40,134 nt of DNA, from positions 1 through 40,134 of the IMG/VR virus record IMGVR_UViG_3300030382_001255. The stretch is one strand, 5' to 3'. The stretch is from a virus. This document shows, piece after piece, positions 1-40,134 of the stretch. Every line of letters begins with the position of its first letter. The stretch's first letter is position 1. A program made the position numbers and the translations under genes. The notes beneath the pieces were generated by a model. It did no database searches. It was not told where the DNA came from and worked only from the letters and a program-made list of their open reading frames with translations.

Positions 1-1929
1 ACCAGCAGAACCTTTAGCTAATCTTGCTAATGTATCTGTACCACTACCATATAGAACGTCACCTTCAACTAGAGATACGCTTAGTTTAGCTCCAGTAACT
101 GCATCATTTGCTATTGTTAAACTTGTAGAACCTGTAACCTCTCCTGTATGAGTTGCGTTAGTGACTTTAGCTGTGTTTGCAGCAACATCTGTGGCTATAT
201 CAATACCATCTACAGTCCCGCTAACAACAATATTACCTGTTACTGAAATTCCAGTTGCAGTAGTTTCAAGTTTCTTTGCATCTGAATAATATAAATAAAT
301 CTCACCGTTACCAGTTGAGTTAGACCAGAATGTTATCTTCCCGTTTGGTTCTTGTGTCCGAACCCAAAAACTATCCTTAGTTATAATTCCTACATCATCT
401 GCATCTGCGCCTGAAGTTTCAATAACTAAATCATTTTTAGTATTAGTTAGATAAGTACGATGATTACTTCCATCAGCTGTCGAATGATATATTGATAGAC
501 CATTATCACCACCAAATACAACTTTAGTATCATCTGCAAACTCTAGTGCTTTATCTGACTCATCCCAAGTCATATCAAAGCCAGCATGGGTAGCGTTATC
601 AAAGACAACATCACCAGTAAATGTACCTCCTGCTAGAGGCATTTTGGTAGCGTCAGTAGTAGAAACTGTTTGCCATGAACTAGTACCATCACCATCTTCT
701 CTTAGGAATTTAGTACCACCAGATTCTCCAGTTGATAGTATTGCTGTACCTTCAGGAATTGGAATAGTAACTGTAATTTCATCAGTAGATGGTTCTGTTG
801 CAGTAACACCTGCTCCGGTAAATGTAAATTTGGTTGCAGCATTAGATAATGTTGTACTTTCATCGACAACTGTTATATCACTACCACCACCACCACCAGA
901 TCCTGTTTGTGCTGCCCATTTAACTCCTGTTGCTTCAGTGCTGTCTGCAGTTAAAACATGAGTATTAGTTCCAACTGCTAAGGCTGTAGGATCACCAGAT
1001 CCATCACCTATTAATATCTCACCTTTACCATCTAGATCAGCGTTCAGTACAGCATCAGCTACCTTACTTTTTTCAGCGTCAGTAAATGCATTAGTATCTG
1101 ACTCACCTTCATATGCTGATTTTATCTCGGCACCTGTTTGATCTGCTGTGGCACTAGCTTCTATTGCATTTAACTTGGTGTGATCAGCATCAGTGAATAC
1201 GTTTGAATCTGTTGCTGCTTCTACTAATGTCCTTATCTCTGCAGCTGTTTGATCAGCAGTAGCGGAAGCTTCTATAGCATCAAGTTTGCTGTGATCAGCA
1301 TCTGTAAAGACATTACTATCACTAGCACTTTCTACTAGAGTTCTTATCTCTGCATCTGTTTGATCAGCTGTAGCACTAGTTTCTATAGCGTTTAGCTTAG
1401 TGTGATCTGCATCTGTAAAAACATTACTATCACTTGCTGCTTCTACCGCAGCCCTTATCTCAGCATCTGTTTGATCAACTGTAGCTGCTGTTTCTATACC
1501 AGATAGTTTTACTTTCTCAGCTGCTGTAAATAAACCTTGTACTGTAGTTGTAGCTGCTATTAGTGCTTGGTTTTGTTCTTCTTGTAGAGCATATAAAACT
1601 TGGTCTTGGTTATCATTTAAATCAACAGCTCTTACAGAAGAACCTGCTGCATAAACAGCTTTAGCCGTGTCTACTTCTGTGTCTCTATATACTCGTACAG
1701 TAACTCCAGTTTTAGGAGCACCACTTGTCTCCTGAACAGTGCTATCTACACTTGTATTATTAAAAGTAATTTTGCTGGGTGAAGTGGATATTGTGTATTT
1801 AGTTGTAGCCTGCGTTGTTCCATTTAACGCAACCTTTATGTCTTCAGTTTTTAAATATGGAAAGGAATATGTAAATTCAAGGTTAACTCCATTTACACTC
1901 CCTCCATTATCGTTATAAGTTGTAGCCAT
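1..1929 (-). CDS. Tail fibre protein, T7 gp17-like, 3' end outside window
   Basis: The frame is open from the ATG at 1929 to the window edge (643 codons, no stop), so the C-terminal host-binding tip is missing. The N-terminus (MATTYNDNGG...LEFTYSFPYLKTEDI) resembles the T7 gp17 N-terminal domain that attaches the fibre to the tail, and its place after gp16 is the T7 position. The middle part, about 1121-1564, has four copies of a 37-residue repeat with the core DSNVFTDADH, KL..IEA.AT and ADQT.AEI. Such repeats probably form a trimeric shaft, which is inference. The part encoded by 1-1080 is Gly/Thr/Asp-rich and looks like beta structure. The protein is expected on the virion surface and to set host range. 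The family call is firm; the receptor cannot be read from the sequence. Confidence 0.85.
   Translation of the reverse strand, partial: MATTYNDNGGSVNGVNLEFTYSFPYLKTEDIKVALNGTTQATTKYTISTSPSKITFNNTSVDSTVQETSGAPKTGVTVRVYRDTEVDTAKAVYAAGSSVRAVDLNDNQDQVLYALQEEQNQALIAATTTVQGLFTAAEKVKLSGIETAATVDQTDAEIRAAVEAASDSNVFTDADHTKLNAIETSATADQTDAEIRTLVESASDSNVFTDADHSKLDAIEASATADQTAAEIRTLVEAATDSNVFTDADHTKLNAIEASATADQTGAEIKSAYEGESDTNAFTDAEKSKVADAVLNADLDGKGEILIGDGSGDPTALAVGTNTHVLTADSTEATGVKWAAQTGSGGGGGSDITVVDESTTLSNAATKFTFTGAGVTATEPSTDEITVTIPIPEGTAILSTGESGGTKFLREDGDGTSSWQTVSTTDATKMPLAGGTFTGDVVFDNATHAGFDMTWDESDKALEFADDTKVVFGGDNGLSIYHSTADGSNHRTYLTNTKNDLVIETSGADADDVGIITKDSFWVRTQEPNGKITFWSNSTGNGEIYLYYSDAKKLETTATGISVTGNIVVSGTVDGIDIATDVAANTAKVTNATHTGEVTGSTSLTIANDAVTGAKLSVSLVEGDVLYGSGTDTLARLAKGSAG
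1121..1564 (-). repeat. Four tandem 111-bp repeats in the tail fibre gene
   Basis: The word CTTATCTC or a close variant (minus strand GAGATAAG, encoding AEIR/K) recurs at about 1121, 1232, 1343 and 1454, exactly 111 bp apart. Each unit encodes 37 residues with the core NVFTDADH and ADQT. Copies differ mainly at third codon positions and in a few residues, so the period is kept while the bases drift. The repeats are in frame, and gain or loss of a unit would change shaft length by one module. Confidence 0.85.
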
Positions 1930-1944
1930 TTCCCATGGGGTAAA

Positions 1945-4900
1945 TTACTTGTTTTTATAATCTAAAAGTCTTTGTATAGCTTCTTCATCTCCTACTTCTG
2001 TGTAGTGTTCTATTTGATTATTAATGAATTGTTTTTTGAGTATGCTATCTCTAGTCGAAACTTGACTTTCTGCAAAACCTTTAGCTGTCCTTAAAGCTAT
2101 ATTAATCCGTTTATGGATCTTCTTATATAATTTAGGATCTAAGTTAACTGAACCTTTTTTGATCTCTTTACGGAATTGCTTACCATCAATAGAGTTCATA
2201 ATCTTACGAAGTTCACCTCTAAACCATTTACTCTTACCCATATATTCAGTAATTTCAGATCGTTCAAATGGTGTGTATTCAACTCCTCTACCATTAGTTC
2301 TTAATTGTGGTCTACCATTATATTCAATGTCTATAATGAATTGTTTCTCAGGACTAATAGCATCACCTTGTTTAAACCAAGGGGAATAAACATTAACTGC
2401 ACGTTGCCAGAAGCCTTCAACCTCACCTACTTTACCACCATCAACCCAGTCATAAAGATCAGGTAATCCTGATTTCATTCCAATATTTCTATTAGCTAGT
2501 AATTGGAAGAACTCTTGGTCTACTTCTTTTAGTTGAGGTTCTAATAATCTACCTAGTTCATTTCTCATACCACTCATAGGTGCAAAAGAACTACCAAAGC
2601 TTGCTCCCCATCTAGATAATGCTGCTGGGTTTCCAGCCAAGACATCATTCAATGGTTCTAAACCAGCTGTAAATGATTTATTAGTTAGGTTTGCAGATAA
2701 GATATACCCCATTTTATTGAGATGAGTTTCTAATGTTGGTGCATCTAAAGTATCGAAGTTATCCATAATGTCAGCTGTTAAAGCTAACCAATCAGAAATA
2801 CCTCCCATATTGTCATAGCTATACCATTTACCATCCCAACCTTTATAATGTCTAGGTTTCCAGCCTGCTTCTCTTCTTACCTTTTGTCTAGTTTTATCAT
2901 ATATACCATTGCCATGTAGGCTATCTGTAGTGAATAAACCTACAGCACCCATAACAGTCAAAGCTCCAATAGCCTTTCTACCTTTAAGTTCAGCTCTTAT
3001 AGTTTCATAAGCAACGAATTTATTCTCATCTAAAGGTATTCCTCTTGCAGTGAGTAATTCATCTACCTTAGCTTCAGTTACACCTTCAGCAACTCCTGTT
3101 TTAAATGCATTAACATCTTTAATGAAAAGACCTAGTGGGTTATGACTACCACTAAATGCAAGCATATTCATAGATGTTTTAGGGAACATCAAGAAAGGTT
3201 TTACTACAGGAGCACGTCTAATTAATTCACTTAAAGCATCAACGGATTTATTATCTAAGTTCATAGCAATCTCTCTACTTGCGTATTCGACTGCTTTATT
3301 AGTTATGAATCCTTTATCATCAAACATCTGATCATATACACCATCAGATATTTTCTTAAGATGATCAGGGGTTAGTTTTTCTCCATTCCTTATAACCTTG
3401 TCATAAGCCATACCTCTAGCTTCAATGTTTCCTATAAAGGATCTAGTGAAACCATCAAATGCTGTCATACCATTAGCACTAAATCTAAGCCAAGGATGCT
3501 CAGCCATATCATTCATCGCCTCTATTTGATTCACTAAAACAGAAGGACCAAACATGTCTTCACCTTCTTTAGCATCAGCAAATGAACGTAGTATCCTCAT
3601 CGTGTCGTCATTCTTACGTGCAATATCATCACGCATGATATATCCAACAGAACCTGGATCTCTAGCAGCACGACTATATACCTGTTTCATATGAGTAAAC
3701 GCTTTCTGAAGCGTATCAACCATACCAACGTTATACATATAACTTGCACGTCTAAGTGTTGCTGTATCTCCATGTAGCATTGCACCTGCAAAAGTAGCAA
3801 TAGGACGTTCAATCATCAAAGCTAAGTTAGAAGCACCTGCTTTTAAAGGAGTACCAACTGAAGATAAAACAGAGTTATAGATATTTGACCACATACCTTG
3901 TGTCCAAGCTGAAGGCATATCAGGTCTAAAATCAATTAAAGCTTTTTTAAATACACCAGTTGTATTTCTGATGTAGTCATTCAAAGCAGATACCGTCGAA
4001 ACCTTTCCATCTGTTACTTCATAAGCCAGCATTAAAGGTCCAAGTAAATCAGGACGTTCTGCTTTTACAGCTCTTAAGGTATCAATAGTTTGTTTTGACT
4101 CTTTTTGTATACGTGCTAAGGCTTTTAATGTATCATTTTTCTCATTTTTAATTGCAGCCAGGGCATCTTTACCCTTGATGTCATTTATATCTACACGTTT
4201 CCAAAGGTTTAGCATATTCAAAGCTCTACCTCTAGCGTAAGAAGTCGTACCTTTGATCTGCATTAAGTACTGAAGACGATCTAAGATCTGATCTTGAGCA
4301 CGTTGTACAGTACCAACTTTGTCGGCATATAATCTTCCACCTTCTGCCATATCAGAAACTTGACCTGCTAAAGATGTACCTACATATGCTTGAGCACGGG
4401 CAATATCCATATTGATGAAATCATTAGAATATTTCTTAATTGCCTGCATTACACCAGCATAAGCTTCATCATTAAGTACTCTTGCTCCTGTACTTACATC
4501 TGCACCTGAGAATGATTTCATAAAGAATTTCATCTCATCTACATCTAATTTATATAGGTCAGCAGCTATATCTATACCAGCTTGTACAATCTCTTCGTGA
4601 CTTAGGTATTTACCATTACTTGCTTTATATCCATACTTAGAATCTTTTAGTAGATCAGCAGCTTTAGTGATGAGTTTATGTCCAGCATCATTCCCATTCA
4701 CAACATAATCCATTGCTCCTGGTGTCATTACTGAACCAACTCTTCCGTCAATCGTATCGACATTATTCATGATCTTAGCTTGATCAACAGAAGCTCCAAA
4801 GACTCCACTAGGATCACCAGTTCTTACACCTGATTCTCCGTAGTCAAAGGCATCATGTATACCGAGTGTTGGTTCTTTTAATGTGTCAACCTTGGAGAAT

Positions 4901-6384
4901 TTATTTAGTTGCTCATTAGGCTCCCAGTAGATTTTTACTTGGTGTAGACGTTTACCTTTGCCAGCTAACTTACCACCAACATGCGTGAACCCACCATAAC
5001 CTTGCTCCGTTAAAGTCTCTTTTAAAGTGCCAACTATATCTTGGAACTCACTTCTAGTTACATTCCAATCTTGAGAAGTATCTCTTAACTTATCTATTAA
5101 ATTACCAAGAGTTAATTCCTCTTTGTCAAAATCTTTTACGAGTTCAACAGCTTCATCTATCCATGCATCTTCTCTATAAGCTGCAGCATTTTGAAGTAAG
5201 CCTAAAGTACCTTCGTCTAAAGGTTGATCTAAATCATAGAAGTTAACAGGTGCTCCCTCACTTACTTGATAAACAGTTTTAAGAGCATCAGGTCCAGCAG
5301 ATTTAGCGTTTTTTTTTTGATACTTGTTAGCAGTTGTAAGATCATCTGTTGTGTATAAACCTTGTCCATATATCCCAGTATCACTAGAATATTGTCCAGC
5401 GTCGTTTAATTCAAATTCATCAGCTGCGCCATGATAGAACTCACCTTTACCTCTAGTATCAGGAAGTTCTGAATTAAGTTTATCTAGTTTGACTTCACCT
5501 ACTTCAGTTAGTTGATCATAACGTCTCTTAGCTGATTGTAGTGTTGCGTTTTCAACTGGGTCTGTAGCAAGGTCTGGTTCTTGCATACTCTTTAAGATAG
5601 TAGCCGCCTTCTCATTCTCAGGAACCCATTGAGTAGCTTTATCAATTCCTTTTAAAGACTTAGTTAATTTACCTGCACCAACCAATACGTCAGCAGCAAA
5701 TCCAACACCTAAACCTTCCATTATATTCTTCTTTCTTTTTATATCAGGTTCATCATCATCTAACGTTGCCCAATCATTTGATACCCAACCATATGTATTT
5801 GGCCAAGTCTGTTTCAACATGCCTAAAGCATTATGATCTCTCTCTTGTACAGGAGCTATAGCATCAGCTATTACACCTGAACCACCAGCTAAGCCAGTCT
5901 TTGCAAACCATCTAAAGAAGACATCATTACCTAGTTTCCAGTTTCTTGCTGCATGAGCTTTAGTTGCAACACCACCTAATCCTTTTGTTATGAAGATAGT
6001 AGGTACTACTACTGAAGATATTTCTCTGATGGATTGTGTTACTTCGTTTTCAAATTCAGGGATGTTTGGTAAGTCTAAAACTTCTCCTGGCATTACTGTG
6101 TTATATAAGCTAATACCCCAATCAAGCGTACCTGTTGGTATAGCTAAAGCAGCTTCTGCAGTAGTTTTTAGAGCGTTACCTTCTTCCTTTTCTTGTTGTG
6201 GAGCTTCTTCCGTAGAAGTAGCTTGTTGTTGAGGTTGTGATTCTTGAGTAGGCGTCTCCGTAGAAACTTCAGGAATAGGATCTTCAATAGTTGAAGCGTC
6301 TATTTGCCGTTGCATTTCATTGACATCATCTTCGTCAAATGAACCATACTCACTTAAATCAACCTCAAACGGTTGATCTTCCAT
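1945..6384 (-). CDS. Internal virion (ejection) protein, T7 gp16-like, with ART-like segment
   Basis: A very large protein (1479 aa) between gp15 and the tail fibre, the T7 position of gp16, which is ejected into the cell and spans the envelope during DNA entry. The first 75 residues are acidic and Gln/Glu-rich. I see no lytic transglycosylase domain of the kind at the T7 gp16 N-terminus. Residues about 313-497 instead resemble an ADP-ribosyltransferase fold: FYHG near 316, GQGLYTTDD near 341, GYGG near 462 and HQVKIYW near 481. Several hydrophobic stretches follow in the C-terminal half. The gene starts 3 bases after the gp15 stop. The gp16 assignment rests on position, size and the marine podovirus pattern; the ART-like part is inference from motifs. 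Confidence 0.8.
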   Translation of the reverse strand: MEDQPFEVDLSEYGSFDEDDVNEMQRQIDASTIEDPIPEVSTETPTQESQPQQQATSTEEAPQQEKEEGNALKTTAEAALAIPTGTLDWGISLYNTVMPGEVLDLPNIPEFENEVTQSIREISSVVVPTIFITKGLGGVATKAHAARNWKLGNDVFFRWFAKTGLAGGSGVIADAIAPVQERDHNALGMLKQTWPNTYGWVSNDWATLDDDEPDIKRKKNIMEGLGVGFAADVLVGAGKLTKSLKGIDKATQWVPENEKAATILKSMQEPDLATDPVENATLQSAKRRYDQLTEVGEVKLDKLNSELPDTRGKGEFYHGAADEFELNDAGQYSSDTGIYGQGLYTTDDLTTANKYQKKNAKSAGPDALKTVYQVSEGAPVNFYDLDQPLDEGTLGLLQNAAAYREDAWIDEAVELVKDFDKEELTLGNLIDKLRDTSQDWNVTRSEFQDIVGTLKETLTEQGYGGFTHVGGKLAGKGKRLHQVKIYWEPNEQLNKFSKVDTLKEPTLGIHDAFDYGESGVRTGDPSGVFGASVDQAKIMNNVDTIDGRVGSVMTPGAMDYVVNGNDAGHKLITKAADLLKDSKYGYKASNGKYLSHEEIVQAGIDIAADLYKLDVDEMKFFMKSFSGADVSTGARVLNDEAYAGVMQAIKKYSNDFINMDIARAQAYVGTSLAGQVSDMAEGGRLYADKVGTVQRAQDQILDRLQYLMQIKGTTSYARGRALNMLNLWKRVDINDIKGKDALAAIKNEKNDTLKALARIQKESKQTIDTLRAVKAERPDLLGPLMLAYEVTDGKVSTVSALNDYIRNTTGVFKKALIDFRPDMPSAWTQGMWSNIYNSVLSSVGTPLKAGASNLALMIERPIATFAGAMLHGDTATLRRASYMYNVGMVDTLQKAFTHMKQVYSRAARDPGSVGYIMRDDIARKNDDTMRILRSFADAKEGEDMFGPSVLVNQIEAMNDMAEHPWLRFSANGMTAFDGFTRSFIGNIEARGMAYDKVIRNGEKLTPDHLKKISDGVYDQMFDDKGFITNKAVEYASREIAMNLDNKSVDALSELIRRAPVVKPFLMFPKTSMNMLAFSGSHNPLGLFIKDVNAFKTGVAEGVTEAKVDELLTARGIPLDENKFVAYETIRAELKGRKAIGALTVMGAVGLFTTDSLHGNGIYDKTRQKVRREAGWKPRHYKGWDGKWYSYDNMGGISDWLALTADIMDNFDTLDAPTLETHLNKMGYILSANLTNKSFTAGLEPLNDVLAGNPAALSRWGASFGSSFAPMSGMRNELGRLLEPQLKEVDQEFFQLLANRNIGMKSGLPDLYDWVDGGKVGEVEGFWQRAVNVYSPWFKQGDAISPEKQFIIDIEYNGRPQLRTNGRGVEYTPFERSEITEYMGKSKWFRGELRKIMNSIDGKQFRKEIKKGSVNLDPKLYKKIHKRINIALRTAKGFAESQVSTRDSILKKQFINNQIEHYTEVGDEEAIQRLLDYKNK
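4894..5448 (-). other. ADP-ribosyltransferase-like segment within gp16
   Basis: Codons for residues about 313-497 of gp16. The motif order matches the HYE-type ART fold: a first strand with FYHG (His318), a GIYGQGLYTTDD block with Tyr344 followed by ...ANKY, a late GYGG turn and a final strand HQVKIYWEP. The last catalytic position, normally Glu, appears to be Gln482, so the site may be altered or inactive. This is pattern recognition, not a profile hit. Confidence 0.45.
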
Positions 6385-6387
6385 TAG

Positions 6388-9105
6388 TTATTTCCTTATA
6401 GGACAGTGTGATATATCTCCTGTTTGCTTATATTGACTGAGTTGATAGTTACATATATCCTCGTCAGTAAGCTCAGGCGCATCTCCTAGGTATTGATTAA
6501 TTACATCGTTTATAGCATTAGATGCCTCATCTTCTAATATCTGAGGAGTTTGGGTTAATGGCTCTACTAAAGATTCTTGTAAGACATTCCCAGCATCAAT
6601 ATTCATAGCATCACTTACACCGCTTTCGACTATCTGATTAATAGTATTAGCAAACTCTACTGTGTTTTCACCAAGCCAGTTATACCCTTCACCAAAGAAG
6701 TCTTTCATATTTATACCTGTCTGTATAAGTTCTCTACCTATATCTTTAGTACGAGTAATCATATGTAGTTTAAATTTTCCAGCTGCCTCACCTACTCTAT
6801 CCCAGTTAACAGCTCCACTTGTAGAAGGTGGTATTGTGAGAGCACCTAAGTCCTCTTCAGTTAAACCATAGTTAAATGCTATAGAGGGGTTGGCTGTGAA
6901 AAATTCAGTAGAAGCTGCTATATCTCCATAATCGAAATTATTCTCTTCGGACCATTTAAATACTTCTTCTCCTAAACCATTAGGGAAAAGCTCTAGGTTT
7001 GGTAGTCCTTCTTTAGAGGCAATAAGTCCCCAGACGCGTGAACTAGAAGGGAATGTCTTATTCCATATAGTAACGTTATCTGCTTTAGAGGCATTGTTAT
7101 CAAACTTCTCTATAGAAGGTGGCTTATTACCTAGCGTTGGTAAGCCATGTAGCTGTAAGACATCATTCATTATGTCAAACTTACTCCTCTTACCATCAGC
7201 GAGGTGGTTATATAGGGTATCTATTTCACCTGGGTAATCAAAAGAAGCAGGGTTAGCATTAGTCTTTAGGTAATCACCTAATGACGTTATTAGCTCCTCC
7301 TTATCAATAAGTTTGCCTATATTTTCTTTGGTTAAGATAGTCTCCTTATATTCGTCCAATACCTCTTTCTGTCTTTTAACCTCTGCGTTGTGCAGTTTTA
7401 GACTCTTCTTAAGTTGTTTTTTAGTAAGAGTACCAGGGATATTAATGTAGCCGGTTTCATTGAAGTTTTTTCTAGAACTTGTATAAGTATCTAACCAACT
7501 TAACGTAGCTTGCCTAGCAAAATCAGCAGGGTTAGGGTGTTCGTTTGCTATAGCTGTAGCAAGGAATGCGTCAAACTTTGTTCTAGTGTAACGCTCCATA
7601 GGTTTAACTGTACGATTCTTTTTATCTATACCTCCTTGGTTAATTTTATAGGCTATAGCTGTGTTTATCTCTTCTATATATTCTTTAACTGGACCACCAG
7701 CTTGAGCATTAGTAAGTTGTGTAGCAAATTTTGAGAACCTTTCATCATTTTGAATTTGGCTACTGAATTTAGAAAGCTCCTTAAGAGTTAACGTACCGTT
7801 TCTCATTTTCTCTTCAGCTTGACCTAGCTCTATTAGGTAAGCGTCACCTTTAACAAAGTTACTTATATGCTTATCTATCATCGAAAATTCATAACCAGGA
7901 TATTTCTTTTGCAGTTTGCTTTGCTCGCTCCTTAAGAATCGTATTACTTCCTTTTCATCCATATCCTTTGTTTGCCCTAAGACATCTTTTTGTGCCTTAC
8001 TAGCTGCAGCCTTTTCTTTTGCTGTTTCAACCTTATCATTTTCTGTAACAGCTTCATCCAAAGCTTCCTGTAGCTTTAGATATCTAGTTGGCCATACCTT
8101 TTTAAGTGGCTTCATTTCACCTGTAGTAGGGTCTTTCACCAACTGTTCACCCATTGCATCTAGATCTGTTTGACCAAACTCTCCTGTATCCATCTGTCCT
8201 GTGATGACTTTTATGGTTTCATCTAAAGCTTGCTCATTAGTTAAAGCTTTCTTAGGGTTTTTAGGATCTACAGTTAGACGTATTGCTTGATATAAATCAT
8301 TAAAAGAAGAACCTTCTTTAGCACTATGGTTAGCATCACGGAAAGTATCTTTAGCATCTTCTTTATCTTTAAATGATCTTTCAACAGCATCTATATTTTT
8401 ATATTGCTGGTACAGTTCACTTTGACTTACTATAGCTGTCTCAAAAAAACCACCTTTCTCAGCTTTTATTTCAGCACTGACACCAGTTAAATTATTTAAT
8501 TTTATATATTCCTTTCTTAATTCCTTCATTGCAACTTGCTTTTTTTGCAAGGTATTTGCCTTTTTAGGTGTGAACTCTTTTCCATTTAGGATTACTGTAA
8601 GTTCATCATTTTTTAACATCTCACCTTCAAGCCAGGCTTTATAGTTCTTACCTGCTACGACTGATCTACGTGCAGTGAATGTAAATAAAGCATCCCCTCC
8701 TAAACCTCGTATTTTTTTAGCTAAGTCATAGTCACCAGTTTCATCAAGTATTTCTCTAGCAGCATCTTGAGTTTGGGTTTTATGCTCATTTAACTGCTTT
8801 TTACCTTCTTCATACTCAGCTTTTTTTTCTGAAGTGATGGAGCTTATACCTTCATTTTCCATCCTCTCCATTTCATATTCATCAGCCAAGGCTAAAGCTT
8901 CTATATTTTCTTTTTCCTTTCGTTCTTCAGCTTTAGCTACTAACTCTTCAGATAGCTTTGTATTGAAGTTAGATGCAAGTTTTAATAGTCTATCTTGACT
9001 ACTATCTTGATACTGAGTTTTCGTTTCTCTTCGTTGAGCTTTACGATTTATGTTGCCAAATTCATTGTCTGTGAATCTAGCCATTGATTCCTTAACGCTA
9101 CTCAT
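6388..9105 (-). CDS. Internal virion (ejection) protein, T7 gp15-like
   Basis: A 905-residue, strongly charged and mostly alpha-helical protein with long Lys/Glu-rich stretches (for example residues 55-125 and 340-380), which suggests coiled coil. It lies between the gp14-like gene and gp16, matching T7 gp15, one of the three inner-core proteins ejected with the genome. No enzymatic motif is visible. The C-terminus contains C-N-Y-Q and S-H-C-P. It starts with ATG 2 bases after the gp14 stop and ends 3 bases before the gp16 start, so it is a tightly packed late operon gene. The call rests on position, length and composition. Confidence 0.75.
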   Translation of the reverse strand: MSSVKESMARFTDNEFGNINRKAQRRETKTQYQDSSQDRLLKLASNFNTKLSEELVAKAEERKEKENIEALALADEYEMERMENEGISSITSEKKAEYEEGKKQLNEHKTQTQDAAREILDETGDYDLAKKIRGLGGDALFTFTARRSVVAGKNYKAWLEGEMLKNDELTVILNGKEFTPKKANTLQKKQVAMKELRKEYIKLNNLTGVSAEIKAEKGGFFETAIVSQSELYQQYKNIDAVERSFKDKEDAKDTFRDANHSAKEGSSFNDLYQAIRLTVDPKNPKKALTNEQALDETIKVITGQMDTGEFGQTDLDAMGEQLVKDPTTGEMKPLKKVWPTRYLKLQEALDEAVTENDKVETAKEKAAASKAQKDVLGQTKDMDEKEVIRFLRSEQSKLQKKYPGYEFSMIDKHISNFVKGDAYLIELGQAEEKMRNGTLTLKELSKFSSQIQNDERFSKFATQLTNAQAGGPVKEYIEEINTAIAYKINQGGIDKKNRTVKPMERYTRTKFDAFLATAIANEHPNPADFARQATLSWLDTYTSSRKNFNETGYINIPGTLTKKQLKKSLKLHNAEVKRQKEVLDEYKETILTKENIGKLIDKEELITSLGDYLKTNANPASFDYPGEIDTLYNHLADGKRSKFDIMNDVLQLHGLPTLGNKPPSIEKFDNNASKADNVTIWNKTFPSSSRVWGLIASKEGLPNLELFPNGLGEEVFKWSEENNFDYGDIAASTEFFTANPSIAFNYGLTEEDLGALTIPPSTSGAVNWDRVGEAAGKFKLHMITRTKDIGRELIQTGINMKDFFGEGYNWLGENTVEFANTINQIVESGVSDAMNIDAGNVLQESLVEPLTQTPQILEDEASNAINDVINQYLGDAPELTDEDICNYQLSQYKQTGDISHCPIRK

Positions 9106-9107
9106 AG

Positions 9108-9818
9108 TTATGATTTATAGGTTGTTTTGGGTTTAAGACTTCTGTATTTGTCCTGCGCACTTAGGAAATTAGTTCCTAAACCTAAAGCTAGATTAATAGG
9201 TGAATCCTGTTCTATAAGTTCACTATCATGCAAGGTTGGTCTTGTACCAGGTATAGGTCTACCAGCAGCTTGTTTAACTTCATTAATATGGTTTTGACGT
9301 TTCATTGCTTCTAATCTCATCTCACTATCTAAAGTAGATGTAGCAAGTTGTCCAGAAAGCTTTGCACCTAAAGATGCCATCTTAAAACCATGTTCAAGGA
9401 CAGCAGCTCTTGACTTACCACCTGAACGTCTACCAGTTTGCTCACCATGTTCTACAGACATCATCTTTGCATAACTAGCATAAGCTTGATTATTACTATC
9501 AGTAATTGCATTCCATGATGCTATTTGGTTCTTAGCTATTGTTTTCATAGCCTGAGCATGGAGAGTATCAGCAGCAGCATCAGTGTCTGCATTCTCACTT
9601 TGGAATACTATATTTGCATTATCAAAGTCAGTATTCCATTTGAAGATATCATCATGATGTTGATCTATAATATTTTGATTTTTTCTGGATACTTTCTCAC
9701 GATTACCGAAGAAACCTAAACCTGTTTTAATTGCATCTAAGCCAAATTGTTGGGCTGAGACGTTCCAGGCATCACGTTTGTCAAAACTGTCTGATCCTGA
9801 TTTTTTTGGAGGGCACAT
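9108..9818 (-). CDS. Internal virion protein, T7 gp14-like
   Basis: A 236-residue protein starting MCPPKK, a start also seen in the gp7.3-like gene of this phage. In T7, gp14 forms the channel segment in the outer membrane during ejection. The sequence is helical and Ala/Gln/Asn-rich, with a Gly-containing stretch (GFFGNRE) near residue 36. Its first 82 bases overlap the end of the gp13-like ORF in another frame, and the start lies just ahead of an A7 run that could act as a slip site. Assignment is by gene order and general character; sequence conservation in this family is low. Confidence 0.7.
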   Translation of the reverse strand: MCPPKKSGSDSFDKRDAWNVSAQQFGLDAIKTGLGFFGNREKVSRKNQNIIDQHHDDIFKWNTDFDNANIVFQSENADTDAAADTLHAQAMKTIAKNQIASWNAITDSNNQAYASYAKMMSVEHGEQTGRRSGGKSRAAVLEHGFKMASLGAKLSGQLATSTLDSEMRLEAMKRQNHINEVKQAAGRPIPGTRPTLHDSELIEQDSPINLALGLGTNFLSAQDKYRSLKPKTTYKS

Positions 9819-10264
9819 AATGGTATTTTACAAAATTCTAAAAATGGTAAATTATTGGGACCGAATGTGATCTCCCTTAGAAACTTAAATCCCAAAAATC
9901 TAAGGAGCTTTATATGTGTACCGTTTCGTTTATCAACAACATTCCAAATCAAATTATTTGGTCTACTGTTTACGTAACGTAGTTTATCTTTAGCAAATTG
10001 AAGTGGATACTCTTTAACAAGTGGTGAACATAACATCCATATTTTTCCATCTGTTGCAGTACCACCTATAGCGGCAGCCTTGCCGTTAGGGGTTTGCCAA
10101 TAGCATGCATTCTCCGATATTAGAGATGACATGACTATAGACATAACAGAGTCATGACCATAGCCTTCCATACATTCTCGTTTATCAGCAAAGAGTAAAT
10201 CAGAAGCCACTGATATAGCAGCTTCTGGGGTTAGTGGATAATAGTTTTTAGGTAGATTAAGCAC
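9737..10264 (-). CDS. gp13-like virion assembly protein, acetyltransferase-like
   Basis: A 175-residue protein between the tail tube gene gp12 and gp14, the position of T7 gp13. The motif FLGFKFLREITFGPNNLPFL near residues 122-141 is typical of phage gp13-like proteins with a GNAT-like fold. The ORF opens with GTG at 10264 inside the last codons of gp12, an 8-base overlap; no ATG lies near this start. The conserved part ends around EFCKI, and the last 25 or so residues are read from the overlap with gp14. That tail contains the heptamer A AAA AAT in this frame, so a -1 shift would continue directly into gp14. Function in T7: a minor protein needed for correct virions. Confidence 0.65.
   Translation of the reverse strand: MLNLPKNYYPLTPEAAISVASDLLFADKRECMEGYGHDSVMSIVMSSLISENACYWQTPNGKAAAIGGTATDGKIWMLCSPLVKEYPLQFAKDKLRYVNSRPNNLIWNVVDKRNGTHIKLLRFLGFKFLREITFGPNNLPFLEFCKIPLCALQKNQDQTVLTNVMPGTSQPNNLA
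9799..9808 (-). promoter_or_regulatory. Possible -1 frameshift site A AAA AAT joining gp13 and gp14
   Basis: A run of seven A (minus strand, positions 9807-9801) is read in the gp13 frame as CAA AAA AAT, which fits the X XXY YYZ slippery pattern. Slipping back one base gives the gp14 frame (CCA AAA AAA TCA). The run sits 11 bases inside gp14. A long A run is also prone to sequencing or replication slips, so the functional claim is weak. Confidence 0.3.
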
Positions 10265-13064
10265 TTCTATAAAATTTAGTGTTATAATCCCCTTCCCAAT
10301 TCATCGAATGAAGAGTAGCAGGAGATGGGTGTGAAGCTTTAAGTTGTACAGTTAGATTGGTATTTCTTTCGTAAGCTGGAATTGTATGTATATATTCTGA
10401 AGCTATAGGTAAAGAGTTACTTGTATAATTACTCCACTCTACTGATTCAAAGGTATCACTATAATCAGCTCTTCCTTTACGCTTAAGTGTAGTTTCAATA
10501 GTACCTGTTTCTCCAAAGGTGAAATTGATTCTATGTACTACTAATGATGCTCTAGTATCAGAAACTGATTTATTACCAGCAGTCTTACTTGCAAAAATTG
10601 TAGGTATCTCAACTAACCAATCAAATACATAGCCTAATATTAAATCGGCTCCAGTCCAATCACCATCTACTTCTAAGTTACTACCGTTAACAGTAACCAA
10701 ACCATAACGACCTAAGTCATTACCTGCATTATTATTATATACAGCTAGTTGTTTAGTGCTGTCATAGCCTGTAGGTTTAGGGAATACAGTTTTCTTAGTT
10801 GTAGAATTATAGGTATTAGAAGCTAAAGAACTAACTGTAGAGTGACAATCCAGATGAATACGATAAGTATCAATGCTAGTTGTATCATCCTGTTTTTTAA
10901 CGTCTAACGCTTGTAAGGTATAGTTACTTCCATTCTTCAATACAGCATAATAGACATCATCTAAGATGACATGATACGTTAATGTACCTGGTAGTTCCCA
11001 TCTAAACCAAGCTGATTGAATACGTTTTTCACCAGTATTATAATATCTATATCCCCAAAGTTCACTTTTATCTAAAGCTCCAAATAGAATCACACTATTC
11101 TCTCTAGATACAGTAGTAGTAGTGATTTCAATAGGAAGTTTTTTAGATACAATTTTACTTTGTTCTATTACTGTAGGTTCTCCTTCTCTTCCGACATTAG
11201 ACATTTCAAAGAACCTAGCATTCTTACCTGTACTATTTAAAAAACCATTAGTCACTCCTAATGAGAATGGGTTAGTTTTATGATTGAAGTTATACGAGGA
11301 TAAATAGTTTATCTTAGCTGTTGAAGGTGTTAAAGCATCACTATCAGTAGTCAACATGAATTGCTGATTAGAGCTATGTATTAATAAACCACTATTAACC
11401 TCTATCGCATCGTATAGAGTAGTTGGGTAGGTAGAGCTAGCTTGTAAATCTATAGGATCATCTCCACTTACTGCCATAGCAGTGGTAGACCAGAAATTAA
11501 AGAAGTCATTAGTTTGAGAAAGGATCACATTCTCTTCACTTAATATAGCTAATCTATTTCTAAAATATAAAAGTTTATTTATCTTATAATCAACAAAGGA
11601 AGGTTCAGGGTTAGTTATATCATCACCAACTGTTCTATCAATCCAAGTAGGTTTAGTTAGTTCAAATACACCATTAGAATAGGATTGACTAGTACCACCA
11701 TTAATTGCATAAGTACCAGGGTCTACCCTAACAAGACTTACAGGCATGGTATCAGTATTAAGGCTGATTTCTATACCAGGAGCTGGGCATTCAATCCATA
11801 CACCATTACCAAAGAAAGTACCAGATGCACTAGCAGATACATTATCAACTTGGAATTTTAGATAGTAATCATCTTCTTCTTCAGCACTATTAACAACTTT
11901 AACTACATAGTTATGTCTTCCTGATCTAGGTAATTCACCAGCACTATTAGCTTCTGATGTAGTTATACCCATCAATGCCTTTTCTGTAGTGGTTACGTTG
12001 AATGCTGTAGAACTTGTAAGATGTAAACAGTTACCTACAATAGTAGAAGTTATTCCAGTCCCACTGATTGCATCTAACGCTACCTTCATATCACCTAAAA
12101 TCGCACCTGCTGTAGCTGCTTCTTCTGAATTAGAAGGTGTAGCAGGAGGACGTACTGCGGCTAAATTTGCTCTAGATGTTATAGAGGCATGACTCTCGAT
12201 AGTGATAGTACCACCTGCACCTTTAGCAGTTACATAGTCATGGGTATCACCTGTATCCCAACCTTCTCCACCAAACTGTAGCCTTGCAAATGTTTGATAA
12301 GAGTCATCATAGTTAGGGTGATTACTTGTACTACCGCCACCTTCTGCTATAGGTGTACACCTTATATCTACTTCATATCTTAAGTTTGTCTTACCACTTA
12401 CAGTACCTTGGTTAATTACTTCACGTGACATCAACTCACACTTACCATCGTTACTATAACCTGAAGCATTACTGGTTGTAATATCTTCGTCAATACTTAT
12501 AGATGTAGCTCTTTTGGTAGTAGTTGTTGCTGTACTAGAGGGTTCATATATATCAAATGCATATTGCTTACCATACGAGACACTCTTTAATTCAATAATT
12601 GCCTCATGAACTTCTGCAGGTGATTTATCAGAAGTACCAGTTAACATTGATACTGTCTTAGTTCTATTAGTAAGGAATGTATTTTGATTAATCGTCAGTG
12701 ATTGTATATCAGTGCTATCACTCCAACCTGTTAGATATGTACAAAGGTTAGTACCTGGTACAGAAGCATAATCTACAGGTATAACAGCACCATCACTAGT
12801 TCTCCATATCTGCACTACTCCTGTTGTACTTACATTACCTATATATTGATTATCTGAATCTTCATAAATATGAAACCAACTTAACGTACCACTAGTAGGG
12901 GTAATAGCAGATACTAATTTCCCGCCAGGTCTCTTTACTAAACCATGTGTAACGTCTGGAATACCATTCTTTAAGTCACTGACTTGTCCTGGTGATTTAA
13001 GCTCATCAGGTTGTTCAGATATACCTAGAATATAGTTTGGAACTTTCTGTGTTATACCTGCCAT
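10257..13064 (-). CDS. Tail tubular protein B, T7 gp12-like
   Basis: A 935-residue protein directly after the gp11-like gene, with its ATG overlapping the gp11 stop (TAATG). The N-terminus (MAGITQKVPNYILGISEQPD, then SDLKNGIPDVTHGLVKRPGG) is the hallmark of T7-type tail tubular B / nozzle proteins. The long middle is Ser/Thr-rich and beta-like, as expected for the propeller and insertion domains. The C-terminus (SMNWEGDYN.KFYRSA) is also a common family ending. It forms the distal tail nozzle through which DNA leaves. Length is longer than T7 gp12 (about 790 aa) and usual for marine podoviruses. Confidence 0.92.
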   Translation of the reverse strand: MAGITQKVPNYILGISEQPDELKSPGQVSDLKNGIPDVTHGLVKRPGGKLVSAITPTSGTLSWFHIYEDSDNQYIGNVSTTGVVQIWRTSDGAVIPVDYASVPGTNLCTYLTGWSDSTDIQSLTINQNTFLTNRTKTVSMLTGTSDKSPAEVHEAIIELKSVSYGKQYAFDIYEPSSTATTTTKRATSISIDEDITTSNASGYSNDGKCELMSREVINQGTVSGKTNLRYEVDIRCTPIAEGGGSTSNHPNYDDSYQTFARLQFGGEGWDTGDTHDYVTAKGAGGTITIESHASITSRANLAAVRPPATPSNSEEAATAGAILGDMKVALDAISGTGITSTIVGNCLHLTSSTAFNVTTTEKALMGITTSEANSAGELPRSGRHNYVVKVVNSAEEEDDYYLKFQVDNVSASASGTFFGNGVWIECPAPGIEISLNTDTMPVSLVRVDPGTYAINGGTSQSYSNGVFELTKPTWIDRTVGDDITNPEPSFVDYKINKLLYFRNRLAILSEENVILSQTNDFFNFWSTTAMAVSGDDPIDLQASSTYPTTLYDAIEVNSGLLIHSSNQQFMLTTDSDALTPSTAKINYLSSYNFNHKTNPFSLGVTNGFLNSTGKNARFFEMSNVGREGEPTVIEQSKIVSKKLPIEITTTTVSRENSVILFGALDKSELWGYRYYNTGEKRIQSAWFRWELPGTLTYHVILDDVYYAVLKNGSNYTLQALDVKKQDDTTSIDTYRIHLDCHSTVSSLASNTYNSTTKKTVFPKPTGYDSTKQLAVYNNNAGNDLGRYGLVTVNGSNLEVDGDWTGADLILGYVFDWLVEIPTIFASKTAGNKSVSDTRASLVVHRINFTFGETGTIETTLKRKGRADYSDTFESVEWSNYTSNSLPIASEYIHTIPAYERNTNLTVQLKASHPSPATLHSMNWEGDYNTKFYRSA

Positions 13065-13714
13065 TATCTTGCTAATCCTATATAAGGTTTATAAGTATTG
13101 AATGATGACTCATGTGGATAACCTAAGTAGTTATGATCACCTTGATTACATTCATATTCCATACAGGCAGCTCTAGCATTCTGTTCTTGCTGACCTAACA
13201 GTTGAACCAATTGGGTATTGGCTACCATTTGAGTAGCAGCTCTACCAGCAGCTCTATAAGTAATCAGACGTTTAAATATAGAAGGTACATCATCAAATTC
13301 AAAAAGCCAAACTATATTTAGATAGTATGTCTGACCTACAGTAAATACATCTGTATGGCTTACCTTGTCATATAGACGACCATTTCTTTTTACTACGTCA
13401 GTGAATTTATCTTGTGCATCAGTAAAATCCATACGTAATGCATTGCTATCAAATGTTAAATATCCATTTGCATCAGCTACTTTATCTACATGATCTTCAG
13501 TATTAAAAGACCAACCTTCATTCTGGACATCTACATTACTTTCTTTAAGTAGGTTATATACAAAGGCTATCTCTGGATTTTGATAAGTAGATATATTATT
13601 TACTGTACTAACCGTACCTAGTGTTGTAACTGGGGATTGTCCAATCGCTCCCAGTATTGTATTCACTGCGGATAGTTCTGTATCGGGATCAATAGTTGAG
13701 GGAGTCGAAGTCAT
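13064..13714 (-). CDS. Tail tubular protein A, T7 gp11-like adaptor
   Basis: A 216-residue protein with the family features: ELSAVNTILGAIGQSPV at the N-terminus, WSFNTE near residue 70, and a helical C-terminal half with the Arg/Gln pair region (RLITYRAAGRAATQMV). gp11-type adaptors link the portal to the tail nozzle. The gene follows the capsid gene after a strong terminator, as in T7, and is coupled to gp12 by a one-base stop/start overlap. Start at ATG 13714. Confidence 0.92.
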   Translation of the reverse strand: MTSTPSTIDPDTELSAVNTILGAIGQSPVTTLGTVSTVNNISTYQNPEIAFVYNLLKESNVDVQNEGWSFNTEDHVDKVADANGYLTFDSNALRMDFTDAQDKFTDVVKRNGRLYDKVSHTDVFTVGQTYYLNIVWLFEFDDVPSIFKRLITYRAAGRAATQMVANTQLVQLLGQQEQNARAACMEYECNQGDHNYLGYPHESSFNTYKPYIGLAR

Positions 13715-13728
13715 AAAGTTATATGAAT

Positions 13729-13755
13729 AAAAAAAAGGGAGACCGAAGCCTCCCT
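13729..13755 (-). terminator. Rho-independent terminator after capsid gene, C(UUCG)G loop
   Basis: On the minus strand GGGAGG and CCTCCC-type arms (13737-13754) form a 7-bp stem closed by a C(UUCG)G tetraloop and followed by eight U. It lies 25 bases after the capsid stop and 15 bases before the gp11 ATG, exactly where T7 has T-phi. It is likely to lower expression of the tail genes relative to the capsid. Confidence 0.93.
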
Positions 13756-13778
13756 CATGAACAATTAAAAAATATTAG

Positions 13779-14945
13779 TTACCAACCAGCTGTTCCACCA
13801 GTTAGAGGTGCAACACCAGCTACTAGTTCTACACAAGCAGCAGGGTTTAGGTAGTCTGCACCCATAGCCAAACGGCCAAGGATTACGTCACCCTGATAGA
13901 CAACTGATACGTCGCCTGATGTTACTTGAACCTGTGGTCCGAGTGCTTCTACAACTGCAGCACCTTCTTTTTGGAAGATGACACCACAAGAGTTAGCAAA
14001 CTTCTCATCAGTACCGTAGTTATTACGTGAACCATATGCAGTAGTTGTAACTGCTTCGTCGTCGAGCATATCTTCGCCAACGAATGTACCAAGGTTCCCA
14101 GGTGATGTTTCACCTACGTCCCCAGCACCAGCTGTTCCACCAAGTTGAGTACCGTATCTACCGAAGAATGGTACGTTCATTGACTTGTAGATCTTGATGC
14201 CTGCAATTTCAATGATGCCGTTACCAGACTGCAAAGCAGTACCTTGTACGTCACGGTTGATTAGACCATTACCAGATACGTTCTGGATAAGAGTGTAATA
14301 CTGTCTTGGGTTAAGTACAGCTACACGTCCGTCTCCACTAATTCCTTTCTCGTCTAAACTCGCTGCAGCATCATAAAATGCATTCACAAGAGCTGTAGAG
14401 TCGTAAGCGTTATTAGCTTGAGCTGTAGTACCAACACGGATCTGTGATCCACCTGGTTCTACGAAACCTGTAGCAGATACAGGAGAAGCTGCACGAGCAC
14501 CACGAACGATAGATCTAAAGATCTTACGGTCATATGTTTGTGCTAAAGCGTAGCCAATTTTTCTTGAGATTTCTCCACGTAGCTCATAGTGAGCAAGTGT
14601 CTCATCTAGTTCGTAAACGAATGCTGAACTAATTAATAGGTCATCACAAGTGATGGTCTTCTCTGCTACTGGAGGCGCATTGTCATCATTACCTAGTATT
14701 GATTGCCCTGGAATGTGATATTCAGCCTTCGTTCTACCTGTGTAGATAAACTGAAGGGACTTACCATTCTTTAGGGTTCTCTTGGTAACAAGGTCACGTG
14801 CTATTGCCTCATGTTGGAACCCTTTGAAGAGTTCACCAGAGAAAATTTTAAGATAAAGATCTCTGTTATTTGAAGCGTTGCCTGTCGCATTAGACCTACC
14901 TAAAAAGGTAGGAGTCGAATTGGCAACGTTAGTTTGTTGTGCCAT
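13779..14945 (-). CDS. Major capsid protein, T7 gp10-like
   Basis: A 388-residue protein with the conserved marine podovirus capsid start (MAQQTNVANSTPTFLGRSN, then DLYLKIFSGELFKGF...FIYTGRTKAEYHIPG). It has the HK97 fold in this family and builds the icosahedral shell. Position between scaffold and gp11 and the T-phi-like terminator directly behind support the call. Good internal match to the P-SSP7-type capsid family as I know it. No Shine-Dalgarno is evident; the region before the ATG carries a palindromic hairpin. No frameshifted longer form such as T7 gp10B is obvious, because the stop is followed closely by the terminator. Confidence 0.95.
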   Translation of the reverse strand: MAQQTNVANSTPTFLGRSNATGNASNNRDLYLKIFSGELFKGFQHEAIARDLVTKRTLKNGKSLQFIYTGRTKAEYHIPGQSILGNDDNAPPVAEKTITCDDLLISSAFVYELDETLAHYELRGEISRKIGYALAQTYDRKIFRSIVRGARAASPVSATGFVEPGGSQIRVGTTAQANNAYDSTALVNAFYDAAASLDEKGISGDGRVAVLNPRQYYTLIQNVSGNGLINRDVQGTALQSGNGIIEIAGIKIYKSMNVPFFGRYGTQLGGTAGAGDVGETSPGNLGTFVGEDMLDDEAVTTTAYGSRNNYGTDEKFANSCGVIFQKEGAAVVEALGPQVQVTSGDVSVVYQGDVILGRLAMGADYLNPAACVELVAGVAPLTGGTAGW

Positions 14946-15063
14946 TGTTATGGATAAAGTTTATATATACGTTCTTCAGCTGAAAATTTTTTGATCAATT
15001 TGTTGTGGTCTTTCCCACCGTCTAGACGGCTAATGGGTATCGGCGTACCGGCCAAAAGCCAAA
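14946..15063 (-). promoter_or_regulatory. Structured leader before the capsid gene
   Basis: This 118-bp gap contains the perfect 12-bp palindrome CCGTCTAGACGG (15018-15029) inside a second pair of arms CCCA/TGGG (15014-15037), and small GC-rich inverted repeats at 15041-15060 (CGGcgtaCCG, GGCcaaaaGCC). There is no U tract. A phage promoter or RNase III processing site in front of the most strongly expressed gene is plausible, but I cannot match it to a known promoter consensus. Confidence 0.4.
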
Positions 15064-15234
15064 TTAGGAAGAGGTCCGACTCTGAGGTGTCTCTTCCCTT
15101 AGTTGCTGTTCATGATGTTGAACATGCGACCATTCTATATAAAGAATAAAGGATAGCAGTACGAAGACTACTACCCATAATTCGTTGAGTTTAGTAAGAG
15201 GGTTCGCCTTGCGGCTCTTCTTTTTCTTCTTCAT
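15064..15234 (-). CDS. Small single-span membrane protein, candidate holin
   Basis: A 56-residue ORF: a lysine run at the N-terminus (MKKKKKSRK), one strongly hydrophobic segment at residues 19-34 (LWVVVFVLLSFILYIE) and a polar His/Gln/Glu-rich tail. The ATG is preceded by GGAG 4 bases upstream. It overlaps the end of the 48-aa ORF by 44 bases in another frame. One membrane span with basic N-terminus and late expression between scaffold and capsid genes would suit a small holin or a membrane accessory protein, but no homology is claimed. It could also be a virion-associated membrane peptide. Confidence 0.55.
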   Translation of the reverse strand: MKKKKKSRKANPLTKLNELWVVVFVLLSFILYIEWSHVQHHEQQLREETPQSRTSS

Positions 15235-15337
15235 CTACTCCAGGTGGTTGGTATTCACAAGGTGCAGTATCAACTATTTCTTGTTGAGGACTATACCAAG
15301 TAACTGAAGCTGAAGCTTTGGTACTTTGTTGTGCCAT
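15191..15337 (-). CDS. Hypothetical 48-aa acidic protein
   Basis: A 48-residue ORF starting MAQQSTKASASVTWYSPQQE; its first residues MAQQ echo the capsid start MAQQT. The C-terminal part is acidic (DEEEKEEPQGE). It starts directly at the stop of the preceding 25-aa ORF (TAA followed by ATG) and overlaps the 56-aa membrane protein. I recognise no family. Short Pro/Glu-rich proteins in this position may be capsid decoration or assembly factors, which is a guess. Confidence 0.55.
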   Translation of the reverse strand: MAQQSTKASASVTWYSPQQEIVDTAPCEYQPPGVDEEEKEEPQGEPSY

Positions 15338-15415
15338 TTACTCCTCTTCTTTTTTCTCTTCTTTTTTTACTGGCTCATCAGGTGTTGGCCAGTGGCGTTT
15401 GCTTTGTTCAGCCAT
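15338..15415 (-). CDS. Hypothetical 25-aa charged peptide
   Basis: A 25-residue ORF (MAEQSKRHWPTPDEPVKKEE...) ending in Lys/Glu repeats. Its ATG overlaps the stop of the secreted beta-barrel-like gene by one base (TAATG), and its stop abuts the next ATG, so the three small genes look translationally coupled. No known domain. Reality is supported only by the coupling and the bounded codon frame. Confidence 0.4.
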   Translation of the reverse strand: MAEQSKRHWPTPDEPVKKEEKKEEE

Positions 15416-15774
15416 TAGAATTTGAATTTAGCACCTATCTTTGTACCGTATGCTGTATCAGCAGTCTCATCTGTAAGGAATGAGATCTCTCCATATACAT
15501 CTAACTTCTCAGTAGCAGCGATGGATAGTCCACCTTTACCAGAGAAATCAGTTGTACCATCAGCTCCATCTGCAGCTGCGAAGGCAGGACCACCTTGGAC
15601 ATAGTATCCAAGTTGACCTACATCACCTTCATAACCTAGATGAAGATCTGTTGTTCTAGAGGTAAAGTCATTACCTGTATAAGATGCGTTTGACTCGGCA
15701 TTTACATAGACGCCAGCCATTGCAGGAGTCGAAGCAAATGAGATTGTAGCTAGGGCTAGTGCAATTGATTTCAT
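15415..15774 (-). CDS. Secreted beta-barrel-like protein with signal peptide
   Basis: A 119-residue protein with a clear signal peptide (MKSIALALATISFASTPAMA, cleavage probably after AMA at residue 20). The mature part alternates polar and hydrophobic residues in short strands (TDLHLGYEGD, LGYYVQGG, LDVYGEISF) and ends in KIGAKFKF; a C-terminal Phe is typical of outer membrane barrels. It resembles a half-size porin or OmpA-like barrel of 4-6 strands, or a virion protein of the same build. It sits among late head genes, just downstream of a 16-aa ORF. The role is unknown; outer membrane insertion or superinfection effects are inference. Confidence 0.65.
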   Translation of the reverse strand: MKSIALALATISFASTPAMAGVYVNAESNASYTGNDFTSRTTDLHLGYEGDVGQLGYYVQGGPAFAAADGADGTTDFSGKGGLSIAATEKLDVYGEISFLTDETADTAYGTKIGAKFKF

Positions 15775-15783
15775 AATTTTAAA

Positions 15784-15834
15784 TTAATTAGTTTTTGTGT
15801 AAACTACGCCGCGATAAACAAGTTTTACAGTCAT
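15784..15834 (-). CDS. 16-aa microprotein with DUF4278-like motif
   Basis: ATG at 15834 is preceded by AAGGAG 8 bases upstream, one of the best ribosome binding sites in the window, and encodes MTVKLVYRGVVYTKTN. The L-x-YRG-x-x-Y pattern is the core of DUF4278, a short cyanobacterial protein family. The ORF stops 9 bases before the secreted protein gene. It may be a real microprotein or a leader peptide that delivers ribosomes to the next gene. The match is short, so confidence is modest. Confidence 0.45.
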   Translation of the reverse strand: MTVKLVYRGVVYTKTN

Positions 15835-15964
15835 TAGTGACTCCTTATTTACCAAGACCCCGTTCCATGCCTTGGTTTCATGCAAAGCAATCAAAGATTG
15901 CCCCGAACGGACGCGGTTACCTGTGGCTTCTTCTGGTTTCGACTACCGAGCCACCATGTTTTAC
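15835..15964 (-). other. 130-bp gap with a 10-codon ORF
   Basis: Between the 42-aa and 16-aa ORFs. The only reading frame worth noting is 15849-15881 (MKPRHGTGSW), which ends just before the AAGGAG site of the next ORF. No terminator or strong hairpin was seen. Confidence 0.3.
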
Positions 15965-16093
15965 CTATTTGGATAAGAGTTTTTTAATAGCTTTGTTCTT
16001 TTCTTCAGTCCTTTTACCTACTTTTGTATTTTTAGTAGCCCAATTTAAAAGAAAATTCGTTTGAACATCTTTGTTTTTATTCCTATTAGACAT
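15965..16093 (-). CDS. Hypothetical 42-aa basic protein
   Basis: A 42-residue ORF starting MSNRNKNKDVQTNFLLNWAT, rich in Lys and Asn, with no hydrophobic segment. It begins 4 bases after the scaffold stop and is in line with the late operon. No family recognised. Composition (basic, short) suggests nucleic-acid contact or a ribosomal-size artefact; its close spacing to the scaffold gene favours a real gene. Confidence 0.45.
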   Translation of the reverse strand: MSNRNKNKDVQTNFLLNWATKNTKVGKRTEEKNKAIKKLLSK

Positions 16094-16097
16094 AGTT

Positions 16098-16907
16098 TTA
16101 AAATTGTAAGTCTTTAGATCGGTCTAGTTTTTGTATAACATCCTGTCTATAAGCAGGATCATTATCATATCTGCTATCATTCATAGCAGCTACGACTTCT
16201 TGCTGACTTCTATATACATCACCTGAAGTCCGAGGTGCTTTACCAGTTAACATTCTACCTTCGTATCCTTGTGCGTTATCATACTGAGATTTGATTCCAT
16301 CTACTGCTAATTGAATAGCTTCAGCATTACCTGCTTCAACAATTCTATCGAAGGAAGACATCTTAGCTTCAGGTAAATTTTCAGTAGCCCAATTCAATAC
16401 GTTGTCATAGGCTTTTTCACCACCTACTGAATCATGTATTGAAACAACCTGTGCATCAGTTATATCAGCTGTACCACCATCTGGTTTGTAGCCCTGTTCT
16501 ATAGCTTTGGAATACATCTTTGTATATGTTTCTACTAATTCTTTACTATCCATCTCACTGAACTTAGCCATTGTTTCAGGAGAAACTTCGCCTCCTTTAT
16601 CAAATTCTAAGGCTGCTGTAGTAAGAGCTTCGACTGCAGGAGTAACCTCCATAATCGGCTCTTCAGTTTCTTCAGTTTCAGTTGATGCTTCTTCTTCTCC
16701 CTCGCCTTTATCTTCTGACCCCATCTTCTTTTGGAGTTCAATATAAGCTTTCTCTAATTCTTGAGCATTCTCATATTTACCAGCGAGTAGTTGATTTTCT
16801 TGTTCTTGTAGTTGTTCGCCAACTTGCAGGGAATCCTGTTCTTCACTAGTTAGAGCATCTGCTGATGTCTGTTCAGTTGTGTTGTCAAACGTTAATGTCT
16901 CTGCCAT
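16098..16907 (-). CDS. Capsid assembly (scaffolding) protein, T7 gp9-like
   Basis: A 269-residue acidic protein (Glu-rich stretch at residues 60-85, EEEASTETEETEEPIMEV) with a helical C-terminal half ending in basic residues (RQDVIQKLDRSKDLQF). Scaffolding proteins of T7-like phages are acidic, Ala/Glu-rich and placed between portal and capsid, as here. The ATG follows the portal stop directly. It would fill the procapsid and leave before DNA packaging. Confidence 0.88.
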   Translation of the reverse strand: MAETLTFDNTTEQTSADALTSEEQDSLQVGEQLQEQENQLLAGKYENAQELEKAYIELQKKMGSEDKGEGEEEASTETEETEEPIMEVTPAVEALTTAALEFDKGGEVSPETMAKFSEMDSKELVETYTKMYSKAIEQGYKPDGGTADITDAQVVSIHDSVGGEKAYDNVLNWATENLPEAKMSSFDRIVEAGNAEAIQLAVDGIKSQYDNAQGYEGRMLTGKAPRTSGDVYRSQQEVVAAMNDSRYDNDPAYRQDVIQKLDRSKDLQF

Positions 16908-18470
16908 TTATTGTTCGGGTGTAGGTGGTTCTTCAGGAGGTTGCTTACTTGGATCCATCATGGGAGAACTAGCTAGTTGACCTAGTTGATCTGTCATGGA
17001 TTGGTTAGCTTGTGCCTCTTGTTGTTGTTGTGCTTCTTGTTGTAATTGTTGTTCTGATTTAACTAAGTTAAGAACATCTATTCCTTGGGCTGCTGCTAGT
17101 CGTTTGATGTATTCACTAGGATCAACAAACTTCATCAATGCCTCTGGTCCCATTGTTTGTGCAATGGTCCCTACAAATTGAGTAAGGCTTTCTCTATCTT
17201 GCCCTCTACCTAATGCGTTAACACCAGCTACGATCTGTGGTCTAACAATATCTTTAGGTATCTTAGGTAGTTGATTACTACGTTGAAGTATATGTAGTGT
17301 TCTGTCTAGATATGGAATAAGGAACTCAACTGTTAGCAGACTAAATAATCCACCAAGTTGTTGTTCTAATTCCAACTGAGTGAGGCGTACCTCTTCAGCT
17401 GTAGTGCGTTCACTTTGCCTGATATTCAGGATAAGGAAAGCATCACTAATTCTTCTTTCAATAGATTGAGCTTGTTCAGCGGCTGTTCTGAAATCAGCAG
17501 TCTTACCTACTTGTATAACAGCAACATCCTCTGGTCTGCCCTGTACGATTGCACCATTACCAGCTTCTGCAATAGTCTTTGGCTTAGTAGTAGAGCTAGG
17601 AGACACAAGGAAAATTACCTTACTGGCTGCACTTGCACCTTCCACGAGAGCTTGACTCAATCCTTCTAGTGATCTGATATCACCTAGGAATTCTTCGACC
17701 CTGCCACGACCATAGTCTTCTCCATCCACAGTATTAAATCTGAGGACAAGCCAGGGGCTAGTGTTTTTTGGAGCTGTACTCTTTGTGCCTTCAATGATTT
17801 TATCGAATGCTTCTTGATGCCAAGTCCAACGTCCACTTTTATCATCTATCTTGACGCAGGTATAAACTGCTACGTCTTTGTCATCAGTTCCATAGCCACC
17901 ATTTGTTTCATCCACAACTGAATTGGGAGTAGTTTCTGGTAGACCTAATAACTTGCGACTAATTAGTTCCTTTGTAACGATCTCTATGACGTTCCCGTTT
18001 CCATCTCGATTAACTACGAAACGGTTGAGGGGATAATGCTTGAGACCATCTTTACCCATAAAAATTAAAGCATTTCCAGATACAACTAGATGTTTTAATG
18101 CTTGGTTAAGTACTACTCTATCGCTAGAAGCATTGACGTAATCCATAACCATCCTTTCCATTTTGGCAAAGGTTAGGTCTAGTTCACTTCTTACTTCAGC
18201 AGGTAGTTCTTCACCTAGCTTGTCATCTCTAATTTGTAGCTTAAAAAATGTTGTCTGTGGTGGTAGAAGCGCAAGACCAAGCTTGGCACTTAAATTTACT
18301 ACCGCCTTAGCACCAACTGATTGCCAAGGTGTCCTTAGCGTTTTACGGTTGGTGTTTGTATCGTCTTTAACTAAATAAGGCAACGTAAGTTCTGAACATT
18401 CAACTGCTGTATCAAGGAACTGAGTACGATTTGAGGACAGTTGATTGTATCTTTCACGTGCTGTATTCAT
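16908..18470 (-). CDS. Portal protein (head-tail connector), T7 gp8-like
   Basis: A 520-residue protein with the T7-type portal pattern: N-terminal ARERYNQLSSNRTQFLDTAVE followed by LTLPYL, the VGAKAVVNLSAKLGLALLPP block near residues 52-71, and a Gln-rich C-terminus (QQLQQEAQQQQ). It forms the dodecameric ring through which DNA enters and leaves. The gene overlaps the preceding gp7.3-like gene by 4 bases (ATGA) and is followed directly by the scaffold. Length is close to T7 gp8 (536 aa). Confidence 0.95.
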   Translation of the reverse strand: MNTARERYNQLSSNRTQFLDTAVECSELTLPYLVKDDTNTNRKTLRTPWQSVGAKAVVNLSAKLGLALLPPQTTFFKLQIRDDKLGEELPAEVRSELDLTFAKMERMVMDYVNASSDRVVLNQALKHLVVSGNALIFMGKDGLKHYPLNRFVVNRDGNGNVIEIVTKELISRKLLGLPETTPNSVVDETNGGYGTDDKDVAVYTCVKIDDKSGRWTWHQEAFDKIIEGTKSTAPKNTSPWLVLRFNTVDGEDYGRGRVEEFLGDIRSLEGLSQALVEGASAASKVIFLVSPSSTTKPKTIAEAGNGAIVQGRPEDVAVIQVGKTADFRTAAEQAQSIERRISDAFLILNIRQSERTTAEEVRLTQLELEQQLGGLFSLLTVEFLIPYLDRTLHILQRSNQLPKIPKDIVRPQIVAGVNALGRGQDRESLTQFVGTIAQTMGPEALMKFVDPSEYIKRLAAAQGIDVLNLVKSEQQLQQEAQQQQEAQANQSMTDQLGQLASSPMMDPSKQPPEEPPTPEQ

Positions 18471-18844
18471 CCGCCTACAGGGGATAAAGTACTACCTATA
18501 TTGATACCACCTTGGTTTTGGTTGGTATTACCTAGTGTATTAGATATAACATCTGTACCAGGAGCTTGCTTAGATCCTAAGGTCTTTGCACCTAGTCTTT
18601 TTCTAAGTAGTGCAGCTTTAGCGTTTGCATTTCTTTCTGCTTCACTTATGCCTTCGTCTTCTTTAATATTAAGGTCTTCTCCACCTACTGATTGTTTAAC
18701 TTGCTTGGACATTAGTCCTCTAGCATGAGTGTCAGGTGGTTTTGGACCTCCTTTGTCTCCTCCTCCCAAGACTCTACCTACAAGCGCAGGTAGTATCATT
18801 GGTGCTAAGAATTTCAAAGCAGGTAAAAGGGCTGGTGGGCACAT
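18467..18844 (-). CDS. gp7.3-like tail assembly protein
   Basis: A 125-residue protein starting MCPPALLPALKFLAPMILPA, with an N-terminal hydrophobic helix (residues 4-25), a Gly/Lys linker and a C-terminus with ...RKRLGAKTLGS and GGINI. T7 gp7.3 ends in a similar basic patch and GGGINI, and lies just before the portal gene, as here. In T7 it is a virion protein needed for tail assembly and adsorption. An upstream in-frame TTG exists at 18949, but the ATG at 18844 overlaps the previous stop (TAATG) and is the better start. Confidence 0.65.
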   Translation of the reverse strand: MCPPALLPALKFLAPMILPALVGRVLGGGDKGGPKPPDTHARGLMSKQVKQSVGGEDLNIKEDEGISEAERNANAKAALLRKRLGAKTLGSKQAPGTDVISNTLGNTNQNQGGINIGSTLSPVGG

Positions 18845-19035
18845 TAGATTTCGTCCTCCATAATTGAGTTGATATATTCGATTACGCTGGCTTGACCAGC
18901 GCGGTACATAATTGATTCGATTGACTCTTTTGGGTGAACGGGTTTCCAACCGAAGTTTGCCTGCAGCCTATCTATTAGCTTATCCAACCTTTCGTTGTGT
19001 AGCTTAAGAGTACTGAGGGAGATTTGTGTTTGCAT
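18844..19035 (-). CDS. Hypothetical 63-aa protein, conserved-looking
   Basis: A 63-residue ORF (MQTQISLSTLKLHNERLDKL, then FGWKPVHPKESIESIMYRAGQASVIEYIN). It overlaps the RNR small-subunit stop by 32 bases and ends in the TAATG of the gp7.3-like gene. The amphipathic helices and spacing fit a small protein common to marine podoviruses between the RNR and portal genes; I recall no function. The ATG at 19035 is preferred over the TTG six bases upstream. Confidence 0.65.
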   Translation of the reverse strand: MQTQISLSTLKLHNERLDKLIDRLQANFGWKPVHPKESIESIMYRAGQASVIEYINSIMEDEI

Positions 19036-19726
19036 GTTCAAAAAAGGCTAGTGCTCTAGCTCTCTTGGTCATAGAAAATTCAGGTGCTTTGCCTTCATAC
19101 ATAAGTCGATCGCTAGCATCAGTCCAAAATTTTCTGTTTAAATATTTAGAGGTAGTGTTAGTACCTAGTGGTTCCATTATCCAGTTAATAGTTGCCTTTC
19201 TAAGACGGTCCAAAGAAGGACTATAAGATAAATCCAACTCCCGACATACAAGGCTATGACTACTTACGTGAACAACTTCGTCTCTTGAGATATCTGCCGA
19301 TACGGTCCTTAAACCAGCATCACCACAAAACCTAAAGAAAGGTAATATAACAAAGAAGATAGCTCGTTCACCCACAAGGGCTTTGAGTACTGTGTGATCA
19401 GGATGTTCAACCCAAGCATCTCTTAATTTAACTGCCTCCTCTTCAGCTTTTTTATTAACACCGATAGCGTCAGCACAGTAGCCTAATGCTAAATCATGTC
19501 TAGTTTCATCTTTTACATTATCTTCTAATAATGCTCTAGCGTTATCGGGAACGTCTTTTTTAAGTGCCTCTTTAATGAACTCACCAACTGGTAACTCCAT
19601 ATGGCGTATTGCGAGGGCACGTCTGATGGTTTCTTCACTTCCTTCTCTTAACTTTCCAGCAGTAGGTTTAACAGGACTCCATTTTCTCTTTTGAGAAAGT
19701 AATTTATCATAGGGGTTTTGTCTCAT
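19004..19726 (-). CDS. nrdB: Ribonucleotide reductase class I small (beta) subunit, no radical Tyr
   Basis: A 240-residue ferritin-like protein. Counting from the ATG at 19726, metal-ligand candidates are Glu74 and His77 in KDETRH, Glu120 in LVGERAIFF, and Glu150 and His153 in SRDEVVHVSSH, the usual E..H/E/E..H pattern. In classical beta subunits the radical Tyr lies four residues after the first His; here that residue is Leu81, so a stable tyrosyl radical is not expected at that place. This agrees with the reannotation of the P-SSP7 enzyme as an unusual class I RNR. The ATG overlaps the alpha stop (TAATG). With alpha it makes dNDPs or dNTPs for phage DNA synthesis. Confidence 0.85.
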   Translation of the reverse strand: MRQNPYDKLLSQKRKWSPVKPTAGKLREGSEETIRRALAIRHMELPVGEFIKEALKKDVPDNARALLEDNVKDETRHDLALGYCADAIGVNKKAEEEAVKLRDAWVEHPDHTVLKALVGERAIFFVILPFFRFCGDAGLRTVSADISRDEVVHVSSHSLVCRELDLSYSPSLDRLRKATINWIMEPLGTNTTSKYLNRKFWTDASDRLMYEGKAPEFSMTKRARALAFFEHANTNLPQYS

Positions 19727-21105
19727 TATTCTTGACAATCGCAGGTTATTGGCTCCTTTGTTTTGAGTATATCCTGTAAGTAATCATCAACTTCAGATTC
19801 TTCTATAGCTGTATATACGCTAGTCTTATCTTGTGTATTAGGCATTACTTGCAGGGAGTAATATAAGGATGTTTGAGGGGACCGAAGCCACTCTTCCACG
19901 AATTCATTGTCGTATTCCACAACATCACTCCAAGAGTTAAAGCTGTAGCCATGAAGAAGCCCTGTTTTATTTAACATATACATCAGTTGATCAGCCACCT
20001 TCTTATAGGCATCCCAACCAACCTCACTAGCAATTTCCACATCACCATATTCAAAGGTTTGTATTCCTTCGGTATCACTATCTCTATCTACTGTTCTAGC
20101 AATAGGTGGTGCTATCTCTGGAGTAGATGTGAATCCATCTAATCCTTTTGTCTTATAGGAACATGAGGCAGTAGGAGCTATAGCAAAAGCTCTATCCATC
20201 TTATTTAAGCGAGCTATATCAGCAGCACCGTGGATAGCTAAGTAAAGTTCTTTAGCTGCAATACCAGCCTTACCTTGTACCCATTCCCCTTTATTTACTG
20301 TCTCTAGTGCATCACCAAAATCTTTATAGGTGATTCCATTTTGTCTCAGGAAATTAGCTAGTCCAAGAACCCCGAGTCCAACTTGCCTATCAACTTTCGG
20401 GGAGAGGTACTCTCCTGTATTATCCACGCCTGTTCTGCTATGAAGTTCGCACAAACTGGACATACCTTCACTGAAAGCGAGGCGCAATTGTCCAATTTTA
20501 CAGGCACTGAGAGCGACATGCTGGAGCAAACACGTTCCTCGTGAGGGCAAGTAAACTTCGAGACAAACGTTTCCGTAGATTCTTTTTCCATCTTTAAATC
20601 TTATTTTGTTAAGCCAAATGTCTCCACTTCTAATCCCGTGGATGATGGCATCTCTGGTTTCATCTGTTGCAGATCTCCACTTTTCTTCATCAAGGTTGAT
20701 GCACCGTTTAATCCAGGGAAGTTCAGCTCTAGGAGCGCGCACGAACTCAATAACATCGGCGTGGTCAATATCAAGATGGGCAACAACAGCACCCTTTTTG
20801 AACCTCTGACCACCTCTTCTAAGTATTTCATTTAAGGTTGAGTAAATTTTGGCAAATGAGACAGGTCCGCTGGCTGTAAGCCCTTGACCATTGTCTGTTC
20901 CTCTAGGACGGAGTTTAGATAGATGTATCGCGCATCCTGCTCCTAGACGAAGAGCGTGAGAGACGAATCTCCACGATTTTTCAATTCCGTCTGGACCCTC
21001 CATCGAGTCTTCTACAACGAAGACGGTACATGATACAGGTAGACGTGATTCTGGATTGTCAATCCAATTTTGAACTCTTCCAGTTCGAGCTACTAATTCT
21101 GACAT
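19726..21105 (-). CDS. nrdA: Ribonucleotide reductase catalytic (alpha) subunit, class I cyanophage type
   Basis: A 459-residue RNR catalytic subunit, short for the family. Visible residues: Cys26 in RLPVSC, the catalytic C181-L-E183 in GNVCLEV, a second active-site Cys near 192, the phosphate-binding PTAS near 311, and a C-terminal C455-D-C457 for reduction by thioredoxin-like proteins. The Tyr415-Tyr416 pair in SLYYS is the radical relay expected of class I enzymes and argues against B12-dependent class II, as which this group was long annotated. No ATP cone is present. Coupled to the beta subunit by TAATG and preceded by MazG-like, so it belongs to a nucleotide module. Confidence 0.9.
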   Translation of the reverse strand: MSELVARTGRVQNWIDNPESRLPVSCTVFVVEDSMEGPDGIEKSWRFVSHALRLGAGCAIHLSKLRPRGTDNGQGLTASGPVSFAKIYSTLNEILRRGGQRFKKGAVVAHLDIDHADVIEFVRAPRAELPWIKRCINLDEEKWRSATDETRDAIIHGIRSGDIWLNKIRFKDGKRIYGNVCLEVYLPSRGTCLLQHVALSACKIGQLRLAFSEGMSSLCELHSRTGVDNTGEYLSPKVDRQVGLGVLGLANFLRQNGITYKDFGDALETVNKGEWVQGKAGIAAKELYLAIHGAADIARLNKMDRAFAIAPTASCSYKTKGLDGFTSTPEIAPPIARTVDRDSDTEGIQTFEYGDVEIASEVGWDAYKKVADQLMYMLNKTGLLHGYSFNSWSDVVEYDNEFVEEWLRSPQTSLYYSLQVMPNTQDKTSVYTAIEESEVDDYLQDILKTKEPITCDCQE

Positions 21106-21480
21106 TTAAACAAGGTGAGTTAAATTTGGTGGTTTGTAATTTTCGCCTTTAAGTACTTTTCCGTCTTCTCTGTAAATAGGCTTTCCATCCTCATCCAGTT
21201 TTGACATATTGCTTTGATGAATTAGACGTAAGGCTTCATCTAAATCCCATCCCATATTTATTGCATACTGAAAACATACATAAACAAGATCTCCTAATTC
21301 CTTTAATACATCAGCATGTAAATCAGGATTATTTCTATATAGTTGAGGTTCAACTTCTATGAATTCTTTAAATTCCTCTACGATCAGAGATTTCTGTAAC
21401 ATGCGTACTTCCGGACTCCGAGAATTTTGTGTCTGATACGCATTCCTGAACTCTTTTCCTTGTTCTGTATTCGATTTCAT
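21106..21480 (-). CDS. MazG-like nucleotide pyrophosphohydrolase
   Basis: A 124-residue all-alpha NTP pyrophosphatase-type protein. The metal-binding pattern is seen as EEFKE near residues 35-39 and KELGDLVYVCFQYAINMGWD near 60-79, followed by the typical IHQSNMSKLDEDGKP. Family members hydrolyse (d)NTPs to monophosphates; in cyanophages MazG proteins have been proposed to affect nucleotide pools or (p)ppGpp. The first 113 bases overlap the DUF3310 gene, but the N-terminal KEFRNAYQ fits the family, so ATG 21480 is kept. It ends next to the RNR alpha ATG. Confidence 0.75.
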   Translation of the reverse strand: MKSNTEQGKEFRNAYQTQNSRSPEVRMLQKSLIVEEFKEFIEVEPQLYRNNPDLHADVLKELGDLVYVCFQYAINMGWDLDEALRLIHQSNMSKLDEDGKPIYREDGKVLKGENYKPPNLTHLV

Positions 21481-21658
21481 TTGATAGGTAGTGGATGGCT
21501 TTTGATAGATCCTCTATGTCGTCGTCTTTATGACCTGCACGACATATATATTTGACTACATTTCCAAGGTGGTAATTTAACCCTTGATCTCTAATGAAAT
21601 CCCAGGGTTGAATATCTCCACGCTTGTAATGGTCTGGACCTTTAATTGTTGATTTCAT
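21368..21658 (-). CDS. DUF3310 domain protein
   Basis: A 96-residue protein from ATG 21658, chosen because AAAGGA lies 4 bases upstream; an earlier in-frame start would overlap the exonuclease more. The DUF3310 signature is clear: DHYKRGDIQPWDFI, then LGNVVKYICRAGHK and DLSKAIHYLSNEI. These proteins occur in many phages beside nucleotide or replication genes and are sometimes called putative nucleotide kinases without proof. The C-terminal 35 residues overlap the MazG-like gene in another frame and look unlike the core domain. Confidence 0.8.
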   Translation of the reverse strand: MKSTIKGPDHYKRGDIQPWDFIRDQGLNYHLGNVVKYICRAGHKDDDIEDLSKAIHYLSNEIEYRTRKRVQECVSDTKFSESGSTHVTEISDRRGI

Positions 21659-22379
21659 AATCCTTTGAGGGTGTCCATAGGATTGGCTCTTGCTTTTCGT
21701 AATCCCAATCATCTGTAGTTAGGATTCTTGCAAGTCTTGCATTAGCTAGAGCTGTTACTTCTGTAAAATCTTTTTCTGCAAAAGCTTCACATACTGTTTT
21801 CCAACTCCAACCTTTTTCTTTAAATAAGGCAGTCGCTCTCTTCACTCCAATACCAGGTACTCCGGCATAACCATCTGTATTATCACCTGCCATTGTCTGT
21901 ATTAGATGCCATTTAGCACCTTCTTCAGCAGTGATGAGTGTGGACTCTTCCATATTAAATAGTTGTCCAGGGATTTGTCTCATGTCCTTATCAGGACTAC
22001 AAATTACATTCCCTGGATTCTTTGTTGCGTAAACTCCCATGCCATCATCGGCTTCGAGAGTAGGCATAATTATTACTTCATACTCAGTCTTGAGTTGATT
22101 AATAACTCGCTTGTAGGCGCAGGGTTTTTTACGATTTCTGTGACCTTTATAGTCAGGTTTGATTTTCTTCCTGAAATTAATACTGTCACTAAAGAACAGA
22201 ATAATATCAGTACCATGTCCAAGCCTACTAGATATACGTTTAAGTTCGCGTTTAACACATCCGTAGGCTTCGGAGAATTTGCTAGTAACAACGATGACAT
22301 CATCGCCGAAGTCGATCTCTGATTCTGCGGCAGCACAGCATTTATAAACAATGAAGTCTGCATCAATTAATAATTTCAT
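21642..22379 (-). CDS. 5'-3' exonuclease, T7 gp6-like (FEN family)
   Basis: A 245-residue FEN/PIN-fold nuclease. Acidic metal-binding residues are visible in LLIDADFIVYK (Asp6, Asp8), FFSDS near 63, LEADDGMG near 107-114, SPDKDMRQIPG near 128 and the helix-hairpin motif AGDNTDGYAGVPGIGVKRA near 164-182. In T7 the homologue removes RNA primers and degrades host DNA to supply nucleotides. It sits after the DNA polymerase as in T7. The stop overlaps the DUF3310 start by 17 bases. Confidence 0.92.
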   Translation of the reverse strand: MKLLIDADFIVYKCCAAAESEIDFGDDVIVVTSKFSEAYGCVKRELKRISSRLGHGTDIILFFSDSINFRKKIKPDYKGHRNRKKPCAYKRVINQLKTEYEVIIMPTLEADDGMGVYATKNPGNVICSPDKDMRQIPGQLFNMEESTLITAEEGAKWHLIQTMAGDNTDGYAGVPGIGVKRATALFKEKGWSWKTVCEAFAEKDFTEVTALANARLARILTTDDWDYEKQEPILWTPSKDYEINN

Positions 22380-22382
22380 AAG

Positions 22383-23648
22383 TTAGTGGACCTCAGCCCA
22401 ATTCATCCCTGCCTTCGACTCTGCAGCGATGTTTACTCTAAGGTTGTAATATTCTCCTGCTTGTGCAGCAGATAATTCAAGTAAGAACTTGAGATCATCT
22501 ACATCTTTTTCTTCACATTCAAATTGTAATTCATCATGAATGAATGCAAGTTGTTTAGCAGTAGGTGGTAAGTGTTCATGTGTGATAAGCATCCAACGCT
22601 TCGCCAAAACGGCTGAAGATCCTTGGATTAAATAGTTTAATGCTTTGTGTTGACTTTCGACGATGAGGGTTCTTCCGTCGATAGCCAAGATCTTGCCTGT
22701 AGTAGACCGCTCCTTAACAGCCGATAACAGCTCTGCCAATCCAGGGATGGCTTTGATGAAGGCGGCACGAACTTCCTTTCCCTTAGCTTTTGCTTTAGTT
22801 CTAGGTAGTTGCTTATCAACTGAGCATCCGATTTTTTCATCTCCAGCTCCATATAAAAATGCGTAGGTTACTGTCTTAACTTGTTTACGAGTGATCCCGA
22901 TCTTGTCAGCGTTCGTCTGATGGATGTCTCCATTGAGAAGCACCTCTGCATATCTACCTCCGTCATATCTGCCGAGATAGTGAGCAAGCATCCGTAACTC
23001 CACACCGCTAAGATCAGCACCAACCATTCGTAGACCTGGACTAGCCAGGAATAATTTCCTGAATCTTTCATCACTAGGCGTCTGCCCTAAATTCGGCTTA
23101 CGATGGGCACATCTAAATGTGTTCGTAGCTACTGAACAGTGATGATGAATTCGACTAGACGTCGTACATAGCTTGTTCCATGCGTTCACGCCTTCCGAGA
23201 TCATCCCCAATTTCTTGGTAATATCTAGACATTTCAGAAACAACAGAGCTATCTCCGATCCAATATCCTTCAATACAATCTCGTCGATTACTGGCTTCTT
23301 TGTCTTGGAGCTTTTTAATTTGGGAATCCAGCCATAATGTGTCTGTAGAATCCATGCAATATGATCTCTTGATGTTGGGTTAAGTTCTTTTAGTCTTTGT
23401 AACTCTGAACCTTCGACATATCCGAGTGTCCTGTTATCTCGTTTAGGAGTGAACAACGATCCGCCAATGAGAGGGTGTTTGTCTCGAAGTATTTTAGTAA
23501 GGTGTTCCAGTTCTCCTCTGAGAGTTTGTTCAAGTTCCCATGAAGATTTTTCATCAAAGTACCATCCATGAATTTCCTGTTGTGTAAGTATGTTTGCGAC
23601 TGAATGCTCTAAAGCAAGCCAGTCAGATAGGGGTGAAAGTGGTCGCAT
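22383..23648 (-). CDS. DNA polymerase, family A polymerase domain, separate ORF
   Basis: 421 residues from ATG 23648 holding the whole polymerase core: motif A MVGADLSGVELRMLA, motif B RKQVKTVTYAFLYGAG and motif C FIHDELQFE. The residue equal to E. coli Pol I Phe762 is Tyr, a variant linked in the literature to virulent phages. The exonuclease domain is in the preceding ORF, in the +1 frame, with a 40-base overlap. No ribosome binding site is seen before the ATG, which favours a frameshift or coupling over independent initiation. The two ORFs together are about 610 residues, near the size of marine podovirus polymerases, and lack room for the T7 thioredoxin-binding loop. Confidence 0.9.
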   Translation of the reverse strand: MRPLSPLSDWLALEHSVANILTQQEIHGWYFDEKSSWELEQTLRGELEHLTKILRDKHPLIGGSLFTPKRDNRTLGYVEGSELQRLKELNPTSRDHIAWILQTHYGWIPKLKSSKTKKPVIDEIVLKDIGSEIALLFLKCLDITKKLGMISEGVNAWNKLCTTSSRIHHHCSVATNTFRCAHRKPNLGQTPSDERFRKLFLASPGLRMVGADLSGVELRMLAHYLGRYDGGRYAEVLLNGDIHQTNADKIGITRKQVKTVTYAFLYGAGDEKIGCSVDKQLPRTKAKAKGKEVRAAFIKAIPGLAELLSAVKERSTTGKILAIDGRTLIVESQHKALNYLIQGSSAVLAKRWMLITHEHLPPTAKQLAFIHDELQFECEEKDVDDLKFLLELSAAQAGEYYNLRVNIAAESKAGMNWAEVH

Positions 23649-24145
23649 AATTTTGTTGTTACGGCTACATCTTGTGCGCAATATCTCTCCATCTCAGGAG
23701 ACCATTCTTGCCAATCAGTTGTTTTTCCAAACGCACCTTTGTATTCGTTGAGGCGATGACCCCATGCCTCTAAGCTATGACGACCAAGTAATTGGAGAGG
23801 CATATGCTTTAGCAAACCTCTATCATTTCTTTTGTAATCTATTTCTAAAAGGTTTGGATGAAAAAGACGTGATAAAAGCAGAGTGTCAACAACAACAGCA
23901 CTGGTAGAGAAAAAATGGTAGATCCCACGAATAGCTGGTAAATCAAAACCGATAATGTTGTGCCCGACAATAAAATCTGCACAAGCCAAGCGGGATAACC
24001 CCTCAGTGATTGAATACTTGTTATCACCACGTTCGTCATTAAATGTTTCAATTGCATCTGTTTCAGATTCATATATACAAAGACAATGGACTCGTGTTAG
24101 ATCACGTAGTAATCCATTTGTCTCAAGGTCAAATACGGCGATCAT
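23609..24145 (-). CDS. DNA polymerase 3'-5' exonuclease domain, separate ORF
   Basis: 178 residues from ATG 24145, which has GGAGA just upstream; a longer TTG start is less likely. Exonuclease motifs are complete: Exo I MIAVFDLETNGLL, Exo II VGHNIIGFDLPA and Exo III YCAQDVAVTTKL. In T7 this is the N-terminal domain of gp5. The ORF stops at 23609, 40 bases beyond the polymerase ATG. The residues after the frame change in the next ORF (SDWLALEHSVANILTQQE) continue naturally from HFHPYL, so the two look like one gene broken by a single shift at a C4 run. Confidence 0.88.
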   Translation of the reverse strand: MIAVFDLETNGLLRDLTRVHCLCIYESETDAIETFNDERGDNKYSITEGLSRLACADFIVGHNIIGFDLPAIRGIYHFFSTSAVVVDTLLLSRLFHPNLLEIDYKRNDRGLLKHMPLQLLGRHSLEAWGHRLNEYKGAFGKTTDWQEWSPEMERYCAQDVAVTTKLCDHFHPYLTGLL

Positions 24146-24332
24146 TTCTCCAAGTGAATGTCTTATCAACAAACTTGGATCTTTCGATTGCTTCTTTTGT
24201 TGGTGGGTGAGGTTTATTTATATTCTTTTGCCAATGTGGCACGAATTTTTTCTGTTGTTCTTCGTATTCGTACCACGGATGTTCGTATTGTTCAAAAATC
24301 TGTGGACGGGTTGAACTCTTCTTCAGCTTCAT
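24129..24332 (-). CDS. Hypothetical 67-aa protein between helicase and polymerase
   Basis: A 67-residue ORF from ATG 24332 (MKLKKSSTRPQIFEQYEHPW), rich in Lys, Trp and Tyr. It overlaps the primase/helicase end by 41 bases and the exonuclease start by 17 bases. T7-like phages carry small genes between 4 and 5; this one has no recognised family. The tight overlaps at both sides and lack of a competing reading frame favour a real gene. Confidence 0.55.
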   Translation of the reverse strand: MKLKKSSTRPQIFEQYEHPWYEYEEQQKKFVPHWQKNINKPHPPTKEAIERSKFVDKTFTWRNDRRI

Positions 24333-25893
24333 GTTCTTCAAAGCGGCATGTGGATAGGTTGTATGAAAGGTGTGAACAGACTCCTACTTCGCCTGAGTAG
24401 CGATTCTTGAGGAGTCGTACTGTCGTATTACTTTGTTCTTTATCGGATTGCTGGTCGCGTTCTAAGGCAATGACGTTATCACTTAGTTGGCTTATACTCG
24501 CCGATCCCCTAAGTTGTCCTAGGGTTACACGTGCTCCTTCTTCATGGTTCTTATCTTGCTGAGTTCGTCTTAAATGACTCACTAGAAATAGACTTATACC
24601 AGTACGTTCTACTAATGACCTTAACTTTGTCATGGTGGTATCTATCATGCGTCGTTCCTCACCATCAAGACCACTAAGTAGTATTGATAAATGATCTAGG
24701 AATACAACACGACACTCCAATCCACAGGCAAGGTATTCAATCCGATTAAATATGACATCAGGATCAAAAGAGCCGAAGCCATCGAACAAATAAAGATTCC
24801 AATTAGCAAGACTCTGTTTATACGCTTCTGTAAGTTCTTCTCTATCATGTTCTCCAAGGTGTAAAGGTTTCGCTAACTTGGAAGACATCAAGCCTAGTGC
24901 TGTTCTTCTATTTGATTCTTCAAGTGCCAAGTAGCCGACCCGTTCTCCCCTTTCGAGAAGGTGAGTTGCAAGCTCCCTGCAGAAGGAAGATTTTCCAGTA
25001 CCAGTACCCGCAGTAATTGTCGTAAGCTCTCCGTATCTGATCCCGTGTGTTTTAGTCTGTAGTCCAATAAATGGGTACTCATGATTGCAAGGTGGTTCAG
25101 GTGTAGTAACTATGTCTAAAAGATCTTTTGCATCTACTATCCCATCAGGTTGATATGGCTTTGCATCCCATATAGCTCTTCTTATCGCCTCCGAATCATC
25201 GGCTTGTAGCGCATCCGAGGCATCCTTATACGACTCAAGCCTCGCGATCTTAACCTTCCCTGGTGGTAATATACCTGCAACCGCCTCCGTTGCTTTTCTT
25301 CCTGCCTCATCGCCATCAAAGAACAATACAATCTCTTGATATCCTTGAAATAAGGGAATCTGTTTTTGTATATCCTTCTTGGCTGACGCGGCTCCGTGAG
25401 GTAGTGAGACCATTGGCCACCCAGGCATCGCTTCATAACACGAAGCAGCATCTAGCTCACCCTCAGTAACAACAATACGTTTACCAGTAATAGGGAAGAG
25501 ATGCTGACCAAATAAGGTGTCAGTGGAAATTCCTTCATAATAAAAATCCTTTTGCTTTGTTTTTACTTTTGCTCCTTGAAGTACTCCGTCGCTCGTGAAA
25601 TAATGGAAGCGTAGAAGTTCATCTTCTCGGAGTATTTTGTAGAATTGATTTGTTTTTTCTGATATACCTCGACGTTGCAGCCTTTGAGCTGATCCTCTGA
25701 TTTGTACATCTGATTTCATTTGATGAGTGTGCTGTTTTTCTCCATCCGCAGGAGTATGCGTTTCACATGCAAAGCAATACATATGCCCATCTGTATACAA
25801 AGAATTTGCATCAGATGAGCCGCATGTATCGCAAGGCAAATGTCTTTCGAACTCGCTTTCTATATCAGCCATTCGAGTGGTATTTTTTGCCAT
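24292..25893 (-). CDS. DNA primase/helicase, T7 gp4-like
   Basis: 533 residues from ATG 25893. The N-terminal zinc ribbon is C-x2-C (CDTCGSSD) and C-x2-C (MYCFACETH). The TOPRIM primase region has VVTEGELDAAS near 150 and VLFFDGDEAGRKA near 190. The RecA-like helicase has Walker A TAGTGTGKSSF near 293, Walker B VVFLDHLS near 405, and a motif with SQLSDNVIALERD near 465. It unwinds DNA and makes primers at the fork. Alternative starts at 25872 and a TTG at 25902 exist; the ATG at 25893 keeps a short overlap with the endonuclease gene. Confidence 0.93.
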   Translation of the reverse strand: MAKNTTRMADIESEFERHLPCDTCGSSDANSLYTDGHMYCFACETHTPADGEKQHTHQMKSDVQIRGSAQRLQRRGISEKTNQFYKILREDELLRFHYFTSDGVLQGAKVKTKQKDFYYEGISTDTLFGQHLFPITGKRIVVTEGELDAASCYEAMPGWPMVSLPHGAASAKKDIQKQIPLFQGYQEIVLFFDGDEAGRKATEAVAGILPPGKVKIARLESYKDASDALQADDSEAIRRAIWDAKPYQPDGIVDAKDLLDIVTTPEPPCNHEYPFIGLQTKTHGIRYGELTTITAGTGTGKSSFCRELATHLLERGERVGYLALEESNRRTALGLMSSKLAKPLHLGEHDREELTEAYKQSLANWNLYLFDGFGSFDPDVIFNRIEYLACGLECRVVFLDHLSILLSGLDGEERRMIDTTMTKLRSLVERTGISLFLVSHLRRTQQDKNHEEGARVTLGQLRGSASISQLSDNVIALERDQQSDKEQSNTTVRLLKNRYSGEVGVCSHLSYNLSTCRFEEHEAEEEFNPSTDF

Positions 25894-26282
25894 GTTGTCC
25901 AAGGTATTTTGTGTCGTTCACACCATTGCGCGTACGTTGTCTTAGACTTCTTTGAAATTGTGTTGTAAGGAGATTGAAAAACCATCCTTAAATCTATGTC
26001 TGGATTATCTCGCTTGACTGCCAATACCTTACGCCGATCTGCTGAGTCCCAATATCCTTTTGCTTCCAAGTAGACATGATTAGGGAGAACAAAATCGGGA
26101 GTGTAATTATGGCTGATAGTATAAGCGAGTTTCTCTGACTCGTATTCATAAGAGATACCTAGTTCTGTTAGTAAATCTGCAATTTGTTTTTCTAACCCAG
26201 ACCTAAACTTATTATTCTTACTATCTTTTAGTTTCTTATAAGCTTTCTTAGCCCAAGCAAGTGATGCTTTAGAAGTCGTCAT
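25860..26282 (-). CDS. Endonuclease I, T7 gp3-like Holliday junction resolvase
   Basis: A 140-residue nuclease with the T7 endonuclease I signature: LEKQIADLLTELGISYEYE, then YTPDFVLPN and YLEAKGYW, giving the catalytic Asp, Glu and Lys. It resolves branched DNA and helps to break down host DNA. The ATG at 26282 overlaps the end of the ssDNA-binding gene, and the stop overlaps the primase/helicase start. Order between gp2.5 and gp4 is as in T7. Confidence 0.93.
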   Translation of the reverse strand: MTTSKASLAWAKKAYKKLKDSKNNKFRSGLEKQIADLLTELGISYEYESEKLAYTISHNYTPDFVLPNHVYLEAKGYWDSADRRKVLAVKRDNPDIDLRMVFQSPYNTISKKSKTTYAQWCERHKIPWTTWQKIPLEWLI

Positions 26283-26835
26283 CACTTAAGGGTGCTACAG
26301 GTACAGGGTTAGGTGCTTCAGTTTTATAACCTTTACATTTACCAAATAATTCAGCAGCAGATGTTTCATCTAAATCTCCTGAATCAACACCAGCTGATCC
26401 TTTAACGGAAACAACTTGTAGACCTGATATCTTTAACGAAGTTCCATAGGTAACATTATCTTTAAGTAGATAAGGTTTCTGTACAAAACCAATCTTAACT
26501 AACGATCCTTCATATATAGGTGTATTAGTATCACTGATGGGAGTCCCCTCTGTGTCTACGATTGGAGGCTTCTTCTCTTCAGACCAAGAGAACTTAATCA
26601 TATATTTCCCTTCAGCTATCTCTTCCCAAGGTTCAGGACGTAAGACACATCTATTCTTAGGCTTAGTCAACTTAGACTCAGCCCATTTAAGACATTCGAC
26701 TCTCTCCTCTTCAAGGGCATCTATCAAGTCTTGTCCGACTTCAGCTCGTAAGCTATAGCCGTATTGACTTGGCTTCATTACAGCCTGATAGCCAATAAGG
26801 GTTACAGGTTCTTTAGTGGTGTGGATGTTTCTCAT
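26269..26835 (-). CDS. Single-stranded DNA-binding protein, T7 gp2.5-like
   Basis: 188 residues from the ATG that overlaps the RNA polymerase stop (TAATG). The N-terminal part resembles the OB fold of gp2.5-like proteins (LIGYQAVMKPSQYGYSLRAE; YMIKFSWSEEKKPPI; GSLVKIGFVQKPY). The C-terminus is acidic and ends in an aromatic residue, SDDDF, the hallmark used to contact polymerase and helicase. It coats single strands at the fork. Confidence 0.9.
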   Translation of the reverse strand: MRNIHTTKEPVTLIGYQAVMKPSQYGYSLRAEVGQDLIDALEEERVECLKWAESKLTKPKNRCVLRPEPWEEIAEGKYMIKFSWSEEKKPPIVDTEGTPISDTNTPIYEGSLVKIGFVQKPYLLKDNVTYGTSLKISGLQVVSVKGSAGVDSGDLDETSAAELFGKCKGYKTEAPNPVPVAPLSDDDF

Positions 26836-29174
26836 TAACAAAAAAAGTATGTTGATTCAATTACTTCAGACGGTTTAAGGTCTCCAATAATCGGTGGTTC
26901 AGACTCAGCTCCAATCTGTTTAGCAAAGTCTGTTAAATAATCGTGCTCGGCAAAGAGATGCATATAGGTCTCTCGTACCAAAGTGGACAGGTTACTCATG
27001 TCAGTAGATCGACACAATACGGAATCATGTATTAGTGCAATTGGTGCGTCGAATCTCAAGGCTGAGAGACAAAGCAAAGTTGCATCTAATGAATGAATTA
27101 AATTCGGTGCGGTAGCAGCTTTATGTCTGTTCTTATCAACTTCATCAGTGTCACCAGTAGCAACACGCATATTGCATTGACCTAAAACTTGGAGAGTTAC
27201 ACGTTCCCATTGGGTCTTCATGAGTTTTTGTGTGACAACAAACCCAGAAGGTGTAACCCATTTCAATTCTGTAACGCCACGTTTAATAGCTTTTGAAACC
27301 TCATCTTCTATCCATTTCATAACCCTCATGGCTCCAGGTACGACAACATTCATTGCATCCCTAACAGCTCTGACGGTTTGAGTTAACTCTTCCTTATCAA
27401 TCTCTATATGCTTTTCTCTTAAAGCATCTCGTATGTATGATCTATTAGAAAAAGGTTTAGCATTGTAAGGTATAGTCATGACGGTTCTTTTGGTACACTT
27501 ACGATCCCAGTTAGAACGTAGCCTTTCAGGTATATTTGACTTTGATGTTTCAGCTACTACTTTATAAACATCTTGTGGTTTACTTGAAGGTATTACATTA
27601 ACCATTTCAGCTGTTGATTTACACTTAGTGAGACCAGCGATAATCTGTACCCCGCTACAAGTGGCATCAATTGCAATAGGTTGACCAGTACTTAGCCGAT
27701 CTCTCTTAATAATGCAGTGGTAGAACTCATCACATGCAGCTAAAAATTGCCAAGGTTCTTCAGCTACTTCCCATTCGGAAAGATAACCCAAAGGATCTTC
27801 AGCTATTTGAGTAATTAACCATTCATTCTTGTATGTCCAATGCAAACGATCAGACATAGTTTCCTTATCTAATCCATATGTTGTAGCAACCTGGAATCTC
27901 AACCATCTCTCTGCTTCATCATCTACAAAAGATTCATCAGCAAATCTCAAGAGACTCTTTCCAAAGTCTGTGTCTTGAGGTGTGAGAAAGGCTGGTACAG
28001 GATATATACGTCCGCGGTAATCAAATGACCAAGGTATATAGAACTTCTCTTTATCCTTAAAGCGTTCTACTGCCTCCATAGTCATCCTTGTACGACAAGA
28101 ACGTTTAAATTCTTGTGCGTTCTTATTCATTACCTCTGCTGTTCTTCTCCTATAATCCTTTCTTGATTCATAGTTATCAGCTATATCAACAGGTTTAGGT
28201 GGTAAGTCATGGTTAACAATTGGGAGAAACTTGCCTACACTTATTTGTTTTTCTTGCAGCTGTTCAGCTACATCAACAATGAACGGATTTAATGTGTAAG
28301 CAACCTTCTGAATCTTGTTCAGGAAAGCGATTGGGGTTTCTCCCTGTATACATGACGACTCGCTCCGACGAACCATATCATGACCACGCATTATCTCATT
28401 AAGTAAGTAACCACCTGGCTTTTCATTGCTCCAGTCATTAGGTTCAATGAGCATTGGCCAAGCTATTGGACTAAAGAGTTCAGCGTTATACATAACCTGA
28501 TCTTTAATCTTTAAAAACTCAGGTGTAGGTACGACATAATTCATACGCTTGCGTCCTTCTTGCTTCATATCTTTTGCAAACCAGTGGCTTGCATCTAATA
28601 CGCAATCAAGTAACCAACTACCTAATCGGACGCGGTTAGCACGTCCCCATGCTTCCCATTTCTTTACTTCATAACGATTCATCAAGGTACTAATAACCCT
28701 GACTTTCTGTTCAGTTCCTATTGATCTATGCCAATAATTTTTCTTTAAAGTGTCTAATAAGCCAGGAGCATGTGTCTCGTAATGACGCATTTGGCACTCA
28801 GCTTCTACAGCCTTGCCAATAGAATCACATACATTAACTAATTGATTACAGCCTTCTTTAAACCCAAATACTCTGTCAATTGTAATCTTACAAGTAATAG
28901 CAGCAGCAGCTAAAGGTTCTAAATCTGCTAAGTATTTAGCTATTTCTTTGAAAGATCTTCCTGTATGACCTTCATGTATTCGAGTATTTGTCTTCTTAAT
29001 CTTTTCAACAACTAAAGGTAAAAGAGCGTCAATTGTTGTAACTCCATAGACAGAAGCTGATGCATAGGTCTTCTCTTCTAAGTTACGTGTGCTCGCTCTT
29101 AATCTCTTTAATCCTTGTCTTATTTGATCTCTTTCTAATTCAACTTGTGCATCAATTTGAGCAGGTGTTGCCAT
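26835..29174 (-). CDS. Phage single-subunit DNA-directed RNA polymerase, T7 gp1-like
   Basis: A 779-residue T7-type RNA polymerase. Motif B is KRTVMTIPYNAKPFSNR, motif C is ALIHDSVLCR (catalytic Asp near residue 717) and the C-terminus ends STYFFC, similar to the FAFA end of T7. It is shorter than T7 gp1 (883 aa), as usual for cyanopodoviruses. It transcribes the replication and virion genes. A terminator and a promoter-like motif lie in the 250 bp upstream. No ribosome binding site precedes ATG 29174; the motif CACACTCATCA ends 4 bases before it. A 24-bp piece of the gene (28342-28365) recurs exactly at 35360-35383. Confidence 0.95.
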   Translation of the reverse strand: MATPAQIDAQVELERDQIRQGLKRLRASTRNLEEKTYASASVYGVTTIDALLPLVVEKIKKTNTRIHEGHTGRSFKEIAKYLADLEPLAAAAITCKITIDRVFGFKEGCNQLVNVCDSIGKAVEAECQMRHYETHAPGLLDTLKKNYWHRSIGTEQKVRVISTLMNRYEVKKWEAWGRANRVRLGSWLLDCVLDASHWFAKDMKQEGRKRMNYVVPTPEFLKIKDQVMYNAELFSPIAWPMLIEPNDWSNEKPGGYLLNEIMRGHDMVRRSESSCIQGETPIAFLNKIQKVAYTLNPFIVDVAEQLQEKQISVGKFLPIVNHDLPPKPVDIADNYESRKDYRRRTAEVMNKNAQEFKRSCRTRMTMEAVERFKDKEKFYIPWSFDYRGRIYPVPAFLTPQDTDFGKSLLRFADESFVDDEAERWLRFQVATTYGLDKETMSDRLHWTYKNEWLITQIAEDPLGYLSEWEVAEEPWQFLAACDEFYHCIIKRDRLSTGQPIAIDATCSGVQIIAGLTKCKSTAEMVNVIPSSKPQDVYKVVAETSKSNIPERLRSNWDRKCTKRTVMTIPYNAKPFSNRSYIRDALREKHIEIDKEELTQTVRAVRDAMNVVVPGAMRVMKWIEDEVSKAIKRGVTELKWVTPSGFVVTQKLMKTQWERVTLQVLGQCNMRVATGDTDEVDKNRHKAATAPNLIHSLDATLLCLSALRFDAPIALIHDSVLCRSTDMSNLSTLVRETYMHLFAEHDYLTDFAKQIGAESEPPIIGDLKPSEVIESTYFFC

Positions 29175-29177
29175 GGA

Positions 29178-29188
29178 TGATGAGTGTG
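29178..29188 (-). repeat. CACACTCATCA motif, copy before the RNA polymerase start
   Basis: One of four exact copies on the minus strand (others at 25721-25731, 30982-30992, 31812-31822). This copy lies between the promoter-like motif and the polymerase ATG, where a ribosome binding site would be expected. Role unknown. Confidence 0.5.
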
Positions 29189-29222
29189 GAAAGTGTTCAC
29201 AGGATTTGTTTCACTAGATATC

Positions 29223-29234
29223 CCGTAGTGTACA
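29223..29234 (-). promoter_or_regulatory. Promoter-like motif TGTACACTACGG upstream of RNA polymerase
   Basis: The 12-mer TGTACACTACGG followed by nATA occurs here and at 32227-32238, and a shorter form CCACTACGG at 33917-33925. All are intergenic and ahead of early genes. CACTA followed by G-rich sequence recalls the T7-family promoter core, so it may be read by the phage polymerase, or it may be a host-type element. It sits 49 bases before the polymerase ATG and just after a terminator. Confidence 0.5.
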
Positions 29235-29239
29235 AGTCT

Positions 29240-29278
29240 ATAAAAGAAGATAGGCCAAGGCTTTAACCCTGACCTATC
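29240..29278 (-). terminator. Rho-independent terminator after the integrase region
   Basis: Minus-strand arms GATAGGTCA-GG and CC-T-TGGCCTATC (29249-29278) form about 11 bp with one bulge and a 7-base loop, followed by TTCTTTTATA (29248-29239). It would end transcripts from the integrase and leave the polymerase to its own promoter just downstream. Confidence 0.8.
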
Positions 29279-29304
29279 CACGTATGCATTAATCTAATAG
29301 CTTG

Positions 29305-29344
29305 TTTTTAAGTCCTGTGTGTCTACCAATTCCACCACACTCGC
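29305..29344 (-). other. Putative attP: 5' half of tRNA-Leu(UAA)
   Basis: Read on the minus strand from 29344, about 40 bases reproduce the acceptor 5' strand, D arm and anticodon arm of a bacterial tRNA-Leu: GGTGGAATTGGTAGACAC and then GGACTTAAAA with anticodon UAA. The sequence diverges right after the anticodon loop, and no 3' half is present, so this is not a functional tRNA. It lies 81 bases downstream of the integrase stop. P-SSP7 is known to carry a similar 42-bp match to a host tRNA-Leu next to its integrase gene, so this is the likely recombination site. Confidence 0.85.
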
Positions 29345-29425
29345 AAGGGATCTCAGCGATTCCATCTTAGCAAAAGCAGGTTTCAGGTACACACACATGG
29401 CTATTTCAGGACTTACTAGACGCAC

Positions 29426-30337
29426 CTAGACGGCTGTCTGAGTAGTAGATAATGCTTGTAATTGATATGCAGATTGGAACCTAGCCAAGGCATCAGCCTT
29501 TGCTTTATCGGTAGCTCTTGCATATCTAAGAGTTACTGTTGGTGATGAATGTCCAGCTAGTTCTTGTACAACAACAAGTGGAACATTTGCTTCTATTAAT
29601 CCAGTACAGAATGAGTGACGGATTTGTTTGAATGGGTATTCCTTTTCAGGTAATGCATAATCACGTACACGTTCGAAGATATATCGAACAGAAAAACGTG
29701 ATACCCAATCTTCTCCAAAAACTAATGCATCCCGTGGCATATCACGGCAACGCTCTTGAAGGATTGGCAGCAATGCATCCATGATTGGTGCTTGCCGTGC
29801 GTCCTTACCTTTAGTTTCAAAACCTTTACGTCCACCAATAAGAATTAGCTTCCGATCAAAGTCAACATCTCCTACTCTTAACTGGAGTAATTCATTTTGC
29901 CGTGTACCTGTCCAGGCAGCTGCAGTAATGAGATCAGCTAAGTCATGTCTATTGAAATCAACACGCGCTGCACGTACTAAGAGATCAATCTCTTGCATCG
30001 TGAATACACGTACTTGTTGCTTTCCTTCTTTTAACCTCAATCCTTTAAAGGACATTGGTTGATTAATTTGACCACAGTCGTGGCAGTAATTTAAAACAGT
30101 TGAGATGGCAGACAAAATACGATTAATAGTTGCATTAGATCGACCAGTCTTTGTCATCTTGGATACGAGATCACGCATTAATGCACGATCTATGTTTTGT
30201 ACTGGGTAAGACCCATAGAGTTTGATGAAGTGATTACAGTTATGTCCTGCTGTTTCAGCTCCTCCTCCATGTATCCACTCAGGTTTGTTATCGAATGTGT
30301 ATTTAACACATTGTCCGAACTTTCTAAGTTTTGGCAT
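29426..30337 (-). CDS. int: Tyrosine-family site-specific integrase
   Basis: A 303-residue tyrosine recombinase. The N-terminal SAM-like DNA-binding part contains MTKTGRSNATINRILSAIS. Catalytic residues are visible: Arg in TGTRQNELLQLR, Lys/Arg in KQIRHSFCTGL (the first His of the usual H-x-x-R box appears to be Lys), His in LAGHSSPTVTLRYAR, with the nucleophile Tyr in LRYAR. A C-H-x-C-G motif occurs near residue 90. With the tRNA-Leu fragment just downstream it forms an integration module. It overlaps the winged-helix gene by 14 bases. Integration has rarely been shown for this phage group. Confidence 0.93.
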   Translation of the reverse strand: MPKLRKFGQCVKYTFDNKPEWIHGGGAETAGHNCNHFIKLYGSYPVQNIDRALMRDLVSKMTKTGRSNATINRILSAISTVLNYCHDCGQINQPMSFKGLRLKEGKQQVRVFTMQEIDLLVRAARVDFNRHDLADLITAAAWTGTRQNELLQLRVGDVDFDRKLILIGGRKGFETKGKDARQAPIMDALLPILQERCRDMPRDALVFGEDWVSRFSVRYIFERVRDYALPEKEYPFKQIRHSFCTGLIEANVPLVVVQELAGHSSPTVTLRYARATDKAKADALARFQSAYQLQALSTTQTAV

Positions 30338-30683
30338 AAAGAATAGTTTTTAGTTTCTCTATAAATGCTTCACCTTTAGGTGTAAGTCTTAGTACTAACC
30401 TTCTTCCGTTAGCAGGATCAGCCTCCTTAATAATTAAGCCCAATCCACTTTTGCCAAGGCGATGTCTCTTTGTTAACCAGTCCGTGTTGCGACTTCCACT
30501 AGCAGATGAGAAGTTTAAAGCTTCTTCTATTGCTTGTTTATTACATCCCTCATGTGAGGCTATATAAAAGAATGTCGCTATTACTTGTGCTGGTACTTCC
30601 CAATCAAGAAACCGTATCTCCCTCATCATTTCGAAGAGAAGGAGTGCCTTCTTGTCTGTTATCGGTTGCTTGAATGGGTCCAT
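30324..30683 (-). CDS. Winged-helix (MarR-like) DNA-binding protein
   Basis: A 119-residue protein with a winged helix-turn-helix layout: VPAQVIATFFYIASHEGCNKQ, a recognition-helix region with IEEALNFSSASGSRNTDWL, a wing around RRLVLRLTPKG and a C-terminal helix. The LxLTPKGEAF element is typical of MarR-type wings. It is immediately upstream of, and overlaps, the integrase gene, so a role in controlling integration or early transcription is plausible. No ligand site can be seen. Confidence 0.7.
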   Translation of the reverse strand: MDPFKQPITDKKALLLFEMMREIRFLDWEVPAQVIATFFYIASHEGCNKQAIEEALNFSSASGSRNTDWLTKRHRLGKSGLGLIIKEADPANGRRLVLRLTPKGEAFIEKLKTILYAKT

Positions 30684-30813
30684 CTCCCTTTACTTTAGTG
30701 GTTGAGCCTGGACACTGATATTCTATACGCAGGTTTCCTAAGTGGATAGAAATGTCACAGAAGGACTTATCATCCATCCCTACGTAGAGATCACCCACTG
30801 ATACTAGCTCCAT
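30604..30813 (-). CDS. Hypothetical 69-aa protein overlapping the winged-helix gene
   Basis: A 69-residue ORF (MELVSVGDLYVGMDDKSFCD...) whose last 80 bases overlap the next gene in another frame. The first 40 residues have regular beta-like alternation (DISIHLGNLRIEYQC); the tail is low in pattern and may be an overrun. No ribosome binding site is evident. A 16-codon ORF (30804-30854, MYDITIMLHYNNIQWS) bridges it to the preceding gene and could couple translation. Confidence 0.45.
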   Translation of the reverse strand: MELVSVGDLYVGMDDKSFCDISIHLGNLRIEYQCPGSTTKVKGDGPIQATDNRQEGTPSLRNDEGDTVS

Positions 30814-30846
30814 TGGATATTGTTGTAATGTAGCATAATAGTTATG

Positions 30847-31014
30847 TCATACATGAGAGATATTACCCAAATCGTAGGTATCCTCTAGTACCTGTTGATA
30901 CATTATTTCAATCAACTCATCCTTATGTGGATGGGATTCTACTTGTGATACAAGTTGCTGCAACGAGTGTTGCTCAGCCTTTGATGAGTGTGCTGTTTTA
31001 TTTGAATAATTCAT
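30847..31014 (-). CDS. Hypothetical 55-aa early protein
   Basis: A 55-residue ORF (MNYSNKTAHSSKAEQHSLQQ, then LVSQVESHPHKDELIEIMYQQ), predicted helical and acidic at the end. It starts 17 bases before the stop of the preceding 99-aa gene. It contains the 20-bp repeat at 30980-30999 that also occurs in the primase gene in another frame. No family recognised. Confidence 0.55.
   Translation of the reverse strand: MNYSNKTAHSSKAEQHSLQQLVSQVESHPHKDELIEIMYQQVLEDTYDLGNISHV
30980..30999. repeat. 20-bp exact repeat, second copy at 25719-25738
   Basis: The word TTTGATGAGTGTGCTGTTTT (plus strand) occurs here, inside the 55-aa ORF, and at 25719-25738 inside the primase/helicase gene. The two copies are read in different frames (TAHSSK against QHTHQM), so protein conservation does not explain the identity. 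The 11-bp core is also present at 29178 and 31812. Confidence 0.75.
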
Positions 31015-31297
31015 TGGGGTTGATGTGGTGGATTGCGTCGTCTGTCAAAACTGTGAACTCTTGCTCGCCAGCCATGAGTTCCTTGACCTTGTTCTTTGCT
31101 GCATGTACTCGCTTATATGCATGCTCCTTGACCTTGTTCTTGTTGGTTATTTCTCTGATGACACAGTGGTAAGACCTCTTGATCTCCCACATGTCCTTCA
31201 TTTCCATTAAGAAATCAAAAGGTAAAGACTCATACTTAGAAGCAGGTATTGATGCATAGTCCTTCCATCTATTCGGGAAGTAATTCTTTTTCGTCAT
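30998..31297 (-). CDS. Hypothetical 99-aa basic early protein
   Basis: From ATG 31297 (MTKKNYFPNRWKDYASIPAS). The protein is Lys-rich and contains a duplicated KNKVKE element (near residues 53 and 68), matching a short DNA repeat CCTTGACCTTGTTCTT at about 31081-31145. A TTG start 12 bases earlier is possible. It overlaps the 61-aa gene upstream by 29 bases. Early position and basic charge suggest a host take-over factor; no family known to me. Confidence 0.65.
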   Translation of the reverse strand: MTKKNYFPNRWKDYASIPASKYESLPFDFLMEMKDMWEIKRSYHCVIREITNKNKVKEHAYKRVHAAKNKVKELMAGEQEFTVLTDDAIHHINPNELFK

Positions 31298-31454
31298 TAG
31301 TAGGTTCAATGTCTATGCATTCCCATTCGGAATCTTTCAGTTGTTCAGCCTTGATTGCTGCTTCATGGTGTCCTTCAGCTAGTAAATACTTATTGAAGTA
31401 AACATCACTATCAGCAAACTTGTATGTCACCTTGTAGTGAATAAGTTTAGACAT
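31269..31454 (-). CDS. Hypothetical 61-aa acidic early protein
   Basis: A 61-residue ORF (MSKLIHYKVTYKFADSDVYF, ...AEGHHEAAIKAEQLK...CIDIEPTND), with an alternating strand-helix-strand pattern. Small acidic proteins of this type are frequent in T7 early regions. It lies 40 bases after the 70-aa gene and overlaps the next gene. The overall pattern resembles short phage proteins with an alpha/beta fold that modulate host enzymes, but nothing specific is recognised. Confidence 0.65.
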   Translation of the reverse strand: MSKLIHYKVTYKFADSDVYFNKYLLAEGHHEAAIKAEQLKDSEWECIDIEPTNDEKELLPE

Positions 31455-31494
31455 TTAGCCTCGTAGGTTTTTAAGTAGCTGTTTCGTTTTGGCC

Positions 31495-31707
31495 TTAGCT
31501 TGCCGTATCTTTTGAGGATTTCTCCTGCTTTTGTCTTTGCGCTGAACGTCCGCGTTTGCGAACTTCAGATATCTTGAGCTTTCCACTTTCAATCTTATTT
31601 AATAGTTCCTGATACTTATCTACCCACGTGTGTTCTCGATAGTTGTGGATAAATGCAAGTATGGAGTTTTGAATAAGTAACTCATCGGTTACATTCTCCA
31701 CGTCCAT
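31495..31707 (-). CDS. Hypothetical 70-aa early protein
   Basis: From ATG 31707 (MDVENVTDELLIQNSILAFI), with GGAGG 12 bases upstream; the TTG at 31725 lies within that site and is less likely. N-terminal half acidic and helical, C-terminal half basic (KISEVRKRGRSAQRQKQ). It follows a 188-bp gap with nested hairpins. Bipolar charge suggests binding to nucleic acid or to a host complex. No family recognised. Confidence 0.6.
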   Translation of the reverse strand: MDVENVTDELLIQNSILAFIHNYREHTWVDKYQELLNKIESGKLKISEVRKRGRSAQRQKQEKSSKDTAS

Positions 31708-31740
31708 GTGTTTAATAGCCTCCAAAGATAGGGTAAGTAA

Positions 31741-31793
31741 GGGATAGTGCGCTGGGCACTGTGAGTCCCTAGTCCAGCCCTGCTGAAAGGGCT
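31741..31793 (-). ncRNA. Nested hairpins in the early leader of the 70-aa gene
   Basis: Two stem-loops: AGTGC-GCTGG-GCACT enclosed by GGGA/TCCC arms (31741-31770), and AGCCCT-GCTGAA-AGGGCT (31776-31793). They are not followed by a U tract. T7 early mRNA is cut by RNase III at such intercistronic hairpins, so processing is the simplest reading. Confidence 0.5.
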
Positions 31794-31811
31794 AGATTAG
31801 AGAGTCAGACT

Positions 31812-31822
31812 TGATGAGTGTG
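31812..31822 (-). repeat. CACACTCATCA motif, copy in the early gap
   Basis: Exact copy of the motif before the RNA polymerase start, here in the gap between the 91-aa and 70-aa genes, preceded by ACACA. Confidence 0.45.
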
Positions 31823-31840
31823 TGTCCTTGATATAAACAA

Positions 31841-31884
31841 TGAGAGGTTGAACCCCTCAGAAAAGTATCAACAATGTGATACTT
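31841..31884 (-). ncRNA. Tandem hairpins behind the 91-aa gene
   Basis: Arms TGAG-A-GG / CC-C-CTCA with loop TTGAA (31841-31859) and perfect 7-bp arms AAGTATC / GATACTT with an 8-base loop (31863-31884). They lie 12 bases after the stop of the 91-aa gene. No U tract follows, so a processing or stabilising role is more likely than termination. Confidence 0.55.
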
Positions 31885-31895
31885 AGTTGAGAGAA

Positions 31896-32171
31896 TCATG
31901 TAGTCACGCGTGCGTATGCCTCACGTATGTAGACATATGCATTGCCTGCGTCCTTGAGTAATTCCTGTATCTCATAGGCATGCACGTCCCATCTGTTACG
32001 TGCGTCCTTGATATAAGAATCAAAAGAAATAATCTCAGCAGTAGGCTTGGTTAGTTCGCGTGTGCGTCCTTGCGCAACAGGTACGAGCACAGGTGCAGCC
32101 TTGAGTACAGGTGTACTGATAGACTTACGCTTGCGTGCACGTCGTGCTGGCTTAGGTGCGGTTACTGTCAT
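31896..32171 (-). CDS. Hypothetical 91-aa early protein with basic N-terminus
   Basis: From ATG 32171 (MTVTAPKPARRARKRKSIST); an in-frame TTG at 32189 is possible. The first third is Arg/Lys/Pro-rich and probably disordered, the rest is helical (FDSYIKDARNRWDVHAYEIQELL). Three exact copies of CAAGGACGCA fall within it and the gene is visibly richer in G and C than its neighbours. A promoter-like motif lies 56 bases upstream. The basic tail suggests DNA or RNA binding. No family recognised. Confidence 0.6.
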   Translation of the reverse strand: MTVTAPKPARRARKRKSISTPVLKAAPVLVPVAQGRTRELTKPTAEIISFDSYIKDARNRWDVHAYEIQELLKDAGNAYVYIREAYARVTT

Positions 32172-32226
32172 TTGCTTACATGTGAACAACAGAAGGAAGA
32201 ATCCTTCAGCCTGCCTTATATGTATA

Positions 32227-32238
32227 CCGTAGTGTACA
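32227..32238 (-). promoter_or_regulatory. Promoter-like motif TGTACACTACGG upstream of the 91-aa gene
   Basis: Second copy of the 12-mer found before the RNA polymerase gene, again followed by nATA. It lies in the short gap between the ArdA-like stop and the 91-aa start. Confidence 0.5.
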
Positions 32239-32258
32239 CATAAAGCAAGGGGAAAGAA

Positions 32259-32603
32259 TCAGAAGTTTGAACAGAAGAATACATAATCTTGAAGACCTCG
32301 CTTCACAGCAAAGTAATCATGACTAAGCTCATTAGTCCAGACAGTTTCCCAGTCAATGTGAGATTGTATAAACATTGGTAGCTTAGATTCCAGTAAGTAA
32401 CCGCAATCATCAGCCATTTGTTCAGCAAACTCAGCACCTGTTTCATACTGTCCTTGATAAGATTCTTCGAACTGTTCAACTGTATCTATTCCATAGTCCA
32501 TGAGTTCACTAACAAACTCAGTGGATAATGTATCTATATATCCAAGAGAATTAATACTATCAGTAAGAATTTCTAGTGGAGATAAGAGAGTAGTTGATGA
32601 CAT
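32259..32603 (-). CDS. ArdA-like antirestriction protein
   Basis: 114 residues from ATG 32603; the longer frame would run into tRNA-Asp and is rejected. The region FEESYQGQYETGAEFAEQMADDCGYL near 62-87 followed by HIDWETVWTNELSHDYFAV matches the C-terminal half of ArdA proteins, acidic DNA mimics that block type I restriction enzymes (the role of Ocr in T7). The protein is acidic, as expected. It is shorter than classical ArdA (about 165 aa), keeping mainly the central and C-terminal part. It follows tRNA-Asp and a perfect hairpin. Confidence 0.78.
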   Translation of the reverse strand: MSSTTLLSPLEILTDSINSLGYIDTLSTEFVSELMDYGIDTVEQFEESYQGQYETGAEFAEQMADDCGYLLESKLPMFIQSHIDWETVWTNELSHDYFAVKRGLQDYVFFCSNF

Positions 32604-32615
32604 GTTTGAATGATA

Positions 32616-32634
32616 GATACTCTCAGTGAGTATC
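32616..32634 (-). ncRNA. Perfect hairpin between tRNA-Asp and the ArdA-like gene
   Basis: Arms GATACTC / GAGTATC with loop TCAGT, 3 bases after the tRNA 3' end and 13 bases before the ATG. It may guide cutting of the tRNA from the mRNA. Confidence 0.6.
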
Positions 32635-32637
32635 AAC

Positions 32638-32708
32638 GATCCTTGCGGGAATTGAACCCGCATTACTAGCGTGACAGGCTAGAGTCTTAACCGTTAGACC
32701 AAAGGATC
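32638..32708 (-). tRNA. tRNA-Asp (GUC)
   Basis: A 71-base tRNA. Acceptor arms GATCCTT and AAGGATC pair fully, the D arm is GTCTAACGGTTAAGAC, the anticodon arm is CTAGC-CTGTCAC-GCTAG with anticodon GTC (32675-32673), and the T arm is GCGGG-TTCAATT-CCCGC. CCA is not encoded. It is embedded between the KTSC gene and the ArdA-like gene in the early operon. It should be functional. Confidence 0.95.
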
Positions 32709-32712
32709 AGAG

Positions 32713-32728
32713 AAGGACTTGCGTCCTT
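32713..32728 (-). ncRNA. GNRA-loop hairpin before tRNA-Asp
   Basis: Minus strand AAGGAC-GCAA-GTCCTT, a 6-bp stem with a GCAA tetraloop, 4 bases upstream of the tRNA 5' end. It includes one copy of CAAGGACGCA. It may take part in maturation of the tRNA. Confidence 0.6.
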
Positions 32729-32733
32729 GTTGT

Positions 32734-33033
32734 TTATACAAATGATGGGAGTTGTGGTTCCTTATTTATTGTGTAATAGTGTTGATTCATACCATCAAAA
32801 TTCCAGATAAGTTTTGTCCTATCTGCATGCACGCAATTGTGATTAACCCAACGACCTAATGAGATATCAGGATTAAATAATACATTTGCTATTGCACGTT
32901 TACTAACATTCGCATACTCATATATAGACCCATCCTTGAAAGAAGCAATTACTTTCTTGGTTAATAGATCCACACTAAGTGCACTGATTGCAGTAGAATT
33001 TCGTGTTGGTACATCAATGAACATGTTGAACAT
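32734..33033 (-). CDS. KTSC domain protein
   Basis: A 99-residue protein (MFNMFIDVPTRNSTAISALS). The stretch STAISALSVDLLTKKVIASF followed by DGSIYEYANVSKRAI and LFNPDISLGRWVNHN fits the KTSC domain, a short fold named after the C-terminus of lysyl-tRNA synthetases and common in phages. Its biochemical role is unknown. It is in the early cluster, preceded by two hairpins. Confidence 0.7.
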   Translation of the reverse strand: MFNMFIDVPTRNSTAISALSVDLLTKKVIASFKDGSIYEYANVSKRAIANVLFNPDISLGRWVNHNCVHADRTKLIWNFDGMNQHYYTINKEPQLPSFV

Positions 33034-33054
33034 AAAATAAATAATCTAAATAAA

Positions 33055-33099
33055 TGGGATACATAATCCCAATAGCAGAAGGAGGAGTTGCACCTCCTT
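33055..33099 (-). ncRNA. Two perfect hairpins between the 91-aa gene and the KTSC gene
   Basis: TGGGAT-ACATA-ATCCCA (33055-33071) and AAGGAGG-AGTTGCA-CCTCCTT (33079-33099, plus-strand reading). The second follows the upstream stop by 9 bases. Neither has a U tract. They repeat the pattern of hairpins at early gene junctions. Confidence 0.6.
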
Positions 33100-33108
33100 G
33101 TTGCGCTT

Positions 33109-33384
33109 TTACGCAGCTACTTGTTGTAATTCAGTTGGGTCTATCTGGTTGCGAAGATCTTCTAAAGCACCCTGTAATTCATCAAGAATTGGATGCTTTT
33201 CTGTGATCTCTAACCATTCATCCTCATCAACTTGATCAAGAAATCTTTCATAGTATTTGTTAACTGTTTTAGTTAATCTTAATACCTCAGTAATTTCTTC
33301 CATCGCATCAATGCGTTGAGATAGATTCTCAAACTGTGGTGAATTAGCAAACATGAACTTAATAAATAGTTGGACAGTTTGCAT
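33109..33384 (-). CDS. Hypothetical helical 91-aa early protein
   Basis: From ATG 33384 (MQTVQLFIKFMFANSPQFEN); an ATG at 33354 (MFANSPQF) would give 81 residues and is equally possible, since neither has a clear ribosome binding site. The protein is helical and acidic with heptad-like spacing (LSQRIDAMEEITEVLRL; LDELQGALEDLRNQID), suggesting a coiled coil. No family recognised. Confidence 0.6.
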   Translation of the reverse strand: MQTVQLFIKFMFANSPQFENLSQRIDAMEEITEVLRLTKTVNKYYERFLDQVDEDEWLEITEKHPILDELQGALEDLRNQIDPTELQQVAA

Positions 33385-33426
33385 CAAACGATGCAATGAA
33401 AGAGTGAGGGTTTGACCCTCAGCATC
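33381..33426 (-). ncRNA. Overlapping hairpins before the helical early gene
   Basis: Perfect stem TGAGGGT-TTG-ACCCTCA (33405-33421) enclosed by GATGC (33390-33394) and GCATC (33422-33426). GATGC can instead pair with GCATC at 33381-33385, which covers the ATG at 33384. Two exclusive folds around a start codon could give translational control, which is inference. Confidence 0.5.
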
Positions 33427-33429
33427 TAG

Positions 33430-33645
33430 CTAAACTTGATACTCTTCCCAGTACTCTTGAACAGTTTCTTGATCACTAATACTTTCAATTAATTCCTCTA
33501 CGTATACGTGAGATCCAAAGCCTGAAGATGATGGCCAATTCTTGGCAGCTTGATTCTCAAGCATCATCATTACAGCTGGATCTTTGGCAGCATTTTGATT
33601 AACTAATACTGCTTCGTTGAACATAGGAAATAATTCTTTTTGCAT
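33430..33645 (-). CDS. Hypothetical 71-aa early protein
   Basis: A 71-residue ORF (MQKELFPMFNEAVLVNQNAA ... YVEELIESISDQETVQEYWE), acidic at the C-terminus, with Met-rich MMMLEN in the middle. An internal ATG at residue 8 is possible. It is the first protein gene after the 600-bp structured leader, a place where T7-like phages encode host take-over proteins. No family recognised. Confidence 0.6.
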   Translation of the reverse strand: MQKELFPMFNEAVLVNQNAAKDPAVMMMLENQAAKNWPSSSGFGSHVYVEELIESISDQETVQEYWEEYQV

Positions 33646-33668
33646 AAGAAATAAAATATATACAGACA

Positions 33669-33721
33669 GGCATGGTCAAGATTCGAACTTGAAGAGTGTT
33701 CTCTGTTCCAGGAGTCATGCC
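33669..33721 (-). ncRNA. tRNA-like element: T arm plus acceptor-like stem, no full tRNA
   Basis: On the minus strand GGCATG (33721-33716) pairs with CATGCC (33674-33669). Inside, TCAAG-TTCGAAT-CTTGA (33692-33676) is an exact T-arm (G53, TTC, A58, C61 positions kept), seven bases from the 3' end as in a tRNA. Between lies only a 4-bp mini-hairpin AGAG-AACA-CTCT; there is no D arm or normal anticodon arm. The whole is 53 bases. It could be a decayed tRNA, an RNase P target or a tRNA mimic. Confidence 0.5.
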
Positions 33722-33740
33722 TTTTGTTCATGTCACATGT

Positions 33741-33821
33741 GCCAATCCTGCCGATTGGCTAGCCTCCAGCTCTCTTCATACGCTGCTGGATCAGCGGAGT
33801 TAACTCTTTTCGGCAGTTAAC
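33741..33821 (-). ncRNA. Three-hairpin block beside the tRNA-like element
   Basis: Perfect stems GCCAATC-CTGCC-GATTGGC (33741-33759), CGCTG-CTGGAT-CAGCG (33781-33796) and GTTAACT-9-AGTTAAC (33799-33821). Together with the tRNA-like element they fill most of the transcript expected from the promoter at 33899, and no ORF covers them. This looks like a structured leader or non-coding RNA of about 200 bases. Confidence 0.5.
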
Positions 33822-33898
33822 GGAACCGTCTATGAATCTCCTCTACAGGCAGATTGTTTGTTTGTCTGGCAAATAGTGGCCAGGTCACTTGAATCTTA

Positions 33899-33907
33899 AT
33901 TATAGCA
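33899..33907 (-). promoter_or_regulatory. Extended -10 promoter TGCTATAAT for the early region
   Basis: Minus strand TGC followed by TATAAT, the extended -10 form used by sigma70-type polymerases without a strong -35 box. Transcription would start near 33892 and run through the structured RNA into the early genes. Two related words lie 50 and 105 bp upstream. Confidence 0.6.
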
Positions 33908-33916
33908 TGACTTATT

Positions 33917-33925
33917 CCGTAGTGG
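33917..33925 (-). promoter_or_regulatory. Third promoter-like site CCACTACGG
   Basis: Minus strand CCACTACGG followed by aATA, matching the core of the sites at 29223 and 32227 but without TGTA ahead. It lies 10 bases upstream of the extended -10 element. Confidence 0.35.
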
Positions 33926-33945
33926 ATGTATCACTGTGAACATAG

Positions 33946-34012
33946 CTAGTCATAGCAAGGATAGTGCCAGTCGAGAAAGCTACACACTGCACCTAACATC
34001 CTAGTCATAGCA
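33946..34012 (-). repeat. 12-bp direct repeat TGCTATGACTAG, promoter-like
   Basis: TGCTATGACTAG occurs at 33957-33946 and 34012-34001, 55 bp apart, and resembles the TGCTATAATTA at 33907. The upstream copy has AAGACA 17 bases before TATGAC, close to a -35 box. The three words may be a set of host promoters like A1-A3 of T7. Confidence 0.4.
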
Positions 34013-34021
34013 TGGTATAAG

Positions 34022-34244
34022 CAGATTGTCTTGGTTTGCTAACATGAAATCGCGACAGATCGCGCGAGATAGAGAGCGAGACGCGTGCGACTCACTTGAG
34101 ATTGGCTGAAATCCTGGGGAAATATCTAATTAATCAATGAATTGCACAAGATTATCTATCTAGTGCCTTGTTTTGAGGGGTGCCAAGGGGTTATTTGTGT
34201 CCGTGTGCACTCGTTACAAGGCTTCAGAAAATTATGTCAAAAAT
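34022..34244. other. Upstream part of the early leader, no gene seen
   Basis: No ORF with support. The segment 34048-34100 is unusually rich in CG dinucleotides (TCGCGACAGATCGCGCGAG) compared with the AT-rich surroundings. TTGACA occurs at the thyX stop (about 34234). Nothing else recognised. Confidence 0.4.
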
Positions 34245-34892
34245 CTAAGCCATATACTTCTCACTAGCTTCATAGACCAAAGGGAAAGCTTCTTTTATTA
34301 GCATTTTAATTTGTTTAGCTATAGTTCTATGCTCATACTGTGTATCAGAACCACATCTCAACTGACAATAATGAATCCAAGATCTCAAGGTTCCATTCAT
34401 ATACAATCTCGAAGGGATAGCAAGAGGTAAGACTTCTCTAGCACATTCTTTAGCAATACCAGCGTCCAACATCTGTGTATAAAGAGCCATACCTTTAGCA
34501 TAATGTTCATTAATCCATTTCAACCAAAGTTGTTGATCACAGTGGTTAATATCATCAATACTATTTTGTTTATTACCTGTATCTTGTCTACGTAAAGCAG
34601 GCATAACAGGATTACCCAAATTATGAACATCAGAGTACCGTTGAGAGAACTCTTGAAAAGAGAAAGACCTATGTCTAAGTAACTGTGCAGCTATAGACCT
34701 AGTAGTATTAATTTCCACACACATATTAACCATTTCAAAGGGAGACCAATGTTTATGTTTAATAAGGTAAGAGATAAGTGACTTACTACATTTTTCTTTA
34801 TTTTGGTTAGTAGGATTAGAGACCCTAGCCATATAAGCAACTAGTTGATCACCATCAGTAGTAGCATGAAGGAGTGAAGCAGAATGAATCAT
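34245..34892 (-). CDS. thyX: Flavin-dependent thymidylate synthase ThyX
   Basis: A 215-residue protein with the ThyX signature RHRSFSFQEFSQRY at residues 73-86 (pattern RHR-x7-8-S-x-R). Other family elements: HWSPFEM near 48, AREVLPLAIPSRLYMNGTLRSW and LRCGSDTQYE. ThyX makes dTMP from dUMP with FAD, NADPH and methylene-tetrahydrofolate. It would raise thymidine supply for this AT-rich genome. The ATG overlaps the stop of a small membrane protein (ATGA). It lies apart from the RNR/MazG group, at the start of the early side. Confidence 0.94.
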   Translation of the reverse strand: MIHSASLLHATTDGDQLVAYMARVSNPTNQNKEKCSKSLISYLIKHKHWSPFEMVNMCVEINTTRSIAAQLLRHRSFSFQEFSQRYSDVHNLGNPVMPALRRQDTGNKQNSIDDINHCDQQLWLKWINEHYAKGMALYTQMLDAGIAKECAREVLPLAIPSRLYMNGTLRSWIHYCQLRCGSDTQYEHRTIAKQIKMLIKEAFPLVYEASEKYMA

Positions 34893-35038
34893 AATAGAGA
34901 CACCTTAAGAGCTTCAGCTAAATATCTATAACTAGTAGCTACGTAAACTTGTCCAAGGACTACAGCGAGAGTAGCTAAGGACCAAAAGGTATAATACCAA
35001 TGAGATTTAATTTGTTTAGGTTGGTGGGGAGTAGTCAT
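34889..35038 (-). CDS. Small membrane protein upstream of thyX
   Basis: A 49-residue ORF (MTTPHQPKQIKSHWYYTFWS) with one hydrophobic segment at about residues 15-36 (YYTFWSLATLAVVLGQVYVA) and a short C-terminal helix. It ends in ATGA shared with the thyX start, so the two are translationally coupled. I recall similar short proteins in marine cyanophages, without known function. Confidence 0.65.
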   Translation of the reverse strand: MTTPHQPKQIKSHWYYTFWSLATLAVVLGQVYVATSYRYLAEALKVSLL

Positions 35039-35040
35039 AT

Positions 35041-35080
35041 ATAATATATATAATACGTATAATACGTATAATACGTATAC
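35041..35080. repeat. Tandem 10-bp repeat TAATACGTAT
   Basis: The unit TAATACGTAT is repeated about three times (35052-35080) after an AT-only stretch, ending in CGTATACAG. TACGTA and GTATAC are palindromic. It lies immediately upstream of the small membrane protein ATG. It could be a protein-binding array, an easily melted origin element or part of a genome end. Confidence 0.6.
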
Positions 35081-35082
35081 AG

Positions 35083-35270
35083 TTCGTTTGGGGATGGGTT
35101 AAGGGGTTAGTTAAAGAAGAAGTAAACCTACAATTCTAAGTTCTCTTTAACGTATGGTATAGGTATTATCTGATGAACCAACTTCATCTATATAATAGAT
35201 ATACCGTTCTTTAAGGGATGGGTTAGAGATTTGTCTATTTGTCTCCACTTCTAAGTTCTTCTCAACGAAG
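35083..35270. repeat. Imperfect direct repeats downstream of the terminase
   Basis: Two related blocks about 124 bp apart: GTTCGTTTGGGGATGGGTTA ... TTCTAAGTTCTCTTTAACG (35083-35152) and GTTCTTTAAGGGATGGGTTA ... TTCTAAGTTCTTCTCAACG (35211-35268). No ORF covers them. This lies where the genome ends of a T7-type phage would be. Confidence 0.5.
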
Positions 35271-35310
35271 TACTTCAGGATTCACCCTTCGCAAGCTCAG
35301 AGTATAAGTA

Positions 35311-35333
35311 AAGGGAGATTATTTGTCTCCCTT
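35311..35333 (-). terminator. Strong hairpin downstream of the large terminase, possible terminator
   Basis: Perfect 8-bp arms AAGGGAGA / TCTCCCTT with a 7-base loop. On the minus strand it is followed by TACTTATACT, a weak U tract, so termination may be partial or depend on the phage polymerase. A second inverted repeat AGGGGA...TCCCCT lies at 35337-35362. Confidence 0.5.
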
Positions 35334-35359
35334 CACAAGGGGAGGTCCACCCTTCCTTC

Positions 35360-35383
35360 CCCTGTATACATGACGACTCGCTC
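35360..35383. repeat. 24-bp exact copy of an RNA polymerase gene segment
   Basis: Identical over 24 bases to 28342-28365 inside the RNA polymerase gene (there encoding SESSCIQG). Flanks differ apart from a few bases. The plus strand contains ACGACTC, as does the T7 promoter. It is intergenic, 35 bases after the terminase stop. Cause unknown. Confidence 0.75.
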
Positions 35384-35399
35384 TAAAGCCAGTGATAGT

Positions 35400-35428
35400 C
35401 TTGGATTAGAGCGTATACTAAATCCAAG
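35400..35428 (-). other. Inverted repeat spanning the large terminase stop
   Basis: CTTGGATT (35400-35407) and AATCCAAG (35421-35428) can pair with a 13-base loop; the right arm includes the last codons of the terminase. No U tract follows. Confidence 0.45.
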
Positions 35429-37151
35429 TAGAATGGGGTTTATTATCTTCCAAACTTCTAGCTTTATCTCTTTGATCTTTAGACATACCAAAGACCAGAT
35501 GGTTAGCTGAAGCTTGAGGTCTATCTAGGTAGTCTTCAAGGATAGAGGTAAACTCTTCTAATCTACGTGTAGCTATTTGTCTTTCTGCTGAGATGGATAG
35601 AGCATCAGTGAAATACTTGACACCTTGTGCCAAACAATCCAATCTGTCATCATGTCGTACAGCGAACTTTTCTCTACACATCCTAGACATCTGATAGAAA
35701 AGCATATAGAGAAGACGTTGTTCAGGAGGTGCCTCTTTATTAGATGAATAGTCCCATTCAATAACAGAACGGTTACAAATAAGGCGATGTTGATTAAGAA
35801 CAGGCTCAAGAGAATCAATGATTCTGTCTTCTTTACGAACGTTTGCGCGTGTTTCTTCAATATGTATAGCTTGTTTAGTATTTTGGAGATGTTTTTTAAA
35901 TAATTCAGCTACTATGCCATCACCAAAGTTAGATTCAATAAGGAGAGTTGAGGTATTATATTTTTTACAACCTTGAAGGATATCTAACAGAGTTGAGTCT
36001 GTGTATCCGTCTCTGTACGCACGCATTTCATGCAAATAGATGAATCCGTTTCGTTGGGATAAGTAAGCTGCTGTCGTCTCATCTGTACCTCTACCCGACG
36101 GGTCCACACTGCAAATTGTTTCGGAGTAATCATCCCATTCTCCAACAAGTTGCATTGGTGAATAAAAATAATCTCCTGGGAGACCGACTGTGGGAAGATC
36201 TTTAATAACGTTTGCTGGGTCTGAGCACCATACGCAAGACTCGGGAGCCTTAGTAGGATTGACGCTAGTGACAACCAAATCAGACATCTTAAGAGGAAAT
36301 TTCTCTGCATCACTTAAAGAGGTATCAAGCATAAATTGCAACATGAAGTTGCTACGACCCATTGAGGCTTCACGTTGAAGTAAGTCTTCGTTATCAAATC
36401 TGTCTGGGTCTGTACAATCCCAAGGTTCAACACCTTGATCTATATCTTCTTGAAGTTGAGGAGCTATTTGTCCTTCATAGCTGGCAAGTTTTCTTGGATA
36501 TCTAGCTGGCCAAACAAATGGACGATACGACCGCTCTGCAAGCTTATTGTAAACAGTAAAACAACTCTGAGGAGTCCCGAGATAGCAAATACGGCTATCA
36601 TCTTTCGGGGTAAGAATGGATTCTGCTTCTGTGCAAAGTTGAAGAAGTTTTTCACGCATCATCTCCGTCATAGAATTTCCTGGTACTTCTATGTCGTCTA
36701 GGACCATTAGATCTGCCCGTGATCCAGTTAGCTGACCAGTAATACCCACGCTCTTCACTGAAGGTGCTTGATGCGGACTGCAATTTACGTCGAATGAAAT
36801 CCTTGACCATCTGGAGTCGTCTGATTTGGGTTGTAAGTGGGTTAACCATGGAGTTTCAATTATTAGTTTTTGTAAAAAGATGGACATGTTATCTGCGCGT
36901 TCTTTAGAAGCGGAGATGATCATTATTTTCTTTTCAGGGTCTTTGAATAATGTCCATAAGACAAAAGCACCAGTAATCCAAGATTTTCCAACACCACGGA
37001 AAGCCTGGATTTGTAGACGTTTAGGTCCATATTGTATGTAGTCTGCAATTGAGAATTGTGCTCGTGTAGGAGGAGGTAGGTCTAACTGTTGCCATAAAGC
37101 AGCCAGAAAGACCTTGAAGTCGTCCTGTAGAGCGGTTAAAGCATCGCTCAT
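35418..37151 (-). CDS. Terminase large subunit, T7 gp19-like DNA maturase B
   Basis: A 577-residue packaging motor. ATPase domain: Walker A AFRGVGKSWITG near residue 55, Walker B LMVLDDIEVPG near 150. Nuclease domain: SVDPSGRGTDETTAAY near 348 with the first metal-binding Asp, and RHDDRLDCLAQGVKYF near 498. It cuts concatemers and translocates DNA into the procapsid through the portal. Close in length to T7 gp19 (586 aa). Preceded by the HNH fusion gene with a 15-base gap and followed by the hairpin-rich late/early junction. Confidence 0.95.
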   Translation of the reverse strand: MSDALTALQDDFKVFLAALWQQLDLPPPTRAQFSIADYIQYGPKRLQIQAFRGVGKSWITGAFVLWTLFKDPEKKIMIISASKERADNMSIFLQKLIIETPWLTHLQPKSDDSRWSRISFDVNCSPHQAPSVKSVGITGQLTGSRADLMVLDDIEVPGNSMTEMMREKLLQLCTEAESILTPKDDSRICYLGTPQSCFTVYNKLAERSYRPFVWPARYPRKLASYEGQIAPQLQEDIDQGVEPWDCTDPDRFDNEDLLQREASMGRSNFMLQFMLDTSLSDAEKFPLKMSDLVVTSVNPTKAPESCVWCSDPANVIKDLPTVGLPGDYFYSPMQLVGEWDDYSETICSVDPSGRGTDETTAAYLSQRNGFIYLHEMRAYRDGYTDSTLLDILQGCKKYNTSTLLIESNFGDGIVAELFKKHLQNTKQAIHIEETRANVRKEDRIIDSLEPVLNQHRLICNRSVIEWDYSSNKEAPPEQRLLYMLFYQMSRMCREKFAVRHDDRLDCLAQGVKYFTDALSISAERQIATRRLEEFTSILEDYLDRPQASANHLVFGMSKDQRDKARSLEDNKPHSTWI

Positions 37152-37166
37152 GTGGGTTTATATGTT

Positions 37167-38279
37167 TTATACTTTTAAAGCCTTTACAGCTCCTTTAAGT
37201 TTCGTCTTTTTCTTAGTTCTATTAGGTATATCTAATCGAGAAATATCTATACCTGTATTAGTGAAATCTAAAGCAGCTGAAGCTCCATCACCTATAACAG
37301 GAATCCAACCAATAGCACCACTTAAAGCAGCGATACCAGCTTGATCAAGTTTGCCTTGACGTAGATAATCCCAAGATTCTTTACCACTTAGAAGTATGTC
37401 TAATCCAGGTATTAGTTTTAGAGCTGATTTACCACCACGTTTAGCGGCGATAGTAGCTATTTGTCTAGCGATAGCTTTTTGAGCAGCTTTACTTTTTAAA
37501 GTTTCAGTCATTGCTATTGCTCCACCACCAATCGCAGCACCTGCGTAATTACCTGTACCTAGATTGATCCCAACGTTAATAGCTTGATCTGCAAGTCTTA
37601 CGGTTCCAACTTTAAAATCTTTAGCATTAATAGCTAGACCAGAGTTACTAGATTTACCGTTATTCTCAGGCAATTCACCTAATATTGCAGGTCTATCGGT
37701 ATCAGCTTTTTGTATAGCTTTGTCTAAAGCTCGTTCTTGAGTAACTTCAGGTACATTATCGGTTAGTAACTTTTCTCGTTGTACTGTTGAAATCAATGGA
37801 CTATGGTTATCATTTAAGGATGTCTCTAAGAAGGGTTCAGACGGCCAATGACCACCTATTTTATTACCTTTAGCTAGATTTACTTCTTTTGTTCTTAATT
37901 TCAGATTCCAAGGAGCATTAGATGGACCACCTTTATCAATTGGGATATCGTGATCTACGTGTAACCCTCTAGCAGTTCCTTCTTTATAATAATTATCAAC
38001 CATCATTTGTTCGATGGAAGATAGTTTTATTTCTTGATTTTTCTTTCTTCCACGCCTATTTGCTGAATCTCTTGCTTCATTCCAAGCCGCTCTTACTTGT
38101 ACTCCTTTTTTGTGATCAGAATTAAGTTTTAAAGTGTAGGTAGTCTTATTATATTCAAACTGAGCATCTGCATCAGGTAGTTTTTTACCACCTGCTGCGC
38201 TTCTTTTAGCGTGAAACTTCTCGATTTCTTTATCTAGAATAGACTCAGGTATTTCTCCTGCATATAGTTTTTCGGCCAT
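37167..38279 (-). CDS. HNH-like protein with long glycine/alanine-rich hydrophobic C-terminus
   Basis: A 370-residue protein. Residues about 105-140 form an HNH-like motif (LHVDHDIPIDKGGPSNAPWN, then LRTKEVNLAKGNKIGG). Residues about 225-350 are Ala/Gly/Ile-rich with several helices that could enter membranes (NYAGAAIGGGAIAMTE; IAALSGAIGWIPVIGDGAS), ending in a basic tail. The build recalls toxin-like or ejected proteins as much as a homing nuclease. It sits between an HNH gene and the large terminase. A terminator lies directly before the ATG, with its U tract touching the start codon, and no ribosome binding site outside the hairpin is seen. Confidence 0.6.
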   Translation of the reverse strand: MAEKLYAGEIPESILDKEIEKFHAKRSAAGGKKLPDADAQFEYNKTTYTLKLNSDHKKGVQVRAAWNEARDSANRRGRKKNQEIKLSSIEQMMVDNYYKEGTARGLHVDHDIPIDKGGPSNAPWNLKLRTKEVNLAKGNKIGGHWPSEPFLETSLNDNHSPLISTVQREKLLTDNVPEVTQERALDKAIQKADTDRPAILGELPENNGKSSNSGLAINAKDFKVGTVRLADQAINVGINLGTGNYAGAAIGGGAIAMTETLKSKAAQKAIARQIATIAAKRGGKSALKLIPGLDILLSGKESWDYLRQGKLDQAGIAALSGAIGWIPVIGDGASAALDFTNTGIDISRLDIPNRTKKKTKLKGAVKALKV

Positions 38280-38280
38280 T

Positions 38281-38302
38281 AAAAAAGCCCCCTTGCGGAG
38301 GC
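38281..38302 (-). terminator. Rho-independent terminator before the HNH fusion gene
   Basis: Minus strand GCCTCC-GCAA-GGGGGC, a 6-bp stem with a GNRA tetraloop, followed by six U and then the ATG at 38279. It should reduce read-through from the small terminase/HNH genes into the HNH fusion and large terminase genes. Confidence 0.88.
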
Positions 38303-38324
38303 GTGTGTTATTTACGTCGGGTGT

Positions 38325-38654
38325 TTAACTGATATGTGCGTGAATCAGTTGTTCTCGGTCAGGGATATATCCATGTGTTTGACGCATCCATCCGAGCCAG
38401 TTACTACTACCTTTGCCTTGGTTACACGATCTACAGGCGGATACAAGATTGCTTGCAATACTTTCTCCACCATTTGTTTTAGCTTTGACATGATCAATTG
38501 TGAGTTCATTAATTTCATAGTTATTACCGCAATAAACACATTGACAATTAAAGTGCTGTTTAATAGCTCTTTTCCAGAGCTTTTTAGCTTGGGGACTTGT
38601 CATGGTTATTAGGTTGAATAGATAGTGTTCAGGTGTTGGTAGAAGTGGGGTCAT
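38325..38654 (-). CDS. HNH endonuclease
   Basis: A 109-residue HNH nuclease: zinc-binding C39-x2-C42 in CVYCGNN, catalytic TIDHVKAKTNGGE near 52, N69 in SNLV, and C74-x2-C77-N in CRSCNQGKG. The ATG at 38654 overlaps the preceding stop; an internal ATG at residue 18 (MTSPQAKKLWKRA) may be the true start. HNH proteins beside terminase genes can assist cos or concatemer cutting; this one could also be a homing enzyme. I favour a packaging link because of the position. Confidence 0.85.
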   Translation of the reverse strand: MTPLLPTPEHYLFNLITMTSPQAKKLWKRAIKQHFNCQCVYCGNNYEINELTIDHVKAKTNGGESIASNLVSACRSCNQGKGSSNWLGWMRQTHGYIPDREQLIHAHIS

Positions 38655-38905
38655 CTAGTTGTTTTACGTTTAAGTCGGCTACGTCGGTTTAAACCAGGTC
38701 TTTGTAACTTGGCATGTTTAGGATTTTTACTTGTTTTATGCTTTGGATTGTGAGCTACATCTAAGCCATCACCATTGCCATAAGTACCTTTTTTCCGATT
38801 AATCGCATTCGCATTAACTCTTAACTTGAGACCTTTCTTTGTTTTGTTGTACGCTTTTTGTTGAGCTTTATAATTGCCGTTAGCGTACTTAGCTCCGTTT
38901 ACCAT
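38651..38905 (-). CDS. Small basic HNH-like protein
   Basis: An 84-residue, strongly basic protein (Lys/Arg/Asn-rich) starting MVNGAKYANGNYKAQQKAYN. GTYGNGDGLDVAH followed by NPKHKTSKNPKHAK resembles the short HNH-like proteins common near terminases in marine phages, in which GDG-x-D-V-x-H takes the place of the HNH core. It is too short to be sure of catalysis; DNA binding is likely from charge. It overlaps the small terminase by 17 bases and the HNH gene by 4. Confidence 0.6.
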   Translation of the reverse strand: MVNGAKYANGNYKAQQKAYNKTKKGLKLRVNANAINRKKGTYGNGDGLDVAHNPKHKTSKNPKHAKLQRPGLNRRSRLKRKTTR

Positions 38906-39131
38906 ATAGTCTGCTTTGTACTAATTCGGGGTCAACTTTGGGCATAATGGCTGCTAGTTTTGATAAAGGATTACCTTCCATAGCGATACCACTTATGTCA
39001 TTAGTTTTAAGCCAATCACAGGCTGCTTTTAAATCTTGAGTTGAAGCCTCACCACTTTTGACCCGTTTAAGGAATTCTGTTGTGACAAGGCTATGTAATT
39101 CGTTGAACTGGTCTTCAGTGGCTTTCTTCAT
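38889..39131 (-). CDS. Terminase small subunit, gp18-like
   Basis: An 80-residue helical protein (MKKATEDQFNELHSLVTTEF, ...RVKSGEASTQDLKAACDWLK). The pattern LHSLVT..F..R..SGEAS..DL.AA..WLK fits small terminase-like DNA-recognition proteins of marine podoviruses, and it lies upstream of the large terminase as gene 18 does in T7. The small subunit selects phage concatemers and regulates the motor. Its ATG overlaps the previous stop by 4 bases. Confidence 0.75.
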   Translation of the reverse strand: MKKATEDQFNELHSLVTTEFLKRVKSGEASTQDLKAACDWLKTNDISGIAMEGNPLSKLAAIMPKVDPELVQSRLYGKRS

Positions 39132-39256
39132 ACGTTCTTCTTCTTAGTTTTAGCTTTAGCTCTTTGTATAAGTTCCTTCTCTTTAAGCCATTGTTGTTGC
39201 TTGAGTAGAAGTTCTTTAAGTTTCTTTTGTTGAGCGGTTGTTAAAGCGTTTACCAT
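39128..39256 (-). CDS. Hypothetical 42-aa lysine-rich helical peptide
   Basis: MVNALTTAQQKKLKELLLKQ followed by QQWLKEKELIQRAKAKTKKK. It is one amphipathic helix with a basic end. Coupled on both sides: TGATG with the 54-aa gene and ATGA with the small terminase. No family recognised; may be an assembly or packaging cofactor. Confidence 0.5.
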   Translation of the reverse strand: MVNALTTAQQKKLKELLLKQQQWLKEKELIQRAKAKTKKKNV

Positions 39257-39420
39257 CAGTCTTTAAGTCCTGGAAATAAGTTCTTTTTAATCATCTGTAC
39301 TGCCTGATCATCAATAGTGTTATCAGTTGATTTAGCGTATGCCTCAAGTAGAGATATAACTAGTTCCTTGACTGCGCTTGAAGTAAGGAATGTCATAAGG
39401 AGGGGTTTGATGATAATCAT
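39256..39420 (-). CDS. Hypothetical 54-aa protein, conserved in marine cyanophages
   Basis: MIIIKPLLMTFLTSSAVKEL, then VISLLEAYAKSTDNTIDDQAV and KKNLFPGLKD. I recall closely similar short proteins (LLMTFLTS...LVI.LLEAYAKSTDNTIDDQAV) in marine cyanophages, with unknown function. The N-terminal half is hydrophobic and may associate with membrane. Coupled to neighbours by ATGA and TGATG. Confidence 0.65.
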   Translation of the reverse strand: MIIIKPLLMTFLTSSAVKELVISLLEAYAKSTDNTIDDQAVQMIKKNLFPGLKD

Positions 39421-39494
39421 GATGTAAGGGTTAGATTTTTTAGTAAAATAAATATGAGAGTTGATAAGCAGATAACTGCTATAAACGATGTCAT
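39417..39494 (-). CDS. 25-aa transmembrane peptide
   Basis: MTSFIAVICLSTLIFILLKN, an almost wholly hydrophobic peptide able to span a membrane once. It is linked by ATGA overlaps to both neighbours. Its size recalls very small holin-like or pinholin-like peptides, but nothing proves a lysis role. Confidence 0.45.
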   Translation of the reverse strand: MTSFIAVICLSTLIFILLKNLTLTS

Positions 39495-40134
39495 TTCTTG
39501 AATAGTTTTATATGCCACCAAGGTTTCTTAGGTGGCTTAGGATTTTTAGCTGCTTGTTGTTTGATATAACTAGCTATTGGTATTACGTCATTACACATAT
39601 GAGCTACACGACTTCCAGGTCGCAGCATGAAACCCTTCTGTTGTAGTTCTGCACATTTAAGTGCACGTACAAGTTCATAATCCAACTGCATTTTATCTTC
39701 TTGTCTTTTCGCTATACGACGACACTGTTCCAGTCCACGTTTATCTAGTGGAATCATGAAGTTAATTTGTGCTCCCCAATTTTCAGCTACTGTGTAGCTC
39801 TGTTGATCCATTGCGTCATCAAAGGGTGTTGTATGATTTCCCATATAGAAGGGTGAGAAAGTCATCGTACTGCCGTTGCACGAGATGTTAGGTCCGTAGT
39901 GTTGTCTAGATGGGGCACCATTATTTTGGAATTGCACCGCTTGATTGGTGACATTCCCTGTCGCAGCCGCCACGGGGTTAGATGTATTGTTTGTTTCGCC
40001 TTCTTCTGCACGAACTGGTGCTATTGAGAGAAGACTGATAAGGAGACCGTAGTAGAGGTAGTGTCGATTTCTCTTTCTATTACTTGTGTTTCTAACACTT
40101 GAGTTGCTGCCCTTGTTGTTACTTCTAACGTAAA
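39491..40134 (-). CDS. Secreted or virion protein with signal peptide, 5' end outside window
   Basis: The frame stays open beyond 39973 to the window edge without an ATG; the GTG at 39973 (VAAATGNV) lies inside the conserved part, so the start is probably upstream of 40134. The segment YYGLLISLLSIAPVRA (about 40060-40013) is a signal-peptide core with cleavage near VRA. The mature part NPVAAATGNVTNQAVQFQNN, SCNGSTMTFSPFYMGNHTTP and RALKCAELQQKGF..RPGSR matches a family I know from cyanophage genomes as hypothetical or structural. Cysteines in ISCNGS, EQCRRI, LKCAEL and HMCND may form disulfides. It overlaps the upstream gene and the 25-aa peptide. Confidence 0.7.
   Translation of the reverse strand, partial: YVRSNNKGSNSSVRNTSNRKRNRHYLYYGLLISLLSIAPVRAEEGETNNTSNPVAAATGNVTNQAVQFQNNGAPSRQHYGPNISCNGSTMTFSPFYMGNHTTPFDDAMDQQSYTVAENWGAQINFMIPLDKRGLEQCRRIAKRQEDKMQLDYELVRALKCAELQQKGFMLRPGSRVAHMCNDVIPIASYIKQQAAKNPKPPKKPWWHIKLFKK
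40021..40134 (-). CDS. 3' end of an unidentified gene, 5' end outside window
   Basis: The last 37 codons of a frame ending TAG at 40021 (...TRAATQVLETQVIEREIDTT, then STTVSLSVFSQ). It overlaps the signal-peptide gene in another frame by more than 100 bases. Composition is Thr/Val/Glu-rich and looks coding, but with only this tail no product can be named. Confidence 0.4.
   Translation of the reverse strand, partial: FTLEVTTRAATQVLETQVIEREIDTTSTTVSLSVFSQ

What the first reader, a model, noticed from the sequence alone, without database searches (positions are those of the whole stretch)
4894..5448. ADP-ribosyltransferase-like segment inside the ejected protein gp16
Residues 313-497 keep the motif order of the ART fold (FYHG, GQGLYTTDD, GYGG, final HQVKIYW strand). 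T7 gp16 carries a transglycosylase at its N-terminus; here I see none, and an ART-like domain takes a similar place. T4 injects an ADP-ribosyltransferase (Alt) to modify host RNA polymerase, so a T7-like phage delivering an ART from its core would be a parallel solution. The last catalytic residue seems to be Gln instead of Glu, so it may be a binding-only or altered enzyme.
Basis: partly seen in the sequence, partly recalled or inferred. Interest (0 to 1): 0.65.

Follow-up and report, generated by a model that had tools for sequence, protein, structure and literature searches.

The report
Enzyme-like cassette inside injected phage protein
A marine T7-like phage carries, inside a protein that such phages shoot into the host with their DNA, a removable cassette with the fold of ADP-ribosyltransferases (enzymes that tag other molecules), which close relatives lack and distant phages share, so it is probably an injected takeover enzyme that moves between phages.

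Summary
The ORF at 1945-6384(-) (1479 aa) is a T7 gp16-type internal virion protein (PHROG 6651, E=0). Residues 313-497 form an ADP-ribosyltransferase (ART) domain. Pfam's only recurrent matches among 31 homologous segments are two ART families (DUF3990 in 30 of 31, ART-PolyVal in 17 of 31). AlphaFold2 gives pLDDT 86. Foldseek returns phage ART-PolyVal proteins, RES and ParT toxins, Arr-2, PARPs and, best in the PDB, an ejection-core protein of cyanophage A4.

The domain does not replace a transglycosylase. It lies within a ~200-residue insert (residues ~303-503) in the middle of gp16. Seven relatives with 63-87% identical flanking sequence have an empty site. The domain itself is 37-79% identical to copies in carriers whose remaining sequence is mostly unrecognisable, so it behaves as a mobile accessory cassette.

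The triad is His318-Tyr344-Gln482. Glu never occurs at 482 (28 Gln, 2 Lys, 1 Thr). A true DUF3990 protein also has Gln there, and the published clade name is H-Y-[EDQ], so Gln does not imply a dead enzyme.

Best reading: an injected effector ART that ADP-ribosylates a host macromolecule very early. Fold: strong. Delivery: inferred by homology. Catalysis and target: untested. Virion-borne ARTs are known; this is a new variant.

The parts
1945..6384 (-). gp16-type internal virion (ejection) protein, 1479 aa, carrier of the cassette
   Evidence: PHROG 6651 internal virion protein, E=0 over residues 32-1473; 26-51% identical backbone in cultured cyanopodovirus gp16
4876..5478 (-). inserted cassette, residues ~303-503 (linker plus ART domain)
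   Evidence: empty site in seven relatives, L086-L092 (63-87% identical in the flanking 481 aa), and in the aligned cultured cyanopodovirus relatives; occupied in L002
4894..5448 (-). ADP-ribosyltransferase-fold domain, residues 313-497
   Evidence: Pfam DUF3990 E=1.4e-4 and ART-PolyVal E=0.0077 on the segment alone, 30 of 31 and 17 of 31 homologues; AlphaFold2 pLDDT 85.8; Foldseek ART-fold matches
5431..5433 (-). His318, strand-1 His of the H-Y-[EDQ] triad
   Evidence: invariant in 31 of 31
5353..5355 (-). Tyr344 (GQGLY), strand-2 Tyr of the triad
   Evidence: invariant in 31 of 31
4939..4941 (-). Gln482, position of the third catalytic residue
   Evidence: 28 Gln, 2 Lys, 1 Thr, never Glu/Asp; Gln also in the DUF3990 protein of L077
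4942..4944 (-). His481, invariant neighbour in the last strand, possible alternative active-site residue
   Evidence: invariant in 31 of 31
5965..6021 (-). hydrophobic stretch, residues 122-140, candidate membrane-inserting segment N-terminal to the ART
   Evidence: Kyte-Doolittle 1.53 over 19 residues, present at the same place in several relatives
1948..4869 (-). conserved gp16 C-terminal region (residues 506-1479)
   Evidence: 31-51% identical over 950-1010 residues in six cyanopodovirus gp16 proteins, 26% over 560 in P-SSP7
6388..9105 (-). upstream 905-aa protein in the gp15 position
   Evidence: position between the gp14-like protein and gp16; no Pfam or PHROG match
9737..10264 (-). gp14-like internal virion protein
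   Evidence: PHROG 308, E=2.4e-30

Best explanation
Residues ~303-503 of this gp16 are a mobile accessory cassette carrying an ADP-ribosyltransferase domain of the H-Y-[EDQ] (DUF3990 / ART-PolyVal-like) type. It is built into a protein stored in the capsid core and ejected into the cell with the DNA, and ends up on the cytoplasmic side or at the inner membrane. There it most likely uses host NAD+ to attach ADP-ribose to a host macromolecule before any phage gene is expressed, favouring takeover or blocking a defence. Shown here: domain, fold, conserved His/Tyr/Gln, insertion as a cassette, sharing across unrelated carriers. Inferred: ejection (from T7 gp16 homology), cytoplasmic location, catalysis, host target.
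For: Pfam: DUF3990 in 30 of 31 and ART-PolyVal in 17 of 31 homologous segments, best E 6.8e-7; no other family in more than 2. AlphaFold2 pLDDT 85.8, pTM 0.82, strand order E-E-H-E-E-(helices)-E-E. Foldseek BFVD: 32 matches at E<=0.001, probability 1.00, several named ART-PolyVal. Foldseek PDB: cyanophage A4 pre-ejectosome protein E=7e-5; weaker matches to RES toxin, ParT, Arr-2, PARP4, PARP2. A4's ejection protein has its own weak ART-PolyVal match at residues ~1424-1478. The triad His and Tyr are invariant. Occupied and empty sites in close relatives. The ART is 37-79% identical across carriers that are otherwise mostly unalignable, in the same gp14-gp15-gp16 gene order where examined. Published precedent: ARTs are the commonest modifying domain in injected polyvalent proteins, prototype in a podovirus virion RNA polymerase (PMC5512222), and ~44% of phage ARTs lie in contexts suggesting head packaging (PMC9503650). 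T7 gp16-C projects into the host cytoplasm (PMC8954989).
Against: The third residue is not Glu/Asp and varies (Lys in two, Thr in one), so activity is not assured. Single-protein Pfam scores are below the curated cut-offs (22.0 against 32.2 bits). No target, antitoxin or ADP-ribosylation partner gene was identified. The domain must unfold to pass the tail channel. Cytoplasmic placement rests on analogy with T7.
Confidence: 0.68

Rival explanations
1. The domain keeps the ART fold but is catalytically dead; it binds NAD+ or a host factor, or serves as a structural spacer in the capsid core.
For: No Glu/Asp at the third position in any of 31 members, and Lys or Thr in three. In cyanophage A4 an ART-like domain appears to be an ordered part of the pre-ejectosome, so a structural role is possible.
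Against: Invariant His318 and Tyr344 (NAD+-contacting residues in this clade) and an invariant last-strand motif over 37-79% identity suggest a retained ligand site. Gln is an accepted residue of the H-Y-[EDQ] clade (PMC7955679) and present in a true DUF3990 protein. A structural part would not be expected to be absent from 87%-identical relatives.
Confidence: 0.18
2. Active ART, but acting on nucleic acid or simply consuming NAD+ (NADase/phosphorylase) rather than modifying a host protein.
For: The nearest solved non-phage folds include the RES toxin (9r35, 6gw6), a family known (my own knowledge) as NAD+-degrading; PMC9503650 notes DNA- and NAD+-directed ARTs in phages.
Against: Few copies are injected per cell (four gp16 subunits are ordered in the T7 core, PMC8954989), probably too few for rapid NAD+ depletion; the polyvalent-protein ARTs it resembles are predicted protein modifiers (PMC5512222).
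Confidence: 0.1
3. The ART acts inside the virion-producing cell or on phage components (self-modification during assembly) rather than as an injected effector.
For: PMC9503650 mentions a possible role countering immune processes that target packaging components; the gene is a structural one.
Against: It is built into a protein class known to be ejected; a modifying enzyme needed only late could be encoded separately. Not tested here.
Confidence: 0.04

Closest known systems
ART-PolyVal / Tox-ART-HYD2 (PF18760), e.g. Roseovarius Plymouth podovirus 1 virion RNA polymerase ART (PMC5512222)
   Same: ART fold, H-Y triad, built into a large virion protein predicted to be injected, in a podovirus
   Different: Third residue Asp there, Gln here; GYDG in the L032 example, GYGG here; carrier is an N4-type RNA polymerase polyprotein, not T7 gp16; score below the family cut-off
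DUF3990 (PF13151)
   Same: Best Pfam match in 30 of 31 members; similar HGS...GFYTT opening and Gln in the last strand (L077: NQYVFATQEAL)
   Different: Score below cut-off; in the window protein only the first ~60 positions align; L077 is a small stand-alone bacterial protein; this family has GGFTHxGG and FYDLDQ motifs of its own
Ejection-core protein of cyanophage A4 (A-4L ORF27L, PDB 9k3a chain B) and its Saffermanviridae relatives Pf-WMP3, PP, LPP-2
   Same: ART-like domain in a capsid-core ejection protein of a cyanopodovirus; best structural match in the PDB
   Different: Near the C-terminus (residue ~1422 of 1717), sequence similarity very weak (13%), last strand DTVAIYNP/DTTLVINP
T4 Alt
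   Same: Works-like parallel: a head-packaged ART injected with the DNA
   Different: R-S-E clade, free protein, known RNA polymerase target; not the same family
T7 gp16
   Same: Same slot in the gp14-gp15-gp16 ejection operon and same role in DNA ejection by homology
   Different: T7 has a lytic transglycosylase at residues 1-156 and no ART; here no transglycosylase was found and an ART lies at 313-497

Membership tests
ADP-ribosyltransferase fold (superfamily) | ART fold in a confident model | tested here: met
   pLDDT 85.8, pTM 0.82; Foldseek to ART-PolyVal proteins at probability 1.00, to RES, ParT, Arr-2 and PARP more weakly
ADP-ribosyltransferase fold (superfamily) | profile similarity to ART families | tested here: met
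   DUF3990 30 of 31, ART-PolyVal 17 of 31 members at E<=0.1; single-protein scores below curated cut-offs
H-Y-[EDQ] clade of ARTs | His in strand 1 and Tyr in strand 2 | tested here: met
   His318 and Tyr344 invariant in 31 of 31, in predicted strands
H-Y-[EDQ] clade of ARTs | Glu, Asp or Gln in strand 5 | tested here: met
   Gln482 in this protein and 28 of 31; Lys in two, Thr in one
ART-PolyVal (PF18760) | score at or above the family cut-off | tested here: not met
   17.4 against 31.2 bits for the window segment
ART-PolyVal (PF18760) | H-Y-D triad with Asp in strand 5 | tested here: not met
   Gln at that position; triad definition from PMC5512222
DUF3990 (PF13151) | score at or above the family cut-off | tested here: not met
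   22.0 against 32.2 bits for the window segment; 25.8 in the L040 carrier
T7 gp16 internal virion proteins | homology over the long C-terminal region and place after gp14- and gp15-like genes | tested here: met
   PHROG 6651 E=0; PHROG 308 gp14-like upstream; 26-51% identity to cyanopodovirus gp16
T7 gp16 internal virion proteins | N-terminal lytic transglycosylase (in T7, phage-specific) | tested here: not met
   No such Pfam match; PMC8954989 states the domain is phage-specific
T4 Alt-like injected ART (works like) | injection into the host and ADP-ribosylation of a host protein | not testable with these tools
   needs infection and enzyme assays

The most novel reading that the evidence does not exclude
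Marine T7-like phages exchange an injected H-Y-Q ADP-ribosyltransferase as a plug-in cassette of their ejection protein: an accessory, swappable takeover enzyme on the DNA-ejection machine, delivered on the cytoplasmic end of the ejectosome, acting before any phage gene is read. Ejection proteins of podoviruses would then be a general platform for host-takeover enzymes, with A4-type cyanophages as an independent case.
Probability: 0.5. Interest if true: 0.75.

Novelty: new variant of a known kind. Interest (0 to 1): 0.58.

Why it matters
Ejected ARTs are best known from T4-like and N4-like phages; a published survey found ARTs in only 3% of podoviruses (PMC9503650). An ART cassette inside the gp16 of marine T7-like phages, present or absent between close relatives, gives a natural comparison for asking what an injected ART does. 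It also points to an ART-like domain within a solved structure (cyanophage A4, 9k3a), where the pocket can be examined directly. If active, it would be an immediate-early takeover or anti-defence tool that needs no transcription.

Tried and rejected
Sequence search of the PDB with the profile found no ART: the similarity is too remote for sequence, and only the fold search shows it. The first structure model with 16 sequences was poor (pLDDT 62.7) and was replaced by one with 31 sequences. Direct profile comparison with the A4 domain is not significant (E 0.09; 0.32), so the A4 link rests on Foldseek and on A4's own weak ART-PolyVal match. Base composition does not mark the cassette as foreign (GC 0.37 against 0.33-0.39 around it). 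No close homologue of the domain is in 50,697 phage records. I considered that the domain replaces the transglycosylase: rejected, since the same N-terminal part precedes the site in relatives without the cassette. The A4 structure paper (Hou et al. 2025, PNAS 122:e2423403122) is not held, so whether its authors recognised the domain is unknown.
Full report
What is there. The minus-strand ORF 1945-6384 encodes 1479 aa and is a gp16-type internal virion protein (PHROG 6651, E=0). It lies downstream of a gp14-like protein (PHROG 308), a 236-aa ORF and a 905-aa protein in the gp15 position. The phage also has a T7-type RNA polymerase, head, portal, tail and terminase genes, ribonucleotide reductase, thymidylate synthase and an integrase. 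Cultured relatives of gp16 are all from cyanophages, the rest from uncultured marine phages.

The segment. Relatives of the segment were found in about 30 IMG/VR contigs and one contig of a Cyanobium bin, but in none of 50,697 phage records. Across 31 segments at 37-79% identity to the window, His318, Gly340, Gly342, Tyr344, Tyr355, Glu376, GG464-465, TH467-468, GG470-471, His481, Val483, Ile485 and Tyr486 never change.

The fold. Scanned one by one, 30 of 31 segments match Pfam DUF3990 (best 6.8e-7) and 17 match ART-PolyVal (best 2.7e-4); no other family matches more than two. Single scores stay below the curated cut-offs, so membership in either family is not claimed. DUF3990 is listed in the ART clan (PMC7955679). 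AlphaFold2 with 31 sequences gives pLDDT 85.8 and pTM 0.82. Against viral models, 32 matches have E<=0.001 and probability 1.00, several of them named ART-PolyVal. Against solved structures the best match is chain B of the cyanophage A4 pre-ejectosome (E=7e-5, TM 0.60), with weaker, individually non-significant matches to RES toxin, ParT, Arr-2, PARP4 and PARP2, all of the ART superfamily. The A4 chain is ORF27L of phage A-4L. It carries its own weak ART-PolyVal match near residues 1424-1478 and the motif LYHGT...GSGTYFS, and this region is the part conserved in Pf-WMP3, PP and LPP-2. That Foldseek aligned exactly this region is inferred.

The active site. The last strand reads HQVKIYW/F-D/E-P. 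Anchored on FDP it aligns with DEVAVFDP of an ART-PolyVal domain in L032 and places Gln482 at the Asp. A true DUF3990 protein (L077) has NQYVFATQEAL, also Gln. The column holds 28 Gln, 2 Lys and 1 Thr, never Glu. The clade is named H-Y-[EDQ] (PMC7955679; PMC9503650), so the triad His318-Tyr344-Gln482 fits it. From general knowledge, several mono-ADP-ribosylating PARPs lack the Glu and are active. Activity therefore remains open but likely.

An inserted cassette. Alignment with cultured cyanopodovirus gp16 proteins shows a clean gap at the segment. Seven contigs with 63-87% identity over the adjoining 481 residues have an empty site: for example L086 reads ...YDQLTEIGEVKLGQVGEPTEPILGYHDAFDYGESG where the window has ~200 more residues (residues ~303-503, window 4876-5478). 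L002 has the cassette with 79% identity. Searching the parts of gp16 separately, the N- and C-terminal parts are 28-47% and 26-51% identical to cassette-free cyanophage proteins. The ART is 37-79% identical to copies in carriers whose other parts are undetectable or mostly 20-24% identical, apart from L002. L003, L027 and L028 have 73%, 62% and 58% identical ARTs in carriers otherwise not recognisable by BLASTP. The cassette therefore moves between ejection proteins. Other settings include a 3,000-residue ejection-type protein with a second ART and an LPD22 domain (L032, L033), a different virion protein next to a gp16-like one (L054) and a short separate ORF (L045).

How it most likely works. 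In T7, gp16 is ejected; residues 1-156 are the periplasmic transglycosylase and gp16-C is placed in the cytoplasm (PMC8954989). Here no transglycosylase is found. The strongest N-terminal hydrophobic stretch is at 122-140, before the ART, so a cytoplasmic position of the ART is plausible but inferred. ARTs are the most common modifying domains in injected polyvalent proteins, with a podovirus prototype (PMC5512222). The best reading is an injected enzyme that ADP-ribosylates a host macromolecule at the start of infection. The target is unknown; RNA polymerase is only an analogy with T4 Alt, which belongs to the other (R-S-E) clade.

Verdict. The domain is an accessory insert rather than a transglycosylase substitute, and Gln does not imply inactivity. 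Virion-borne ARTs are known; a swappable H-Y-Q ART cassette in T7-type gp16 is a new variant that I did not find described in the papers searched, though subscription papers were not available.

Noticed in passing
L055:20116-25269 (Anabaena phage A-4L ORF27L, PDB 9k3a chain B), residues ~1422-1600: The solved ejection-core protein of cyanophage A4, deposited as 'tail protein', carries an ART-like domain; it is the part conserved among Saffermanviridae cyanopodoviruses (Pf-WMP3, PP, LPP-2).
   Followed up: partly
L032:1597-10680 and L033:1588-10680: About 3,030-residue proteins in the ejection-protein position with a canonical ART-PolyVal domain and a second ART of the window's family in one chain; L032 also has an LPD22 domain.
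   Followed up: partly
L054:57-3647 (contig of a Cyanobium bin): The same ART family in a 1196-aa protein with a portal-like PHROG match, next to a gene weakly matching the gp16-type PHROG; probably a phage contig in a bacterial bin.
   Followed up: partly
L045:5719-6531: The ART as a short separate 270-aa ORF in a contig whose neighbouring proteins had almost no PHROG match.
   Followed up: no
L010, L011-L016, L046 (ART segments): One subgroup has an extra ~85 residues inside the ART after the first helix, before the VNFYDLDQ strand.
   Followed up: no
L013 and L035 (Lys), L054 (Thr): Members with Lys or Thr instead of Gln at the third catalytic position, natural variants for testing activity.
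   Followed up: no
window 22383-24172 (-): The DNA polymerase is in two overlapping ORFs (polymerase and exonuclease parts), a natural split or a frameshift in the assembly.
   Followed up: no
window 32259-32663 (-): Small protein matching anti-restriction PHROGs.
   Followed up: no
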